In this document: positions 1 to 64,000 of the stretch, piece by piece
Position numbering within the stretch: position 1 is the stretch's first letter
Layout: the number at the start of each line of letters is the position of its first letter
Assembly (NCBI RefSeq): GCF_000013405.1
Contig: NC_007759.1
Span: 558,001 to 622,000, forward strand
Reading direction: 5' to 3'
Length of the DNA stretch: 64,000 nucleotides
Source of the DNA: Syntrophus aciditrophicus SB
Lineage (GTDB): Bacteria; Desulfobacterota; Syntrophia; Syntrophales; Syntrophaceae
Program-made: the position numbers and the translations under genes
Notes under the pieces: model-generated
Told to the model about the DNA's origin: nothing
What the model saw: the letters and a program-made list of their open reading frames with translations, nothing else
The model's database searches: none

Positions 1-129
1 GCGACCGCGATTTCCGTAACCGCCGAGCGGGACAGGACGCAGAACATCAACCGGCTGAAGCTCCTGGTGGAGGTGACCCCGGCCTCCGGGGAGCCCGTGG
101 AATTTTCGGCCTTCGTAACCGTGGTGTGA
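1..129 (+). CDS. Phage gp46-like baseplate protein, C-terminal fragment
   Basis: An open frame runs in from the left edge and ends at a TGA at 127-129, giving 42 C-terminal residues (ends EFSAFVTVV). It lies 10 bp before the baseplate J gene. In Mu-like phages the gene directly before gp47 is gp46, and the short beta-rich end with an ERD...INRLKLLVEV stretch fits that family. The identification rests mainly on gene order because only the tail of the protein is visible. The start is outside the window. Confidence 0.5.
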   Translation, partial: ATAISVTAERDRTQNINRLKLLVEVTPASGEPVEFSAFVTVV

Positions 130-139
130 GGACTTTTAA

Positions 140-1132
140 ATGAATTTTCAACGCGATTTCAATGATCTTTTGAACGCCCTGCTTACGGACTGGCGAAACC
201 AGTTCCCTGATGCCGACCTCTCCCAGGGGAGCCTGATTTACATGAAGTCCGCCTGCCTCGCCTCCGCCCTGTGGGGCCTTTACAAGTATCAGGAATGGAT
301 CTCGAAACAGATTTTTCCCGATACGGCGGAAACGAAATACCTGGAGCATCACGCCTGGGTGCGGGGTCTCTCCCGGCGTTCCGGAGAAACGGACGAGGAG
401 CTGCTGGCGCGACTGCTGGAATACATCCGCCGGCCTCCGGCGGGCGGAAATAAATATGACTACCAGAAATGGGCGCTGGAAATCGACAACGTGGCGAATG
501 CCTGGTGCATCCCTCTGAGTCAGGGACCGGGTACGGTGGACGTGATCATTGCCGCCGACGAAACAGTCACGGGTTCGGAAATCCCCAGCTCCCATGCCCT
601 GACGGGGACAACCACGGCAATTACGGAAAACAAACTGGTGGACGGCGCCGCTGATTTTATGGCCACCGGCGACGGCGGACCGGTCCGGATCGGCGACATC
701 GCCGTCAATGACGACACCGGCGGCCAGGCAGTAATTACAGCAGTGGACAACGCCACCCAGTTGACTCTGGATACGGACATTTTCAGCTCAATCGGCCAGT
801 CCTACACCCTGAAGTCCCTGACGGCGCAGGTTGGAGAATACATCGACGACGTGCGGCCCGTGACGGTTTCCATCGTCCGTATCCTGCCGCCGGCGGTAAC
901 CCTCCAGGATGTCACAATGACCGTCACCGGAACCGTGAACAAAGAGGCTATCGCATCCGCAATCACATCCCTTTTGCGCAGCCTGGTTCCCGGGCAGACC
1001 CTGTATCTCAGCCGGCTGATCGCCATCGCCATTCAGGAGGGAGCGACCAATGCGTCGATATCCGCGCCGGCTGCCGACATGTCCCCCGGCCCGTACGAAA
1101 TGCTCAGGCCGGGAACGATAACCGTATCATAA
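140..1132 (+). CDS. Baseplate J / gp47 family phage tail protein
   Basis: This 330-aa protein matches the baseplate J (Mu gp47) family, which forms the wedge-like part of contractile tail baseplates. Evidence is the N-terminal helical region with DLSQGSLIYM, a middle RRPPAGGNKYDYQKWAL segment typical of the family, a Thr/Gly-rich insertion near residues 140-230, and the C-terminal PGPYEMLRPGTITVS block. The ATG at 140 follows GAGGAC. It is 12 bp from the next tail gene and clearly in one late operon with it. Length is close to the Mu type. It belongs to a prophage or tail-like particle whose head genes would lie to the left of the window. Confidence 0.9.
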   Translation: MNFQRDFNDLLNALLTDWRNQFPDADLSQGSLIYMKSACLASALWGLYKYQEWISKQIFPDTAETKYLEHHAWVRGLSRRSGETDEELLARLLEYIRRPPAGGNKYDYQKWALEIDNVANAWCIPLSQGPGTVDVIIAADETVTGSEIPSSHALTGTTTAITENKLVDGAADFMATGDGGPVRIGDIAVNDDTGGQAVITAVDNATQLTLDTDIFSSIGQSYTLKSLTAQVGEYIDDVRPVTVSIVRILPPAVTLQDVTMTVTGTVNKEAIASAITSLLRSLVPGQTLYLSRLIAIAIQEGATNASISAPAADMSPGPYEMLRPGTITVS

Positions 1133-1144
1133 TGAGGCTGAACA

Positions 1145-1693
1145 ATGACCCATGAAGAGGTCCTGAATCTCCTGTTCCCCGTTCGATTGACGGGGGTGCA
1201 TGCGAAGGACACGGCCAGGGAAGGCGCGGCCCTGGATGACGTGCAGATCTCGGCGGAGCGGCTCCTGACAGAAATGTTCCCCGATGTGGCCCATAGCCTG
1301 TTATCGGACTGGGAGCGGATCTGTGCCCTGATCCCCGATGAAGACGCTCCCCTGCAAGCCCGCCGCAACGCCGTTCTGAAAAAACTGAGGGAGATCGGCG
1401 GATTGTCGCGCTCTTATTTCATCGACCTGGCTTCTTCCTACGGCTGGATCATCGCCATCGATGAACTGCTGCCTTTCATGGCGGGCTGGGGTCGCTGCGG
1501 CGATCCGCTCTATGAGGAGCAGGTCCGCTGGATCTGGCGGGTCAATGTCTCGGGCCAGGCTGCCTATTCGTTCCGGGCAGGATCATCCGCCGCCGGAGAA
1601 CGTCTTTCCTGGTGGACACCCAACATAGAGCTGGAAACCCTTCTGGAGGAGCTGAAACCAGCCCATACGGTCGTGATCTTCAACTATGCATAG
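1145..1693 (+). CDS. DUF2313 (YmfQ/gp48-like) phage tail protein
   Basis: This 182-aa protein has the organisation of the DUF2313/YmfQ family (Mu gp48 position), a baseplate component lying between the J protein and the tail fibre. Diagnostic blocks are SAERLLTEMFPDVA, LLSDWERICALIPDEDAPLQARR and the C-terminal LEELKPAHTVVIFNY. It follows baseplate J by 12 bp and precedes the tail fibre by 67 bp, the standard Mu-like order 47-48-49. No anomalies are seen in length or motifs. Confidence 0.88.
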   Translation: MTHEEVLNLLFPVRLTGVHAKDTAREGAALDDVQISAERLLTEMFPDVAHSLLSDWERICALIPDEDAPLQARRNAVLKKLREIGGLSRSYFIDLASSYGWIIAIDELLPFMAGWGRCGDPLYEEQVRWIWRVNVSGQAAYSFRAGSSAAGERLSWWTPNIELETLLEELKPAHTVVIFNYA

Positions 1694-1760
1694 AGTGACG
1701 GAAACGCAAAACCCGGTGCTGCAGTTATTATTGAACACTATTGAACAATAAGGAGGAATT

Positions 1761-2915
1761 ATGGCCAAAACAAATTTTGTGGACGGCAATCCCGCCGAGC
1801 AAATCGAAGGGACGATCGTCACCGCGGCGTTCCTCAACGCCCTGAACAACCACCGTCACCGGGGCCTGGCCGAGGACGGCGACGGCGCAATCGACTATGC
1901 CGCCGACACCGGATCGGCAGATGCATACGCGATAGCCCTGTCTCCGGCCCTGGCAGCCCATGTGACTGGAATGCCGATATCGTTTAAGGCGGCCAATGCC
2001 AACACGGGAGCGGCAACCCTCAATGTCGACGGGCTGGGCGCGGTTGCCGTTAAGAAAAAGGGCGGCGTGACACTCGTCGCCGGTGACATACCGGTCGATG
2101 GAATAGCAGTGGTTGCCTATGATGGCACCTGTTATCAACTGCTCAATCCGGCCTCAAGCTCATTGAAACAGATCCAATCCATCGCCGCATCGGTAGGCTC
2201 CAACGCCCTGTCGCTGACCTACAACGGCGGCACTTTGGATTTCAGGAACGCCACATTGGCCGTCGGCGCTCCCGTGACAGGCGTGGATGTATCCACAATT
2301 TCCCTTACTGTTCCTTCCGGGGCCACTTTGGGAACGGTTAACGCGATCCAGGCCATGCTTGCCCTGGTAGTCCTTTACAATGGAGGCAGTCCTGCTCTCG
2401 GTGTCGTCAATATGGGTGGCAGTGTAAATCTCGATGAAACCACCTTATTGTCCACTACGGCAATCAGCGACGCCGCTGATTCCGCTGCTGTTGTTTATTC
2501 AACCAACGCGATCACCAACAGTCCTTTTAGAGTAGTTGGCTTCATTAACATCACGGAAGCGACGGCAGGAGCTTGGGCCACGGCTCCTACACTGGTCCAG
2601 GGACATGGCGGTCAGGCAATGGCAGCAATGCAGTCGCTTGGATATGGCCAGACCTGGCAGAATGTAACTGCAAGCAGGTCGGTGAATACGACCTATTACA
2701 ACACGACTTCACGCCCGATTATGCTGTCCGTCACATCGAGTGGAGGCTCTCCAACTTTGACGATGGAGTTATATATCAACGGAGAGTTGATGCAGCGACC
2801 ATCGGTATCTGGCACTGGCGTAACAACTCAAATGTTCGTATCAGCAATTATTCCATCGGGAGCAAGTTATAAAGTTGCGGCCGGGGGGGTGGCATATTGG
2901 CTTGAATTAAGATGA
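1761..2915 (+). CDS. Phage tail fibre / receptor-binding protein
   Basis: This 384-aa protein begins with a short conserved segment (NFVDGNPAEQIEGTIVTAAF, then LNNHRHRGLAEDG) typical of tail-fibre N-termini that dock on the baseplate. It continues with low-complexity Gly/Ala/Thr/Val beta-repeat sequence. It is preceded by a strong AAGGAGG ribosome site at 1750. Its place after gp47 and gp48 fits the fibre gene. The C-terminal half shows no family I recognise, as expected for a host-range domain. The call rests on position, N-terminal motif and composition. Confidence 0.72.
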   Translation: MAKTNFVDGNPAEQIEGTIVTAAFLNALNNHRHRGLAEDGDGAIDYAADTGSADAYAIALSPALAAHVTGMPISFKAANANTGAATLNVDGLGAVAVKKKGGVTLVAGDIPVDGIAVVAYDGTCYQLLNPASSSLKQIQSIAASVGSNALSLTYNGGTLDFRNATLAVGAPVTGVDVSTISLTVPSGATLGTVNAIQAMLALVVLYNGGSPALGVVNMGGSVNLDETTLLSTTAISDAADSAAVVYSTNAITNSPFRVVGFINITEATAGAWATAPTLVQGHGGQAMAAMQSLGYGQTWQNVTASRSVNTTYYNTTSRPIMLSVTSSGGSPTLTMELYINGELMQRPSVSGTGVTTQMFVSAIIPSGASYKVAAGGVAYWLELR

Positions 2916-2929
2916 GAGGAGGAGAATAC

Positions 2930-3415
2930 ATGCCATATTATAAAGATAAAAATAATAATATTCACTTTCTGGATAATGAAAAATTTGAACAACTATTGCC
3001 GTCAGGGTGCTTAAAAATCACAGATATTGAAGCAAACGCAATCCAGAACCCGCCGTTGACCCTTGATCAGGCCAAAGCGAACAAACTCACTGATCTGGCA
3101 AATTATCGCTATGAAAAAGAGTGCGGAGGGACGACGGTCTCTGGTATGGAAATCAAGACCGACCGGGAAAGTCAGGCCAAAATCAGCGGCGCTGTGGCTC
3201 TTGCCATCCAAATCCCAACCATGACCTTCAATTGGAAGTCCAAGAAAGGATTCGTGGCTCTGGATAAAACTCAGATCACGGCCATCGGTCAAGCCGTCGG
3301 CGTGTTTGTTCAAGCTTGTTATACCAACGAGATGGCTCATGCGAAAGCCATTGAAGCCTTGACGACCGTGGCGGCTATCGAGGCATACGACATCACGACC
3401 GGCTGGCCGGGATAG
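2930..3415 (+). CDS. DUF4376-type phage tail accessory protein
   Basis: This 161-aa protein has the DUF4376-like pattern near LDQAKANKLTDLANYRYEKE and the spaced TAIGQAVGVFVQACYTNEM block, found in proteins encoded directly after tail fibres. An upstream ATG at 2912 overlaps the fibre stop (ATGA), but GGAGGAG at 2918-2924 is spaced for the ATG at 2930, so I use that start. Its likely role is fibre assembly or attachment, which is inference. The gene is more AT-rich at its start than the fibre gene. Its last 23 bp overlap the convergent acyltransferase gene. Confidence 0.7.
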   Translation: MPYYKDKNNNIHFLDNEKFEQLLPSGCLKITDIEANAIQNPPLTLDQAKANKLTDLANYRYEKECGGTTVSGMEIKTDRESQAKISGAVALAIQIPTMTFNWKSKKGFVALDKTQITAIGQAVGVFVQACYTNEMAHAKAIEALTTVAAIEAYDITTGWPG

Positions 3416-4382
3416 CTCGATTGAGTAAATACAGAATATTAGCTTTTAACGATTTTCTGGAAGTCCTGTGCCGTAAGATGGACACATTTTCTTCAATATA
3501 AATGTGCCATATAATGGCGATTACCCACGATCCGATAAGGATTCCAAGAGAGCAGAGGAAAGTCCCATTAATGGCTATGCCTGTATGTCGTAAAAACTCG
3601 ATAAAAATAGTGTGAAGCAGATAGCATGAATAAGATGCGTCACCCATTAACATAATTGCTCGTGGTTTCAAATCGGCGCAGGAATTCGATGCGAGGATTG
3701 CCGCCATAAAAAGAGACGGGACCGCAAAAACAGGATTGACAGCATAAAGTGTGGCTGCAACGTATGCTGAAAGGGAAACTGGAAACGTCCAAAAAGGCAA
3801 GCGAAGCGTGGTGTATTTTGATTTTATCCATTCGGAAATATACCAGATAGCTATGCCGAAAACGAAATACTTTACGTAGCCGTGTGTATAATAATAGAGA
3901 ATTGCCTTATTGCCGGTAATGTATGGCAGGCCGCCCATTAAGGCAAGTATAATCGCCCCAGCTATAATCGGAGCCTTGGATTGATTGATTATAATTGACA
4001 GTGTAAAGACCGCGTAAAAATACATCTCCAGATTGAGTGTCCATCCAACGCCGAGCACAGGGAAAAGGCCTGCTATTGAGGCGTGAGGAATAAAAAATGC
4101 GCTTAATAGTGTGTGTTCAAGTGGCCAGTATGTCCACATCGTAAAGATGGTGAGCAATGCTGCCATTGATACCCAATAGTTCGGGACGATACGCCAGATT
4201 CGATCACGTGCGAAATCTAATGCGCTACGGTCGCTGATCTTGCACATAAGATAACCAGAGAGCACAAAAAAAAGTGCTACACCATGAAACTCGGTATGTA
4301 CGCCAGCAATGACAGCATTAGTGTGATAAACGACAACTCCGGATGCCGCAAAAGCTCTTAATATTTGAAGATTTCCAATCAT
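3393..4382 (-). CDS. Acyltransferase 3 family membrane protein (OafA-like)
   Basis: This 329-aa polytopic inner-membrane protein has about ten hydrophobic segments. It starts with the acyltransferase-3 signature LQILRAFAASGVVVYH (R and H are the conserved pair) and continues with GVALFFVLSGYLM, GVGWTLNLEMYFY and a late SYSCYLLHTIF. Family members transfer acetyl or other acyl groups to O-antigen or other surface glycans. It is convergent with the tail module, overlapping it by 23 bp, and is AT-richer than the core genes. Sitting at the end of a phage tail region, it fits a lysogenic-conversion gene that alters the phage receptor. That role is inferred. Confidence 0.85.
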   Translation of the reverse strand: MIGNLQILRAFAASGVVVYHTNAVIAGVHTEFHGVALFFVLSGYLMCKISDRSALDFARDRIWRIVPNYWVSMAALLTIFTMWTYWPLEHTLLSAFFIPHASIAGLFPVLGVGWTLNLEMYFYAVFTLSIIINQSKAPIIAGAIILALMGGLPYITGNKAILYYYTHGYVKYFVFGIAIWYISEWIKSKYTTLRLPFWTFPVSLSAYVAATLYAVNPVFAVPSLFMAAILASNSCADLKPRAIMLMGDASYSCYLLHTIFIEFLRHTGIAINGTFLCSLGILIGSWVIAIIWHIYIEENVSILRHRTSRKSLKANILYLLNRAIPASRS

Positions 4383-4763
4383 AAAGACTATCCTCAGAGA
4401 ACAATTAAAACAGATAGAATGGTGTAAGGACGATCCGGGAGTTTGCCAGAAGAATCTTCAAAAGTCAATTGAAGCCCTTGGAATTATTTCCCCAAAGCGT
4501 AGACAATTGTAGACAAATTAAAAGGATTTACACTTGTAACCCTATGATAGGTGACGTGCGATTCGAACGGCTTTATTAAAACCATGTAAACATCATAAAT
4601 AGCCGGTAGAGCTAATAAAAAAAACGAGTGAACGAGGAGCTGCTGAATATGAATTTCACACCTAAAAAAAGTTGATAAAAAATGCTTTAAAAATGTGCCC
4701 AAAAAAGGCCAATTACACCTAATTTAAAATGAGTATAATTGGCTCAAAAAATCAAAAAATCGT

Positions 4764-4805
4764 GTCGCAAACTAAAAGTAAAACAGTCGCAAAATAAAAG
4801 TAAAA
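4764..4805. repeat. Direct repeat pair, 22-bp period
   Basis: Two copies of GTCGCAAA(C/A)TAAAAGTAAAA, at 4764-4783 and 4786-4805, match at 19 of 20 positions and start 22 bp apart, about two helical turns. That phasing suits a protein-binding site, for example for an integrase, excisionase or phage repressor. Function is not shown by the sequence alone. Confidence 0.6.
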
Positions 4806-4947
4806 TGACAAAATTTCTACAAGCCACGATCTCACCCTGAGACGATAACCGGCATATTTATCCTCCTTAAGAGGATTGTTCCAATGAAGGGTTTATTAGT
4901 TTTCAGCAGTTATGCAGGACTAAGGAAAAGGGCGAAAAAATTCAGAA

Positions 4948-4980
4948 GTGGTAAAATAGCGGTAAAAATATGGTGTAAAA
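4948..4980. repeat. Triplet GGTAAAA repeats, putative integrase arm sites near tRNA-Phe
   Basis: Three units begin at 4948, 4959 and 4970 (GTGGTAAAA, GCGGTAAAA, ATGGTGTAAAA), spaced 11 bp. Read on the minus strand they give TTTTAC(A)CC units just beyond the tRNA-Phe terminator. This is the same order and spacing as the TTTACCC repeats beyond tRNA-Ala at 30869-30891. They are candidate arm-type sites of a tyrosine integrase related to the one at 61743-63008. Confidence 0.45.
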
Positions 4981-4985
4981 GAAAA

Positions 4986-5015
4986 AAGGACTTAACCAAA
5001 TCTGGCTAAGTCCTT
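4986..5015 (-). terminator. Rho-independent terminator of tRNA-Phe
   Basis: AAGGACTTA (4986-4994) pairs perfectly with TAAGTCCTT (5007-5015). On the minus strand the hairpin is followed by a run of T residues. It lies 8 bp beyond the CCA end of tRNA-Phe. Confidence 0.8.
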
Positions 5016-5023
5016 GATTTAAA

Positions 5024-5099
5024 TGGTGGGTCAGGGCGGAATTGAACCGCCGACACTCGGATTTTCAGTCCGATGCTCTACCGACTGAGCTACCGACCC
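5024..5099 (-). tRNA. tRNA-Phe (GAA)
   Basis: This is a 76-nt cloverleaf on the minus strand. Acceptor stem GGGTCGG pairs with CTGACCC (one G-T). The D-loop is AGCTCAGTCGGTAGAGC. The anticodon stem-loop CGGACTGAAAATCCG places GAA at the anticodon. The T-arm carries GGTTCAATTCC and CCA is encoded. A terminator follows at once. The 3' end faces the phage-like island on the left, so it may be that island's attachment site. Confidence 0.96.
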
Positions 5100-5171
5100 A
5101 ACCTGATGTTTTAATACCTTTCAAAGATGGCTGTCTGATTATAGGATGTGCGCTTGTTTGTCAAGGTTTTT

Positions 5172-5645
5172 TTACTCACCTTCAGTTTCAGTGCCAAGCG
5201 ATCCTTCCTGCCTGTAAATCACGATGGTCCCGGCAATTTTGTCGTGCCAGCCCTGTTTTTTGCCGTCAAAGATGATCCAGAGAAATCCCAGATAAAAAAT
5301 CAGCGCCGAGAAGATGTAACCCACCCAGCGGAGGAAGGCAATGCCCGGAGTTATCTTTTCACCGGAGGTTTGGACAACTCTCAGCCCGAAGAGCATCTTG
5401 CCCGGCGTTTGTCCCGTGGTTCCATGAAAATAGGTAAAGTAAAGCATTCCAAGGAGATGGGTCATTGCATAATAGATGATCATGAAACGCCCCATGATAT
5501 CTCCCGGCTCTACCGCGTCAAATCCGGCGCGCAGGGCGGAAAGACCGACGAGCAGAAAAATCAGGCAGATGAAGAACAAAATCAATTTGTCGACAAGAAA
5601 GGCGAGGGCTCTTATCCAGAATCCTCCATATCGATAAGGCGTCAT
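5172..5645 (-). CDS. RDD family membrane protein
   Basis: This 157-aa protein is an RDD-family membrane protein. It starts with RYGGFWIRALAFLVDKLIL, the family's Arg and Asp positions in the first membrane helix, and has further hydrophobic spans near residues 55-75 and 115-135. The conserved GQTPGKMLFGLRVV loop is present. Function of the family is poorly defined, though some members transport ions. It ends the leftward group prmA-rsmE-RDD, 3 bp after rsmE, and is probably co-transcribed. Confidence 0.85.
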   Translation of the reverse strand: MTPYRYGGFWIRALAFLVDKLILFFICLIFLLVGLSALRAGFDAVEPGDIMGRFMIIYYAMTHLLGMLYFTYFHGTTGQTPGKMLFGLRVVQTSGEKITPGIAFLRWVGYIFSALIFYLGFLWIIFDGKKQGWHDKIAGTIVIYRQEGSLGTETEGE

Positions 5646-5648
5646 TCG

Positions 5649-6434
5649 TTATTCCTCGAGAATTACGGCTTTTTGTGCGTTTTCGAGACCGATTCCGAAC
5701 AGGCCGACTTCATATTGAATAATGGCCAGAATGGCGACCGCAGCGGTTTCCAGCTTGAGGATCTGCTTTCCCAGACTGACGGAAACAAACCCCGCGGCCG
5801 TTGCCGCTTCGACTTCTTCGGAAGTCAGGCCCCCTTCGGGACCCACAAGAATTGAAAAAATACAGGTGCCGGAAAATTTTTTCAAAAGATCCTTCAAGCC
5901 CTGCCGGGATTCCTCTTCCCAGAAGATCATCTTTAATGAATCCGCGTCCGCTGCCTTCAGTATGCCTGCAAAAGACTGAATTTCCGGTATGTTCGGCACA
6001 TCGGAACGGCGGCACTGCCTTGCCGCCTCGCCCGCGATTTTGCGCCATCGCTCCGTTTTAAGGCGCGCTTTTTCAGGAGGCAGTCTGGGAATCGAGCGCT
6101 CTGAAGAAAAAGGAAGAATTTCATCGACGCCCAGTTCCGTCGCCTTCTGAACGATGAAATCCATTTTCTGCCCCTTGGGGAGCGCCTGAATAAGGGTGAT
6201 TCGGGCCGGTCGTTCCGGTGCGGACTTCCGGTCGATGATTTCCGCAAGAGCCCGCTCTGCTGAAATGTCGACAATAACGGCCGTGTACTCCTGCCCCCGC
6301 CCGTCAAATAGGGAAAGCCTGCTGCCCGGCTTCATCCGCTGGACGGACCGGACATAGTGCAGGTGCTCTTCGCTCAGGAAACAGCGATCGCCCACGGTCA
6401 AGACGCAGGGATAATAGAGTCGGGGAATTGTCAA
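5649..6434 (-). CDS. rsmE: 16S rRNA (uracil-1498-N3)-methyltransferase RsmE
   Basis: RsmE methylates U1498 of 16S rRNA using S-adenosylmethionine and is a SPOUT/trefoil-knot enzyme. The protein has an N-terminal PUA-like region (PRLYYP...HLHYVRSVQRMKPG), the central QALPKGQKMDFIVQKATELGV block, and the knot signature ILVGPEGGLTSEEVE with a late GKQILKLETAAVAILAII. The frame also contains an ATG at 6473, but the conserved N-terminus starts at a TTG (6434) that overlaps the prmA stop as TTGA. That overlap suggests translational coupling, so I use it. The pair prmA-rsmE is common. Confidence 0.92.
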   Translation of the reverse strand: MTIPRLYYPCVLTVGDRCFLSEEHLHYVRSVQRMKPGSRLSLFDGRGQEYTAVIVDISAERALAEIIDRKSAPERPARITLIQALPKGQKMDFIVQKATELGVDEILPFSSERSIPRLPPEKARLKTERWRKIAGEAARQCRRSDVPNIPEIQSFAGILKAADADSLKMIFWEEESRQGLKDLLKKFSGTCIFSILVGPEGGLTSEEVEAATAAGFVSVSLGKQILKLETAAVAILAIIQYEVGLFGIGLENAQKAVILEE

Positions 6435-7390
6435 GGCTGAGCCGTCTCTTTTTTCATGACGTAACAGACCCACTCCTTGTCCGTGATGGTGGAGTGGAGA
6501 ATCAGAGGATCATGAAAAAAATGAGCTTCCATATCTCTCCGATTCTGATCAATGATGCCGGAGAGGATCAGATAACCTCCGGGGCGGAGCAGTGAAATCA
6601 GTTTTTTCCTGAGCTTGATCAGCAGATTGGCTGTGAGGTTGGCAACAATCAGATTGTAGGTTCCCTTGAGGGTTGAAATCTCCTCCTGCCTGACGGAAAC
6701 CCGGTCTTCCACGTGATTGATGGCTATGTTTTCCTTCGCGATCTCTGTAGCCTTCGGGTCGATATCGACACACAGGACGCGTTCCGCGCCCAGTTTCGCG
6801 CTGGCAATCCCCAGGATGCCCGTTCCCGTGCCCACATCGAGAACGTTGAGCGGCTCCGGGGAACGCCTGGTGAGAATCAAATCCTCCAGGACTTCAAGGC
6901 ACATCCGGGTGGAGGCATGTTGACCCGTTCCGAACGCCATCCCGGGATCGATTTCGATGACGATATCGCTTCCCAGGGGAGTGTACCGTTCCCATGTCGG
7001 TTTGATCACAATGTTCCGGCTGACCCGGAGCGGTTTGAAATATTTCTTCCACTGTTCGCCCCAGTCCGGGTCTGTGATGACTTCCGTTTTCATTTCCGGG
7101 GCGCTGAATTCGGGAAAAATCTCTGAAAGACTTTGAAGATATGTCCTGAGGGCGGCCAGGCGGCTCTCCAGGCGGACATCGCAGGGCAGGTAGGCGTTTA
7201 CTGATTCATTCAGGGGGGATTCCGGGAAATCCCCCTCGACTTGAGGTCCCAGATTTTCCTGGAAAACGCCTTCAGCGCCCATTTCCGTTACAAAGTTGGA
7301 AAGCGCGTCCACCAGTTCGGGTGGCGAGGTCAGCACGATTTTCAACCATTTCCCCTTGTTCCCCGTATCTTTACCGGCGCGGCTCGGCAT
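6431..7390 (-). CDS. prmA: Ribosomal protein L11 methyltransferase PrmA
   Basis: PrmA trimethylates ribosomal protein L11 using SAM. The protein has an N-terminal substrate-binding region (WLKIVLTSPPELVDALSNF), PDWGEQWKKYFKPLRV, DPGMAFGTGQHASTRMCL, the SAM-binding LDVGTGTGILGIASAKLGA and the NPPY-replacing YNLIVANLTANLL motif typical of the family. A start at 7432 is possible, but AGGAGG six bases before the ATG at 7390 and the usual family length (about 300 aa) favour 7390. It heads the leftward operon and is divergent from the tetrapyrrole cluster. Confidence 0.93.
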   Translation of the reverse strand: MPSRAGKDTGNKGKWLKIVLTSPPELVDALSNFVTEMGAEGVFQENLGPQVEGDFPESPLNESVNAYLPCDVRLESRLAALRTYLQSLSEIFPEFSAPEMKTEVITDPDWGEQWKKYFKPLRVSRNIVIKPTWERYTPLGSDIVIEIDPGMAFGTGQHASTRMCLEVLEDLILTRRSPEPLNVLDVGTGTGILGIASAKLGAERVLCVDIDPKATEIAKENIAINHVEDRVSVRQEEISTLKGTYNLIVANLTANLLIKLRKKLISLLRPGGYLILSGIIDQNRRDMEAHFFHDPLILHSTITDKEWVCYVMKKETAQP

Positions 7391-7592
7391 GTTCGGCCTC
7401 CTGCTGACTGAAAAATTTCGTTGCTGGTTCAACCTGCTGTTCCCATTGACACTTCCACAGATTGCCGAGGAAGCGATTGATTCGTCTTATAACGCCTTTC
7501 CATCGATATTTCAAGCAGCTTGAATTTTCCCGGTCATCATGATAGCGTCGTTCCTCTGTTTTCAGATCCTATTATCAGGGATTTTCTTTTCG

Positions 7593-8243
7593 ATGAAATA
7601 TTACCCCGTTTTTTTTGATTTGAGGGAAAAAGTCTGTCTCGTTGTCGGCGGCGGGGCGGTTTCGGAACGCAAGGTCCAACGGCTTCTGGAGTGTGGCGCC
7701 TCTGTCCGTGTCGTAAGCAAGTCTCTTTCGGCTGGACTGCAGTGCCTGCTGGATCAGAAACAGATCCAGTGCCCGGCTGTTCGGTATTCCCCGAACTGCC
7801 TGGACGGGGTCTTTCTGGTGGTCTGCGCCACGGATGACAAGGCGATGAACGAGCAGGTGATGCGGGACTGCCGGAGTCGGGGGATTCCCGTCAATGTGGT
7901 GGATGACCCGGAGCTTTGTGATTTTATCCTGCCCTCGATTGTCGAACAGGGGGACCTGACCATTGCCGTTTCCACGGGTGGAAAAAGCCCGGCTCTGGCG
8001 AAATGTCTGCGTGAGGAACTGGAGTGCAGGTATGGACCGGAATACCGGGAAATGGTGGATATTATGGGAGAACTGCGGAAGCGGATTGTGGCGAGAGGCC
8101 GGCCAACTGAAGAAAACAGGACCCTTTTCGAGGCCGTGGTTTATTCGGACATTCTGGAACTTCTCCGCAGGGGGGACTTGGAAGGCGTCAGAGTCAGAGT
8201 TCGGGAGCTTACCGGGGAAGACCTGGAAATAAAGGCAACATGA
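7593..8243 (+). CDS. Precorrin-2 dehydrogenase / sirohydrochlorin ferrochelatase
   Basis: A 216-aa protein of the CysG N-terminal/Met8p family. It oxidises precorrin-2 to sirohydrochlorin with NAD+ and may insert iron to form siroheme. Evidence is MKYYPVFFDLREKVCLVVGGGAVSERKV (Rossmann GGGxVxxRK), VFLVVCATDD, and IPVNVVDDPELCDFILPSI, the classic family block, followed by TIAVSTGGKSPALAK. The ATG at 7593 is chosen over one at 7539 because the family begins there. It overlaps the next gene by ATGA. In this pathway siroheme is the precursor of heme via the Ahb enzymes encoded downstream. Confidence 0.9.
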   Translation: MKYYPVFFDLREKVCLVVGGGAVSERKVQRLLECGASVRVVSKSLSAGLQCLLDQKQIQCPAVRYSPNCLDGVFLVVCATDDKAMNEQVMRDCRSRGIPVNVVDDPELCDFILPSIVEQGDLTIAVSTGGKSPALAKCLREELECRYGPEYREMVDIMGELRKRIVARGRPTEENRTLFEAVVYSDILELLRRGDLEGVRVRVRELTGEDLEIKAT

Positions 8244-9055
8244 ACACATTTTTCTTCAAGGCGGCGTTTTGCGCTTATCTGGTCAGCGCGCTTGGTTACG
8301 TGGCTTCCCTGCTGGTGAACCGGTTCCGGATAGCAAAGATGGCCCTCTGGCTGATGATTTCGGCCTTTCTGTTTCACTCCCTTTTCCTTCTGTATCGACT
8401 TTTTGAAACGGGGCAGACGCCTCTTCTGGGTTTCCACGAAGCTCTGACCTTTTTCGCCTGGGTTATGGCCGGGATTTTTCTGGCTCTGCAGTTCAAAACC
8501 CGGACGGTGGTTCTGGGGGCCTTCGTATCGCCTGTCGTTTGCCTGCTGATGATTTATGCGAGTCTGGGGCTGCGGAGTGCCGTCACGATCCCCGCGGTCC
8601 TGCAGGGTGGCCTGGTGCCGCTCCACGTGATTCTTTCCGTGACGGGCGAGGCCCTTTTTGCCCTGGCGTCCTGTGCGGGGGCCATGTATCTGCTGCAGGA
8701 CCGTTTCCTCAAGAGCAAGAAAGCGGGGCGCATCAGCCGGCTGCTTCCTTCACTGGGAGATCTGGACCGGATCAATCATCTCTGTCTGCTATGGGGATTT
8801 CCCCTGCTGACCATGGGGGTGCTGACAGGTTCCCTCTGGGCCCGACTGGCCCTGGGGAACTCCTGGCTCTGGGATCCCAAACAGGTCTGGACCTTTACGG
8901 TCTGGGGAACTTATGCTGTTTTGCTCCATCAGCGCCTGGCCATTGGCTGGAAGGGTCATAAAACCGCCGTTTTTTCACTTCTGGCTTTTCTCCTCTTTCT
9001 TGCGGCCTTTCTTGTGGAAAGGGCTTTTTTTACCACGTTTCACCGGTTTCTCTGA
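8240..9055 (+). CDS. CcsA/HemX-like cytochrome assembly membrane protein
   Basis: This 271-aa protein has about eight membrane spans and belongs to the CcsA/ResC/CcmC superfamily that handles heme at the membrane. The diagnostic Trp-rich block LWDPKQVWTFTVWGTYAVLLHQR is present with flanking His residues (H near PLHVIL and LLHQR). It starts within the previous stop (ATGA) and ends 4 bp before hemA. The same gene position is seen for hemX, thought to influence HemA level, in many bacteria. CcsA-like cytochrome c maturation is the alternative, and sequence alone does not separate the two. Confidence 0.82.
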   Translation: MNTFFFKAAFCAYLVSALGYVASLLVNRFRIAKMALWLMISAFLFHSLFLLYRLFETGQTPLLGFHEALTFFAWVMAGIFLALQFKTRTVVLGAFVSPVVCLLMIYASLGLRSAVTIPAVLQGGLVPLHVILSVTGEALFALASCAGAMYLLQDRFLKSKKAGRISRLLPSLGDLDRINHLCLLWGFPLLTMGVLTGSLWARLALGNSWLWDPKQVWTFTVWGTYAVLLHQRLAIGWKGHKTAVFSLLAFLLFLAAFLVERAFFTTFHRFL

Positions 9056-9059
9056 GATC

Positions 9060-10331
9060 ATGGGCATTCTTCTTATCGGCATGAGCCATAAAACCTCACC
9101 CCTGGCCGTTCGGGAGCGGTTTTCCCTTTCCTGCGAAAACCGGGATCATCCTCTGGATCGAATCCGGCAGATGCCGTCGATCCGGGAAGCCCTGTATCTG
9201 GCTACATGCAACCGGGTGGAGGTGCTGGTCAGCGCCGCGGAAGAAGCGGAACAGGCGGTTGAAGAAGGACTGAAAGCTCTGATGGCCGAACGGGGGGGGA
9301 TATCCGGGCAGGAACTGGAACGCTGCCTTTATACGCTGAGCGGGGCGGAGGCTGTACGGCATCTGTTCCGGGTGGCTTCCAGTCTGGATTCCCTGGTCAT
9401 GGGGGAACCGCAGATTCTCGGTCAGGTCAAGGAAGCTTACCGGGAAGCCGTGGAACATGGTGTCACGGGGATCCTGCTGAACCGGATTCTTCATCATGCC
9501 TTTCAGGTGGCCAAACGGGTGAGAACGGAGACCGGCATTGCCGATAACGCGGTGTCCGTCGGGTATGCCGCGGTCGAACTGGCGAAGAAGATCTTCGGGA
9601 GGCTTGATGGGAAAGTAATTCTCCTGGTGGGGGCGGGGGAGATGTCCGAACTGGCGGCCCGCCATCTGCTGAAGCAGGGCATCAAATCCATTTTCGTCGC
9701 CAACCGGACCCATGCCCGGGCATTGGAGATGGCGGAACAGTTTGAGGGAAAGGCGGTCGTTCTGGAGCAGGTGCCCGAGGTTTTGAAATCGGTGGACATC
9801 GTGATCAGCTCCACGGGCGCGTCCAACTATGTCCTGACCCGTGACATGGTCGCCGCGGCCCTGCGCCGGAGAAAAAACCGTTTTCTCTTTCTCATCGATA
9901 TTGCCGTTCCCCGGGATATCGAGCCGGCGGCGGGAGACATAGACAACGTTTACCTTTACAATATCGACCACCTTCAGGAACTGGTGGATGAGAACCGAAA
10001 CCATCGTCTGCGGGAAGCGGAAAAGGCCGAGGCGATCATTGAAGAAGAGGTGGGCAATCATACAGCCTGGCTTTCCACTCTGGATGTGGTGCCCACCATT
10101 GTGGAATTCCGGGAAAAGATCGAGGGAATCATGAAAGCGGAGCTGGGAAAATCAGCCTCATGGCGGCACTCGCTGAGCGAGATTGACCAGCGTCATGTTG
10201 AAAGCCTGATGGCTTCCATCGTCAACAAAATCCTTCATGAGCCCACGGCCTGCCTGCGGGAGCAGAGCCGGAACCGGAACGGAAAGGCTTACGCCGCCGC
10301 ACTCCGGAAGCTCTTCAAACTGGAAAGGTAG
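9060..10331 (+). CDS. hemA: Glutamyl-tRNA reductase
   Basis: HemA reduces glutamyl-tRNA(Glu) to glutamate-1-semialdehyde, the first committed step of C5 tetrapyrrole synthesis. The 423-aa protein starts MGILLIGMSHKTSPLAVRE. The catalytic cysteine lies in ATCNRVEV at residue 50, followed by SLDSLVMGEPQILGQVK, the NADPH-binding VGAGEMSELAARHL, and a C-terminal helical dimerisation region. The frame extends upstream to 8913, but the conserved N-terminus starts at 9060, just after the previous stop. It lies in the tight operon sirC-hemX-hemA-hemC. Confidence 0.96.
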   Translation: MGILLIGMSHKTSPLAVRERFSLSCENRDHPLDRIRQMPSIREALYLATCNRVEVLVSAAEEAEQAVEEGLKALMAERGGISGQELERCLYTLSGAEAVRHLFRVASSLDSLVMGEPQILGQVKEAYREAVEHGVTGILLNRILHHAFQVAKRVRTETGIADNAVSVGYAAVELAKKIFGRLDGKVILLVGAGEMSELAARHLLKQGIKSIFVANRTHARALEMAEQFEGKAVVLEQVPEVLKSVDIVISSTGASNYVLTRDMVAAALRRRKNRFLFLIDIAVPRDIEPAAGDIDNVYLYNIDHLQELVDENRNHRLREAEKAEAIIEEEVGNHTAWLSTLDVVPTIVEFREKIEGIMKAELGKSASWRHSLSEIDQRHVESLMASIVNKILHEPTACLREQSRNRNGKAYAAALRKLFKLER

Positions 10332-10349
10332 AAGGAGAGGGACGAACTC

Positions 10350-11282
10350 ATTCGACAGTCATTGAAAATCGGAACAAGGGGAAGCGCCCTGGCCCTGACG
10401 CAGACACGCCAGATCGCGGCGCGTCTGCAGGGCCAATATCCCGAAATGCATCTTGAGATCGTGGTGATCAAGACCAGCGGTGACATCCAGAAGGACGTGC
10501 CGCTGGCGAAAATCGGGGGGAAAGGGCTGTTTATCAAGGAGATCGAAGAGGCCCTGCTGGCCGGAACGGTTGATCTGGCCGTCCACAGCATGAAGGATCT
10601 GCCGGCGGAGCTTCCAGAGGGACTTCAGATTGCCGCCGTCCCGAGACGAGAGGATCCTCGGGATGTGCTGATTTCCGGGATATGCCGGGAATTTGATAAT
10701 CTGCCTGCGGGGGCGCGGATCGGGACAGGCTCCCTGCGCCGGAGCGTGCAGCTTCGGGACTGGCGGCCCGATCTGGAGATCGTGCCGCTCCGGGGCAATC
10801 TGGACACCCGGATCCGGAAGGTGGCGCAGGCGGCACTGGATGGGGTCGTCGTCGCCGCGGCGGGAATCCGCCGGATGGGCTGGGCGGAGAAGGTGACGCA
10901 GTTTATCCCAACGGAGAAGATGCTGCCGGCGGTGGGGCAGGGGGTCCTCTGTCTGGAAACCCGCGAAGAGGATGAGGACCTGAAAGCGGGGCTGGCCTTT
11001 CTGGAAGACAAGAGGACACGGAGGGAAGTTACGGCGGAGCGCGCCTTCCTGCGGCGTCTGGGCGGCGGTTGTACCCTGCCCGTAGCCGCCTTTGCGGAAC
11101 AGCGGGGGGATGTCCTGACGATTCGGGGGATGGTGGGAAGCCTGAACGAACGGACGATGATCCGGCAGGAAATTTATGGGTCGGTGGAACAAGCCGTGGA
11201 TCTTGGGACGGAACTGGCTGAGCGTCTGCTGGACGGAGGCGGGCGCATTCTTCTGGAACACCTGGAGGATGGGCAGCCCTGA
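10350..11282 (+). CDS. hemC: Porphobilinogen deaminase (hydroxymethylbilane synthase)
   Basis: HemC polymerises four porphobilinogens to hydroxymethylbilane. It shows LKIGTRGSALALTQT, LFIKEIEEALLAGTVDLAVHSMKDLP, the arginine-rich RIGTGSLRRSVQL, and the dipyrromethane-cofactor cysteine in RLGGGCTLPVAA. There is no ATG at the N-terminus. A TTG at 10362 begins exactly at LKIGTRG but lies 24 bp from AAGGAG (10332-10337). An in-frame ATT at 10350 is 12 bp away and yields the family-like N-terminus IRQSLKIG. I use 10350 tentatively. Either way the start codon is unusual and likely weak. Confidence 0.93.
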   Translation: MRQSLKIGTRGSALALTQTRQIAARLQGQYPEMHLEIVVIKTSGDIQKDVPLAKIGGKGLFIKEIEEALLAGTVDLAVHSMKDLPAELPEGLQIAAVPRREDPRDVLISGICREFDNLPAGARIGTGSLRRSVQLRDWRPDLEIVPLRGNLDTRIRKVAQAALDGVVVAAAGIRRMGWAEKVTQFIPTEKMLPAVGQGVLCLETREEDEDLKAGLAFLEDKRTRREVTAERAFLRRLGGGCTLPVAAFAEQRGDVLTIRGMVGSLNERTMIRQEIYGSVEQAVDLGTELAERLLDGGGRILLEHLEDGQP

Positions 11283-11373
11283 TCAATCCATTTCAATATA
11301 GCAGAATCGCCGCATTCCGTGGTGGGAGCGCATTTTCAATAAAGGCCTCAAAATGGGGCAGGGGACGGATTCG

Positions 11374-12903
11374 ATGAGCAAAAGGGGGAGAGTTTACATT
11401 ATTGGCGCGGGACCGGGAGATCCGGGACTGATGACGGTGAAGGGAACGAAATGCCTTGCGGAAGCGGATGTCGTGATCTACGACCATCTGATCAATCCGG
11501 GAATCCTTCATCATGCCCGCGAAACCGCTCGTCTGGTGTATGCAGGAAAAGAAGGAGGAAAACATACCCTGTCACAGGAAGAGATCAACGCGAGGCTGGT
11601 GTCGGAAGCTCAGCAGGGGCATGTCGTGGCCCGGCTGAAAGGGGGAGATCCCTTCATCTTCGGGCGTGGAGGGGAAGAGGCGGAGGTGCTGGCCCGTGAG
11701 GGCATCCCCTTTGAAATCGTCCCCGGTGTGACTTCGGCGATCGCCGTCGCTTCCTATGCGGGCATCCCGCTGACTCATCGCCGCCATACCGCCACCCTGG
11801 CCTTTGTCACGGGACACGAAGATCCTTTGAAAGGACAGAGCGAGATCGACTGGAAGGCCCTGGCCGGAATAGGGACTCTTGTTTTTCTCATGGGGGTCCG
11901 CAATCTGTCCCGCATTGCGGCCGGCCTGATCGCCCAGGGGAAAAAGCCGGAAACTCCCGCCGCGCTGATCCGCTGGGGAACGACGGCGAATCAGGAAACG
12001 CTTGTCGGTACGCTGGAGAATATCGCCGACCTTGCCGAGGCAGCCGGATTTGCGCCGCCGGCCATCCTGGTGGTCGGCGGGGTCGTGGGACTGCGGAAGG
12101 AACTGAACTGGTTTGAGACCAGGCCCCTCTTTGGAAAGGGGATCGTGATTACCCGTCCCGAATCCCAGGCGGAATCACTGGCCGCACTTCTTGAGGACGC
12201 CGGAGCGCGGGTCATTTCCTTTCCCACCATCCAGATCGTTGCCCCGGAGAGCTGGGAGGGACTGGATTCGGCAATTCGCCGTCTGGAGGATTACGCCTGG
12301 CTGATCTTCACCAGCGCCAACGGTGTGCGCTTTTTTCTGGAGCGGCTTTACGTCACGGGAAAAGATGTGCGGGATCTCAAGGGAATACGGCTGTGCACCA
12401 TCGGGCCCGCCACGGCGGCGGCGCTGGAAAACCGCGGTCTCCGGGTGGATCTGGTTCCGGAAACCTACCTGTCCGAAGGGGTGGTGGCGGCCTTCGAGCG
12501 GGTTGCGATTTCAGGGCAGAGGATACTCCTTCCCCGGGCGGAGAAGGCCCGCGATGTCATTCCAGAGGGGCTGACCCGTCAGGGAGCGGTCGTGGATGTC
12601 GTTTCGGCATACCGCACGGTGAATTCCGGCCGGGATCGTTCGGAGCTGGTGGAGCTGATTGCCCAGAGGCGGGTCGATGTCCTGACCTTTACGAGCCCAT
12701 CCACAGTCACCAATTTTCTGGAGATCATGGGGCCGGATTTTCTTCCCCTGCCCGCCGGCATCCGGGTGGCCTGCATCGGACCAGTGACTGCGGCCGCCGC
12801 TGAAAAAGCCGGCCTGCCCGTGGATATCCTTCAGGAAATCTACACCATTCCTGGGCTGGTCGAATCGCTCAAGGTCTTTCTGGCAAAGGATAAGCCGCAT
12901 TGA
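11374..12903 (+). CDS. Fused uroporphyrinogen-III C-methyltransferase / uroporphyrinogen-III synthase
   Basis: A 509-aa fusion. Residues 1-245 are the SAM-dependent CobA/SUMT domain ([59 protein letters not shown]), which makes precorrin-2. Residues 255-509 are HemD, which cyclises hydroxymethylbilane to uroporphyrinogen III ([39 protein letters not shown]). The fusion channels the product directly toward siroheme. An ATG at 11353 is possible, but AGGGGA at 11359 sits nine bases before the ATG at 11374, where the family starts. It follows hemC by 91 bp. Confidence 0.93.
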
Positions 12904-12981
12904 CAGCCTCTTTCTTATATGTTTCCCGTAACAATGTACCTGAAATATAGGGGATGGCAATTCCTGTGAGGAGGGCAACTC

Positions 12982-13953
12982 ATGATGGAAAATTTTCCAA
13001 AACCCGTCGTCGTGGTCAGTAAGTGTCTGGGGTTTGATTCCTGTCGATATAACGGGGATATCATTGACGCACCCTTTGTGGACAAGCTGAGGTCCCATGT
13101 GACATTTGTCCCGGTGTGTCCCGAGGTGGAGATCGGACTGGGCGTGCCGCGAAAACCTATCCGGATTGTCTCCGATAAAGGCATCACTACCCTGTATCAG
13201 CCAGCCACAGGGAAGGACTTTACCGGGACGATGCGGAGCTTTGTCGATGACTTTCTTGGTTCCCTGACCGAAGTGGATGGCTTCCTCCTGAAAAACCGTT
13301 CGCCTTCCTGCGGCGTGGGGGATGTCAAGATTCATGCCGGTTTTGACGAAGGAGCCCGGATGTTCCGCGGCAGCGGATTTCTGGGCGGCGCCGTCCTGGA
13401 GCGATTTGCCGGTCTTCCCGTAGAGGATGAAGGACGGATCCGTAACTTTACGATCCGGGAGCATTTTTTAACCCGGCTTTTTCTCTTCGCCCGTTTTCGG
13501 GAAGTGAAAAAGAGCGGATCCATGAGAGGCCTGGTCGATTTCCATTCCCTTCAGAAACTCCTGCTTATGGGTTACAATCAGGCTCAGATGCGTCTTCTGG
13601 GAAAAATCGTGGCGAACCATGAAAAAGCCGATTGGAATACGATGATAACCCGCTACGAGGAACAACTGAAGCGGGCGCTGGCAAATCCCCCGCGTTTTAC
13701 CGCGATGATCAATGTCCTTCTTCATGCCTTTGGAGGCTTTTCAAACGTACTGGCGAAAGAAGAGAAGGCCTTTTTTCTGGATCTCATCGAAGAGTACCGG
13801 GACGAACGGATTCCCTTGAGCGCTCTTCTTCAGGTGCTGCGGGGCTGGTCCATCCGTTTTCGGAACGACTATCTTCTGGGGCAGACCTTCCTTCAGCCTT
13901 ATCCCGGTCAATTATCCAAAATTACAGATTCTGGAAAAGGGCGAGAGCCGTAA
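12982..13953 (+). CDS. DUF523 and DUF1722 domain protein (YbgA-type)
   Basis: A 323-aa two-domain protein. Residues 5-150 are DUF523 with its conserved cysteines (SKCLGFDSCRYNG, PVCPEVEIGLGVPR, LKNRSPSCGVGD), suggesting metal or Fe-S binding. Residues 190-310 are the helical DUF1722 domain (LVDFHSLQKLLLMGYNQAQMRLLGKIVAN). Biochemical function is not established here. GAGGAGG lies before the ATG at 12982. It follows the CobA-HemD gene by 78 bp and may be in the same transcript. Confidence 0.87.
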   Translation: MMENFPKPVVVVSKCLGFDSCRYNGDIIDAPFVDKLRSHVTFVPVCPEVEIGLGVPRKPIRIVSDKGITTLYQPATGKDFTGTMRSFVDDFLGSLTEVDGFLLKNRSPSCGVGDVKIHAGFDEGARMFRGSGFLGGAVLERFAGLPVEDEGRIRNFTIREHFLTRLFLFARFREVKKSGSMRGLVDFHSLQKLLLMGYNQAQMRLLGKIVANHEKADWNTMITRYEEQLKRALANPPRFTAMINVLLHAFGGFSNVLAKEEKAFFLDLIEEYRDERIPLSALLQVLRGWSIRFRNDYLLGQTFLQPYPGQLSKITDSGKGREP

Positions 13954-14120
13954 TGCCTTTGCCATCGGGATCCCGCACTTCGAATGCCGATTCCTCTTCT
14001 TCCATTATGCAGGGAGTATTAAAGACTTTGCCGCCGGGGGGGCTGGGCGCTCCTGCCACGTTTCTGGCGGGGGCAACCTTCGCAATGCTTGCAGTGATCG
14101 GGTTGCTCGTCTGCCGATAG
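13953..14120 (+). CDS. Small hypothetical single-span membrane protein
   Basis: A 55-codon frame starts at an ATG that overlaps the stop of the DUF523/DUF1722 gene (TAATG). The product has a hydrophilic Ser-rich N-terminus, then one hydrophobic span (TFLAGATFAMLAVIGLLVC). No family is recognised. The stop-start overlap favours coupled translation, but such overlaps also occur by chance, so confidence is low. Confidence 0.3.
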   Translation: MPLPSGSRTSNADSSSSIMQGVLKTLPPGGLGAPATFLAGATFAMLAVIGLLVCR

Positions 14121-14224
14121 AAGCCTTCATCCTGATTTTCTTGAACCCCTTTGGCAAAAGGAAGAATTCGAGAAACAAGTCCCGGCGATTTTCCTCCAGC
14201 TGATCATCTGTTTGACACGCCGCC

Positions 14225-14252
14225 TTGATAAGTCTATTTATATCATTATGTA
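14225..14252 (+). promoter_or_regulatory. Candidate sigma-70 promoter for the cation exchanger gene
   Basis: TTGATA (14225-14230), a 16-bp spacer, and TATGTA (14247-14252) lie about 105 bp upstream of the ATG at 14358, in a short AT-rich gap. It is a hexamer match only. Confidence 0.35.
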
Positions 14253-14357
14253 TTCATTTTGGAGACAAGGTCATTGAAAAAATGTGCAGAGCCACCACTT
14301 GGGCGATTGTCCCGGACAGGTTCAGACACTGGATCGTTATATTGAGGATGAATAGTC

Positions 14358-15374
14358 ATGAATGCATCGGTCTCGACAGCCTGGTTGTCGTTTATGCTCT
14401 GTGTGATCCTCATCGGGGTTGCCGGTTCGCGTCTTTCGCGCTACGGCGACGTGATTGCCCACAAAACCGGGATGGGAGGCACCTGGGTCGGGTTGATTCT
14501 GCTGGCGGCTGTCACATCGCTGCCTGAATTGATCACCGGTGTCAGCTCGGTCACGCTGGCAGACACACCTGATATCGCGGTGGGCAATATTTTGGGCAGT
14601 TGCATTGCCAATCTCACCCAGATTGCCGTTCTCGATTTTTTGATCCGAGGCGCGTCCGTTTACAGCCGAGTGAGTCGAGGACATATCCTTTCTGCGGGAT
14701 TCAGTATCATTCTCATCGGGATTATCGGCTTCAGCCTGCTGATCGGCGCCAATGGCTGGTCGATATCCCTGGGACATATCGGGATCTACTCACCGGTCAT
14801 TGTCGTGCTCTACTTCGTTGCCGTGCGTTCCGTGTTTCGCTATGAGAAGGCGCAACAGGGGAACCCTGCGGAAGAGGAGGATCCTTATCCCGGTTTTCTG
14901 CTCCGCAAGGCCGTTGTTCTTTATGTCCTGGCCTCGTTGGTTGTGGTCGCCGCGGGTGTATGGCTGCCTTTTGTCGGGGTGAATCTTGCCCATGTCATGG
15001 GGTGGAGGCAGAGTTTCGTCGGCACGCTATTTGTTTCGCTGATAACTACAATTCCGGAAGCGACAGTGACCATCTCATGCTGGCGTCTGGGCGCCTTCGA
15101 TATGGCCATCAGCAACCTGCTGGGCAGCAATCTGTTCGATATTACGATTCTGGCTGTCGACGATCTCTTTTTCTTAAAGGGGCCGTTGCTTTTCCGTGCG
15201 TCAACATTGCATGCGGTCTCGGTTCTCTCCGCCGTCATGATGAATGGCGCCTTGATCATCGCTCTACTTTGCCGCCCCCAGGTGCGCCTTTTTAAAACCG
15301 TGGGCTGGACCAGTCTCTTTCTGTTTTCTCTCTATCTCCTCAACTCACTTGTCCTTTATCTCTATGGAAAATAA
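14358..15374 (+). CDS. Sodium/calcium exchanger family membrane protein (CaCA)
   Basis: This 338-aa protein has about ten membrane spans and two inverted alpha-repeats, the hallmark of the CaCA superfamily. Repeat 1 is LAAVTSLPELITG with AVGNILGSCIANL, and repeat 2 is LITTIPEATVTI with AISNLLGSNLFDI. The acidic residue in each (E in PEL and PEA) forms the cation site. It probably exchanges Ca2+ or another cation for Na+ or H+ (YrbG-like). It has its own likely promoter and is followed closely by the DUF6504 gene. Confidence 0.88.
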   Translation: MNASVSTAWLSFMLCVILIGVAGSRLSRYGDVIAHKTGMGGTWVGLILLAAVTSLPELITGVSSVTLADTPDIAVGNILGSCIANLTQIAVLDFLIRGASVYSRVSRGHILSAGFSIILIGIIGFSLLIGANGWSISLGHIGIYSPVIVVLYFVAVRSVFRYEKAQQGNPAEEEDPYPGFLLRKAVVLYVLASLVVVAAGVWLPFVGVNLAHVMGWRQSFVGTLFVSLITTIPEATVTISCWRLGAFDMAISNLLGSNLFDITILAVDDLFFLKGPLLFRASTLHAVSVLSAVMMNGALIIALLCRPQVRLFKTVGWTSLFLFSLYLLNSLVLYLYGK

Positions 15375-15392
15375 GCATGGCAGGAAAAGGGG

Positions 15393-15746
15393 ATGACCAT
15401 GGGTGAGCGATTTGTCAGCGAGGTCATCTCCCCTGTCGTTTCCACGTGTGACACGTCCCGCATGGCCATCGGGGAGCCCGGACTTCCCCGGGAGTTTCTC
15501 TGGCGGGATCGGACCCTCCGGATTGCTGAGGTTCTGCGGACGTGGCGGGAAACCGGGAAGTGCCGTCATGGCAGCCCCGAACGGTATGTCCGCAAACACT
15601 GGTTCGAGGTGATCACGACGGCTAATGACATTATGAACATCTATTTCGAAAGACAGTCCCATCGTGGAAAGAAGGGGGACCGATGGTGGCTGTTCAGCAT
15701 CCGGGAAGCAGAGGAAGAGAGGAAGGAGGATTCTTTTCATCCTTGA
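15393..15746 (+). CDS. DUF6504 family protein
   Basis: A 117-aa soluble protein with the DUF6504 layout: FLWRDRTLRIAEVLRTWRE, RKHWFEVITTANDIMNIYFER and DRWWLFSI. Aromatic residues dominate the conserved positions. Function is unknown. It lies 18 bp after the exchanger stop and is probably co-transcribed. The protein ends with an acidic/basic tail. A TTGACA-like element follows near 15744 and could belong to the promoter of ahbC. Confidence 0.75.
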   Translation: MTMGERFVSEVISPVVSTCDTSRMAIGEPGLPREFLWRDRTLRIAEVLRTWRETGKCRHGSPERYVRKHWFEVITTANDIMNIYFERQSHRGKKGDRWWLFSIREAEEERKEDSFHP

Positions 15747-15933
15747 CAAAAGCAATTTATTTTTAGATAGATTGCGCTTGCCGATAAATAAAACCGCCAG
15801 CATCTTTCCTGTTGTGTTGCCTGGTATTTCAGATCACGGTTTCCCGGAACAGGGCACTGCTTAAAGGTTAAGGTCGATCGGTCTGTCCGAAAGACTCAAA
15901 AGGCCGGTTTAATAATATAAAGAAGGTTAAAAG

Positions 15934-17127
15934 ATGATTGGTATTTCCAAGCTATACTGCGGGGCGGTGGAGCCCGCGGATGTGCTGCGGTACAACCGGG
16001 AATCGAGCCGGCTGCCTTCCCATCTGCTCCAGTTTTCTATGGACAAACGGCCGGTTGTTGTCTGGAACATGACCCGACGGTGCAATCTGAGGTGCATTCA
16101 TTGCTATTCCAGTTCTCAGAACATCCAGTACAGCGATGAGATGACGACGGCCGAGGCAGAAGAGATGATCGAGGATCTGGCTGCCTTCGGTTGTCCCGTC
16201 CTTCTCTTTTCCGGGGGAGAGCCCCTCATGAGGGAAGACCTTCCGGAGCTAGCGCAATACGCCGTATCTCGAGGCATGCGGGCGGTCCTGTCCACCAACG
16301 GGACTCTGCTGACCCGGGAAAAGGCGTCCGTTTTCAAAAAAATCGGCCTGTCTTATATCGGCGTCAGTCTGGATGGCCTCCAGGCGACGCATGACCGCTT
16401 CCGGGGCGTTGCCGGGGCTTACGAAGCCGCGATGAAAGGCATCCGCATCTGCCGGGAAGAAGGGATCAAGGTAGGGGTGCGCTTTACCATCAATCGAAAA
16501 AATGCCGCCGATATTCCCGCCATTTTCGATCTGCTGGAGGCGGAGGATATTCCCCGGGTCTGTTTCTACCATCTGGTCTATTCCGGACGGGGGTCTGCCC
16601 TGGTCGCCGAGGATCTGTCTCACGAGGAAACCCGGCGGACCGTCGACCTCATCCTGGACCGGACCCGCGATCTTTTCGAGCGGGGGCTGCCCAAAGAGGT
16701 GCTCACCGTCGATAATCATGCCGATGGCCCTTACCTGTACCTCCGGATGCTGAAGGAAGACCCGAGGCGGGCGGCTGAAGTCCTGGAACTGCTGAAGATG
16801 AATGAAGGAAACAGCTCCGGCAACGGCATCGGCTGCGTTAGCTGGGACGGCGAAGTGCATCCCGATCAGTTCTGGCGGGGAATATCCCTCGGCAATGTGC
16901 GCCGTAGACCCTTCAGCGGGATCTGGACCGATCCGACCAATGACCTGTTGACCCGCCTCAAGGACAAGAAACCTCATCTGCAGGGACGCTGTGCGGCCTG
17001 CCGCTGGCTGGACGTCTGCGGCGGAAATTTCCGCGCCCGGGCGGAAGCGGTGACGGGCGACCTCTGGGCTCCGGACCCGGCCTGCTATCTGACGGACAAA
17101 GAGATTTCGCCGTCGGTGGATTCCTGA
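15934..17127 (+). CDS. ahbC: 12,18-didecarboxysiroheme deacetylase AhbC (radical SAM)
   Basis: AhbC removes the two acetate side chains of 12,18-didecarboxysiroheme to give iron-coproporphyrin III in the alternative heme pathway. The 397-aa protein has the typical start MIGISKLYCGAVEP, the radical-SAM cluster CNLRCIHC (C50, C54, C57), FSGGEPLMRED, and a C-terminal SPASM-like Cys region (CAACRWLDVCGGNFRARAEA) for a second Fe-S cluster. It belongs with hemB, ahbD and ahbA/B immediately downstream. The near-full-length similarity in N-terminus and Cys pattern makes the call firm. Confidence 0.92.
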   Translation: MIGISKLYCGAVEPADVLRYNRESSRLPSHLLQFSMDKRPVVVWNMTRRCNLRCIHCYSSSQNIQYSDEMTTAEAEEMIEDLAAFGCPVLLFSGGEPLMREDLPELAQYAVSRGMRAVLSTNGTLLTREKASVFKKIGLSYIGVSLDGLQATHDRFRGVAGAYEAAMKGIRICREEGIKVGVRFTINRKNAADIPAIFDLLEAEDIPRVCFYHLVYSGRGSALVAEDLSHEETRRTVDLILDRTRDLFERGLPKEVLTVDNHADGPYLYLRMLKEDPRRAAEVLELLKMNEGNSSGNGIGCVSWDGEVHPDQFWRGISLGNVRRRPFSGIWTDPTNDLLTRLKDKKPHLQGRCAACRWLDVCGGNFRARAEAVTGDLWAPDPACYLTDKEISPSVDS

Positions 17128-17278
17128 CCATAAAAAAGAAAAAACTCCTGAGGATATCTATTGATCAGGGGCGATGAAAAACGGCCTTTGCATGAGACAT
17201 GCAACCGTAGTTATATATTGAGGAAGTGTGTTTTGATGAAAACGTATCAGGAAAGATCCCAAGCGAGGTGAAAACCCT

Positions 17279-18253
17279 ATGAATTTCCCCGAGTATCGAC
17301 CCCGGCGACTCCGGAAGAACGATCTTTTCCGGCGGCTCATCCGGGAAACCCGTCTGTCTGTGGATTCCTTCATTTTTCCCCTGTTTGCAACGGTCGGCAA
17401 GGGAGTGAAAAAACCCATCGATTCCATGCCGGGTCATTTCCAGCTATCCGTTGAGCTGCTTGTAAAAGAGGTTCAGGAATGTCGGGAACTGGGAATCCCG
17501 GCAGTGTTGCTTTTCGGGATTCCGGAGAGGAAGGACGAAGCGGCTTCCGGGGCCTTTGCCCGGGATGGAATTGTGCAGCAGGCTGTCCGGCGGATCAAGG
17601 ACAAGGTTCCGGATATTCTCGTGGTGACGGATGTCTGCCTCTGCGAATACACAGACCACGGCCACTGCGGGATGATTGAAAAGGGAGAGGTTCACAACGA
17701 CATGACCCTGGAGGTGCTGGCGGAAACGGCCGTCTCTCATGCGAAGGCGGGGGCGGATATGGTGGCCCCCTCGGCCATGATGGACGGTCAGGTCGGGGCG
17801 ATCCGCGAAGGGCTGGATGAGGCGGGATTTGAAACGGTTCCCATTCTGGCCTATTCGGCGAAGTATGCCTCCTGCTTTTACGGCCCCTTCCGGGAGGCGG
17901 CGGAAAGCGCCTCCCGCTTTGGCGACCGGAAGGCCTATCAGATGGATCCGGCCAACAGTGATGAAGCCGTCCGGGAGATGAACCTGGATGTTCAGGAAGG
18001 CGCCGACATCCTCATGGTGAAGCCGGCCCTGCCTTATCTCGATGTCATTCGTCGCGCGAAGGAAGAATTCGATCTGCCCGTTGCGGCCTATAATGTCAGC
18101 GGCGAATTCGCCATGATCAAGGCCGCTGCCCGACTGGGCTGGATTGATGAAGAAAAAGCCATGATGGAATCTTTGACGGCCATCCGCCGTGCCGGTGCGG
18201 ACATCATTCTGACCTATTTCGCTCGGGAAGCGGCGAAAGTTCTCCAGCGATGA
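17279..18253 (+). CDS. hemB: Porphobilinogen synthase (delta-aminolevulinate dehydratase)
   Basis: HemB condenses two 5-aminolevulinates to porphobilinogen. The 324-aa protein carries the Cys-containing metal site [14 protein letters not shown], the first Schiff-base lysine in [16 protein letters not shown], and the second in [14 protein letters not shown]. Full length and all catalytic residues are present. Its stop overlaps the start of ahbD as ATGA, indicating coupled translation. The ATG at 17279 is preceded by GAGGTG. Confidence 0.96.
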
Positions 18254-19359
18254 ACAGTTCTCCGCTCCCTTCAACTCTGCGAATGGTGGCCTGGGAAGTG
18301 ACCCGGAGCTGCAACCTGTCCTGCATTCACTGCCGGGCCTCGGCGGAGAAAGGTCCCTATGCCGGGGAACTCTCCACCGAAGAGTCGAAAAACCTTCTGG
18401 AGGAGATCGCCGCGTTCAGCAGGCCGGTGGTCATCCTGACAGGCGGGGAACCCCTGCTGCGGGAAGATATTTACGAGCTGGCCGCTTACGGAGACGGACT
18501 GGGATTGCGAATGGTGCTGGCGACGAACGGCACCCTTGTCACGGAAGGGATCGCCCGGCGGATGCGGGAGTCGGGAATCCAACGGGTCAGCATCAGTCTG
18601 GACGGGCCGGATGCGGAAAGTCACGATGCCTTTCGGCAGATGTCCGGGGCTTTTGCCGGTGCAATGACGGGGATTGCCGCCTTAAAAAAAGCGGGAATGG
18701 AATTTCAGGTCAATACGACGATCACCAGCACCAACAGGCATCAGCTTTCCGCCATGATGGATCTGGCCGTTCGCCTTGGGGCCGCGGCCCATCATATCTT
18801 CCTGCTGGTGCCCACCGGACGGGGACGGGATCTGGCGAATCAGGCCATCAGCGCGCAGGATTACGAAGACACTCTGCAGGCCTTTCATTCGGCGAGCCTG
18901 ACCTGTCCGATTCCCCTGAAGGCCACCTGTGCGCCGCACTATTACCGCATCCTGCATCAGAAGGGCTCCGCCGGGAAAAGACCTTCCACTGAAGGGCACG
19001 GGACTCTGCATGCCGTGACCCGGGGATGTCTGGGAGGAATTTCCTTCTGCTTTATTTCTCATACCGGTCAGGTGCAGCCCTGTGGCTATCTGGAACTGAA
19101 TTGCGGGAATATTCGAAAAGCCGGTTTTGAAATGATCTGGAAGAATGCCGCCGTTTTTCAGAAATTGAGGAATCCAGAGGCATTCTCGGGGAAATGCGGC
19201 CACTGTGAATTCTTCCGGGTATGCGGGGGCTGCCGCGCCCGAGCGTATGAGCTGACGGGCGATTATCTGGCGGAAGAGCCGTTCTGCATTTACGAACCGG
19301 CGAGGAAGGCGGCCGCCTTGCCATCCCGAGGGGAAACGGAACCGGGGAGTCCCGAATAG
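18250..19359 (+). CDS. ahbD: Heme b synthase AhbD (radical SAM/SPASM)
   Basis: AhbD oxidatively decarboxylates the two propionates of iron-coproporphyrin III to vinyl groups, giving heme b. The 369-aa protein has a CNLSCIHC cluster (C21, C25, C28), [17 protein letters not shown], and a C-terminal SPASM region ([10 protein letters not shown] and [19 protein letters not shown]). It overlaps hemB by ATGA and is 15 bp before the decarboxylase gene. Together with AhbC this defines the siroheme-dependent heme route used by sulfate reducers and methanogens. Confidence 0.92.
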
Positions 19360-19374
19360 GCCGGACAGGTAAAC

Positions 19375-19848
19375 ATGGACGGGATCGATAAAAGAATTCT
19401 GAATATGCTTCAGACGGAATTTCCCGTGACGCCGGAGCCGTTCAGGGCGGTTGCGGAAAGGTTGGGGATTTCTGAAGGCGAAGCGCTGACGCGCATTGCT
19501 AGGCTGAAGGACGAAGGGATAATCCGGCGGATCGGCGCTGTGCTGGACAGCGGCAAACTGGGCTTTGTCAGCCGTCTCTGTGCCGCCTCCGTTCCCGGGG
19601 AGCAGGTTGACTCCTTTGTCGAGTGCGTCAATGCCCTTGAAGGCGTAACACACAATTATGGAAGGAATCACGCCTGTAATATCTGGTTCACTCTGATCGC
19701 CTCTTCGGAGGAAGATCTGGAGAAGACGATTGCGCGCCTTTCGGAAGACACGGGAATCGGCCCTGTTCAGATGTTCCGGGCGGTTCGGACATTCAAGATC
19801 GACGCCCGGTTTCTCCTTGATGAAAACCTGCCTGAAGATCGGAAATGA
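19375..19848 (+). CDS. Siroheme decarboxylase subunit (AhbA/AhbB, Lrp-like fold)
   Basis: A 157-aa protein with an Lrp/AsnC-like N-terminal helix-turn-helix (IDKRILNMLQTEFPVTPEPF, GISEGEALTRIARLKDEGIIRRIG) and a ligand-binding C-terminal domain. GVTHNYGRNHACNIWFTLIA is the signature of AhbA/AhbB, which together decarboxylate siroheme at C12 and C18. Only one subunit is encoded here. The partner must lie elsewhere, or this one acts alone. I cannot separate AhbA from AhbB with confidence, so no symbol is given. The stop overlaps the next start (ATGA). Confidence 0.85.
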   Translation: MDGIDKRILNMLQTEFPVTPEPFRAVAERLGISEGEALTRIARLKDEGIIRRIGAVLDSGKLGFVSRLCAASVPGEQVDSFVECVNALEGVTHNYGRNHACNIWFTLIASSEEDLEKTIARLSEDTGIGPVQMFRAVRTFKIDARFLLDENLPEDRK

Positions 19849-21506
19849 TCGGTTGGAGGGTGCGTTTCGAGATGGAATCGGAGAGAGAAAAGGGAGTTGA
19901 TTCCAGGCGTTTAAAAGAGGGGGGGAGTTTTTGTAGAACCTTGAAAAAACTTCGTTTGACAGCCGTCCTGGTTTTTGCGCTGCTGAGTTTTTCCTTTACG
20001 GGTTTCGTTTCTCAGGCCAATGCGGGGGAAAAGCGAATCCGGATTCTGTATGTCAATGATTTCCATGGCTTTTCACAACCTTACCGCCCCTATGGCATGG
20101 ATGACCAGTGGGGTGGTGCGGCCTTTCTCGATACGAAGATCCGGGCGCTGCGTGCCGATCCTTCCATTCCGACTCTGCTGCTGGCCGCCGGAGACATGAT
20201 TCAGGGAAACAACTGGGCCAATCTTTTTCAGGGAAGGTCGGTCATCGAACTGATGAATCTCATGGCCTTCGATGCCATGGTGATGGGCAATCACGAGTTG
20301 GATTTCGGCCAGGACGTTCTGAAACAGCGGATCAGAGAAGCGGCATTTCCTGTTCTGGCAGCCAATGTTCTGGGGCTCCCGGAACTGAAGCCTTACATGA
20401 TCAAGGAACTCGACGGGATTAAGGTAGCAGTGATCGGCCTGGTGACGGAGCATACACCCACGTGCACCCACCCGGCGAATGCCGTGGGACTGACCTTTCT
20501 TTCCCCGATAAAAGTTCTGAAGACTTATCTTCCGGAGCTGCGGCGTACCGCTGACGTGGTGATCGTTCTGAGCCATCTCGGCCATGACGTGGATCGGTTT
20601 CTTGCGGGACAGGTGTCCGGAGTGGATGCCATAATCGGTGGACATTCCCACACACGGGTGGCAAAGCCTCCCTGCATCGGCAATACGCTGGTCCTCCAGG
20701 CCTGGGAGCACGGCAGGGCGCTGGGCGTTCTGGATTTAACCGTGGAAGAGGGGCGGGTCACGGATTCCAGTTCCCGCCTGATAGATGTGAAGCCGGAGGA
20801 TGGAGCTGCCGGTGAGTCTGTGGCTGAGCTTGTCCAACGGTATCAGCAGCGGATGGATGCGGTGTTGGATTCGGTTGTCGGCCGGACCCGGGTCAGTCTC
20901 AACGGGGCTGAAGTGCGGTTTCGGGAAACCAATTTTGGCAATCTTGTGGCCGACGTTGTCCGGCGGACTGCGGGGGCGGAGGTTGCTCTGATCAATGGGG
21001 GGACGATTCGCGCGAGCATTCGGAAAGGGCCCGTCCGGCTGAAGGAACTCTATTCCGCCCTGCCGTTCAACAATTACGTAGTGGCGTTCCGGCTGCGTGG
21101 GGACCAGCTTCGAGCCGCACTGGAGCATGGCCTTGCCCGGGTTGAATTTCGCGATGGCGCCTTTCCGCAGATATCGGGAATGACCCTGACCTATGACCCG
21201 TCAGCACCGGCAGGGCGGCGGATAAAGACGCTTTTCGTGGGCGGGCAGGCGCTGGAGGCGGGAAGAGAGTATACCGTGGCGACGAATGATTTTCTGGCGG
21301 CGGGTGGCGATGGATATAAGGCTTTTGCGGAAGTCATTCATGCTGAAGACCTCGTTGAACCGTCTGCTGCAGGCCGGCCGGGAGCGAAGCTCGTATTCAA
21401 TGATGCCGGTCGCTGGCTGCGGGATCTTGTGGCCGACACGCTCCGGACGCAGGGTGAAATCCACCCGGTTCGCGAAAACCGCATCGTGGAGATTTTTCAT
21501 CCTTGA
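19845..21506 (+). CDS. Secreted 5'-nucleotidase / UshA-type metallophosphatase
   Basis: A 553-aa protein with a metallophosphatase domain (IRILYVNDFHG, LAAGDMIQG, MGNHELDFG, VLSHLGHD, IIGGHSHT) and a C-terminal 5'-nucleotidase domain (RETNFGNLVADVVRRTAG, INGGTIRASI, LPFNNYVV, VATNDFLAAGGDGY). A signal peptide spans about residues 33-60 (LKKLRLTAVLVFALLSFS...ANA). The ATG at 19845 overlaps the previous stop, but a TTG at 19941 after a GGGGGAG stretch would give a more normal signal peptide. It probably hydrolyses nucleotides or nucleotide sugars in the periplasm. Confidence 0.88.
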   Translation: MIGWRVRFEMESEREKGVDSRRLKEGGSFCRTLKKLRLTAVLVFALLSFSFTGFVSQANAGEKRIRILYVNDFHGFSQPYRPYGMDDQWGGAAFLDTKIRALRADPSIPTLLLAAGDMIQGNNWANLFQGRSVIELMNLMAFDAMVMGNHELDFGQDVLKQRIREAAFPVLAANVLGLPELKPYMIKELDGIKVAVIGLVTEHTPTCTHPANAVGLTFLSPIKVLKTYLPELRRTADVVIVLSHLGHDVDRFLAGQVSGVDAIIGGHSHTRVAKPPCIGNTLVLQAWEHGRALGVLDLTVEEGRVTDSSSRLIDVKPEDGAAGESVAELVQRYQQRMDAVLDSVVGRTRVSLNGAEVRFRETNFGNLVADVVRRTAGAEVALINGGTIRASIRKGPVRLKELYSALPFNNYVVAFRLRGDQLRAALEHGLARVEFRDGAFPQISGMTLTYDPSAPAGRRIKTLFVGGQALEAGREYTVATNDFLAAGGDGYKAFAEVIHAEDLVEPSAAGRPGAKLVFNDAGRWLRDLVADTLRTQGEIHPVRENRIVEIFHP

Positions 21507-21718
21507 AGATTTATGTCTGCAATCAACCCGTGTTTGTCGCCGCGGGCATGACCGTCCGTCACGCCCTGCTGGCGGCGGGATGCCGGGAAAAGCCGGAGGA
21601 ACTTCTTGTCCGGGATGAATGGGGAAATGAAGTCGGCCTGGACGGCGCACTCCATGACGGTCAGCAGCTCTTTGTAACAAAAAAAAGTCAAACGGATGTT
21701 CGGCCGCGGTCTCTGTGA
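21503..21718 (+). CDS. Small ThiS/MoaD-like beta-grasp protein
   Basis: A 71-aa protein that starts at a TTG overlapping the stop of the nucleotidase gene as TTGA. The sequence KIYVCNQPVFVAAGMTVRHALLAAG then LDGALHDGQQLFVTKK resembles a ThiS/ubiquitin-like beta-grasp fold. The C-terminal Gly-Gly needed for activation in ThiS and MoaD is absent; it ends DVRPRSL. Either it is a non-conjugating relative or the likeness is structural only. Coupling to the nucleotidase suggests co-expression. Function unknown. Confidence 0.5.
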   Translation: MKIYVCNQPVFVAAGMTVRHALLAAGCREKPEELLVRDEWGNEVGLDGALHDGQQLFVTKKSQTDVRPRSL

Positions 21719-22068
21719 CGATTCTTCCCATCTTCAATCTGATCCTCGTTTTCCTCTTGTTTCCGTTCCATGCCGCAGCGTGTTCCCTTTGGGTTTTTTA
21801 TTCTCACCTTTTCGGCTGTCCTGTGCACGCCTGCGACGACTCTGACTGACCGCCTCAATATCATTTCCGGTTTGGAATGGGAGTGAGATCTCAATTTTCC
21901 GGACCTGCAGGCGAAAGAAATAAATCAGGTTGTCGATTGATAAAAAAAAGGGATCTCTTTTCTTAATCCAGAAATCTTAACCCAAACGGGTTGCTCAGGG
22001 TAGATTAAGAAGAGAGTCCTGTGTTATGTTGAACGAAAATTTCAGGAGACTGAACAATACCGAATCTC
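21719..22068. other. Intergenic region upstream of polA
   Basis: About 350 bp without a credible gene. The first 180 bp show nothing I recognise. The last 115 bp contain the nested inverted repeat described separately (21955-22016). Confidence 0.6.
21955..22016 (+). promoter_or_regulatory. Nested inverted repeat in the polA upstream region
   Basis: CTCTTTTCTTAATC (21955-21968) pairs with GATTAAGAAGAGAG (22003-22016), with one mismatch in 14. Inside it, AACCC (21979) pairs with GGGTT (21988). The result would be a branched RNA or DNA structure of 62 nt ending 52 bp before polA. No T run follows, so it is not a standard terminator. It could be a leader structure, a protein-binding site or a small RNA. 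Confidence 0.45.
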
Positions 22069-24774
22069 ATGTCAACAGGCGACAATACGGAAAACAGCGA
22101 AAAGAGTACGATTTATCTGGTCGACGGCAGCAATTATCTGTACCGGGCCTTTTATGCGATCCGGGAACTTTCCAATTCCAGGGGGCTTCCCACCAATGCC
22201 GTCTACGGATTCACCAATATGCTGATCAAGCTTCTCCGGGAGCGGAAACCGGAATACATTGCCATCACCTTTGATCTAAAGGGGCCGACCTTCCGGCATG
22301 AGACTTACGCGCAATACAAAGCCACCCGGAAAGCGACCCCCGAGGCCCTGATTCCCCAGATCCCCTATATAAAGGACATCATCCGCGGTTTTTCCATCCC
22401 GATTCTTGAACAGCAGGGGACGGAAGCCGATGATATCATCGGCACCCTGGCCTGCCGTTTTGCCGGGGAAGGCCTAAAGGTCATCATCGTCTCCGGCGAC
22501 AAGGACATGCTGCAGCTTCTTTCCCCCGATGTCATCATGATCGATACGATGAACGACCGGACCTATGATGTCGCGGCCGTGAGGGAGCGTTTCGGCGTGG
22601 ATCCGGAGAAGGTGCCCGAGATCCTGGGACTGACGGGGGATATGTCGGATAACATTCCCGGCATTCCAGGCATTGGTCCGAAGGGTGCCTTGCGGCTCGT
22701 TGAAGAGTACGGCTCGATCGAAGAGATTCTGCGGAATGTGGAACGCCTGAGGAATCCGAAACTCCGGGACAGTGTCCGGGTTTACGGTGAACAGGCCCTG
22801 CTGAGCCGCGATCTGGCCCGGATCCGCACCGGTATCCCGCTGACCTTTGATCTGGAAGAGGCCCGCCTCCAGGAACCGGATCGAGAGGTTCTGACTCGAC
22901 TGTTCCGGGAACTGGAATTTTCCTCCCTGCTTCAGGAATTCAGCGTCGTTGAAGATTGCGGCGACAATTCCCATACACTGCTGCGAACACCGGAGGCTGT
23001 GGCGGCTTTCATGGAACCGCTGAAAGAGGGGGGATTTCTGGTCCTGGAAATGGTGCTTTCCTCGAGTGAACCAATGCGGGCGGAACTGATTGGAGTGGCC
23101 CTTGGACTGGATTCCGGGAACGCCGGTTATATACCTCTGGAACCTGGCGCAGCGGAAAAGAGCGCTTCAAGTCTTTCGGAAGAGCAGGTTTTTCCCGTCC
23201 TTTTTCCATTTCTAGCGGATAAAAAAATCGCCCTTGTCGGTCATGATCTCAAAACGGTTCTGATCGTCCTATCCCAAAAAGGGGTGAAGGTGCAGAATCC
23301 CCTCCTGGATACGATGGTGGCGGCCTACATCCTCAATCCTGCGCGGCGCGGGTATGAACTCTCCGAGATTGTGCAGGATTATCTGCACCGGCAGGTGGAG
23401 CCGTTGCGGAAAAAACTGGTCGGCGGGAGCTCGCCAAAACAGTCTCCTGCGTCCTTTCCGCCTGAACGTCTGCGGGATTTTGCCTGCCGGCGGGTGGAAG
23501 CTATTGGGGAGCTGGCTTCGACTCTGATTGAAAAAATGGAAGAGACGGGCCTCCGGGAACTGTTCGATTCGGTGGAGATGCCGCTGGTGGCGGTGCTGGC
23601 CGCCATGGAAGAAAAAGGGGTTCTCCTGGATTTGCATCTGCTGAAGGAGATGTCTCAGGAACTGGGTCACCTTCTTTCTCTTTCGGAGGCGAAAATTTAT
23701 GCCCTGGCGGGGGAGCGCTTCAATATCGCGTCTCCCAAGCAGCTCCAGACCATCCTTTTTGAAAAGCTTAATCTGCCCAAGGGGAAAAAGACGAAGGGAG
23801 GATATTCTACGGATGTGGAGGTGTTGAGCAATCTTGCCCTGAACCATGAACTGCCGGCCGAGATCCTTGCCTACCGGAGCATGGCCAAGTTGAAATCCAC
23901 GTATATCGATGCCCTGCCTTCCCTGATCAACATCCGGACAGGACGGATTCACACCTCTTATAACCAGACGGTGGCAGCAACAGGTCGCCTCTCCAGCAGC
24001 AATCCCAATCTCCAGAACATCCCGATCCGCACCCTGGAGGGGAAGCGCATCCGGCAGGCTTTTATTGCCCCGCCAGGATGGGCGATCGTCTCCGCCGATT
24101 ACTCTCAGATTGAATTGCGCGTGCTGGCCCATCTCTCCGAAGATCCGGTCCTGATTAATGCCTTTGCAGCCGGTGAAGACATCCACAGCCGGACGGCCGC
24201 CGATGTTTTCGGCGTGTTCCCGGAAATGATCAACGCGGAGATGCGCCGTCAGGCGAAGGTCATCAATTTCGGCGTGCTTTATGGGATGAGCGCCTTTGGC
24301 CTGTCCCGGGAACTGGGGATTCCCCAGAAGCAGGCCCAGGCTTATATCGATGGATATTTTAAAAAGTACGAAAGCGTCAAAACCTATCTCGACGGCATCC
24401 TCCAACAGGCCAGGGAACGGGGCTATGTAACCACACTCCTTAACCGCCGCCGTTATCTTCCGGAAATCAACAGCGTCAATCCCGCGGTGCGTCAGCTGGC
24501 CGAGCGCATGGCCATCAATGCGCCCATTCAGGGGACAGCGGCTGATCTCATCAAGATGGCCATGCTCAGGATCGCAGACCTCATCAGGGAAAAGGGGATG
24601 AAGTCTGCCATGACGATGCAGGTTCATGATGAACTGGTCTTTGAAGTGCCGCAGGAAGAAAAGATAGCGCTCATGAACCTGGTCCGGCAGGAGATGGAAG
24701 GGGTTGTCGAACTCAAGGTCCCCCTCAAAGTGGATATCGCCTCCGGACGAAACTGGGATGAGGCTCACAGTTAA
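22069..24774 (+). CDS. polA: DNA polymerase I
   Basis: A 901-aa family A polymerase for Okazaki-fragment processing and repair. Residues about 12-300 are the 5'-3' exonuclease (LVDGSNYLYRAFYAI, GDKDMLQLLSPDV, GLTGDMSDNIPGIPGIGPKGA). Residues 310-510 are the 3'-5' exonuclease fold. Residues 560-901 are the polymerase (ATGRLSSSNPNLQNIPIRT, ADYSQIELRVLAHLS, RQAKVINFGVLYGMS, MTMQVHDELVFEVP). In the exonuclease fold the catalytic acids appear lost: the DxE motif reads LVLEMV (E327, V329) and the second Asp is V397. Proofreading is therefore probably absent, as in several other bacterial Pol I enzymes. Confidence 0.96.
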   Translation: MSTGDNTENSEKSTIYLVDGSNYLYRAFYAIRELSNSRGLPTNAVYGFTNMLIKLLRERKPEYIAITFDLKGPTFRHETYAQYKATRKATPEALIPQIPYIKDIIRGFSIPILEQQGTEADDIIGTLACRFAGEGLKVIIVSGDKDMLQLLSPDVIMIDTMNDRTYDVAAVRERFGVDPEKVPEILGLTGDMSDNIPGIPGIGPKGALRLVEEYGSIEEILRNVERLRNPKLRDSVRVYGEQALLSRDLARIRTGIPLTFDLEEARLQEPDREVLTRLFRELEFSSLLQEFSVVEDCGDNSHTLLRTPEAVAAFMEPLKEGGFLVLEMVLSSSEPMRAELIGVALGLDSGNAGYIPLEPGAAEKSASSLSEEQVFPVLFPFLADKKIALVGHDLKTVLIVLSQKGVKVQNPLLDTMVAAYILNPARRGYELSEIVQDYLHRQVEPLRKKLVGGSSPKQSPASFPPERLRDFACRRVEAIGELASTLIEKMEETGLRELFDSVEMPLVAVLAAMEEKGVLLDLHLLKEMSQELGHLLSLSEAKIYALAGERFNIASPKQLQTILFEKLNLPKGKKTKGGYSTDVEVLSNLALNHELPAEILAYRSMAKLKSTYIDALPSLINIRTGRIHTSYNQTVAATGRLSSSNPNLQNIPIRTLEGKRIRQAFIAPPGWAIVSADYSQIELRVLAHLSEDPVLINAFAAGEDIHSRTAADVFGVFPEMINAEMRRQAKVINFGVLYGMSAFGLSRELGIPQKQAQAYIDGYFKKYESVKTYLDGILQQARERGYVTTLLNRRRYLPEINSVNPAVRQLAERMAINAPIQGTAADLIKMAMLRIADLIREKGMKSAMTMQVHDELVFEVPQEEKIALMNLVRQEMEGVVELKVPLKVDIASGRNWDEAHS

Positions 24775-24833
24775 AAAATCCCCTCGGCAGGCGGGAACCC
24801 GGTAAAATGATGTAAAGAAGGAGTATCAAGAGA

Positions 24834-25766
24834 ATGAAAAAATTAGCGATTTTATTTTCCATTTTACTTACGGTCTTTTTTATCCAGCCCTCTGAACTCA
24901 TGGCTCGGAAAGCACCAAAGAAGAAAACGCCGGAGGTTAAAGCCGCAGTCGGGAAATCCGTCTCCAAGAAGAGAGTCGCCCGGAAAAGTCCCAGAAACAC
25001 GGCTCCCGAGATCAAGTCCTCCATCCTGATGGACATGACCGACAGGCGGGTCCTTTACGAGCAGAATGCAGACCAGCCTATTCAACCGGCGTCTTTGACT
25101 AAAGTGCTTTCTCTGTACCTGACTTACGAGGCCATGGCTCAGGGCAGGGTTCGCTGGCTGGATTCCGTGGTTGTCAGTCAAGCGGCCCGGCAGGCGGATG
25201 GATCACGGATGTATATAGAAGCAGGGGAGAGGGTTCCTCTGGAAACCCTGATTAAGGGAATGACGGTCATCTCGGCGAATGATGCCTCCGTGGCCGTAGC
25301 TGAGCATGTCGCGGGCAATGTGGACCGCTTTGTCGAAAGGATGAACCGCAAGGCCGGTGAACTGGGAATGACGCACAGCGTCTTCCGGACTCCCAACGGC
25401 CTGCCTGCGGAAGGGCAATATACCACGGCAAGGGATATGATGATTCTGGCCGATGCCTATCTTCGACGCTTTCCTGGTTCGCTGGCCCTTCATTCCATGC
25501 AGTATTACACCTATAAAAAAATCACCCAGCACAACTGCAATGCCCTTCTGAAAAAATATCCCGATGTGGATGGGCTGAAAAGCGGTTTTGTGAGGGCTTC
25601 CGGATACAATCTTATTGCCACGGCAAGGCGGGGCAATACCCGCCTTATCGCTGTTGTCATGGGAGCGAGGACTCCTGAAATCCGGGTGCGGGAAACCCGC
25701 AGGCTTCTGGATGCCGGATTTCAGATGCTTCAGGCAAGCCGCACTGGCGTTTCCTTGAAATCCTGA
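24834..25766 (+). CDS. D-alanyl-D-alanine carboxypeptidase (peptidase S11)
   Basis: A 310-aa penicillin-binding protein of the DacA type that trims the terminal D-Ala of peptidoglycan stem peptides. It has an N-terminal signal or anchor (KKLAILFSILLTVFFIQP), then a Lys/Ala-rich linker (residues 24-55). The active-site triad is S87-L-T-K90, S147-A-N149 and K249-S-G251 (a KSG variant of KTG). It lacks the C-terminal domain 5 and amphipathic helix of classical DacA. AAGGAG precedes the ATG. It follows polA by 59 bp. Confidence 0.93.
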   Translation: MKKLAILFSILLTVFFIQPSELMARKAPKKKTPEVKAAVGKSVSKKRVARKSPRNTAPEIKSSILMDMTDRRVLYEQNADQPIQPASLTKVLSLYLTYEAMAQGRVRWLDSVVVSQAARQADGSRMYIEAGERVPLETLIKGMTVISANDASVAVAEHVAGNVDRFVERMNRKAGELGMTHSVFRTPNGLPAEGQYTTARDMMILADAYLRRFPGSLALHSMQYYTYKKITQHNCNALLKKYPDVDGLKSGFVRASGYNLIATARRGNTRLIAVVMGARTPEIRVRETRRLLDAGFQMLQASRTGVSLKS

Positions 25767-25808
25767 GGGCCTGCGCGGCTGTATGCTGCGAAAAAAGCCT
25801 TTAGTGCG

Positions 25809-25849
25809 CTGTGCGGTAATAGAACGTTATTTGTGCTATTACAGCACAG
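25809..25849. repeat. Imperfect inverted repeat after the carboxypeptidase gene
   Basis: CTGTGCGGTAATAG (25809-25822) pairs with CTATTACAGCACAG (25836-25849) with one mismatch and a 13-nt loop. It lies 43 bp after the stop codon. No T tract follows, so termination is uncertain. Confidence 0.45.
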
Positions 25850-26209
25850 TATATATTATGTTGATAATAAAGAAAAAAAACAAATAACCCCAATTCTGTT
25901 TTAAGCCAGAAAGCAGATTCCGCACTTGTTTTTTATCTGACGAGTTCGATCGAAGAACTCTTTCCCGTTTTTCTTGGATATTTCTCAGGGATTGTTAATC
26001 CGGTTATATTTCTTATCTTATTGATTATAAAGATTTATTTTATTTCTATGGCTATGATGCAAAAATCTCATCGAGATTGGGATGATATTGGTATTCATCT
26101 TGCTGAATACAAAAAATGAAAAGTGGCACGTTCCTTATACAGATCGCGTTTAGTCGTTTGTGGATTGTTAACGTTGAAAAGGCTGAAAGCTAATGCGGAA
26201 TGAATTCAG

Positions 26210-26452
26210 ATGCTGGTTGCAGATTCGCGTCTCATGGGTAAGGAGGACATAAAGGAACAACCGCATAATAGAGAAAATCGGGGTGATCTTTTCAGTGATC
26301 AGGATCAGCCCGGCGTCCTTAGTGAGTATGAGTTTTTTCTTCCGGAAATCGATTTGTCCAAGGAAAAGCCTCTGAAGGAGATATCTTCCGGACAAAAAGA
26401 GAAGGGTGATGATCTTGAATGCGAGATGATTGGTTTTTTTGTACCTGATTAG
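26210..26452 (+). CDS. Hypothetical 80-aa acidic protein
   Basis: A short frame encoding a charged, Lys/Glu/Asp-rich peptide (SEYEFFLPEIDLSKEKPLKE). No Shine-Dalgarno sequence, neighbour link or family is seen, and the opposite strand is also open. It is listed only because it ends near a terminator-like element. It may well not be a gene. Confidence 0.2.
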   Translation: MLVADSRLMGKEDIKEQPHNRENRGDLFSDQDQPGVLSEYEFFLPEIDLSKEKPLKEISSGQKEKGDDLECEMIGFFVPD

Positions 26453-26582
26453 TGTTTGTTTTTTGGTTTGTTTTAATTGAGCGGTGGATGGTTGTTTTCT
26501 CCCCTCCTTTCCCCATTCACTGCTCATTTGCTCATGATCTGAGAGTGGATCTTTAACGGCGATTCCTTTCAGTCAGCATAGT

Positions 26583-26628
26583 GGTGGATGGTTTTTGACT
26601 CCCTCCTTTTCCATCCACCCTTTTTTTT
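26583..26628 (+). terminator. Rho-independent terminator with an upstream imperfect copy
   Basis: GGTGGATGG (26583-26591) pairs with CCATCCACC (26611-26619), followed by CTTTTTTTTC. A related block at 26484-26520 (GGTGGATGG ... CCATTCAC) is a weaker copy about 100 bp upstream, so the element appears duplicated. Confidence 0.7.
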
Positions 26629-26752
26629 CTTTTAATTTCCATAATATACCATCTCTCCAAACACCCCCTTTCGCTCAAGACTTCTTGACTTCACGCCGGA
26701 AAATTTTGTAGATTAACACCTTTAATAAAATCGATTCATTCGGACGCCGTGG

Positions 26753-27256
26753 ATGAGGCGTTCTGCGGGGGTGCTCAAGATGTCCAGTCCGAAGGGTTCA
26801 GGGACAGGATCAGATCGTGATCTGTTGGTTTCAGACAACGCGGGGGTGTCGGAAAACCTGGGTCCTGCCAGGTTGTTGAAAGGAGAGGAAACCATTCTTC
26901 TTGTCGACGATGAAGACGTCAATATCGAAGTGATGAGCGAAATCCTGGAGATGCTGGGATACCGGGTCTTCTCGGCGGAGAATGGCCAGGAGGCGCTCCG
27001 GATCTACCGGGAAAAGTGGAGGGAGATCGATCTGGTTATCCTGGACATGATCATGCCGGATTTGAAGGGGGGAGATGTCTTCGACCTGATGAGAGAAATG
27101 AACCCCCGGGCTCGCGTCATTCTCTCTACCGGCTACGGTTGGAAGGGACAGGCCGCGGACATCATGAGCCGGGGTTGCCGGGCCTTTATTAAAAAACCTT
27201 TCCATATTGAAGAACTGTCCCGGAAAGTTCGGCAGGTCTTGGACGAGACGGAGTAA
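26753..27256 (+). CDS. Single-domain response regulator (CheY-like receiver)
   Basis: A 167-aa protein with a poorly conserved N-terminal tail (residues 1-43) and one receiver domain. Evidence is ILLVDDEDVN (acidic pocket), the phospho-acceptor D98 in LVILDMIMPD, the Thr/Ser position in ILSTGYG and the Lys in AFIKKPF. There is no output domain, so it likely acts by protein-protein contact or in a phosphorelay. No partner histidine kinase is adjacent. A second in-frame ATG at 26780 is an alternative start. It is convergent with glgB, 7 bp apart. Confidence 0.87.
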   Translation: MRRSAGVLKMSSPKGSGTGSDRDLLVSDNAGVSENLGPARLLKGEETILLVDDEDVNIEVMSEILEMLGYRVFSAENGQEALRIYREKWREIDLVILDMIMPDLKGGDVFDLMREMNPRARVILSTGYGWKGQAADIMSRGCRAFIKKPFHIEELSRKVRQVLDETE

Positions 27257-27263
27257 TAAGGAA

Positions 27264-29252
27264 TTATTCCTTCCGACGCAGGACCAGGGCTGAGCGGGTC
27301 GGTAGATAGAGAGTCGCCGTGTGCCGTATGTTGCCGTCCGGAAGGGGCTCCGGTTTCGTGAAGTAAACCTGGCCGGGATGCAGGCGCCCGTGACCGCCGA
27401 ATTCAACGGCATCGCTGTCCAGAATCAGGTGATATTCCCCGGGTTGCAGATCCACCGGATAGTGGGCCAGGGATTGATGGGGGTGGAAGCAGAACAGGAA
27501 AACCAGACCGGCCCGCTGGAAACCCAGAAGCAGGTTGGCCTGATTTTCCAGGATCAGGTATGGTCCAGAGGCGTCAAGCAGACTGTATTCCGCTGCAAGA
27601 TGCATCATGGCCTTGTCAAATGCCGCCAGAAAACGGTAACGCAGGTTGGTGTCGTCCCGGAGGCGCCACTGGCGGCGGGCATATTTGTATGACCAGTTAT
27701 TTCCTTCGCGGGGGAAATCGATCCATTCGGGATGGCCGAACTCGTTGCCCATGAAATTCAGGTAGCCGTTGCCTGCGGTGGCCAGGGTAATCAGACGGAT
27801 CATTTTGTGAAGGGCGATTCCCCGGTCCACCCGAAGATTGGATTCGAAAACGTTCATGTGAGTGTACATTTCCGCATCGATGAGGCGGAAGATCAGTGTT
27901 TTGTCTCCCACAATAGCCTGGTCGTGGGATTCCGCGTAACCGATCGTTTTCTCGTCCGCCCTCCGGTTGGTCAGTTCGTAATACAGATGACCTATAGGCC
28001 ATTGCTCGTCCGGGGTTTCTTTTAAGAGCTTGATCCAGTAATCCGGTACGCCCATGGCAAGCCGGTAATCGAAACCAAAACCGCCCTCCTCGCGAGATGC
28101 GGCAAGGCCCGGCATGCCGCTGACATCTTCCGCAATAGTAATGGCATCAGGCCGCAGAGTGTGAATGACTTTGTTGGCCAGGGCAAGATAGGTCAGGGCA
28201 TCTTCATCCACGTTGTCCCCGAAATAATCGGCGTATTCCGTAAAGGCCTTTCCCAGTCCATGGTCCAGGTAGAGCATGCTGGTCACGCCGTCAAAGCGGA
28301 ATCCGTCGAAATGATACTCATCCAGCCAGAAGCGGCAGTTCGAGAGGAGAAAATGAAGGACTTCCGGCTTGCCGTAATCAAAGCAGCGGGAATCCCAGGC
28401 AATGTGGTCTCCCCTGGGGCCTTCATGGAAATACTGATAGAGGGTTCCGTCGAATCGGCTGATTCCTTCCTGTTCATTTCGGGCGGCATGGGAATGAACG
28501 AGATCCATAATGACGGCGAGGCCGGCCTCATGAGCGGCATCGATAAGTTCCTTCAATTCTTCCGGTGTGCCGAATCGGGATGAGGCTGCGAAAAAACTGG
28601 ACACATGATAGCCCAGGGAACCGTAATAGGGATGCTCCTGAATGGCCATGAGCTGGAGGGTATTGTATCCAGCATCGATGACACGGGGCAGGATATTTTT
28701 CCGGAATTCATCATAGGCGCCGACTCTTTCTTCCTCCTGAGCCATGCCGATATGGGCCTCGTAGATCCGGGGCGATTCCGGTGGACGGCGGAAAAAGGGA
28801 CTGTGCCACGCGTAAGGCTGCTCAGGTTTCCATACCTGCGCGGCGAAGAGGTGCGTGTGCGGATCCTGGACCGTGCGCCGGACATAGGCAGGGATGCGCT
28901 CGCCGCTGCCGCCCGGCCAGCGCATCAGGAGTTTGTAAAGCTGTCCTGATTTCAGTTTGTCGGCAGGAATGCGTACTTCCCAGTTTCCGCTTTCCCCTGT
29001 TCTATGGAGTGAATAGTCTTTTTCTTCGCGCCAGTCTGTAAAATCACCGATCAGGGAAATCGATGTGGCATTGGGGGCCCATTCGCGAAAGACCCACTCG
29101 GCGCCTTCACGGTGAAGACCGAAATATTCATGTCCGGACGCGAAATCTACCAGTTCCATGCGGCCTTCGGTAAGACGCTGTTCCCTGTCGCGGACTTTTT
29201 CAAGACGGCGCCGGATTACGGAAAGATAAGGGTACAAATAGGGGTCTTTCAT
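27264..29252 (-). CDS. glgB: 1,4-alpha-glucan branching enzyme, eukaryote-like type
   Basis: A 662-aa GH13 branching enzyme that forms alpha-1,6 branches in glycogen. It has an N-terminal CBM48 (residues 50-150, GAEWVFREWAPNATSISLIGDF), the catalytic barrel with nucleophile Asp in FDGFRFDGVTSMLY, acid Glu in ITIAEDVSGMPG, and YAESHDQAIVGDKTL, and a C-terminal beta domain. The motif set (SRCFDYGKPEVLHFLLSN, GFGFDYRLAM, ELTNRRADEKTIGYAESHDQ) resembles plant and animal branching enzymes more than E. coli GlgB. Its ATG overlaps the DAHP synthase stop (ATGA). Confidence 0.92.
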   Translation of the reverse strand: MKDPYLYPYLSVIRRRLEKVRDREQRLTEGRMELVDFASGHEYFGLHREGAEWVFREWAPNATSISLIGDFTDWREEKDYSLHRTGESGNWEVRIPADKLKSGQLYKLLMRWPGGSGERIPAYVRRTVQDPHTHLFAAQVWKPEQPYAWHSPFFRRPPESPRIYEAHIGMAQEEERVGAYDEFRKNILPRVIDAGYNTLQLMAIQEHPYYGSLGYHVSSFFAASSRFGTPEELKELIDAAHEAGLAVIMDLVHSHAARNEQEGISRFDGTLYQYFHEGPRGDHIAWDSRCFDYGKPEVLHFLLSNCRFWLDEYHFDGFRFDGVTSMLYLDHGLGKAFTEYADYFGDNVDEDALTYLALANKVIHTLRPDAITIAEDVSGMPGLAASREEGGFGFDYRLAMGVPDYWIKLLKETPDEQWPIGHLYYELTNRRADEKTIGYAESHDQAIVGDKTLIFRLIDAEMYTHMNVFESNLRVDRGIALHKMIRLITLATAGNGYLNFMGNEFGHPEWIDFPREGNNWSYKYARRQWRLRDDTNLRYRFLAAFDKAMMHLAAEYSLLDASGPYLILENQANLLLGFQRAGLVFLFCFHPHQSLAHYPVDLQPGEYHLILDSDAVEFGGHGRLHPGQVYFTKPEPLPDGNIRHTATLYLPTRSALVLRRKE

Positions 29253-30313
29253 ATTGGTCTGCCGCCGCAGGCGCTTAATCGATCGTGGGCGGACCGGAGC
29301 ATTTCCTCCGTCGTTCGCCAGTCAAGGCAGGGATCGGTTATCGACACCCCGTATTTCATCAGAGAGAGGTTCTTGGGAATCGGTTGATTCCCCTCCTCCA
29401 GATTGCTTTCAATCATTATCCCGCAGATGCTTCCCTGACCCGACTCGATCTGCTTAAAAATCTGATCCATCACAGAAGGCTGTTTTTTGTAATCCTTTCC
29501 TGAATTGCCATGACTGCAGTCCACCATGATGCTGGGGGGGAGCTGTGCCTGCTTCATCAATTCCACCGTTCTGGAAATATCCTCAGGCATGTAATTCGGT
29601 TTTTTCGCGCTGCCCCGGAGAACGATGTGGAGATCGGGGTTGCCCGTTGTCTGGAGAATGGCGGTTTTTCCATCTTTGTCGATGCCGAGAAAACTGTGGG
29701 AAACGAGAGCCGATCTGATCGCATCAATGGCGATCTGCAGGTTGCCGTCTGTCCCGTTTTTGAAACCGATGGGGAAGGAAAGCCCGCTGGCCATTTCCCT
29801 GTGAGGCTGAGACTCCGTTGTGCGCGCTCCGATTGCTCCCCAGCTCAACAGGTCGGCCAGATATTCGGGGGTGATGGGGTCGAGCATCTCCGTGGCGATG
29901 GGCAGTTTTTTTTCCGTAATGGCGCAAAGCAGGCTCCTCGCAATGCCAAGGCCTTTTGATATCTGATGAGTGCCGTCCATGTCCGGATCGTTGATCAATC
30001 CTTTCCATCCGATGGTGGTACGGGGTTTTTCAAAATAAACTCGCATGATGATGAAAAGCCGGTCGGAGAGTTGTCTGGAAAGATGGGAAAGTCTTTCGGC
30101 ATATTCCAGTGCGGCCTTCGGATCGTGAATGGAGCAGGGACCCACGACCACCATGAGGCGCGAATCAAGCCCCCTTAGAATATTGGTGATATGCATTCGA
30201 CTCAGGGTAACAAACTTCCCCGCCGCATCGGAAACCGGGAAAACCTGTCTCAAGTCCTTCGGGGCAATGACAGGTGTAATTCGTTTTATTTTCAGGTTGT
30301 TGGTCTTGATCAT
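29249..30313 (-). CDS. 3-deoxy-7-phosphoheptulonate (DAHP) synthase, class I
   Basis: A 354-aa enzyme that condenses phosphoenolpyruvate and erythrose-4-phosphate in the first step of aromatic amino acid synthesis. Evidence is RLMVVVGPCSIHDPKAALEYA, IIMRVYFEKPRTTIGWKG, GARTTESQPHREMASGLSFPIGFKNGTDG (shown in parts: GARTTESQPHREMA and GFKNGTDG), SIMVDCSHGNSGKDY and VSITDPCLDW. The frame stays open back to 30634, inside tRNA-Leu, but the ATG at 30313 gives the normal family N-terminus. Which isoenzyme (AroF, G or H) cannot be told. The stop is coupled to glgB. Confidence 0.94.
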   Translation of the reverse strand: MIKTNNLKIKRITPVIAPKDLRQVFPVSDAAGKFVTLSRMHITNILRGLDSRLMVVVGPCSIHDPKAALEYAERLSHLSRQLSDRLFIIMRVYFEKPRTTIGWKGLINDPDMDGTHQISKGLGIARSLLCAITEKKLPIATEMLDPITPEYLADLLSWGAIGARTTESQPHREMASGLSFPIGFKNGTDGNLQIAIDAIRSALVSHSFLGIDKDGKTAILQTTGNPDLHIVLRGSAKKPNYMPEDISRTVELMKQAQLPPSIMVDCSHGNSGKDYKKQPSVMDQIFKQIESGQGSICGIMIESNLEEGNQPIPKNLSLMKYGVSITDPCLDWRTTEEMLRSAHDRLSACGGRPI

Positions 30314-30552
30314 CGTTCGTTTTTCAAGGTTGCTGGAAAAGAATCGCTTCTGATATTTTCTTCTTTCTACACTTTCCTGCACAAAATAGTAATCAAAATA
30401 TTGATGGCAAATGCGGTTTTTATTCTGGATTGCGAAACGGCGCAATTCAGGGATCTTCGTGAACAATGATATTCGGATTTTGGTGGTAAAAATTTGAAGA
30501 GGAACGACAAATCCGGTGGAATCGAGTGGAGAGATGCAACATTGATCAGAAA

Positions 30553-30640
30553 TGGTGCCGGAGGTGGGAATCGAACCCACATGACCGCAAGGATCGGGGG
30601 ATTTTGAGTCCCCTGCGTCTACCAGTTTCACCACTCCGGC
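30553..30640 (-). tRNA. tRNA-Leu (CAA)
   Basis: An 88-nt minus-strand tRNA with a long variable arm, typical of Leu. Acceptor stem GCCGGAG pairs perfectly with CTCCGGC. Anticodon stem-loop GGGGACTCAAAATCCCC gives CAA. The T-arm carries GGTTCGATTCC and CCA is encoded. It is divergent from tRNA-Ala, whose gene begins 96 bp away. Confidence 0.96.
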
Positions 30641-30736
30641 GTGGGTTCTGATTAGCTTAGCCTGCCGTCCTTTGTCAAGAAAAATCTATTGACAAGCAGC
30701 AAAGGCCTGTGTTAAACGTCCGTCTCCAACTTCAAC

Positions 30737-30819
<83 letters not shown>

Positions 30820-30821
30820 CA

Positions 30822-30854
30822 GGGACTTAGGCCAGCTTGACTTAAGTCCCTTTT
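30822..30854 (+). terminator. Rho-independent terminator of tRNA-Ala supplied by the element
   Basis: GGGACTTA (30822-30829) pairs with TAAGTCCC (30843-30850), followed by TTTTCTTTTA. It lies inside the element, so integration replaced the original terminator, which is now at 63232-63259. Its sequence closely resembles the tRNA-Phe terminator at 4986-5015. Confidence 0.8.
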
Positions 30855-30868
30855 CTTTTACTTCTTTA

Positions 30869-30891
30869 TTTTACCCATTCTTTACCCATTT
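30869..30891. repeat. Left copy of 23-bp element-end repeat (putative integrase arm sites)
   Basis: Two TTTACCCATT-like units spaced 11 bp. The whole 23 bp, starting TTTTACCCATTC, recurs exactly at 63037-63059, and seven of the next eight bases also agree apart from transitions or one A/T change. They lie about 50 bp inside attL. Confidence 0.75.
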
Positions 30892-31304
30892 ATTCTGCGT
30901 CCCTGGAAATGAAGAAGGAGAAGGAAGTTCAAAGAGCTTCAAAAGAGGGAGGTTCCAATACAAGCCCCCGCATGGGGGGCGACAATATCGAGAATCACAA
31001 AAGCATCATTTTTACTAATCCAGATCTCTATTTCAAAGCCGCTTTAGATTTCATCCAGAAGGGCGATTTTGTATAAGAAATTTTTCCTGTTATTGAAGAG
31101 GTTTATTAAAGAGCAAGTTTATGCGATGACAATATTGCCACAGTTTCCCGCAATCACTTCCCAATGGTCTGAAGAAACAAGGAACTATAATTGTGAACAA
31201 AATCACTAGAGCAATAACAATACATAATTATTAGATTAATTGTTATCTAAAGATTAAGTTCAGGGAATGGCACATTGACTCCCTGCCGTTAATCTGGTAA
31301 AAGC

Positions 31305-31330
31305 ATCTACAACATATATCTACAACATAT
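31305..31330. repeat. Tandem 13-bp duplication upstream of cas6
   Basis: ATCTACAACATAT occurs twice without a gap (31305-31317 and 31318-31330), 110 bp upstream of the GCAACGTTGC palindrome. A binding-site pair or a replication slip are both possible. Confidence 0.6.
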
Positions 31331-31440
31331 TAATTTCACACATTGTTATTTACCGCCCGCCACCCAATGCTATAGAAATTTCCGGCAAATGGCTCCGAGA
31401 AGAAAAACAAGGTCAGCTCTTTCAACTTTATAGTTCATCA

Positions 31441-31450
31441 GCAACGTTGC
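31441..31450. promoter_or_regulatory. Palindrome GCAACGTTGC, copy 1 (upstream of cas6)
   Basis: A perfect 10-bp palindrome within CATCAGCAACGTTGCC, a 16-bp block shared with the copy upstream of cmr1. It lies 52 bp before the cas6 ATG at 31493. TGTTCT follows after 5 bp and CATAAA 16 bp further on, a weak promoter-like arrangement. A candidate operator or activator site shared by the cas units. Confidence 0.5.
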
Positions 31451-31492
31451 CCTGCTGTTCTTTTTCCAACTCGTGTGCATAAATTCACGGTC

Positions 31493-32479
31493 ATGGAACA
31501 GCCTATTCATATTCCGGTGAGCAGATGCATGTTGTACGGCAGATATTCATTTTTTAATAATTTTCTGGATGATGCGGTCCTTCCTTGTTATAAGGGATCA
31601 ACCTTCCGTGGAGTTTTCGGTCATGCCCTTAAGAAGGTAACTTGCGCACTGAAGCGACAGGAATGTACAGGCTGCCTTCTGCAGGAAAAGTGTGTTTATG
31701 CCTTCATTTTCGAGATTCAGCCTGACGCAGATACCGTAAAACGCCGCCGCATCGCTGCCCCACCTCATCCTTATGTCATTGAACCACCCATTGAAACCCG
31801 CAACCGATACTTACAAGGAAAATCTTTCAATTTTGACTTAATTCTCTTCGGCCCCGCAAATGATTACCTGCCTTATTTTGTTTATGCCATTGAACAGATG
31901 GGGCAGTTAGGGATCGGTCAGAGAATGGGGGGGCAACGCGCCCGTTTTCTTCTTCAATCTGTTCGTGTTGCAAACTCCACCGTATATGACAGTCATAATG
32001 GCAAACTTAACAGCGGCTGTTTTACGGAAGATCTCGCACTTTTCGATGTTTTAATCTCCGATAACCCTGATCACTGCACAGAGCTTGAACTGACCCTGTT
32101 GACTCCCCTCCGTCTCAAATATGAAAATAAGTTTGAAGCCACGCTCCCTTTTCATGTCCTCATCCGCGCAGCTCTCCGTCGAACTTCATCTCTTTGCCAT
32201 TACTATGGGGCAGGCGAACCATCGCTGAATTACCGAGGACTTGTACGGCGAGCCCAAACAATTACTGTCAAAGAATCTAACCTCCACTGGTTTGATTGGA
32301 AACGATACTCAAACCGGCAGGATCAGGCCATGCTCATGGGAGGATTGACCGGAAGCATCCGCTACGCAGGTTCCCTCTCCGAATTTCTCCCCCTTCTCCG
32401 TTTCTGCGAAAAGACGCATCTGGGCAAGCAGACATCCTTCGGACTGGGTAAAATCGACATTAAAGAGGTTGCACCTTGA
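31493..32479 (+). CDS. cas6: CRISPR pre-crRNA processing endoribonuclease Cas6 (RAMP)
   Basis: A 328-aa RAMP protein of the Cas6 type found with type III systems. It has MEQPIHIPVSRCMLYGRYSFF, KGSTFRGVFGHALKKVTC, the cysteine cluster CTGCLLQEKCVYAFIFE and the Gly-rich C-terminal loop HLGKQTSFGLGKI. It cleaves within each repeat to give crRNAs whose 5' tag is the last eight repeat bases. A GTG at 31475 is an alternative start; neither start has a clear Shine-Dalgarno. Its stop overlaps the next gene by 4 bp (TTGAAAA context). It opens the first cas transcription unit. Confidence 0.87.
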   Translation: MEQPIHIPVSRCMLYGRYSFFNNFLDDAVLPCYKGSTFRGVFGHALKKVTCALKRQECTGCLLQEKCVYAFIFEIQPDADTVKRRRIAAPPHPYVIEPPIETRNRYLQGKSFNFDLILFGPANDYLPYFVYAIEQMGQLGIGQRMGGQRARFLLQSVRVANSTVYDSHNGKLNSGCFTEDLALFDVLISDNPDHCTELELTLLTPLRLKYENKFEATLPFHVLIRAALRRTSSLCHYYGAGEPSLNYRGLVRRAQTITVKESNLHWFDWKRYSNRQDQAMLMGGLTGSIRYAGSLSEFLPLLRFCEKTHLGKQTSFGLGKIDIKEVAP

Positions 32480-33609
32480 AAAATATCCTCCTTGCCGTTA
32501 CAGGTCTCTCCCCTCAGGTCCTCACAGAAACACTTTACGCGCTGCACCAACAAGGACAGATTGTTCAGTCCATTCAAGTCATCACTACGCGGCAAGGAAA
32601 GGAGAAGATCAACGCCTACTTGTTGTCACCTACTGATGGCCAGTATTACAGTTATTTGAAGGATTATGGCATCAACCCGTCATCGATTTCCTTCTGTGCA
32701 GAAAACATTCATGTCATTAAAGACAGAAACGGAATCGAAATCGATGATATCGCGGGTGAGGATGACAATGAACGCCTCTTGGAGCTTTGTCTATCCCTGA
32801 CTTTCCAATTCACAAGCGATTCACAAAATACGGTTTTCTTTTCCATTGCAGGTGGACGCAAAACCATGAGTGCCTGCTTGATGACTGCGGCACACCTTTA
32901 TGGACGACCTCATGATAGGGTGTATCATGTCCTTGTGTCTCCGGAATTTGAGAGCAATAGAGATTTCTTCTACCCACCCCGTGAGTCCGTTTCTATCGAA
33001 CTGATGGACAGAAATGGTGAGCAATATGTCAAGGAGACCCGATTCGCTCGGATCACTCTGACTTCGGTTCCCTTTATTTCCGTTCGCAACCGAATTGAAG
33101 ATGATCTCCTAAAGGAGCCTCAAGATCCGCCCACTTTGATGCTCTCCCTCATTCGAGAAGAACCACCTTCCCTGACCATCGATCTCATAACTTGTAAACT
33201 GATATTTAAGGGGCGCGAGTTGGATATGCCCCCAACTCGTCTGGCTCTCTACGCGTTTTTTGCCAGCATCAAAAAAGATTGCCTACGTACCGACACTAAT
33301 TGTCGGCACTGTGCGGACTGTTACCTTAATAGCATAGCCATTGAACAACGTAACAATGAAATCGCAGAATTGTACAAAAGGATTGCCTTTTCCCGTGATT
33401 TCCACGCCATGCGGGAAGCAAGTGATGGCGGCATTCTGAATCTCGATGAAGCCAACTTCAAGTCCTATCGAAGCCGCATCCGGAGGGATCTGGAAAGGGG
33501 CTTCGGGCTCTCCGCCAGCCGGATGCTGGAGATCGCCTCGACGGGAAAGCGTCCGGACACCCGCTACGGAATTCCTTTTGAACGGGAAAGAATTCGCATG
33601 ATCTTCTGA
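32476..33609 (+). CDS. NE0113-type CARF protein (putative ring nuclease Csm6-like)
   Basis: A 377-aa protein with an N-terminal CARF-like domain of the NE0113 family: KNILLAVTGLSPQVLTETLYAL, then SIAGGRKTMSACLMTAAHLYG, the two nucleotide-facing loops. Members are annotated as CRISPR-associated ring nucleases or Csm6-like proteins that sense or degrade cyclic oligoadenylate. Residues 240-377 form a second region (DMPPTRLALYAFFASIKKDC, then LDEANFKSYRSRIRRDLERGFG) that looks like a DNA-binding winged helix. No HEPN motif is seen. It starts at a TTG overlapping cas6 and could therefore be a ring nuclease or a cOA-responsive regulator. Confidence 0.78.
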   Translation: MKNILLAVTGLSPQVLTETLYALHQQGQIVQSIQVITTRQGKEKINAYLLSPTDGQYYSYLKDYGINPSSISFCAENIHVIKDRNGIEIDDIAGEDDNERLLELCLSLTFQFTSDSQNTVFFSIAGGRKTMSACLMTAAHLYGRPHDRVYHVLVSPEFESNRDFFYPPRESVSIELMDRNGEQYVKETRFARITLTSVPFISVRNRIEDDLLKEPQDPPTLMLSLIREEPPSLTIDLITCKLIFKGRELDMPPTRLALYAFFASIKKDCLRTDTNCRHCADCYLNSIAIEQRNNEIAELYKRIAFSRDFHAMREASDGGILNLDEANFKSYRSRIRRDLERGFGLSASRMLEIASTGKRPDTRYGIPFERERIRMIF

Positions 33610-33636
33610 GCGGTTATTAGTGAAAGCGGCACATCA

Positions 33637-33646
33637 GCAACGTTGC
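33637..33646. promoter_or_regulatory. Palindrome GCAACGTTGC, copy 2 (upstream of the cmr operon)
   Basis: It lies 27 bp after the NE0113 stop, in CATCAGCAACGTTGCCGTTTTTG. TTGAAC (-35-like) begins 5 bp after the palindrome, the same offset as at cas1. It would control the long cmr1-to-CARF operon. Confidence 0.55.
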
Positions 33647-33722
33647 CGTTTTTGAACGTAAGTCATTTTCGTATGAAATAAAGTGAAATACGTAAAGTTA
33701 CAAAAGTAAGGAGGAAATGCCC

Positions 33723-33836
33723 ATGGACGACACCGTCCTGAAAATCGCACTGGCAAGTTTTCATAACAAAATAAATAAGAATAGAGTTCAGACTCAAAAT
33801 GTTGACAGCAAAATAACGGGAGGTCGAAATGTTTAA
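33723..33836 (+). pseudogene. Possible csm1/cas10 N-terminal remnant (37 codons)
   Basis: A 37-codon frame with an excellent AAGGAGG eight bases before its ATG. It begins MDDTVLKIALASF, then loses likeness (HNKINKNRVQTQNV) and stops by overlapping the cmr1 start. From memory, many Csm1 (type III-A Cas10) proteins start with this kind of helix followed at once by LLHDIGK, the HD motif. The HD part is missing. I read it as the scar of a deleted csm1, or a short translated leader for cmr1. The match is short and unverified. Confidence 0.4.
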
Positions 33837-34698
33837 TATCTCTCGATTCAAGGATATTGAAAGCTATGATTACAAATTCGAGGTAGTAACACCGCTTTTT
33901 CTTGGAGGTGCTGATCCACAAAATGCAGAAATACGATCTGCACCGATTAAGGGTGCTCTCAGATTCTGGTGGAGGGCACTTTATGGCAGTGATGATATAG
34001 AAGAAATGAAAACAAAAGAAAATGAAATTTGGGGCTCCACTCAATCTAAATCACAGGTTACGATCAAAGTAATATTTCAGGACATTCAGACATCAAGAGA
34101 AAAATTGGATAAGGGAAATTTTAATATTTACGAATATCTTGGCTACGGTTATCGCGTCAGCAATAACGTGCGAAGCTATTTTAAAAGTGGATCTTTCACA
34201 ATTCGGCTTACATACAATAAAAATCACCACGATCAGATAGCAAATACTATTTCGTTTTTGATTTATTTCGGCGGTATTGGTGCAAAGGCGAGAAATGGAT
34301 TCGGTTCCTTATACTGCTCAGATGTTCAGAAACCCTTATTTGTACAATTCAAAAAAGGACGTATCAAATCATTTACCGCACTCTCTGAGCAATCATTACT
34401 ATTCGATAATTTCACTCCAAAAGAATCATGGAAAGATGCTCTTGCCGAAATTGGCAATCTTTATAAGCAAGCAAGGTTCGAACTTAAAAATCAAGGAGAA
34501 AAAAGAGAGTTACTGGCAAAACCATTCAAGCGAGACAACTCAAGGCATGCAAAACCATATTTCCTTCACGTTACAAAACTGCCTAGCGGCCAATATAAAG
34601 CTCACATTCTTTATCTGCCCTATGAGTACTACGATGAAAAGAAACGACAAGATTACTTTAGGTTATGTAATAAAGTGAACGAGATACTAAAAAAATAA
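33829..34698 (+). CDS. cmr1: Type III-B effector subunit Cmr1 (Cas7 group)
   Basis: A 289-aa RAMP that caps the crRNA 3' end region of the Cmr complex. Evidence is YKFEVVTPLFLGGADPQNAE, RSAPIKGALRFWWRAL and the Gly-rich GGIGAKARNGFGSLYC. GGGAGG precedes the ATG at 33829. Length is at the short end for Cmr1 (many are over 300 aa). The gene is noticeably AT-rich. It starts the cmr1-cas10-cmr3-cmr4-cmr5-cmr6 block, 17 bp before cas10. Confidence 0.9.
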   Translation: MFNISRFKDIESYDYKFEVVTPLFLGGADPQNAEIRSAPIKGALRFWWRALYGSDDIEEMKTKENEIWGSTQSKSQVTIKVIFQDIQTSREKLDKGNFNIYEYLGYGYRVSNNVRSYFKSGSFTIRLTYNKNHHDQIANTISFLIYFGGIGAKARNGFGSLYCSDVQKPLFVQFKKGRIKSFTALSEQSLLFDNFTPKESWKDALAEIGNLYKQARFELKNQGEKRELLAKPFKRDNSRHAKPYFLHVTKLPSGQYKAHILYLPYEYYDEKKRQDYFRLCNKVNEILKK

Positions 34699-34715
34699 TT
34701 TAGTGGAGACATAAA

Positions 34716-37424
34716 ATGACATGGCAGATACCTGATACATCCTACTGGGAAAACAAGTTTGCCGCCTACTGGCATGACCCTATCGATAAAGTCATCAGCA
34801 TTCAAAACCACGAAGAAAGGGCTGCTGATTATTTGCAGATATTCGGAATCGACAGACCGAACGATGAATTCTGGCAAATGGCTGATGCCATCGCTGCCGG
34901 TTTTGAGCGGGGGCAGGTTCCCTCACATAGTACTGACGATACTAAAAATGGGGCTGTAGACTTTGCTGAGTCACCGGTTATTACGCATCCGACTACCGGG
35001 AAAAAAGGTTTGCTGAAGATTACAGGTGTGAAGATGCATATTAATGACCTTCATGCCGCCATCATGGAATTTCTGGGAAAACATATTGGAAAAGAAGCAG
35101 GAAATGGCGATTATGCAGATTGTTTTAAGGGTGATTACGCACGATTTGCCGTTGCCCGGTTTCTCTATACCCATCTCGTTTTGCGTTTTATCCTTGCTGA
35201 AAAGAACATCGGCGGACTTGGCGCACTTTGGCACCGCATCCCTGCTGATTCCCGGTTTCCCGACCATTCCATCTGGCAGCACAACGCGCTGTGTTCCGCC
35301 ATCAGTTCCTGTGTTGAACTTGGCGGTAGAGCAGAAGAAGTCAGTCTCATGGTATTTTCCATTACACCGGTTCAAGGATTTATCGCTCGTGCCAGAAAGA
35401 TGCGCGATTATTGGACAGGTTCTGTTCTCTTGTCCTGGCTGGCCTTTGAAGGGCTTCGCTGGGTGATGGAGAATTTGGGGGCAGACCATATCCTGTATCC
35501 TTCCTTGATAGACCAACCACTTGTAAACAATTATCTGGAAAAAGAATGGAATGTCTCAGGTCCATTCAAACCTGAAATTTGGAATAATCAGCCCAATGAA
35601 ATCGCCAGCCTGCCGAATAAATTTCTATTCCTTATTCCTTTCGGCAAAGCGGATGAAATAGCTGCAGAGTTGGAAAAAGCCATTTCGGAAAAATGGGCTG
35701 CAGTTGCCGACAAGGTAGCCGCTTATCTGATTGACAGGATAAGCATGGGCAATGATGGCAGAGAACATATCCAAGAGATGTTTAAACGTCAGACTTCCGG
35801 ATTCTGGGATTTCCAGTGGGCTGCGACCCGCCTTGCCGATTATACGGACAAAAAAGAATTGGAATCTCTACTCGACGAAACCCAGTGGAAAGATCAATTT
35901 GCTTACATGGAAGCAATTCAACCAATTTTAAATAAAAAAGGATATTCTTCAGAAAATACCAGCAGAGGAATTCTTTATTCCACAAGCCACAGTCTGGTGC
36001 AATCGGCCCTTGCCGCAGAGAAGTCGATAAGATCGGTAGCGCGGACAGAAGAACCGGGAGAAAAATGCCAGATGTGCAGCGAATTCGAGGTTTTGCATTC
36101 CAAGCAATGGAATGGTGAAGTTGCAGGCCATTATGCCGACCATCTTAAGGAATTTTGGAGCCAGCTTAATCCAGAGCAAAAGGACGATGTTGATTTTAAA
36201 GAGAATGAACGGCTTTGTTCCGTTTGTTTAATCAAACGTCTTGCCCCGCATATTTTGAAAAATTCAAATGACCATATTCTTTGTAACGTTTTCCGTTCCA
36301 TCGACAACGTTCCTTCAACAACGGAAATGGCGCTTCATAACTATTTTCAAAGATTTGGCATTACCGATAAAAAAGACCAAAGGGTTATTGCTCAGAAACT
36401 CCACAAAGATGAAGAGCATGTCAGGGGCGAAAAGATCGATAACAGAGACAAATACTACGCTCTTCTCATGATGGATGGAGACAATATGGGGAAACTGATC
36501 AACGGGGAAACGATTGCCTCATGCTGGAAGAAGATTATGCATCCCCAAATTGCTGAACGATTAACGGGAGTCGACTTTTATCCTTTGTATCGAGACGTCT
36601 GGCAGAAGATTTACGGCAATGCCGGGTTGAATAAAAGATTGGTTACACCGGCAATTCACGCGGCCATATCGGAAGCTTTGGGCGATTTCTCCATCTATGG
36701 CGTCGCGTCCATCATAAAGGATCATGATGGACGCTTGATCTACGCGGGCGGCGACGATGTCTACGCATTTCTCCCTATCGGCTCTGCACTGCCGGCGGCA
36801 CGTAAAATCAGAGATTACTACACATCCATATTTCGCTATGTAAGTATGGATCGCACATCTAAGCCGATTACAGAGAAAGAATGGATGCCCGAACGAGGAA
36901 AGCTTTCCGTAAATCTCGGCATCGGCAATGAAATATCCATATCCGCCGCCATTCTAATTTGTCACCACAAGGAAAGCCTTACCCAAATGATTGAACGGGC
37001 ACATCAATTATTACAATCGCAAGCAAAGGATAAGGCTGAACGTAATGCATGCGCGATTGAACTGCGAAAACGTCACGGCGGCTCCCGTTATTTCACAAGG
37101 AAGTGGGCAGATAAAGAAACCTGGGACGCTTTCGAATTCATTGGGAAGATGACGGAAGAGAATCATCGCCAAGTTTCCCGCTCCCTTTTGTATCGTCTCG
37201 AAACCCTACGGCCCGGCATCGAAGCAATTATGATACAAGACACGAAGGCGGAGGAAAATCTGAACGCGTTCATAGCAAAACAAATCGAACGATCGGGTAC
37301 TGAATCATTGGAAAATAAAGAACTCATAGCCCGTTCGATCGCCTACATCGTATGGGACAAGAACAATCATAAAAACCCTTTCAATCCAGAGGGATTGATG
37401 ATTGCCGACTTTCTTGGAGGTTAG
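34716..37424 (+). CDS. cas10: Type III-B Cas10/Cmr2 with HD and GGDD cyclase motifs
   Basis: A 902-aa large subunit. An N-terminal HD motif is present (AAYWHDPIDK, H20-D21), so target-activated DNA cleavage is possible. The first palm domain and Zn-binding cysteines C451/C454 and C501/C504 (CQMC, CSVC) follow. The second palm has LLMMDGDNMGKL (D587) and the cyclase site AGGDDVYAF (G678-D681), intact. It should therefore make cyclic oligoadenylates on target RNA binding, which the CARF proteins encoded around it would sense. A C-terminal helical domain (residues 770-902) follows. Confidence 0.94.
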   Translation: MTWQIPDTSYWENKFAAYWHDPIDKVISIQNHEERAADYLQIFGIDRPNDEFWQMADAIAAGFERGQVPSHSTDDTKNGAVDFAESPVITHPTTGKKGLLKITGVKMHINDLHAAIMEFLGKHIGKEAGNGDYADCFKGDYARFAVARFLYTHLVLRFILAEKNIGGLGALWHRIPADSRFPDHSIWQHNALCSAISSCVELGGRAEEVSLMVFSITPVQGFIARARKMRDYWTGSVLLSWLAFEGLRWVMENLGADHILYPSLIDQPLVNNYLEKEWNVSGPFKPEIWNNQPNEIASLPNKFLFLIPFGKADEIAAELEKAISEKWAAVADKVAAYLIDRISMGNDGREHIQEMFKRQTSGFWDFQWAATRLADYTDKKELESLLDETQWKDQFAYMEAIQPILNKKGYSSENTSRGILYSTSHSLVQSALAAEKSIRSVARTEEPGEKCQMCSEFEVLHSKQWNGEVAGHYADHLKEFWSQLNPEQKDDVDFKENERLCSVCLIKRLAPHILKNSNDHILCNVFRSIDNVPSTTEMALHNYFQRFGITDKKDQRVIAQKLHKDEEHVRGEKIDNRDKYYALLMMDGDNMGKLINGETIASCWKKIMHPQIAERLTGVDFYPLYRDVWQKIYGNAGLNKRLVTPAIHAAISEALGDFSIYGVASIIKDHDGRLIYAGGDDVYAFLPIGSALPAARKIRDYYTSIFRYVSMDRTSKPITEKEWMPERGKLSVNLGIGNEISISAAILICHHKESLTQMIERAHQLLQSQAKDKAERNACAIELRKRHGGSRYFTRKWADKETWDAFEFIGKMTEENHRQVSRSLLYRLETLRPGIEAIMIQDTKAEENLNAFIAKQIERSGTESLENKELIARSIAYIVWDKNNHKNPFNPEGLMIADFLGG

Positions 37425-37431
37425 GAAGGAA

Positions 37432-38385
37432 ATGACTGATTGGTACAGTTTCAAGCCACAAGACACGTTATATTTCCGCGGTGCGGAACCGGCAAACATG
37501 GGTGAAAGTCATGCGGCATCCATGATTTTTCCTCCACCCGCCCATACCATTGCCGGTGCTTTGCGGACTGCTACAATCATTCAAAATGATGTAGCCTTTG
37601 AAGATTATAAAAAAGGTTTGTGTTCGCAAGAGGTTACTGATGCAATCGGCAAATCAGGAGAAGACAGCCCTTTCAGCATTCTTGGTCCCTTCTTTCAATA
37701 CCAAGAAAAGACATGGATTCCCTGCCCGTTTCTTTGGTTTTCTGAAAAGAAAAAGACCGCAGAAGACTCACAGTCAAGACTACGTAAGATCATGGTCAGC
37801 GCCCCTCTTCACAACAACATTATGGTGAAAACGGCCAGCGGGAAAAATCTCTTATGGGTTAAGGGGAAAAACCTTGAAAATCTCGGAAACCAATGGGTTA
37901 GTGCTGATGAATTATGCAAGGAAGCAGAAGAGAAAACGATTAGAGAAAGCAAAGATTTCTTCGTAAGCGAAACCCATACTGGAATAGCCCTTGACGTGAA
38001 GGTTAAACGGCGCACGGCGAGAGAGGGGCATCTCTATTCATTTGTCCATGCCCGCTTACATCAGGATGTTGAATTGATCTTTGGGGTTACGCGGAGACTG
38101 CCGATAAATGATTCCGGCGTCCTCAAGCTTGGGGCTGAACAGAGATTTGGTGAATACAAAAAAATAAATGATATTCATTTATCAAAAGGAACAACAAATT
38201 TTTTCATGACATTGTCCATTTTGGAGGGCAATAGAGAAACTAATCGGCATTGCATTGCCACAGGTCGTATTCGCTATCTTGGAGGTTGGGATCTGCACAA
38301 AGGGTTTCACAAACCGATGAGGGGATACTTTCCCGCAGGAACCGTATTTGACAAAAAAATCAATGAATCATGTATCCAATTATAG
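37432..38385 (+). CDS. cmr3: Type III-B subunit Cmr3 (Cas5 group)
   Basis: A 317-aa RAMP that binds the crRNA 5' tag with Cas10. Evidence is WYSFKPQDTLYFRGAEPANMGESHAA, IFPPPAHTIAGALRTA, HTGIALDVKVKRRTAREGHLYSF and FGEYKKI. The frame opens at 37402 inside cas10, but AGGAAGG directly before the ATG at 37432 and the family N-terminus fix the start there. It follows cas10 by 7 bp. Confidence 0.92.
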   Translation: MTDWYSFKPQDTLYFRGAEPANMGESHAASMIFPPPAHTIAGALRTATIIQNDVAFEDYKKGLCSQEVTDAIGKSGEDSPFSILGPFFQYQEKTWIPCPFLWFSEKKKTAEDSQSRLRKIMVSAPLHNNIMVKTASGKNLLWVKGKNLENLGNQWVSADELCKEAEEKTIRESKDFFVSETHTGIALDVKVKRRTAREGHLYSFVHARLHQDVELIFGVTRRLPINDSGVLKLGAEQRFGEYKKINDIHLSKGTTNFFMTLSILEGNRETNRHCIATGRIRYLGGWDLHKGFHKPMRGYFPAGTVFDKKINESCIQL

Positions 38386-38395
38386 GAGAAACGCC

Positions 38396-39298
38396 ATGCT
38401 GAAAAGAGGTCTTTTTTCCATCTGTACATTTTATGCCGTATCGCCCATCCATGCCGGCAGCGGGTCATCGTTCGCCGCCGTTGATTTGCCTATCCAGCGT
38501 GAACGACACACCAACTGGCCCCATATCCAGGCATCAGGAGTTAAAGGAGCCATGCGGGCGCACTACCGAGATTTCGCTGAAGATAAATCGTTGATCAATT
38601 TCCTTTTCGGATATGACAAAGACGATGATGATTATCATAAGTCCTATAATTCCAAGCGGCAGGAAAACGAACGATTTGAGGTGAAGGACAATTTTCCCGG
38701 CGCCATTTCCTTCTCCGACGCCAAATTGTTGGCCTTTCCCGTCCGGTCAAATATAGCACCTTTTGTCTGGGTCACCTGTCCCGCAGTTTTAAAAAGATTA
38801 AGTGACGATCTTTCATTTACAGGATTGGGATCAATTGATGACATACAGAACATCGATGGTGAAAATGCCCTATGCCTTGCAGGTAACATTTCGGATAAAG
38901 TGATTCTGGAAGACATGTTCGTTAATGTTGTAAACGTAAGCACTTCAAATCCCATCCCCCAAGGTTTCCCTACTTTAGATAGGCTACTGCTGGTCTCCAA
39001 TGAGACATATAAATATGCTGTCGAGTCTTGTACGGAGATTCAAACGCAGATAAAAATTGATTCTGAGAAAGGAACGGCCCAAGACGGTTCACTACGCTAC
39101 CAGGAATTACTTCCTGCGGATTCTGTGCTCTACACTGTCGTTTATTACAGCCGCGCTGTTTTTGATAATGCGTTACAGGCCGAAACAGTATGTAGCCATG
39201 TCCAGGATATCATCACAAAATTCATTCAGATAGGTGGCGACGAAACGCTGGGTCGTGGCATCTGCAAGCTTAATTGGATTTCCGGAGGTGGCAAATGA
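38396..39298 (+). CDS. cmr4: Type III-B backbone subunit Cmr4 (Cas7 group)
   Basis: A 300-aa RAMP forming the helical backbone and target-RNA cleavage sites. It has YAVSPIHAGSGSSFAAVDLPIQRERHT, whose Asp (VDLP) is the known cleavage position in Cmr4, then WPHIQASGVKGAMRAHYR, a WVTCPAVLKRL loop and the C-terminal GGDETLGRGICKLNW. AGGAGA before the ATG at 38396 sets the start. Its stop overlaps cmr5 (ATGA). Confidence 0.93.
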   Translation: MLKRGLFSICTFYAVSPIHAGSGSSFAAVDLPIQRERHTNWPHIQASGVKGAMRAHYRDFAEDKSLINFLFGYDKDDDDYHKSYNSKRQENERFEVKDNFPGAISFSDAKLLAFPVRSNIAPFVWVTCPAVLKRLSDDLSFTGLGSIDDIQNIDGENALCLAGNISDKVILEDMFVNVVNVSTSNPIPQGFPTLDRLLLVSNETYKYAVESCTEIQTQIKIDSEKGTAQDGSLRYQELLPADSVLYTVVYYSRAVFDNALQAETVCSHVQDIITKFIQIGGDETLGRGICKLNWISGGGK

Positions 39299-39690
39299 GA
39301 ACGATGGCGCAGAAACGGGCGGAATATGCACTTGAAAAGGTGCTTGCCGTTGAGAATAAAAGGGACTTTCAATCATTTTCTGCTGGTGCTCCGGCTACGA
39401 TCCTTCAGAACGGGTTCGGACAAACGCTCGCCTTTTGGTTAGCAAAAGGAACAAAAAACGGGAAAATTGAAATTACGGATAAACATATTGTGTTGTTCGA
39501 TATGGTGACAGAATGGCTATCCTTCAAGAGAAAAGACGTTAATAATGAATTCATTAAAGTTGTTAAAGACAGACCTACAATAATAAAGGAATTAACGACC
39601 ATGGATCAAAGACAGTATCTATCTGCCCAAAGTGAAACTTTATCCCTGCTCGAATGGATCAAGCGATTTGCCAATGCCGATTTGACATAA
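39295..39690 (+). CDS. cmr5: Type III-B small subunit Cmr5 (Cas11)
   Basis: A 131-aa helical protein that fills the belly filament of the Cmr complex. Evidence is MAQKRAEYALEKV, FSAGAPATILQNGFGQTLAFWLAKG (shown in part: APATILQNGFGQTLAFW) and LSLLEWIKRFANADL. The ATG at 39295 overlaps the cmr4 stop. cmr6 starts 13 bp downstream. Confidence 0.92.
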   Translation: MRTMAQKRAEYALEKVLAVENKRDFQSFSAGAPATILQNGFGQTLAFWLAKGTKNGKIEITDKHIVLFDMVTEWLSFKRKDVNNEFIKVVKDRPTIIKELTTMDQRQYLSAQSETLSLLEWIKRFANADLT

Positions 39691-39703
39691 GGGAGGATTT
39701 ATT

Positions 39704-41095
39704 ATGGCATTCTACCCTGTTCATAAGGAATTACAGAATATTTCCCAGAGCATGCCGCAAGGAAACTTCGGCCTCTGGTATAACAAATTCATCCCGCTCA
39801 GTGATGATGCATTCAAGCCGTCCGATGATAAAGGTTCTAATGGCAAAGGAGATGAAAACAGGCCTGTGGATTATTATTTCGGACAATACAGCAAGCTGAG
39901 ACTCAATGCTGCGGAAACGGCTGCAATACTTAAGCAGAAGCATGAAGACATGGATGATTTTTGCGCAAACTTCCCGCCGCAAAAATATGAGGAAATCGCC
40001 ATTTGTGCGACTCTTGATTCTCCCTTGATCACAGGCATCGGCGAATCGCACCCCCACGAGGTCAGCATGGTCTTCGATCACAATATGGGCATCCCCTATA
40101 TACCGGCATCAGGCGTGAAAGGAATTGTCCGCTTTGCCCATACGATTTCTTTAATCCCTGAAGCAATGAATAAGGCTGAAGTTATTGATAACGTCCGGTT
40201 TGATGATGAAGCAGATTGGACATCTGTTCCGCACATGTTCGGCACCCAAAAAAATCGCGGAAATGTGATTTTCCTTGATGCCTATCCGGAGGATATCCCC
40301 GCCCTGCACATGGACATCATGAATCCACACTATTCACCCTATTATAGCGAAGGCAAACCTCCAGCCGACCACCACAATCCAACACCCATAAAGTTTCTTA
40401 CCGTTGCCAAGGGAACTAAATTTATTTTCAGGGCTGTTGCAAAGAAAGAACAGAATCTTCCTCAAAAAATTAGAGTCGCATTTGCAGAAGCCCTTACGAA
40501 GGAAGGCGTGGGCGCAAAGATCGCCCTCGGCTATGGCCGTTTCGTAATCGATGAAGATGGTCAGAAAGTTCTTTTGAAAAAGCGCAAACAAAGGCATGAA
40601 GAAAAGAAAAGACGTCTTTCTCCTTGGCTCGACTATATTGAGCTAATCAATCAAGTTGGCGACTGGGGACAATTTAAACAAATCGTTCTTGATAATGAGA
40701 AGCTCGTTGAATACCGGAAAGAAATGGATGTGACTGAAGCCGTCAGGATTAAAGCGCTGGAGATCCGGAATAAATGGCGTAAAAGTTGGGGTGCTTCGCG
40801 TGACGAACAAATAGCGACATGGTTGCAACCAGCCGGAGTTGAATGGCCCTGCATTGTAGCAGGAATCGAAAACCCGGTTAAAGAAAAGTCAGCGGATTAT
40901 GAAAAAATTATGCAACTAATTGATTGGGGTGCATACAAATCAGCCGGTATCGACCTTTCAAAATTACCCTTAGATGCCCTTCAACTTCTCAAACAAAAAA
41001 TGGAAGAATGGGGATGTTATTCTAAAAAGGCAAAAGAAGATAAAAAAACAGCCTTCAAGAAAGTAAAGGATCTATTGAGACAGCATCAAAAATAA
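39704..41095 (+). CDS. cmr6: Type III-B subunit Cmr6 with C-terminal extension
   Basis: A 463-aa protein. Residues 90-290 are the Cmr6 RAMP: TGIGESHPHEVSMVFDHNMG, IPYIPASGVKGIVRFAH, PHMFGTQKNRGNVIFLDAYP, and GVGAKIALGYGRF. Residues about 300-463 form an extra helical, Lys-rich region (WLDYIELINQVGDWGQFKQIV, KKAKEDKKTAFKKVKDLL) not seen in compact Cmr6 proteins, which are often near 300 aa. Cmr6 caps the 3' side of the complex. The tail could recruit another factor, which is inference. Confidence 0.9.
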   Translation: MAFYPVHKELQNISQSMPQGNFGLWYNKFIPLSDDAFKPSDDKGSNGKGDENRPVDYYFGQYSKLRLNAAETAAILKQKHEDMDDFCANFPPQKYEEIAICATLDSPLITGIGESHPHEVSMVFDHNMGIPYIPASGVKGIVRFAHTISLIPEAMNKAEVIDNVRFDDEADWTSVPHMFGTQKNRGNVIFLDAYPEDIPALHMDIMNPHYSPYYSEGKPPADHHNPTPIKFLTVAKGTKFIFRAVAKKEQNLPQKIRVAFAEALTKEGVGAKIALGYGRFVIDEDGQKVLLKKRKQRHEEKKRRLSPWLDYIELINQVGDWGQFKQIVLDNEKLVEYRKEMDVTEAVRIKALEIRNKWRKSWGASRDEQIATWLQPAGVEWPCIVAGIENPVKEKSADYEKIMQLIDWGAYKSAGIDLSKLPLDALQLLKQKMEEWGCYSKKAKEDKKTAFKKVKDLLRQHQK

Positions 41096-41139
41096 GAAGC
41101 AGAAATAACATCTGTTAAGCTTTTAAAAAGGAGCCCCCA

Positions 41140-42252
41140 ATGCGTGACACGCTGATCTGCACCGTAGGCACCAGCCTCAAAAACAACATCGCCGGTCAAC
41201 AGGAATCGCCTCTATATCCACTTCTTGCGGCACATAATGCCAAAGGCGTGGTTCTGGAGCTTTTGAAACGTTCTCCGCAGGATCGGCTTAATGGCGCGGA
41301 GATCAATTCCATTCACAGCATTATCGTGGGCAAGCATCTTAATCTATGTGAAAATCTTGTTTTCCTGGTCTCCGACACTCCCGACGGCTTCCTGACCGGA
41401 CAAATCCTGAATCATTACTATACAAATCCAAGAAATGCTGATCGTTTCACCACTGTGTCAGTAAAAACCATCGAAGGACTCACGGACCAGGACGTGAAAC
41501 GCTTTCGGAACGAAGGAATGCGGAATCTCGTCCGCCTCATCGGACAGGAGGCCCGAGTCCTTGGATCGAATCGTTTACTCATTAACGCAACAGGGGGATA
41601 TAAGGCACAGATTTCCTTCGCAGGCATGATCGGCCAAGCTCTGGAAATCCCCGTCTGCTATCTTTTTGAGCGTTTTTCCGAAGTAATCCAATTACCGCCC
41701 CAGCCCGTTGCTCTTGACCTTTCTTTCTGGCTTGAACACGTGGATATTTTTTTTGATCTCGAGGAAGGAATCGAATCTGATCAACCCTTTTCATCGCCGG
41801 ATGAGCGGTTCGCGACGATAGTGGACGATACGAACGTCGATAACCGCTGGCTTACCTTTCTTTCTCCTACCGGCCAACTCTATCACGAAACCTTCCGCTA
41901 TCATTTTGCCCACAGTGCTAAATCTCTTCTGCCGCCCGATTCAGGTCTTCCCCTGGAGAAAAAGAAAATCCGTTATGAGGACGACAATAAAGGAAAGCAC
42001 AAAGGATTACGTAACTTCCTTGATAAACTTAAAAATTATCCTTATGTGAAAGAGATCTATACTTATTATTATAACCCGAACCTCAATGAACCTGTCCGAT
42101 TTCGCAAATCGGCCAAGGGTAAAACCGGACAGATTGAAGGAATATACAGCAACGTTGGGGCAACAACAAAGTTCGATCTCATCACCACTGCTCAGAACAG
42201 CAGACAACTTCAGGCCTGCATCGCCGATTTGAACGACGGCCTGACATCATAA
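41140..42252 (+). CDS. CARF protein of the TIGR02619/APE2256 type, possible RelE-like C-terminus
   Basis: A 370-aa protein. Residues 1-180 form a CARF domain (RDTLICTVGTSLKNN, LVFLVSDTPDGFLTGQIL, LLINATGGYKAQISFAGMIG) that would bind cyclic oligoadenylate. A linker of about 80 residues follows. Residues about 265-370 are a small basic domain (KKKIRYEDDNKGKHKGLRNFLDKL, RFRKSAKGKTGQIEGIY, LITTAQNSRQLQACIADLN) with the size and Arg/Lys pattern of RelE-type mRNA interferases, as in Cami1-like CARF-RelE effectors. The RelE call is tentative. It lies directly downstream of cmr6 in the same operon. Confidence 0.68.
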   Translation: MRDTLICTVGTSLKNNIAGQQESPLYPLLAAHNAKGVVLELLKRSPQDRLNGAEINSIHSIIVGKHLNLCENLVFLVSDTPDGFLTGQILNHYYTNPRNADRFTTVSVKTIEGLTDQDVKRFRNEGMRNLVRLIGQEARVLGSNRLLINATGGYKAQISFAGMIGQALEIPVCYLFERFSEVIQLPPQPVALDLSFWLEHVDIFFDLEEGIESDQPFSSPDERFATIVDDTNVDNRWLTFLSPTGQLYHETFRYHFAHSAKSLLPPDSGLPLEKKKIRYEDDNKGKHKGLRNFLDKLKNYPYVKEIYTYYYNPNLNEPVRFRKSAKGKTGQIEGIYSNVGATTKFDLITTAQNSRQLQACIADLNDGLTS

Positions 42253-42268
42253 TTAACGGAGTATTTCC

Positions 42269-43507
42269 ATGACACGACTCATTATCATGTCCATCGGTGG
42301 TTCCCCCGAACCTCTCAGGAAAAGTATTGCCGAGCATCAGCCGGAACGGATCATTTTCTTTGCATCACATGATTCAATAACGAAAGCGGGAGAAGTCCTT
42401 GAACAGGTCAATCCGAAGCCAAAGTGCGAATGGGAGATCACGGAAGACCCGAATTCCCTGTTTGAATGTTATAAAACGGCTAGGTGTTGTGTTGAACGCG
42501 CGATGCATGCGGGATTTAGTCCTGAAGAAACAATAGTTGATTATACGGGCGGCACCAAGGTTATGACGGCGGCGCTGATCCTTGCAACCGTTGGCTGCCC
42601 TTACCGTTTTAATTACGTCGGCGGCGAAACTCGGACAAAATCGGGCTTGGGTGTTGTGGAAAACGGCTGTGAGCAGATGTATTCTTCCATGAGCCCTTGG
42701 TTGATCTTTGCCGAGGAGGAACGCCGCCAGGTTATTCTCCTCTTTAACCGTGGCCGCTATTCCTCGGTCGGTGAGATCATACGCATGGCCTTGACCCGGA
42801 AACTTCCTGGCGAGATTACCGACTACTTCAAATTTGTCAAGTATTTTGCTGAAGGATTCCTTTTCTGGGATCAGTTCAACCATAAAAGGGCTGCAGATTG
42901 TCTTTCAAAGGGTATTAAAAATTTAACGGAATATTTGGAAAGACATGACCATTCCCAGTGGAATTCTTTCACTGAAGATGTCCGTCACTGCTTTGACATT
43001 TTAAACGATCTTCTTCTGAAGACGAATAACCTGAAAAAATTCCATACCGTTTTGATTGACGACCTTCTCAACAACGCCCGTCGTCGTATCGCCGCCGGCT
43101 GTTTCGATGATGCCGCGGCTCGCATATATCGTTCTCTGGAACTTTACGGGCAGCTCACTTTTGAAAAAGTAACAGGCTGTTCAACCAGCAATGTCCCACG
43201 AAACAAAATTCCGGAAACCATCCGGGAAGTGTATGTCCAGAAACATACAGACTCTCAAAGTGGTGTTATCAAACTCCCTCTGCAAGCAACCTTTGAATTT
43301 CTCCATACAGCGGATATTGATGTAGGACATCGTTTTTTCCAAATAATCGATGAGATCAAAAAAATTCAAAGCAACCGTAATGAATCCATCCTTGCCCATG
43401 GAATAAAACCGGTTACAGAAAATGCTGTTGAAACAATTTTTCAGACGGTGTCCAATTTCACGGAATTCAAAAACGCCTATAATTTTCCCAAATTGCCACA
43501 ATCGTGA
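42269..43507 (+). CDS. CARF-HEPN RNase of the TIGR02710 family
   Basis: A 412-aa protein with an N-terminal CARF domain (RLIIMSIGGSPEPLRKSI, IVDYTGGTKVMTAALILATVG) and a C-terminal helical HEPN domain. The HEPN catalytic motif is R370-N371 ... H377 (RNESILAH), fitting R-polar-X4-6-H. On binding cyclic oligoadenylate such proteins dimerise and cleave RNA. It starts 16 bp after the previous CARF gene and is the last gene before the CRISPR leader, so it closes the cmr operon. Confidence 0.82.
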   Translation: MTRLIIMSIGGSPEPLRKSIAEHQPERIIFFASHDSITKAGEVLEQVNPKPKCEWEITEDPNSLFECYKTARCCVERAMHAGFSPEETIVDYTGGTKVMTAALILATVGCPYRFNYVGGETRTKSGLGVVENGCEQMYSSMSPWLIFAEEERRQVILLFNRGRYSSVGEIIRMALTRKLPGEITDYFKFVKYFAEGFLFWDQFNHKRAADCLSKGIKNLTEYLERHDHSQWNSFTEDVRHCFDILNDLLLKTNNLKKFHTVLIDDLLNNARRRIAAGCFDDAAARIYRSLELYGQLTFEKVTGCSTSNVPRNKIPETIREVYVQKHTDSQSGVIKLPLQATFEFLHTADIDVGHRFFQIIDEIKKIQSNRNESILAHGIKPVTENAVETIFQTVSNFTEFKNAYNFPKLPQS

Positions 43508-43770
43508 CAAAAAAGAAACGGGATTGCCCATTTTCCGCGAACCCCGATTATCAAACAGAGGGAACATACAATCATTTGATATTCTTAGTATTATATAAAT
43601 ACTTATTCTTTAGGTTTGCAGGTTTGGAAATTATTCAATGAAATCGGATAAATCGATTTAAGAAATGGAGTCTGCAGTATGGAGAAATCGATGTTTTTTG
43701 GGTTTGTGGATACAGGTTCGCGATTATGGTACCTGGAATCCTTGTATTTTCTCCAAAATCGAAGGCCGCG
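43508..43770 (+). promoter_or_regulatory. CRISPR leader
   Basis: A 263-bp AT-rich, gene-free stretch directly before the first repeat. It contains an A/T-rich promoter-like block (43577-43612, TTGATATTCTTAGTATTATA) and a perfect 12-bp palindrome TAAATCGATTTA (43649-43660). The opposite end of the array has a decayed repeat, which marks the old end, so the leader is on this side. Confidence 0.65.
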
Positions 43771-46700
43771 GACAGAATTGACCTGATTTACGAAGGGATT
43801 GCGACAAAGCATAGCGTCTGCTCCTTAATACGTTTACATTATAACGACAGAATTGACCTGATTTACGAAGGGATTGCGACGCCGCTGCCATTCCTGCAAA
43901 CATCAAAACCATTGCCAGACAGAATTGACCTGATTTACGAAGGGATTGCGACTTGAACATTAATCCCGCTCCATCTGAATTGTTTTCAAAACAGACAGAA
44001 TTGACCTGATTTACGAAGGGATTGCGACTGATACACACCTCTGCAATTATCACACGTGAAATAATTGGACAGAATTGACCTGATTTACGAAGGGATTGCG
44101 ACCTGAGCAAAGCCTTACATTCTGTCCGGGTAATACGGGACAGAATTGACCTGATTTACGAAGGGATTGCGACACAGTTACGATCAACGGTATTCCAACA
44201 GCAATCAAAACAGGACAGAATTGACCTGATTTACGAAGGGATTGCGACCGTAAATCCTGATTCCCGCTATCTCCCTCACACCCATCTTGACAGAATTGAC
44301 CTGATTTACGAAGGGATTGCGACATACCGCTACAATGGTCGCATGTAAAGTAACCGTTATCGGACAGAATTGACCTGATTTACGAAGGGATTGCGACGGT
44401 AAATCTCCACTCATAAAATTGGAGGAACTTCTATTGGACAGAATTGACCTGATTTACGAAGGGATTGCGACCTTAATACATCCATTTTAACCTCCTAATC
44501 GCTGTTATTTGACAGAATTGACCTGATTTACGAAGGGATTGCGACGCCTTTATGGTTTGTTATTTGGTTGCCTTGGTTGCCTTGACAGAATTGACCTGAT
44601 TTACGAAGGGATTGCGACTTTGCATTGCATCCACCATACGCCCCATTGCTTGCAACGACAGAATTGACCTGATTTACGAAGGGATTGCGACTGTGAACTG
44701 TGCCAGACTGAAACAAAATTCGATACTTGCGACAGAATTGACCTGATTTACGAAGGGATTGCGACTGCCTTTGCAGGCGCTACATCTACAGGGTTAACCA
44801 TTGCGACAGAATTGACCTGATTTACGAAGGGATTGCGACCAGCAAATTGGCGTTGTGATATTGAATTTTCATGTAACCATGACAGAATTGACCTGATTTA
44901 CGAAGGGATTGCGACTCCTCTGCCGTGTTGACAATATAAATCCGGTCATCAAAATGACAGAATTGACCTGATTTACGAAGGGATTGCGACTATGGCTTGT
45001 AATTTTGGAAATGGTCGTTGATGAGTTGGAAGACAGAATTGACCTGATTTACGAAGGGATTGCGACGACCAATCGACAATAGGCTTTTCGATCCAGGGAG
45101 CGATGAGACAGAATTGACCTGATTTACGAAGGGATTGCGACATCATACACGTCCTCACAATATGTGTATATCCTCTCTTTGACAGAATTGACCTGATTTA
45201 CGAAGGGATTGCGACAAGACTCAAGATCAAAAATATATCCTCTGCTCCTTGGTGACAGAATTGACCTGATTTACGAAGGGATTGCGACCATATTTCCTCC
45301 TATCGATACCGATCCGTTACATCCTCGACAGAATTGACCTGATTTACGAAGGGATTGCGACTTTTCTTGTATCCATTTATTCGGCCCATCTTCTTTATCT
45401 TGACAGAATTGACCTGATTTACGAAGGGATTGCGACTCCACATTCCAGTTCAAAAATCACTTCCCCATCCCATCGACGACAGAATTGACCTGATTTACGA
45501 AGGGATTGCGACGAATCGGTATAGTCTCATGTGCCATAGCTCTATACCTGACAGAATTGACCTGATTTACGAAGGGATTGCGACCGCGAGATAGGATATT
45601 CAGGAACTCGGAATGATTGCCCGACAGAATTGACCTGATTTACGAAGGGATTGCGACCGCGAGATAGGATATTCAGGAACTCGGAATGATTGCCCGACAG
45701 AATTGACCTGATTTACGAAGGGATTGCGACTCAGGGATAACCCTTAGAATCCTCCTTTCTTTAGTGAAAGACAGAATTGACCTGATTTACGAAGGGATTG
45801 CGACGAACGCATACGAAACACGAACTGGCTGGCAGGCTGATCAAGACAGAATTGACCTGATTTACGAAGGGATTGCGACCTCAATACCGAGTTCGTTCAA
45901 TACCCGCACGGAGTTCATCAGACAGAATTGACCTGATTTACGAAGGGATTGCGACTATCTATCTGCTTTTCAAATATTCTTTCCCAATTCGTTGACAGAA
46001 TTGACCTGATTTACGAAGGGATTGCGACCCTGCATTGACTCGTTTCAATAGGCCGAGGCTCTTGTCCTGACAGAATTGACCTGATTTACGAAGGGATTGC
46101 GACCTTTTCTCCTTTTCTTCTTTTTCTTTTTCGTCTATTTCCGACAGAATTGACCTGATTTACGAAGGGATTGCGACATGATAACCGTGAATAGCATTAT
46201 CATTATCGTCATTATCGACAGAATTGACCTGATTTACGAAGGGATTGCGACATGATAACCGTGAATAGCATTATCATTATCGTCATTATCGACAGAATTG
46301 ACCTGATTTACGAAGGGATTGCGACTAAAGATGAAATCATGGAATACATCGGCGGAGTTTCGGGACAGAATTGACCTGATTTACGAAGGGATTGCGACCA
46401 TCAGCCATAAGGTTGATATCATCCTGAGTACACTCCGACAGAATTGACCTGATTTACGAAGGGATTGCGACCAATTTTGATAAATCCATTCTATTAAATT
46501 CTTTTCGTGACAGAATTGACCTGATTTACGAAGGGATTGCGACGGAGGGGCGACCGGCGAATTGTACCGGGAAGACAGCAGACAGAATTGACCTGATTTA
46601 CGAAGGGATTGCGACTACATTTTAGCACGTTAAAAATGTCGTGGTAAAAAAAAGACAGAATTGACCTGATTTACGAAGGGATTGCGACCTAACACCCCGG

Positions 46701-49660
46701 CCTCAATATGTTTTGTAAATGTGCTTTTGACAGAATTGACCTGATTTACGAAGGGATTGCGACTCCCCGAAGCCGGAAATTAATTTCATTTTCTTTACAA
46801 CATTGACAGAATTGACCTGATTTACGAAGGGATTGCGACTCGTAATGCCTATTCCCAACGGCCTCCAAAGGTGCGACAGAATTGACCTGATTTACGAAGG
46901 GATTGCGACTAAAACTTCCCGACTTCAATGTTCATCATTCCCCCTCGACAGAATTGACCTGATTTACGAAGGGATTGCGACGTGCTGTCCGACGCGCAGA
47001 TCGTAGTCATATACCCAGACAGAATTGACCTGATTTACGAAGGGATTGCGACAGCATTAAAGTTTTCCCCGAACCAGTGGCAGAAACCGCCACGACAGAA
47101 TTGACCTGATTTACGAAGGGATTGCGACGGTAATTCCCGGCAATAATATTCATTGCCCTGAGCGCATGACAGAATTGACCTGATTTACGAAGGGATTGCG
47201 ACTTTGCGGCTCTTTCGTTCTCCTGTTTCTTTTCACCTGACAGAATTGACCTGATTTACGAAGGGATTGCGACAATACCTGGGTATCGCCTTTATCGAAA
47301 CGCTTCAGTATTGACAGAATTGACCTGATTTACGAAGGGATTGCGACATGCGCTCCTGATTGCGTTCAATTTGTTCAAGGCGTTCGTGACAGAATTGACC
47401 TGATTTACGAAGGGATTGCGACAGGGGCAATTCTGGGGATGCACTTTCGAGGTTGCCCAGACAGAATTGACCTGATTTACGAAGGGATTGCGACTTAATG
47501 TCTGCGCATTCAACATGCAAGTTTGGGAACCATCGACAGAATTGACCTGATTTACGAAGGGATTGCGACCTGGTTTGCAAGGGCTTTGTAGTTTTTCATG
47601 ATCGCCTCCGACAGAATTGACCTGATTTACGAAGGGATTGCGACCAAAAACAGCAACCGTGCTTTTCCTTTTGCTTCTCATAGGACAGAATTGACCTGAT
47701 TTACGAAGGGATTGCGACCCACAAAATCGTGTTCATCAACATGATCCTTGTGATTTGACAGAATTGACCTGATTTACGAAGGGATTGCGACGCCGCATCG
47801 CTCACAGCGATATCCGGCTTCTTTCAATGCGACAGAATTGACCTGATTTACGAAGGGATTGCGACTCATAGGTTGTACTGATAGGTTTGTTCAGTGCTTG
47901 CATTGCGACAGAATTGACCTGATTTACGAAGGGATTGCGACGATTGATCCCATTTGACCGTTTTCGGTATTGTGATAACCAGACAGAATTGACCTGATTT
48001 ACGAAGGGATTGCGACTTTCTTCCCTCCCCCTGCTTTTGCGGGTGACTGCGTTTTGACAGAATTGACCTGATTTACGAAGGGATTGCGACATGCCAGTGT
48101 ATCAGCATCCAAAGTATCCCTCACCCTGACCGACAGAATTGACCTGATTTACGAAGGGATTGCGACCCACGCCCATGATTTTTATCATGTTTTTTGCGTC
48201 TCTGAGACAGAATTGACCTGATTTACGAAGGGATTGCGACTCTTAAGGATCGTGTTATAGTAATCAGCCGGGTTGTCGTGGACAGAATTGACCTGATTTA
48301 CGAAGGGATTGCGACAATGGATTCCCAGAGAAAAAGCGAAATCTTTCCTCGGGACAGAATTGACCTGATTTACGAAGGGATTGCGACGTCTCAACATGGC
48401 GTTAAACTCTGACGTTAGCATGGTTAGACAGAATTGACCTGATTTACGAAGGGATTGCGACCGCAGTCATTCTCTAATCTATCGTTTTCTTCCCTTAATC
48501 GGACAGAATTGACCTGATTTACGAAGGGATTGCGACCGCAGTCATTCTCTAATCTATCGTTTTCTTCCCTTAATCGGACAGAATTGACCTGATTTACGAA
48601 GGGATTGCGACCGCAGTCATTCTCTAATCTATCGTTTTCTTCCCTTAATCGGACAGAATTGACCTGATTTACGAAGGGATTGCGACCAGCTTGTTCGGCT
48701 GCTTGTTCGGACAAGTATTTCTTTTTCGACAGAATTGACCTGATTTACGAAGGGATTGCGACGCTCTTTCCCGTGCGTATTGGTTGTGTCTGCGTCCTTT
48801 GGACAGAATTGACCTGATTTACGAAGGGATTGCGACGCGTGATCGTGACTTCTCCTTTGGATAGCTTGGTAAGCAAGACAGAATTGACCTGATTTACGAA
48901 GGGATTGCGACAACTCAGAGATAACTTCATTGATTGCTTCATTATTCGTAATCGACAGAATTGACCTGATTTACGAAGGGATTGCGACACGCGGCATGTG
49001 AACATTAAGGGGCAGTTCCAGGGTCATCTGACAGAATTGACCTGATTTACGAAGGGATTGCGACGAACCCATTAATAAGTTTAAAAAGCTGCCTTGCCCT
49101 CTCTGACAGAATTGACCTGATTTACGAAGGGATTGCGACCGCAGAGAGGCTGTTAATTTAAAAAGGCTGTTGATAATTGACAGAATTGACCTGATTTACG
49201 AAGGGATTGCGACTCAGTAATCCGGGGCTGGGGAATGTGACTTGCCTCCGCCCGACAGAATTGACCTGATTTACGAAGGGATTGCGACGGTTTCATCCTG
49301 TCCTCCGTTATCGGTATTGATCGGTTACGTGACAGAATTGACCTGATTTACGAAGGGATTGCGACACTAAATTCCGTCCACGTGTAAGCAGATTTTTAGG
49401 AATAGACAGAATTGACCTGATTTACGAAGGGATTGCGACCAACGTATCCGCTGTGCTCATTCATCCAGGCGATGACTGACAGAATTGACCTGATTTACGA
49501 AGGGATTGCGACCAACGTATCCGCTGTGCTCATTCATCCAGGCGATGACTGACAGAATTGACCTGATTTACGAAGGGATTGCGACTATATAGAGCTCACC
49601 ATCGAGCTCGATATCTCGTAGGCCCGACGGAATTGGCCTGATTTACAAAATTAACGTGGA
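43771..49660 (+). CRISPR. Type III-associated CRISPR array, 79 identical repeats plus one degenerate
   Basis: By direct count there are 79 copies of a 35-nt repeat starting GACAGAATTG and ending GGGATTGCGAC (first at 43771, last at 49551). A degenerate 80th copy lies at 49626-49660, with a changed 3' half. Spacers are 36-41 nt. Plus-strand transcription gives the 5' tag ATTGCGAC, close to the usual ATTGAAAC. Four spacers are repeated in tandem: 45585/45658, 46178/46252, 48462/48537/48612 (three copies) and 49440/49513. The repeats show almost no drift, so the array is young or homogenised. Confidence 0.97.
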
Positions 49661-49668
49661 ATTCCGGC

Positions 49669-49680
49669 GGCAACGTTGCC
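49669..49680. promoter_or_regulatory. Palindrome GGCAACGTTGCC, copy 3 (upstream of cas1)
   Basis: A perfect 12-bp palindrome containing the GCAACGTTGC core. The core ends 5 bp before TTGTTT, the -35 element of the cas1 promoter. The offset equals that at the cmr operon. Confidence 0.6.
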
Positions 49681-49684
49681 GATT

Positions 49685-49713
49685 TTGTTTCCCTCGGATT
49701 GCCATGGGATAAT
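49685..49713 (+). promoter_or_regulatory. Promoter of cas1-cas2-cas2
   Basis: TTGTTT (49685-49690), a 17-bp spacer and GATAAT (49708-49713), 33 bp before the cas1 ATG. TGGAGG lies nine bases before that ATG. Confidence 0.6.
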
Positions 49714-49745
49714 GCCTTTAAATTCGAAAATGGAGGCGACTTCCC

Positions 49746-50906
49746 ATGGTGGTTTACGTCCGGACCCAGGGCGCGAGAATTATCAAGGAGGGACGGCATC
49801 TGCTCGTCAGGAAAGGCGATGCCGTTTACCATACCCTCTTCACCTACAAGCTCGATCAGCTCGTTATTTTCGGTAATGTGGAGATCACGCACCAGGCATT
49901 GGCTCAGCTGATGCGCTATGGCATTGACGTCGTTTTTCTGAGTTTCAGAGGCCGATACCTGGGGCGAATATCGCCGCCGGAATCGAAGAATGTCTTTCTT
50001 CATAAACGGCAATACAGTCTTCTGGGCAACGAAACCTTCACCCTTCGACAGGTTCGGGCCATCGTCGCCGGAAAGCTCGCCAACATGGCCACCCTTCTCA
50101 TGCGCATCAAAAGAAGCCGCAATGTATCCCTGGCGAGTCAGAAAGCTCACGAGATCCAGAGTCTCATCCGTCTCCTCTTCCAAGCGGAAAGCGTAGATAG
50201 CCTTCGGGGCTACGAGGGACGGGGTAGTGCCCTGTACTTTGAGGCGTTCGGCCGGGGTTTCATTGAAAATCAGGGGTTCTTCCGCCGAGTCCGGAGACCT
50301 CCCACAGACCCCGTCAATTCCGTTCTTTCTCTTCTTTACACGTTTTTGATGAATCGCGTGTACGCGGCGGTGCGTGTTGCCGGTCTGGACCCCTACCCCG
50401 GATTCCTGCACGCCCTGGATTACGGCCGATACTCCCTAGTCCTTGATTTAATGGAGGAATTCCGGACCATCATCGCCGATACCCTGACTTTATCACTTTT
50501 TAATCTGAAAATCCTGAAACGAGAGGACTTTTATTTTGAGGAACCCGTCAGAGAGGAAGATTTTGTTCAAGATCCGGGGGAAAGAATAGCCGATGTAAGC
50601 AGAGACCCGATCGGTCTTATCGCTAACGGTCATGGCGATTCGGAACTTCTGGATCTTCCGGAACAGCGGATGGCCGGTGAAATGCCCGTTGAAGATCTGT
50701 CGACCGGCAAGTATCCGGTCAAGTTACGCGATGCGGCCTTCAAAAGGGTCATCGAAGCCTTCGAACAGAAGCTTACCACGTCTTTTCACTATCCTCCTGC
50801 GGAAAGGCAGCTCACTTACGGAGAAGCACTCATTTTTCAGGCAGGTCATTGTCGCAGGGTTATTGAAGGTGAGGCGGATGTTTATCAACCGGTGTTGCTG
50901 AAATGA
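49746..50906 (+). CDS. cas1: CRISPR integrase Cas1
   Basis: A 386-aa Cas1, the endonuclease-integrase that inserts new spacers at the leader end. Catalytic residues are present: E157 in GYEGRGSALYF, H222 in PGFLHALDYGRYS and D234/E237 in LVLDLMEEFR. It is longer than the common ~330 aa because of an acidic insert at about residues 275-330 (EEDFVQDPGERIADVSRD ... MPVEDLSTGKYPV). Cas1 and Cas2 are in a separate unit from the cmr genes, on the far side of the array. Its stop overlaps the first cas2 (ATGA). Confidence 0.94.
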   Translation: MVVYVRTQGARIIKEGRHLLVRKGDAVYHTLFTYKLDQLVIFGNVEITHQALAQLMRYGIDVVFLSFRGRYLGRISPPESKNVFLHKRQYSLLGNETFTLRQVRAIVAGKLANMATLLMRIKRSRNVSLASQKAHEIQSLIRLLFQAESVDSLRGYEGRGSALYFEAFGRGFIENQGFFRRVRRPPTDPVNSVLSLLYTFLMNRVYAAVRVAGLDPYPGFLHALDYGRYSLVLDLMEEFRTIIADTLTLSLFNLKILKREDFYFEEPVREEDFVQDPGERIADVSRDPIGLIANGHGDSELLDLPEQRMAGEMPVEDLSTGKYPVKLRDAAFKRVIEAFEQKLTTSFHYPPAERQLTYGEALIFQAGHCRRVIEGEADVYQPVLLK

Positions 50907-51178
50907 TTGTACTGATTACCTACGACATCACCGAACCGAAGCGGCTGACCGCCCTGCACCATTTCCTGAAGGAATTCGGCCTGAACACCCAGAAATCTGT
51001 CTTTGAATGCGACATCGACGAAGCGGGTATTCGTAAAATCCGTGCTTATTGCCGGAACAACCTCAATATCGCCAAAGATTCAGTCAGAATTTACAAGATA
51101 TGCAGCCGCTGCATCAATAAGGTCGTCCTATCCGGTCTTGGTTTGAAGGTAACCCAGCTTGAATACACCGTGATCTGA
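50903..51178 (+). CDS. cas2: Cas2, first copy
   Basis: A 91-aa Cas2 with the ferredoxin-like fold start MIVLITYDITEPKRLTALHHFLKEFG (given in part: LITYDITEPKR, D8), TQKSVFECDIDEAGIRKI, IYKICSRC and a C-terminal beta strand VTQLEYTVI. It forms the central dimer of the Cas1-Cas2 integrase. The ATG overlaps the cas1 stop. Confidence 0.92.
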   Translation: MIVLITYDITEPKRLTALHHFLKEFGLNTQKSVFECDIDEAGIRKIRAYCRNNLNIAKDSVRIYKICSRCINKVVLSGLGLKVTQLEYTVI

Positions 51179-51194
51179 ATCCGAAGTAAATACC

Positions 51195-51473
51195 ATGAAT
51201 ATGATTGTTGCTTATGACATTGCGGACCCGAAGCGCATCGCACTGGTGGCGCGAATCCTGAAAGATTATGGGGTTCGCGTGCAGAAGTCGATTTTCGAAG
51301 TTGATGTGAACGGCGGGGTTTTCGCCGTCATGAAGGAGCGAGTTGAACAGGTGATCATCCCGGCGGAAGACGGCGTCAAATATTTTCCCCTCTGCCGTAA
51401 ATGCATAGGGATGGTTGAAATCATTGGCCAGGGTTTTTACACCAACCCCGACGAGGAATATTACATTTACTGA
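51195..51473 (+). CDS. cas2: Cas2, second divergent copy
   Basis: A 92-aa Cas2 (MNMIVAYDIADPKR, D8; VQKSIFEVDVNGGVF; YFPLCRKCIGMVEIIG; ending NPDEEYYIY). It lies 16 bp after the first cas2 and differs from it at most positions, so it is not a recent duplication. Both keep the active-site Asp. The two could form a heterodimer or serve as alternatives. Confidence 0.9.
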   Translation: MNMIVAYDIADPKRIALVARILKDYGVRVQKSIFEVDVNGGVFAVMKERVEQVIIPAEDGVKYFPLCRKCIGMVEIIGQGFYTNPDEEYYIY

Positions 51474-51540
51474 TCAAGACTTTAACGCGGCCCTTTTGTC
51501 ACGCTTCTTCTTACCCATGAGAAAATCTCCATATACCGAA

Positions 51541-52149
51541 TTAATGACATCTCACATTGATTCCCAGCATCTTAACAATGAGCTCAGCTGAAAGATAACC
51601 TGCGAATTTCTCTTCCGTCAACAATCTATCAAATGTCTTTTGGTGCATTCCTTTTGGTTTAAATAATATCGGAGAAACAAGGTCGTCAGCAGCCCCTAGA
51701 CGTGTCCTAATTTTCCTTTGCCTTCTCAGAATTCGGTCAACTACTCCTTCCTGTTGGCTGCTATAAGTTAGTCCATAGCAATGTCTGCAAAGAAAGAGCT
51801 TGCCAGCACCATAAAGAACAGCCACTCTTTTCCCGCAGTTTGGGCACAAGAACCAAGGCCGGGTTCCACCGTAATTGCAGACAGTCCAGTCAAGAATAAT
51901 TTTTTGTTCCACAGACTCCCAATCGCCCCCACGGAATCGGTGCTGATAGCTTAATATCATGTGGTCTGCTTCCATCCTGTAGCCGATGGAACCGGTTTGT
52001 TCACCCCTAAATGACCATGATAATGAACCTACAGATCCAGGCTGTAAGTATCCGTGTTTCTTCAACCATCTGATGTCAATCCGGTGTTGACTTTCAGTGG
52101 TTTTTTTCTTCGGGTAACTACTTCCTTTGCCGGAACCCCATCCACCCAT
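51541..52149 (-). CDS. Conserved hypothetical protein with one zinc ribbon
   Basis: A 202-aa protein beginning MGGWGSGKGSSYPKKKTT, a start seen in a family of uncharacterised bacterial proteins. It has a central zinc ribbon (FLCPNCGKR and LFLCRHCYGLTY). The flanking DIRWLKKHGYLQPG region is conserved in the same family. It is transcribed toward cas2 and lies within the element. Function unknown; such proteins are common on mobile DNA. Confidence 0.7.
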   Translation of the reverse strand: MGGWGSGKGSSYPKKKTTESQHRIDIRWLKKHGYLQPGSVGSLSWSFRGEQTGSIGYRMEADHMILSYQHRFRGGDWESVEQKIILDWTVCNYGGTRPWFLCPNCGKRVAVLYGAGKLFLCRHCYGLTYSSQQEGVVDRILRRQRKIRTRLGAADDLVSPILFKPKGMHQKTFDRLLTEEKFAGYLSAELIVKMLGINVRCH

Positions 52150-52325
52150 ACAGCACCTCAGATTTTATTCGAAATCATTAACCAAAATAACGTTCTATTT
52201 GTATAAAATAAGCTGTAACTATCTGTAACTATTGTTATTGCTGTCAATTTGATGTGTAGTTTTTTTTGTGTCTTTTTCTGCATTCTTTATCTCTTGAATT
52301 ACGAATTAACTGGCCTTTGATTTCT

Positions 52326-53639
52326 GGTTCATCCGGTTAATGAGTACCTTGGTATTGCATAAAATCACATGGACATGGCAAGAGCCCTGTTGTTTGAGAC
52401 CAATCGAACAACAAAAGGAGGCTCCAGACCATGTCCACATCGGTTCTTTATCATGCTTTCAATCTGAAGGGTATTACTTATAGAGCAACACGCTTCACGG
52501 GTGACGTCATCGAATATTTTGCAGATGTGAAAGAAGAATACATTCGCTGTCCAAAGTGCGGGCAGCGTAAATTTACCTTTAAAGGACAGAAAACACGGAG
52601 TTTTCATCTGGGACCTATGGGGCGTAAGAGGTGTTTCCTTGTACTTTCCCTTCATCGAATAAAATGCAACACTTGCGACACCCTTTGGTGGCCCGATCTG
52701 CCTTTTATGGTGGGGAAGCATAGATTTGCCCGATCCTTTGCTCTGATTGTTCTGGATCTGCTTCGATTCGGCACGATTCGCTGGGTTGCCGATTACCTCG
52801 GCGTGGGTTGGGATATGATCAAAGAGATTCATAAGTTGAAATTGCAGCGCCTCTATCGGAACATTCCTCTTCATAAAGTTCGGTATATTGGCATTGATGA
52901 ATTCAGCATCCGGAAAGGCCATGAGTACATGACCACGGTGATGGATCTCTCCGAAGGACGAATCCTTTACGCCACTGAGGGAAAGGGCAAGGAGGGGATT
53001 TTACCCTTCCTGAAAAAACTTGCACGCAAGGGGAAAAAACTGCGAGCGGTTGCAATGGACATGGGAATTTCCTTCTTCTCCGCCGTCCGGGAAGCCCTTC
53101 CCAATATCGATGTCGTCTTCGACCGTTACCATATTATGGCTCTGATGAATCAAGGCATCGAAAACTTGCGCAGAAATCATCAGAAAGAACTTGATGATAT
53201 CGGGAAGCAAACCCTCAAGGGAAACCGCTTCCTCCTTTTGCGAAATTATGATTCCCTGAAGCCGGACCATAAGGAACGTCTCGATGCCCTGATGCAGGCC
53301 AATCAGCCTCTATTCGTCATGCATTCCATGAAAGAGCAACTCAGACTCTTCTGGGAAATACCGGAGTACGCCCAGGCTGTTACCTTCCTTGACACCTGGT
53401 GTAAGGACGCCATGCTGTCCGGAATCAAAGAACTCGTCAAAGTAGCCAAAACGCTCTCCGGATACAGGACTGCGATACTCAATTATTTCAAACATCACAT
53501 TACAAATGCCGCCCTTGAGGGCACAAACAACAAAATTAAAACTTTAAAAAGGCAGGCCTATGGATTCCGGGATATGGAATACTTCAAACTCCGCCTCTAT
53601 CACCTGCATGCTCAGAGGTACTCATTAACCGGATGAACC
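52326..53639 (+). mobile_element. Intact ISL3-family insertion sequence (1314 bp)
   Basis: The ends are perfect 24-bp inverted repeats (52326-52349 and 53616-53639, starting GGTTCATCCGGT). They are flanked by an 8-bp target duplication TGATTTCT (52318-52325 and 53640-53647), the size typical of ISL3. One full transposase gene fills it. The perfect ends and duplication indicate a recent insertion into non-coding DNA of the element. Confidence 0.95.
52431..53636 (+). CDS. ISL3 family transposase
   Basis: A 401-aa DDE transposase. It has an N-terminal zinc finger (IRCPKCGQRKF, IKCNTCDTLWW), a helix-turn-helix region, and the DDE core: D in YIGIDEFSIRKG, D in VVFDRYHIMALMNQ and E in AALEGTNNKIKTLKRQAYGF. 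The stop codon lies inside the right inverted repeat. Full length and apparently functional. Confidence 0.95.
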   Translation: MSTSVLYHAFNLKGITYRATRFTGDVIEYFADVKEEYIRCPKCGQRKFTFKGQKTRSFHLGPMGRKRCFLVLSLHRIKCNTCDTLWWPDLPFMVGKHRFARSFALIVLDLLRFGTIRWVADYLGVGWDMIKEIHKLKLQRLYRNIPLHKVRYIGIDEFSIRKGHEYMTTVMDLSEGRILYATEGKGKEGILPFLKKLARKGKKLRAVAMDMGISFFSAVREALPNIDVVFDRYHIMALMNQGIENLRRNHQKELDDIGKQTLKGNRFLLLRNYDSLKPDHKERLDALMQANQPLFVMHSMKEQLRLFWEIPEYAQAVTFLDTWCKDAMLSGIKELVKVAKTLSGYRTAILNYFKHHITNAALEGTNNKIKTLKRQAYGFRDMEYFKLRLYHLHAQRYSLTG

Positions 53640-53693
53640 TGATTTCTTAGGTTTTTGCTTTCCTCTTTTTCTCTTCTTTTCCGGTATCCTGTC

Positions 53694-53809
53694 CAGTTTA
53701 CCGTTTTACCCCCTATAAAGGGGGGGTAAAACCGGCAAACCCAAACCAACAGGTTGGCAGGCCGGTTTCCCGGGAGTATTCCGGTCAAGGTAGACAAACC
53801 GGCAAACCC
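53694..53809. repeat. Repeat cluster beside the replication genes (putative origin)
   Basis: Two direct copies of AAACCGGCAAACCC (53729-53742 and 53796-53809) flank an inverted GCCGGTTT (53761-53768). A TTTTACCCCC/GGGGGTAAAA inverted repeat lies at 53704-53731. The block abuts the 3' end of the RepA-like ATPase gene. Such arrays resemble iterons of replication origins, but they could also be terminator and regulatory DNA. Confidence 0.4.
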
Positions 53810-53812
53810 CGT

Positions 53813-54838
53813 TTATTCAATATAATACAGCTTCTCATTGTTCGAACCAGGTTTGACATTTAAGGCTTTTCTAACCTCCAGAGCGCGGATCATATTGATA
53901 ACCTGATTTCTTCCTATCCCGGTAAGCTTCATGACATCGTCTTTTAGCTTCGTTTGATTGATTAATGCGTTGCTGGATACAGTTTCGATAATGGCCTTTT
54001 CAAGAACCGTCTCTGATGAATTCTCCCCCTCTGCTGATACAAAACCCGCTGTTTCGAGTTCATCTGTTCCGGGCTTATGTTCATATCGCCATTCAGCAGC
54101 GAATGGCCGCACCTCTGTGTCGCGAGTTTTTGTAGAATGAACTGTGATTATGTCGCTGTCAAACTCGCGTTCGACTAACAAGGCCAGATCTAAGGATGCT
54201 TCGATACTGGAGTGTCCTCGAAGTGTTTCGCCGGTTCGCGCGGTTTGGGTTTGTTTACTCTTTTTTCTTTGATGGTGAATTATTACGACAGCCGCGTCAG
54301 TCCGCTCCGCCAGTAATCGTAGGTTCCCCATGACTTTCACCATGGCGTCACTGTTTTCATCTGCTCCTGGACTAATCAGGCCTAGGTTATCAATGAAAAG
54401 TAGTTTGATCCCTCTTGAGATCATGCGGTTAACCATGGCCTCAGTATCGCCGGTATCACCAGCGTTAAACATTGGTGTTGGCATTGAGATGTAAAAAAAG
54501 GGGGTTCCTTCATTTAGTCCCAAGTGACGCGCCAAAGCCTCGAAGCGTTCGTCTGTTCGGCGTTTTCCGTTGTCCATATCCAGCCACATGGTCGGAAACG
54601 CCTTTACCTTCCTGCCAAGCCAGGGCAGCCCCCCAGCCACATGGAGCGCCGCACTGCCTAGAAGCATTGATTTCAAGGTGCCCGGCGCTCCGAAGACGAT
54701 TGTCAAACTTGGAAGAGTAAACAGTCCAGTAATGGCGTATTGCAACGGTGGCCTTGGTTTGAAAGCATCAGCCAAAGTCCGGAATTCCCATGTATCTAAC
54801 TGAGCGTCAATTCCAGCGAAAAAGTCATTTTCAGGCAT
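53813..54838 (-). CDS. RepA-like AAA/RecA-fold ATPase (putative replicative helicase)
   Basis: A 341-aa ATPase of the plasmid RepA (AAA_25) type. Walker A is GAPGTLKS (residues 50-57), Walker B is LLFIDNLGLIS, and VVIIHHQRKK and a GETLRGHSSIEASLDLALLV block follow, as in RepA/RSF1010-type hexameric helicases. The C-terminal 60 residues look like a winged helix (INQTKLKDDVMKLTGIGRNQVI). AGGAGGT precedes the ATG. It overlaps the upstream primase-like gene by 8 bp, so the two form a replication pair. Confidence 0.8.
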   Translation of the reverse strand: MPENDFFAGIDAQLDTWEFRTLADAFKPRPPLQYAITGLFTLPSLTIVFGAPGTLKSMLLGSAALHVAGGLPWLGRKVKAFPTMWLDMDNGKRRTDERFEALARHLGLNEGTPFFYISMPTPMFNAGDTGDTEAMVNRMISRGIKLLFIDNLGLISPGADENSDAMVKVMGNLRLLAERTDAAVVIIHHQRKKSKQTQTARTGETLRGHSSIEASLDLALLVEREFDSDIITVHSTKTRDTEVRPFAAEWRYEHKPGTDELETAGFVSAEGENSSETVLEKAIIETVSSNALINQTKLKDDVMKLTGIGRNQVINMIRALEVRKALNVKPGSNNEKLYYIE

Positions 54839-55799
54839 TCATGCACCTCCTTCCTGTTGGGGACAACCAAAGGAGGCGTTGCATTTTTCCTGATTCCTGT
54901 CGAATTACTCCAGGCAACCTTGACAGCCTTGCCGGATTCTTGCAGGCCCGATCTACCCCGAGCGGGACAAGCCGTTCATCGTAAAGGCGTTGTTTAATGT
55001 GTCGATTCCAGTCATCGGCCGTTCGAATTTCCAAAGATGAAACATCAATCAACCCATGGATGCTTTTACCGCCTGTATCTATCAGGGCTCGGACAGGTAA
55101 ATTGATCGCCATCCAGAAGCGGATTTGATCATCATGGGAAAGATCGTCAAACTCGACGAGAGCATGGCGGAATAACTTTATATTCTGATCACCACGGTAT
55201 GTTTCACCCTCATTGGTATTCTTAAGTCGGGGAATTCCGTCAAGAGGGTTAATGATGAAGAAAGGGCCAGCCGTTCCGCCGTGCTTAAAGAAGAAAATCC
55301 AATTGGCAACTGTGCGGATATTCGTATCCAGGATGCCTGGCTCTGTCCGATCCCCGATAAAAACAAGATCATCCGAATGAAAAACAGTTTTTAGAAAGTG
55401 AATTGCATCTTCAATCGATGGCTCCCAGGACAAGCGGTAAGGGGACGCATCCCAAAGATCAGCTTCATCACAGGAAACTGCCTTTTTGAGAATACGCTTG
55501 AGTGCCTCTTTGCCATGTTTAACAACTGGGTCCGGTTTCTTCTTGAAAGTTTTTGATTGCTTGCCAGCATCTTGCAGGGCTCTGTTGATTGCCTCCTGAA
55601 TCTCTCTATCACAGACCTTTCGTCGGCCAGGTGGGATGGACTGCCGTATCTCATCGAAAATCACTTGAGGTTCTATGCCAGCCATTATTCCTACGTTTGC
55701 CACACCAAGCAGAGACACATGACACCCGCCTCCGCCGGGTTCTGGGATTTGAGATAGCCTTTGATTGTAACGTTTGATTAAAGGATTGTCAGTATTCAT
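54831..55799 (-). CDS. Primase-like replication protein
   Basis: A 322-aa protein whose C-terminal half has the archaeo-eukaryotic primase-like pattern used by mobile elements: ALIDTGGKSIHGLIDV, then RLYDERLVPLGVDRACKNP and ARLSRLPGVIRQESGK. The N-terminal 90 residues (NPLIKRYNQRLSQIPEPGGGG) resemble helical regions of element replication initiators. Together with the overlapping ATPase gene it suggests that the element can replicate after excision. Domain assignment is from motif recall. Confidence 0.65.
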   Translation of the reverse strand: MNTDNPLIKRYNQRLSQIPEPGGGGCHVSLLGVANVGIMAGIEPQVIFDEIRQSIPPGRRKVCDREIQEAINRALQDAGKQSKTFKKKPDPVVKHGKEALKRILKKAVSCDEADLWDASPYRLSWEPSIEDAIHFLKTVFHSDDLVFIGDRTEPGILDTNIRTVANWIFFFKHGGTAGPFFIINPLDGIPRLKNTNEGETYRGDQNIKLFRHALVEFDDLSHDDQIRFWMAINLPVRALIDTGGKSIHGLIDVSSLEIRTADDWNRHIKQRLYDERLVPLGVDRACKNPARLSRLPGVIRQESGKMQRLLWLSPTGRRCMNA

Positions 55800-55811
55800 C
55801 GGCTGTGCTCC

Positions 55812-56177
55812 TTACTTGCATAGGTCCTTGCACAGCATTTCCAAAATGGACAGATTCCTATAAAATTTGTATTTTCCGATATTGATGTGTTCTTTGGGTC
55901 CGGTTCCTAGAGAATCTCTGTTGGCTAGTGTGCGGTGATGGTAGGGAAACGATTTTGAAATCTCGTTAATCTTATGCCGGGCGGTAAAACTATCGGGATT
56001 ACCCAGCTCAGCTGCGACAGCTTCGATCAGCATTAGAGCGACATCAGATAACTGATAACCACTGTCCCTGATGAGTTTTGCGATTTCAGGCGATAATCGA
56101 GAACCATCTTTGTTAACGTAGACGATATCATCTTTGCCCGTGTTTACGACATCATTCTGCAATTTCTTTTCTAACAT
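55812..56177 (-). CDS. Hypothetical protein of the replication operon
   Basis: A 121-aa soluble protein (MLEKKLQNDVVNTGKDDIVY ... SEYR-free, ending LEMLCKDLCK) with no recognised family. The ATG at 56177 fits AAGGAG at 7 bases better than the ATG at 56183. It is first in the leftward set with the primase and ATPase genes (12 bp gap), and a palindrome lies upstream. It may be a regulator, but no DNA-binding motif is clear. Confidence 0.55.
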   Translation of the reverse strand: MLEKKLQNDVVNTGKDDIVYVNKDGSRLSPEIAKLIRDSGYQLSDVALMLIEAVAAELGNPDSFTARHKINEISKSFPYHHRTLANRDSLGTGPKEHINIGKYKFYRNLSILEMLCKDLCK

Positions 56178-56183
56178 AACCAT

Positions 56184-56573
56184 GCTCCTTCAGGGTAAAG
56201 TCAGGAAGTTTGATGACCCCTGCTGATTACATGTCAGTTTTTTGATGGCAGACTTCTGCCATTGGAGGGCAGAAACATGGCAGACAAGATAATGATAAAT
56301 GGAAGAAAAACAAAAAAGTCAGTATAATTGATATATTATATTGACTTCGAAAAAGTGATGAAAAAATAAACAGCAGGGAACGCGACGGGTGGCGGTGGGA
56401 ATCCCCCTCCGGGGGATTCGGGAGATATAAAAAACAGATAGCAAGGGGCGTGACAGCCGTCCTCATGTGGCCCCTGTTCCAGCGGAGAAGGCGATTGCTA
56501 AACAAGAGAAAAATCGGTTATCATTATTTTTTAGAGAGCCAACGTTTCAGGAATACTTCTTAAGGAGGTAAAA
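56184..56573. other. Divergent intergenic region between replication genes and FBPase
   Basis: About 390 bp. It holds the GGCAGA palindrome cluster (56245-56290) on the replication-gene side and an AAGGAGGT ribosome site for FBPase at the other. An open frame on the minus strand (56227-56505) has Phe/Leu-rich low-complexity sequence and is not believed. Confidence 0.55.
56245..56262. promoter_or_regulatory. Perfect palindrome ATGGCAGA-CT-TCTGCCAT
   Basis: An 18-bp palindrome followed within 30 bp by two more GGCAGA half-sites, 68 bp before the replication operon's first gene. It has the form of a dimeric repressor operator. A candidate control site for element replication. Confidence 0.5.
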
Positions 56574-57674
56574 ATGAAAACGACACTGAGTATTATTAAG
56601 GCTGATGTGGGAAGCGTCGGAGGGCATATCCGGCCTAGTGAACGGCTGATCCAGGAAGTGAAAAATTTTGTGGTGGAGAAGGGTCAGGGAGTCATTTCCG
56701 ATTTTTTCATCAGCCATACAGGTGACGACATCGCGATTCTTCTCTCCCATTCCCGCGGCAAGGGCGATGGGATCATACACCAGCTGGCTTGGGACGCCTT
56801 TGTGACCGGGACCAAGGTGGCCAAAGAGCAGGGTCTCTATGGCGCCGGGCAGGATTTGCTGAAGGATTCCTTCTCCGGTAACGTGAGGGGAATGGGGCCT
56901 GCGGTGGCGGAGATGGAATTCGAAGAGCGACCGAATGAGCCCTTCCTCTTTTTCGCCGCCGATAAAACTGATCCCGGAGCGTATAACCTGCCTCTTTACC
57001 TTGCCTTTACGGACCCCATGTACAATTCCGGATTGATTCTCAGCCCTACGATGAACAAAGGGTTCCGCTTTGTCATCATGGATGTGGAATACACGGAGGG
57101 AGACAGGGTTATTGAATTGAACGCCCCAGAGGATATCTACGATATCGCTGCACTATTGAGAGACAACGAGCGTTTCGTCGTCGAGGCGATCTATTCCCGC
57201 AGTACCGGAGACATCGCTGTTTCCGTAAGCACCACCAGGCTTCACAATATTGCAGGCAAGTACACGGGGAAAGACGATCCTGTGATGCTGGTCAGAGTCC
57301 AGGGAACCTTCCCGGCCACCGGCGAGGTCTTGGCCCCCTTCAACATCGGCCATTTCGTGGCTGGTTTCATGAGAGGAAGCCACACTGGGCCGTTGATGCC
57401 GGTAAAAATGAATTCCGGCATCTCCTATTTCGATGGGCCGCCGATTATCTGCTGTCTTGCTTTTTGCGTCCACAAGGGAAAATTTACGGAACCCGCCGAT
57501 GCCTTCGACCATCCCTACTGGGACTACATCCGGAACAATGTTGCGAGAAAGGCGACCGAAATGCGGGCTCAGGGTTTCTCAGGAGCGGCGATGCTTCCCT
57601 ACAGTGAATTGGAGTATGGTGGAATTGTCGAGAAAATGAAGATCCTTGATGAACGATTTAAAGTGCGGGGTTAA
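56574..57674 (+). CDS. Archaeal-type fructose-1,6-bisphosphatase (class V, FBP aldolase/phosphatase)
   Basis: A 366-aa protein of the bifunctional FBP aldolase/phosphatase family that turns triose phosphates directly into fructose-6-phosphate in gluconeogenesis. Evidence is MKTTLSIIKADVGSVGGHIRPS, HTGDDIAILLSH, FAADKTDPGAYNLPLY, a conserved GISYFDGPPI and the C-terminal AMLPYSELEYGGI. Metal-binding Asp clusters are present. It sits inside the mobile element as cargo, with a strong AAGGAGGT start signal. Confidence 0.92.
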   Translation: MKTTLSIIKADVGSVGGHIRPSERLIQEVKNFVVEKGQGVISDFFISHTGDDIAILLSHSRGKGDGIIHQLAWDAFVTGTKVAKEQGLYGAGQDLLKDSFSGNVRGMGPAVAEMEFEERPNEPFLFFAADKTDPGAYNLPLYLAFTDPMYNSGLILSPTMNKGFRFVIMDVEYTEGDRVIELNAPEDIYDIAALLRDNERFVVEAIYSRSTGDIAVSVSTTRLHNIAGKYTGKDDPVMLVRVQGTFPATGEVLAPFNIGHFVAGFMRGSHTGPLMPVKMNSGISYFDGPPIICCLAFCVHKGKFTEPADAFDHPYWDYIRNNVARKATEMRAQGFSGAAMLPYSELEYGGIVEKMKILDERFKVRG

Positions 57675-57690
57675 AATTCAGGAGGATCTT

Positions 57691-57780
57691 ATGCTGATGT
57701 CAGGGCGGGCTGAAAGAAAAACAGACCAAGGGCAGGAGATGATGCGAGGATGGCCAGTTCCAGTGGCTCAGGAGCTATAA
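57691..57780 (+). CDS. Possible 29-aa leader ORF before the CapA-like gene
   Basis: A short frame with a strong CAGGAGGA seven bases before its ATG, whereas the CapA ATG at 57750 has only a weak site. Its stop lies 31 bp inside the CapA gene. It may couple translation of CapA to ribosomes arriving from FBPase. The peptide itself (ERKTDQGQEMMRGWPVP) looks like nothing known. Confidence 0.3.
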   Translation: MLMSGRAERKTDQGQEMMRGWPVPVAQEL

Positions 57781-58874
57781 AACTTTTTCTCTGCGGCGAT
57801 GTGATGACCGGACGGGGCATCGATCAGATCCTGCCTTATCCGGGCAATCCGGTCCTTTATGAATCTTACGTAAAAGATGCGAGAGGCTATGTTGATCTTG
57901 CTGAGGAGTTGAACGGTCTCATCCCCCAGCCCGTTGATTTCGGATATATCTGGGGTGAGTCCCTGGCTGCAATTGCTGCAGAGGCGCCCGATATACGGAT
58001 CATCAACCTGGAAACAAGCATCACGACAAATGATGATTACTGGACCGGCAAAGGGATCAACTACCGGATGAATCCCAAGAATATTCCCTGTCTCCAGGCT
58101 GCCCGAATAGATATTTGCTCTCTAGCGAATAACCATGTCCTCGACTGGGGATACCACGGCCTTCTGGAAACATTGACTACCCTCAAAATGGCCGGACTGA
58201 AGACTTGTGGGGCAGGTAGAAATGTGGAAGAGGCCTGCCTCCCGGCGATAAAAGATCTTCCCGGCAGGGGAAGGGTGCTCGTCTTTGCTTTTGGACATGA
58301 ATCAAGCGGCGTTATGCCCGGCTGGTCAGCAACGGAAACCCATCCAGGAATTGTTGTCCTTCAGGATTTTTCCGAAAAAACCGTAGGCACGATCGGAAAG
58401 AGGATAGGGAAGATAAAACGGAAGGGGGACATCGCGGTGGTTTCCATCCATTGGGGTGGCAACTGGGGCTACAGGGTGCCGGAAGAACACACCCGTTTTG
58501 CCCATAATCTTATTGATGAAGCTATGGTGGACATCATTCACGGTCATTCTTCCCATCATGCATTAGGCTTCGAGGTGTACAGAAACAAGTTGATCCTCTA
58601 CGGTTGCGGAGATCTGATCAACGACTATGAAGGAATAGGTGGATACAGGGAGTTTCGCAGTGAGCTGGGCATCCTCTACTTTACGACGCTGGATTCCTTG
58701 ACGGGTCGTCTTCTCGGCCTTCGACTGGTCGTTATGACCTGTAAGCGCTTTCGTCTGGAAAGGGCGATAAAAAAAGATGTTCGCTGGATTGAAGGCATGC
58801 TGAACCGGGAAGGAAGGATCTCCGGCAAGACTGTGAAACTCGGAGACGATCTCAACCTGAGTCTGGTGTTGTGA
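57750..58874 (+). CDS. CapA / poly-gamma-glutamate synthesis-type metallophosphatase
   Basis: A 374-aa protein of the CapA (PGA_cap) family, a calcineurin-like fold. Evidence is LFLCGDVMTGRGIDQ, IINLETSITTND, CSLANNHVLDWGYHGLLET, VVSIHWGGNWGYRVPEE, and HGHSSHHALGFEVYRNKLILYG. No signal peptide is visible, so it acts in the cytoplasm or has another role than capsule anchoring. It follows the FBPase gene by 75 bp and is probably co-transcribed. Confidence 0.87.
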   Translation: MASSSGSGAIKLFLCGDVMTGRGIDQILPYPGNPVLYESYVKDARGYVDLAEELNGLIPQPVDFGYIWGESLAAIAAEAPDIRIINLETSITTNDDYWTGKGINYRMNPKNIPCLQAARIDICSLANNHVLDWGYHGLLETLTTLKMAGLKTCGAGRNVEEACLPAIKDLPGRGRVLVFAFGHESSGVMPGWSATETHPGIVVLQDFSEKTVGTIGKRIGKIKRKGDIAVVSIHWGGNWGYRVPEEHTRFAHNLIDEAMVDIIHGHSSHHALGFEVYRNKLILYGCGDLINDYEGIGGYREFRSELGILYFTTLDSLTGRLLGLRLVVMTCKRFRLERAIKKDVRWIEGMLNREGRISGKTVKLGDDLNLSLVL

Positions 58875-59527
58875 GTTACAGATAAGCTACCAAAAGATTT
58901 TAAAGAATTAGAAACACAGGATATTGGCTCTAAAATATGGACTCCGTTGCCGATTATGGTGCGAGAGATGGATGAAATCTGTTTCAATAGTCCTGTGACG
59001 AGATACGCTTGATATTACATCCATAACTCTTGACAATATCCCAATGGTGACGGATCGTTATCTCATTGTTTATTCCTATCCGTAAGTATAAAGAACCTTC
59101 CCAACATCGGGCAAGATGGAGGTGTCGAGATGGAAAGTGGTCCGGGAGCCATGAAAGAAGTTTTACTTTATGAAAAGGCGGGCAATGGCAAGGGATATCG
59201 GTTTGCAGGCCGGCTTGAAGTTCGTTTATGAGGGCAACGTTCCGGGGGAAGGGGGGGTGATGAACGTCAAACGGATACGGAGAGATCGTGAAAATTGACA
59301 AATATCAGTATCTGATTTCGATGGAAAATCAAAAAGCAAAAATATGGGAACGCCGTTCGGCTCTTATCAAAGTTCAGAAGTTACCTCCTTATGAGGGATA
59401 GAGCTGAATTCGGATATTCGAGGTTTCGTAAGTTTGGAAACAGAAATGCCTCATAGAAGATGATTCGATACTGTGGCCTGGGTCAGGAGTATGGTCAAAT
59501 AACACTCTCAACGGATTTAAAAATTTT
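58875..59527. other. Region of gene remnants
   Basis: About 650 bp without an intact gene. 58881-59011 stays open without a start codon (DKLPKDFKELETQDIGSKIW) and may be the end of a lost gene. 59151-59298 is a clear radical-SAM gene scar, listed separately. The rest shows nothing recognisable. Confidence 0.5.
59151..59298 (+). pseudogene. Scar of an AmmeMemoRadiSam radical SAM gene
   Basis: The first frame gives MKEVLLYEKAGNG, the typical start of the AmmeMemoRadiSam-system radical SAM enzyme. At about 59184 the frame shifts by one and continues ARDIGLQAGLKFVYEGNVPG, the typical near-C-terminal block of the same family. The middle of the gene, with the CxxxCxxC cluster, is gone. The two ends are fused by a large internal deletion. 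Identification is from memory of the family. Confidence 0.55.
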
Positions 59528-61000
59528 TTATAAGGTAATTTCCCAGGCTGTTCCAGTATAGATATATCCATACTTGCCATTTGGGTTTATATGTAATTTG
59601 AGATGTTCAGCGAGAGTGTTCATGCCTGCCTTATCTATGGCAGATATGGCGCGGTCAATGCCTTTCTTGATGTAAGTTTGGACTTTAGCGCTATGAAGAT
59701 CGTGCTGTGTTCTTTCCGCATTTAATGATTGTTTAACCAGCGTAACTTCAGCGAGAATCTCTTTGCGTTCAAGGTCAGATTCAGCATCATAATAATCTGC
59801 CCACAATTGATCTAAATGTTTTTTAAGAGATTCTCGCGTCGGAGGTTCTTCTTGGTCAACACCATGTACGATTATTCGGGATGTTGAACCCAGACAGAGG
59901 CCTTCCGCTATCGCTTTGTCGCTTGTTATGGAATTGGCAGGTTTTTCTGTCTGATAGATTTCAGTGCAGGGAACAGCTTGTCCGGGCCTTTCTAAAAGAT
60001 AAGCGAGATATAAAAAGCCTACAAGGTTTCTGAAAATTTCAGTTTTCCCTTCATATCCGATATGCCAAATACCGCCATTGCCCTTAGTAAAAAAGTTGAC
60101 CGTTTGGTGGACCGGTGGCAGTGACACAGCAAATTGTGTGACGGTTTCCTGTTCTGTTTCGACTGCTTCTGGACCATCAGCCACCATTTTAAGGGCTTCC
60201 GTATTTAAAAAGCCTGCAAGTCCATAAAAATCTATAAATCTGATAAGTTCTTTTTTTGAGCAAGGAAAAGCTAACGCCGGTTCGGATAGGTTGCCGGTAG
60301 GGTGTGCTGTAAGTGCGGCCAGTTCTCCAGGGGTGAGAAAACAATCTTTATATGATTCAGGGTTTTTTACATATACGCCGTTAGATCGTGTCTCAAAATT
60401 ATTCCAGTTATCAAGTTCTTCTGACCCTATTTTAAAAATCTGGACAAAATCGCTATATCCTATTTTTTTAGGCGTCATTGATGGTTTTGGGCTGGTCATT
60501 GGGATTGAACAGTTGGCAGCCTCGTATTCAGTGTTTTCCGAATTATACAGCACCCAACAAGGTTCGTTAATTTTGACGCCTTTATCGTCCTTTGCCAACA
60601 ACCTGGTAAGAAACATCCATTCATCTTTAAAATTTTCATCAGGTTTGTGTTTATAGACATCAGAAAAACCTGCATCCATTAGAGATAGATATGAATCTTG
60701 ATCCCGAATGGTGTGAAAGTATTCTATATATGAATAAATTGATCTGTCATTATCTTTACGAACATGAGGAGTTTCCGGATCGTGTTCAGGCAAAACCTCA
60801 TCTTCCACGTCAAAGACTATGCAGTATTTAACCGGATGTTGCTTGTGTAAGAATTTCGCATAGTAACTTGAATAACGGTAAAGTGTCACCCTCTTTACTC
60901 GCGTTTCTGGGATTTCACTAACCCACCGGTGCGCATAGACTTTCAAGAAGTCAAAACTGAGCGGGAAAAAATCTAAATTGTTTTGAATTATATCTACCAT
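59528..61000 (-). CDS. Large hypothetical protein with a WxIxYEGK-type C-terminal domain
   Basis: A 490-aa soluble protein. The N-terminal 270 residues (MVDIIQNNLDFFPLSFDFLK ..., SDFVQIFKIGSEELDNWNNF) have no recognised family. Residues 305-350 (GGIWHIGYEGKTEIFRNLVG then YLAYLLERPGQAV) match a winged-helix-like module found in several uncharacterised proteins of deltaproteobacteria. A helical, charged region follows (residues 395-460). It is element cargo between the toxin-antitoxin genes and CapA, and may be a regulator or a defence protein. Function unknown. Confidence 0.6.
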   Translation of the reverse strand: MVDIIQNNLDFFPLSFDFLKVYAHRWVSEIPETRVKRVTLYRYSSYYAKFLHKQHPVKYCIVFDVEDEVLPEHDPETPHVRKDNDRSIYSYIEYFHTIRDQDSYLSLMDAGFSDVYKHKPDENFKDEWMFLTRLLAKDDKGVKINEPCWVLYNSENTEYEAANCSIPMTSPKPSMTPKKIGYSDFVQIFKIGSEELDNWNNFETRSNGVYVKNPESYKDCFLTPGELAALTAHPTGNLSEPALAFPCSKKELIRFIDFYGLAGFLNTEALKMVADGPEAVETEQETVTQFAVSLPPVHQTVNFFTKGNGGIWHIGYEGKTEIFRNLVGFLYLAYLLERPGQAVPCTEIYQTEKPANSITSDKAIAEGLCLGSTSRIIVHGVDQEEPPTRESLKKHLDQLWADYYDAESDLERKEILAEVTLVKQSLNAERTQHDLHSAKVQTYIKKGIDRAISAIDKAGMNTLAEHLKLHINPNGKYGYIYTGTAWEITL

Positions 61001-61160
61001 CTTTTATGGTCCCTTTTATTTAAACAGAGGAAGGCGGCCAGGATTTGCCGCTGTCCAGCACGGCTCATGATTTCCATGCCCATAGCCTTTTATCGGGTTT
61101 TACTTTGTGAGGTTCCCGTGTTCGGCCCATCGGCCTATCTCCCGGGCCTGTAGGCTATGC

Positions 61161-61430
61161 CTACCTGAACAAGTCGGAATGGGTTCCCGTTCGTTCAAAT
61201 ATGATCCGGTTGCCGTCGATCCGGTATATCAATAACCAATCCGGGTTGATATGACATTCTCGACGATCCTTGAAATTGCCTATTAAGAGATGGTCCCGGT
61301 ATTTCTGGTCAAGAGGTCTTTCTTCGATCAGATCCCGCATGACGGCCTTGAGGGATTCAGGGTCACGCCCTCGCTTCAGCATCAGCTTCAGGTCTTTTGC
61401 GAAGCGATTGGTATAAACGGGCGTCCGCAT
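61161..61430 (-). CDS. YafQ/RelE-type toxin
   Basis: An 89-aa mRNA interferase of the YafQ branch. Evidence is FAKDLKLMLKRGRDPESLKAV, LDQKYRDHLLIGNF, RECHINPDWLLIYRID and the C-terminal FERTGTHSDLF. The four active-site positions of YafQ (two His in the middle, the Asp in NPDW and the His in GTHSDLF) are kept. The ATG overlaps the antitoxin stop by 1 bp. Confidence 0.9.
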   Translation of the reverse strand: MRTPVYTNRFAKDLKLMLKRGRDPESLKAVMRDLIEERPLDQKYRDHLLIGNFKDRRECHINPDWLLIYRIDGNRIIFERTGTHSDLFR

Positions 61431-61690
61431 CAGATGCCCAGTTTCCTGAACATATCATCGGCATCTTCGCACTCAACAAGCCCTTTGCTCTCTTCACTGT
61501 CCTTGAATTCCTTCAGGGTTGCCTCGTTCGGGATTTCGACAGAGAAGGGCAGCCCACGGCGCAGCTTCACCTGGCGAAAAAAGAGATTGATCGCCTCCGT
61601 AGTTGATAGCCCCAGGGTTTTGAAAATTTCTTCTACTTCCGTCTTCAATTCCCGTTCTGTCCGGGCGTTTATCATTGCTGACCGTGCCAT
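61430..61690 (-). CDS. RelB/DinJ-type antitoxin
   Basis: An 86-aa protein with an N-terminal ribbon-helix-helix (SAMINARTERELKTEVEEIF, GLSTTEAINLFFRQV) and an acidic C-terminal tail for toxin binding. It would repress its own operon and neutralise YafQ. The pair lies 53 bp downstream of the integrase gene and would stabilise the island against loss. Confidence 0.9.
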   Translation of the reverse strand: MARSAMINARTERELKTEVEEIFKTLGLSTTEAINLFFRQVKLRRGLPFSVEIPNEATLKEFKDSEESKGLVECEDADDMFRKLGI

Positions 61691-61742
61691 TTTGCAAACC
61701 TCAATTCATTTTTTATAATTGTATTTCATTTGCTATACATGA

Positions 61743-63008
61743 TCAAGTCTCTTTTGAAAAATTCACAACCTGCCCGGTCTGACTTTCGGCCATTCCAGGG
61801 ATTTTCTTCTCAAGGCCAACCATCGCCTGCCTAATGCTGTCGGCAGCAGGATGTGAATATCTGGTTGTCATTTTGAAATCAGCATGGCCCAGTATTTCTT
61901 TGACCAGAAAGAGATTTGTTCCGTTGTTCACCAACCATGATGCATGGGTATGGCGTAAACTGTGGAAGGTTATTTTGTCGCGGGGATCGACAACCCCTTT
62001 GTTTAATCCCAGGTCAGCAATAGCCCGGTCAAAGGTAGCTGATACCGAAAAAAGCCGCTTTCCTTTTCTGTCTGGAAAAATAAGATCATCGGCTTTACCT
62101 TCAGGCATGGCCTCAAATAGCGCCTTGACTCCTTCAGTCATAAATACCGTTCGATCTTTTCCGGATTTTGTGTTCCTGAAGATAATGCTTCCATCTTTCA
62201 GATTTATTCTCCGCCATGTCAGCCCGGCCAGCTCGCCGAACCGTGCGCCAGTATAGAGGCTGAGATATGCCAGTTCATAAAGCTGCCGGCTCTTGTTCTT
62301 TAGGTAGGCAAGCAGGTCATTTGCTTCCTGTGGGGACAGAAAACGTTTCTTCTGGTTGTCGATGCGTGGGAGTTTAACGTCTCTGGTCGGGCAATCCCTC
62401 TGGACGATCTTATCCTTTCGAGCGCGGTTCCATACTTGAGAGACAATGGCGAAGGCGTAATGGATAGTTCGAACGGCCTTCCCGCTATCTTCCATGTTCT
62501 TCTTGATCTTCTTAAGATGAAAATCTGTAAGGTCATTGATTCTTAACTTGCCTATGAGAGGGCAAATCCATTTGTCGTAGATGAATTGTTCAACATCCTT
62601 GCTTTTCTTGTGGGCCATGTCTGGGAAATAGGTGTCTTTGAAGTATTTTCCAAAGGTGATGGATTCTTTTTCCTTTTTCTCTACCTCGGCTTGCTTCGCT
62701 TCTTCCTGCTTCCTTGCCTTTTCGCGCATGTCAGAAATTGTTTTCACTTCCTGATGACCCTTCGCGTTTCCCATCAGTTCAGCCCGTAAGGTTGCTGCCT
62801 TTAATTCATTCCAATGTTTGCCGTCTTTTGGGTCTAGCTCTGAGGCCCAACCGACAACATGTTCATACCTTTTTCCGTGAGCCTGATAACGGATCACGTA
62901 GCAGCGATCCTTTTTGTATGGTCCGCTCTCTCCCTCTCTATATTTCTTAGTGGGATGAACATAATACCGAACCCCTTTTTGTTCTGAATGTATCCACTTG
63001 ATTGCCAT
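61743..63008 (-). CDS. Tyrosine site-specific integrase
   Basis: A 421-aa integrase. It has an N-terminal arm-binding region (residues 1-80), a coiled SAM-like core-binding domain (residues 115-200) and a catalytic domain with R in TGARFGELAGLTW, HSLRHTHASW (H-x-x-R), GHADFKMTTRYSHP (H and nucleophile Y). It lies 188 bp from attR and is transcribed inward. It would recombine the tRNA-Ala 3' end. The 23-bp TTTACCC repeat at 63037-63059 lies immediately upstream and may overlap its promoter, suggesting autoregulation. Confidence 0.95.
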   Translation of the reverse strand: MAIKWIHSEQKGVRYYVHPTKKYREGESGPYKKDRCYVIRYQAHGKRYEHVVGWASELDPKDGKHWNELKAATLRAELMGNAKGHQEVKTISDMREKARKQEEAKQAEVEKKEKESITFGKYFKDTYFPDMAHKKSKDVEQFIYDKWICPLIGKLRINDLTDFHLKKIKKNMEDSGKAVRTIHYAFAIVSQVWNRARKDKIVQRDCPTRDVKLPRIDNQKKRFLSPQEANDLLAYLKNKSRQLYELAYLSLYTGARFGELAGLTWRRINLKDGSIIFRNTKSGKDRTVFMTEGVKALFEAMPEGKADDLIFPDRKGKRLFSVSATFDRAIADLGLNKGVVDPRDKITFHSLRHTHASWLVNNGTNLFLVKEILGHADFKMTTRYSHPAADSIRQAMVGLEKKIPGMAESQTGQVVNFSKET

Positions 63009-63036
63009 AATTTTCCTCTTTATCAGATAAGCGGTC

Positions 63037-63059
63037 TTTTACCCATTCTTTACCCATTT
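63037..63059. repeat. Right copy of the 23-bp element-end repeat
   Basis: Identical to 30869-30891 and in the same orientation. It lies 29 bp upstream of the integrase start and 137 bp inside attR. Confidence 0.75.
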
Positions 63060-63195
63060 TTTCTGTGACAGTGGGTATTTCACCAAGTTTCACAGTGAAG
63101 GGATAATATGATTAACTAATTGTAATGTCAAGGTATAAATGATTTATGGGGAAGGGTGGTGAAAGTGATGTTTATAGAATGGCATTCAGGAGGCC

Positions 63196-63229
63196 GGGGT
63201 TCGACTCCCCTCAGCTCCACCAGAAAAAT
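63196..63229 (+). repeat. attR: partial tRNA-Ala
   Basis: Exact 34-bp copy of 30786-30819. To its left, GGCATTCAGGAGGCC resembles the anticodon and variable arm of tRNA-Ala with two changes and one missing base, so the element carries a drifted tRNA end. Confidence 0.88.
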
Positions 63230-63231
63230 TA

Positions 63232-63259
63232 AGGGGTTATGATCACAATCATAACCCCT
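63232..63259. terminator. Bidirectional terminator, original end of tRNA-Ala and end of ppiD
   Basis: AGGGGTTATGAT (63232) pairs perfectly with ATCATAACCCCT (63248) over a 4-nt loop. On the minus strand TTAATTTTT follows, serving ppiD. On the plus strand it would have terminated tRNA-Ala before the island entered. Confidence 0.75.
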
Positions 63260-63326
63260 CTGTATTTTAAGAATCCTCACGAAGCTCAATGAAAAAAATC
63301 GTATCGGTTTCTTGACTTCAATCGTC

Positions 63327-64000
63327 CTACAGGTCTTTAATGTCCTTCCTGATTTTCAGCCTGCCTTCCTTGATCATAGCTGCCTTGGTGTTTTCAAGCC
63401 AAGTCATGAAATATTCATTGCGCTTCATCATGAGCAATAGCTGCTTCAGATTTTCCTTCTTGGCTTCATAATCCGTCGTATCGATTTTACTCCGTTCTTT
63501 GAATTGAATAATGGCAAAGCCGTTATTGATCTCTAATGTCTGATCGGGGAAGGGATTGCTTTCCGAAAGCTGATAAAGGGCCATGGAAAGCTGCTGGTTG
63601 GCATCCAATCCGGGAATTGCGGCGCCCGGCTTGAAGAATCCGCTTTCAGCGGGCGCAAGTTTATTCTCCTGAGCTATTCTTACCAGGGATTCCCCTTTTT
63701 TGAGACGACCGAGCGCTGCATCCGCCGCTTTTCTGCATCGATTCCGGGCTTCCATCTCCGTGTAGCGCTTTGCCACTTCCTGCTCAATATCTTTCAGTTC
63801 CGGGATATAAGAGGATTTTCTGGATCCGACCTTAATAAAGAAGTATCCCTCTTCGTCGGACAGCACCTTGCTGATTTCATCCTTTTTCAGATCCGCGACG
63901 ATTTTCGAAAAGTCGGAAACTTTACTGAACGGCTGAGGGATGTTATTCAAGGTAAAGAAATCGGTCGTGACTGTTTTCAGATTGTTTTGCGCTGCATATG
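63327..64000 (-). CDS. PpiD/SurA-like periplasmic folding chaperone, C-terminal part
   Basis: The frame runs off the right edge, so only the C-terminal ~224 residues are visible. AAQNNLKTVTTDFFTLNNIP, the VLSDEEGYFFIKV strand, LKDIEQEVAKRYTEMEARNRC, and a parvulin-like repeat (AESGFFKPGAAIPGLDANQQ, NGFAIIQFKERSK) match PpiD or related SurA-fold proteins, which help fold outer-membrane or secreted proteins. The start is outside the window. A TTG at 63950 is internal, not the start. The bidirectional terminator lies 67 bp downstream. Confidence 0.8.
   Translation of the reverse strand, partial: YAAQNNLKTVTTDFFTLNNIPQPFSKVSDFSKIVADLKKDEISKVLSDEEGYFFIKVGSRKSSYIPELKDIEQEVAKRYTEMEARNRCRKAADAALGRLKKGESLVRIAQENKLAPAESGFFKPGAAIPGLDANQQLSMALYQLSESNPFPDQTLEINNGFAIIQFKERSKIDTTDYEAKKENLKQLLLMMKRNEYFMTWLENTKAAMIKEGRLKIRKDIKDL

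What the first reader, a model, noticed from the sequence alone, without database searches (positions are those of the whole stretch)
4948..5099. tRNA-Phe end has the same layout as the tRNA-Ala element end
Read on the minus strand, tRNA-Phe is followed by a GGACTTAG-CCAG-TTAAGTCC terminator, CTTTTAC and TTTTACC repeats 11 bp apart. Beyond tRNA-Ala come an almost matching terminator (GGGACTTAGGCCAG...TTAAGTCCC), CTTTTAC and TTTTACC repeats 11 bp apart. This suggests a second element of the same integrase family in tRNA-Phe, and would explain the phage tail genes on the left.
Basis: partly seen in the sequence, partly recalled or inferred. Interest (0 to 1): 0.58.

Follow-up and report, generated by a model that had tools for sequence, protein, structure and literature searches.

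The report
Orphan island end beside tRNA-Phe
The sequence just past this tRNA-Phe gene is the left-over end of a genomic island whose integrase is gone, and the phage genes next to it belong to an unrelated Mu-like phage that inserted later or independently.

Summary
On the minus strand tRNA-Phe (5024-5099) is followed by a strong terminator (4986-5015) and an 11-bp-spaced repeat pair, TTTACCGCTATTTTACCAC (4948-4966). tRNA-Ala has the same layout, with both repeat pairs starting 57 bp past the tRNA. In the tRNA-Ala island the pair sits at both ends, beside the integrase and beside the tRNA, as integrase arm sites should. The Phe-type pair was sought in 155 relatives and in 84,980 species. It lies 57-72 bp past a tRNA (Phe, Leu, Gln, Thr) or just upstream of an integrase of the tRNA-Ala family; the only exception is one copy at a contig edge. 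No second tRNA-Phe 3' end and no matching integrase exist in the complete genome, so this is an orphan end. The tail genes belong to a 38.85-kb Mu-like prophage (MuA, MuB, TGT...ACA ends, 5-bp AAATT target duplication) ending 137 bp from the repeats. By-product: within this integrase family, arm-site sequence follows the N-terminal domain, not the catalytic domain, in two separate sets. Layout and principle are both in print; ordinary but cleanly resolved.

The parts
5024..5099 (-). tRNA-Phe (GAA), the target gene of the lost element; intact
   Evidence: ARAGORN, Rfam RF00005 74.5 bits
4986..5015 (-). intrinsic terminator hairpin, 13-bp stem, between tRNA end and arm sites
   Evidence: similar hairpins follow other tRNAs with and without arm sites
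4948..4966 (-). pair of integrase arm-type sites, TTTACCGCTATTTTACCAC, 11 bp apart (orphan attL arm)
4816..4947 (.). remaining sequence between arm sites and Mu-like prophage; possible rest of the lost element; no convincing match in 155 relatives
4811..4815 (.). 5-bp target duplication AAATT of the Mu-like prophage (other copy at C1:523956-523960, L010:5956-5960)
1..4810 (+). right part of a 38,850-bp Mu-like transposable prophage (C1:523961-562810): baseplate J, Mu gp48, tail fibre genes, an O-acetyltransferase gene on the minus strand, right end ...TGACA
30737..30812 (+). tRNA-Ala (GGC), target of the intact comparison island
30822..30850 (+). terminator at the tRNA-Ala island end
30870..30886 (+). 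arm-site pair at the tRNA end of the tRNA-Ala island, TTTACCCATTCTTTACC
63038..63054 (+). the same arm-site pair at the integrase end of the tRNA-Ala island
61743..63008 (-). tyrosine integrase of the tRNA-Ala island (421 aa)
   Evidence: PF00589 2.4e-31, phrog_1
63196..63222 (+). duplicated tRNA-Ala 3' end (27 of 27 bases), distal end of the tRNA-Ala island

Best explanation
The junction is an orphan attL. An island whose tyrosine integrase belonged to the same family as the tRNA-Ala island's integrase once integrated at the 3' end of tRNA-Phe. Integration left the tRNA gene whole and put the island's own first bases behind it: a short spacer, a terminator that ends the tRNA transcript, and 57 bp past the tRNA a pair of arm-type sites one helical turn apart, which the integrase's N-terminal domain would bind in the intasome. 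Later the integrase gene and the distal end with the displaced tRNA-Phe fragment were lost by an imprecise event; precise excision would have removed the arm sites too. Separately, a Mu-like phage transposed into the remaining sequence 137 bp away. Shown here: arm-pair position and identity, their occurrence at both ends of related islands, absence of a second tRNA end and of a matching integrase, and the Mu ends with target duplication. Inferred: that the pairs are bound by integrase, the order of events, and the kind of event that removed the island.
For: The tRNA-Ala island has the pair at both ends plus a tRNA 3'-end duplication and an integrase. Pattern TTTACCGCTNTNTTACCNC in 155 genomes of the order: 8 places in 7 genomes, 0 in the reversed-pattern control; 6 lie past a tRNA (Phe x2, Gln x2, Leu x2), 1 is about 80 bp upstream of a family integrase, 1 is at a contig edge. 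Smithella D17 (G053) has the pair past tRNA-Leu on one contig and, on another, the integrase with the same pair and a 58-bp tRNA-Leu duplication. 11-bp pairs stand upstream of 21 of 21 family integrases of the order and 46 of 54 further ones, against 2 of 75 control windows inside integrase genes. The pair follows the integrase, not the tRNA: tRNA-Phe of G036 carries TTGTGATAAA pairs and an integrase 65% identical to the one this genome keeps at a tRNA-Leu with the same pairs. Congeners G001-G003 have other pairs or none past tRNA-Phe, so it is not a vertically kept flank. Mu-like prophage: MuA phrog_310 4.5e-93, MuB phrog_296 8.9e-50, Mu gp48 2.6e-38, AAATT at both sides.
Against: No binding was tested. 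The second arm copy differs by one base from most relatives (ACCAC, not ACCGC). A weight matrix trained on 17 arm pairs of other family members put the two tRNA-Ala ends first and second in 202 kb but did not list the Phe pair among its best 15. A strict 8-mer repeat test caught 3 of 47 tRNA flanks of this genome and missed Phe, whose exact repeat is 7 bases. No integrase of the family with a tRNA-Phe fragment was found. The sequence between the arms and the prophage has no convincing relative (best E 8.6e-4 over 23 bases), so the lost island's content is unknown.
Confidence: 0.86

Rival explanations
1. A complete second element of the same integrase family still lies left of tRNA-Phe and includes the phage tail genes.
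For: The junction does look like an element end.
Against: No tRNA-Phe 3'-end copy in 202 kb or genome-wide; of 8 tyrosine recombinase genes in the genome only the tRNA-Ala one is of the family; the tail genes are inside a Mu-like prophage with its own ends and target duplication.
Confidence: 0.04
2. The terminator and repeats are simply the native 3' flank of tRNA-Phe, kept by descent, and the likeness to tRNA-Ala is chance or a shared terminator style.
For: GGACTTA-type terminators follow tRNA-Phe in congeners too and tRNA-Lys here.
Against: The 11-bp pair differs or is missing in all three congeners, yet the same pair follows tRNA-Gln, -Leu and -Thr elsewhere and stands beside family integrases.
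Confidence: 0.06
3. The arm pair was left when a later element replaced or tandem-integrated at tRNA-Phe, so the end is the remnant of a two-element array rather than of a single decayed island.
For: Such an arrangement exists in this genome: the displaced tRNA-Thr fragment at C1:2136017 is followed by a family-type arm pair while the intact tRNA-Thr at C1:2104613 carries another integrase with other arms.
Against: At tRNA-Phe the arm pair is next to the intact gene, not next to a fragment, so no later island now separates them.
Confidence: 0.1

Closest known systems
attP layout of Cluster K1 mycobacteriophages (CrimD and others; PMC3203893, passages read)
   Same: tRNA core, then a stem-loop terminator, then a pair of 11-bp arm-type repeats; arm consensus differences matched to changes in the integrase N-terminus
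   Different: There a working phage attP with arms on both sides, in inverted orientation; here only one end remains, with no integrase
Islander tRNA islands (PMC4383910, passages read)
   Same: intact tRNA gene kept, element on its 3' side
   Different: Islander requires a displaced tRNA fragment and an integrase; both are missing here, so its rules as described would not list this site
Arm-binding-domain tyrosine recombinases (Smyshlyaev et al. 2021, PMC8138268, passages read) and Oenococcus IntF/IntB prophages (PMC8074189, passages read)
   Same: N-terminal arm-binding domain; different N-termini go with different arm repeats
   Different: Here the correlation is counted across a family that targets several tRNAs, and used to assign an orphan end
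Bacteriophage Mu-like transposable prophages
   Same: MuA/MuB homologues, TGT...ACA ends, 5-bp target duplication, Mu-type baseplate genes
   Different: Nothing notable; it is only the neighbour of the finding

Membership tests
tRNA-integrated island (tyrosine integrase type) | intact tRNA gene at one end | tested here: met
tRNA-integrated island (tyrosine integrase type) | displaced 3' fragment of the same tRNA at the other end | tested here: not met
   none in window, in 202 kb, or genome-wide at E<=10 beyond short chance matches and one other tRNA gene
tRNA-integrated island (tyrosine integrase type) | integrase gene inside | tested here: not met
   no PF00589 or family match within 438-563 kb
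tRNA-integrated island (tyrosine integrase type) | arm-type repeat pair near the tRNA, shared with related integrases | tested here: met
tRNA-integrated island (tyrosine integrase type) | integrase binding and recombination at the site | not testable with these tools
   needs protein-DNA binding and excision assays
Mu-like transposable prophage (left neighbour) | MuA-type transposase and MuB-type ATPase | tested here: met
   phrog_310 and phrog_296; rve, Mu-transpos_C
Mu-like transposable prophage (left neighbour) | inverted TGT...ACA ends with 5-bp target duplication | tested here: met
Mu-like transposable prophage (left neighbour) | Mu-type virion genes | tested here: met

The most novel reading that the evidence does not exclude
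In this integrase family the N-terminal arm-binding domain and its 11-bp-spaced arm pair behave as one exchangeable module, while the catalytic half goes with the tRNA targeted. Arm sequence could then be predicted from the N-terminal domain, and orphan ends such as the tRNA-Phe one could be traced to a type of lost integrase: here one with an N-terminal domain like Smithella D17's, not like the tRNA-Ala integrase next door.
Probability: 0.7. Interest if true: 0.5.

Novelty: new member of a known kind. Interest (0 to 1): 0.36.

Why it matters
It shows how to recognise an island that has lost both its integrase and its distal end. The arm pair stays behind the tRNA as a signature, and island finders that need a tRNA fragment and an integrase would pass it by. 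It also separates two neighbouring mobile elements that a reader would naturally merge. The by-product, arm sites that follow the integrase N-terminal domain across different tRNA targets, gives a testable rule for integrase site choice.

Tried and rejected
An 8-mer exact test missed Phe. The extra TTTACC-N5-TTTACC sites at C1:2794198 and C1:72899 were fetched as possible relocated distal ends and rejected: no tRNA-Phe fragment near them, no tRNA within 6 kb, and no integrase among the reading frames seen there; one lies just before a reading frame that looks (recalled) like a dGTPase. Viral-contig hits of the 19-mer (3) have no tRNA and no integrase match in the stretches held and were set aside. 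The sequence between arms and prophage gave no convincing relative. The shared terminator was rejected as proof of kinship. The idea that the arm type follows the integrase tree was rejected: the two TTTACCGC integrases sit in different clades but have N-terminal domains 66% identical against 37% for the rest. The second half of the rule written down in note ([YH]xYGVGW goes with TT[AG]) could not be tested in the new set: the one such protein noticed there (L156) lacks upstream DNA.

Full report
WHERE. The window is C1:558001-622000 of a one-contig genome of 3,179,300 bases. That length is the one I recall for Syntrophus aciditrophicus SB; no call names it.

THE OBSERVATION. Read on the minus strand, tRNA-Phe (5024-5099) is followed by a hairpin at 4986-5015 (13-bp stem, -18.7 kcal/mol, 0 of 200 shuffles as good), CTTTTAC, and two TTTTACC copies 11 bp apart. 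tRNA-Ala has the same order. In both, the first TTTACC starts 57 bp past the tRNA end.

WHAT THE REPEAT PAIR IS. The tRNA-Ala island is complete enough to serve as key: intact tRNA-Ala, a 27-base exact copy of its 3' end at 63196-63222, and a tyrosine integrase at 61743-63008. The pair TTTACCCATTCTTTACC occurs at both ends: past the tRNA (30870) and upstream of the integrase (63038). That is the expected place of integrase arm-type sites.

The Phe version was then sought elsewhere. TTTACCGCTNTNTTACCNC occurs at 8 places in 7 of 155 genomes of the order, with none for the reversed pattern. Six of the 8 lie past tRNA genes (Phe in G000 and G009, Gln in G079 and G149, Leu in G099 and G053), one stands upstream of a family integrase (G053), and one is at a contig edge. 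In one genome each of 84,980 species, the exact 22-mer occurs 9 times. Six lie past a tRNA (Thr, Leu x2, Gln x3), 2 stand beside family integrases (38% and 34% identical to the tRNA-Ala one), and 1 is at a contig edge. In Smithella D17 (G053) one contig has tRNA-Leu plus the pair; another has the integrase, the same pair and a 58-bp exact tRNA-Leu duplication. The distance from tRNA end to pair is 57-59 bp in 6 of 9 cases and 65, 71 and 72 in the others; for one case (L138) the script stopped at an earlier TTTACC, and I count 58 from the printed sequence.

The pair goes with the integrase, not the tRNA. tRNA-Phe in G036 has TTGTGATAAA-type pairs and an integrase 65% identical to the one this genome holds beside tRNA-Leu (C1:2182968), which has the same pairs. 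The three congeners have a different pair past tRNA-Phe (G001, G003) or none (G002).

WHAT IS MISSING. A second tRNA-Phe 3' end is absent from 438-640 kb and from the whole genome (one other tRNA gene and three matches of 14-23 bases). PF00589 finds 8 genes, read; only the tRNA-Ala integrase belongs to the family (next best 28% identical). So this is an orphan end. G009, with the same pair past tRNA-Phe, also had no family integrase at E <= 1e-40, but it is a draft in 160 contigs.

THE PHAGE GENES. The tail genes at the left edge are the right end of a Mu-like prophage of 38,850 bp, C1:523961-562810 (window ..4810). It has a MuA-type transposase (phrog_310, 4.5e-93), a MuB-type ATPase (phrog_296, 8.9e-50), portal, sheath and baseplate genes, Mu gp48, ends TGTGAGATTACTTTTAGTATGCGA and TGTCATTTTACTTTTATTTTGCGA (read inward), and AAATT directly outside both. 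It needs no tRNA-Phe element to explain it, and the junction lies outside it. Left of it are ordinary chromosomal genes and an ISL3-type transposase that interrupts a PAS-domain gene.

THE TERMINATOR. It is not diagnostic. The genome has similar hairpins past tRNA-Lys without a pair, G002 has one past tRNA-Phe without a pair, and two ends with the pair have no obvious hairpin (by eye). A terminator between core and arm pair is already described for Cluster K1 mycobacteriophage attP sites (PMC3203893, passages).

BY-PRODUCT: ARM SITES FOLLOW THE N-TERMINAL DOMAIN. In 22 family integrases (20 of the order, plus Smithella D17 and UBA5623; near-duplicate L106 dropped, and L126, L128 and the six below 38% identity, L129-L134, not used), arm 8-mer likeness correlates with N-terminal identity (r 0.69) and not with the catalytic part (r 0.03); 0 of 2000 permutations reached the partial correlation. 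In the tree of 25 integrases the tRNA target, where a fragment is recognisable, tends to follow the clade. I wrote a rule down before fetching more: K after IR[YF] goes with CCGCT arms, Q or R does not. In a further set (54 loci with upstream DNA that I chose; 46 with an 11-bp pair; 43 after dropping near-duplicates) the partial correlation with the N-terminal part was 0.40 (0 of 2000) and with the catalytic part -0.02 (1172 of 2000). CCGC arms occurred in 8 of 13 with K, 0 of 18 with Q/R, 0 of 12 not classed by the script's pattern; Fisher p 1.6e-4 for K against Q/R. A few of the 12 unclassed carry a Q (and one a K) that the pattern missed, none with CCGC. Relatedness was handled only by dropping near-duplicates. 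Spacing control: 11 bp in 46 of 54 and 21 of 21, 10 bp in 21 of 54 and 8 of 21, other spacings 0-3; windows inside the integrase genes 2 of 75. That different N-termini go with different arm repeats is in print for single phage groups (PMC3203893, PMC8074189, passages), and the arm-binding domain itself is well described (PMC8138268, passages). Five literature searches on these terms showed no family-wide count in their listings; the library is open-access only.

VERDICT. Real observation, half-right interpretation, ordinary kind of thing: an orphan island end.

Noticed in passing
window 30737-63222: The tRNA-Ala island carries a type III-B (Cmr) CRISPR-Cas system: Cas6, Cmr1, Cas10/Cmr2, Cmr3, further RAMPs, Cmr6, CARF/HEPN and CARF effectors, and Cas1.
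   Followed up: partly
L086:9499-19002 (G009:C36): In G009 the same type of arm pair past tRNA-Phe is followed by an exonuclease and a type I-E CRISPR-Cas operon, cas3 to cas2.
   Followed up: partly
C1:2104613 and C1:2136017 (L018, L013): tRNA-Thr has one island with its own arm type; its displaced fragment is followed by a CCC-type arm pair of the tRNA-Ala family, while the genome's only family integrase is the tRNA-Ala one: a second orphan end in a tandem arrangement.
   Followed up: partly
L010:5961 to window 4810: Complete-looking 38.85-kb Mu-like prophage with a minus-strand O-acetyltransferase gene near its right end (window 3396-4382).
   Followed up: partly
L010:3193-4398: An ISL3-family transposase gene splits a PAS/LuxR-type regulator gene.
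   Followed up: no
L139 (Smithella D17 contig_116), about 1800-1945: Besides the pair, three inverted copies of AGCGGTAAAG stand between integrase and arm pair, perhaps extra arm sites or an operator.
   Followed up: no
integrase loci L154-L261: 21 of 54 upstream regions also show a 10-bp-spaced repeat pair besides or overlapping the 11-bp one.
   Followed up: no
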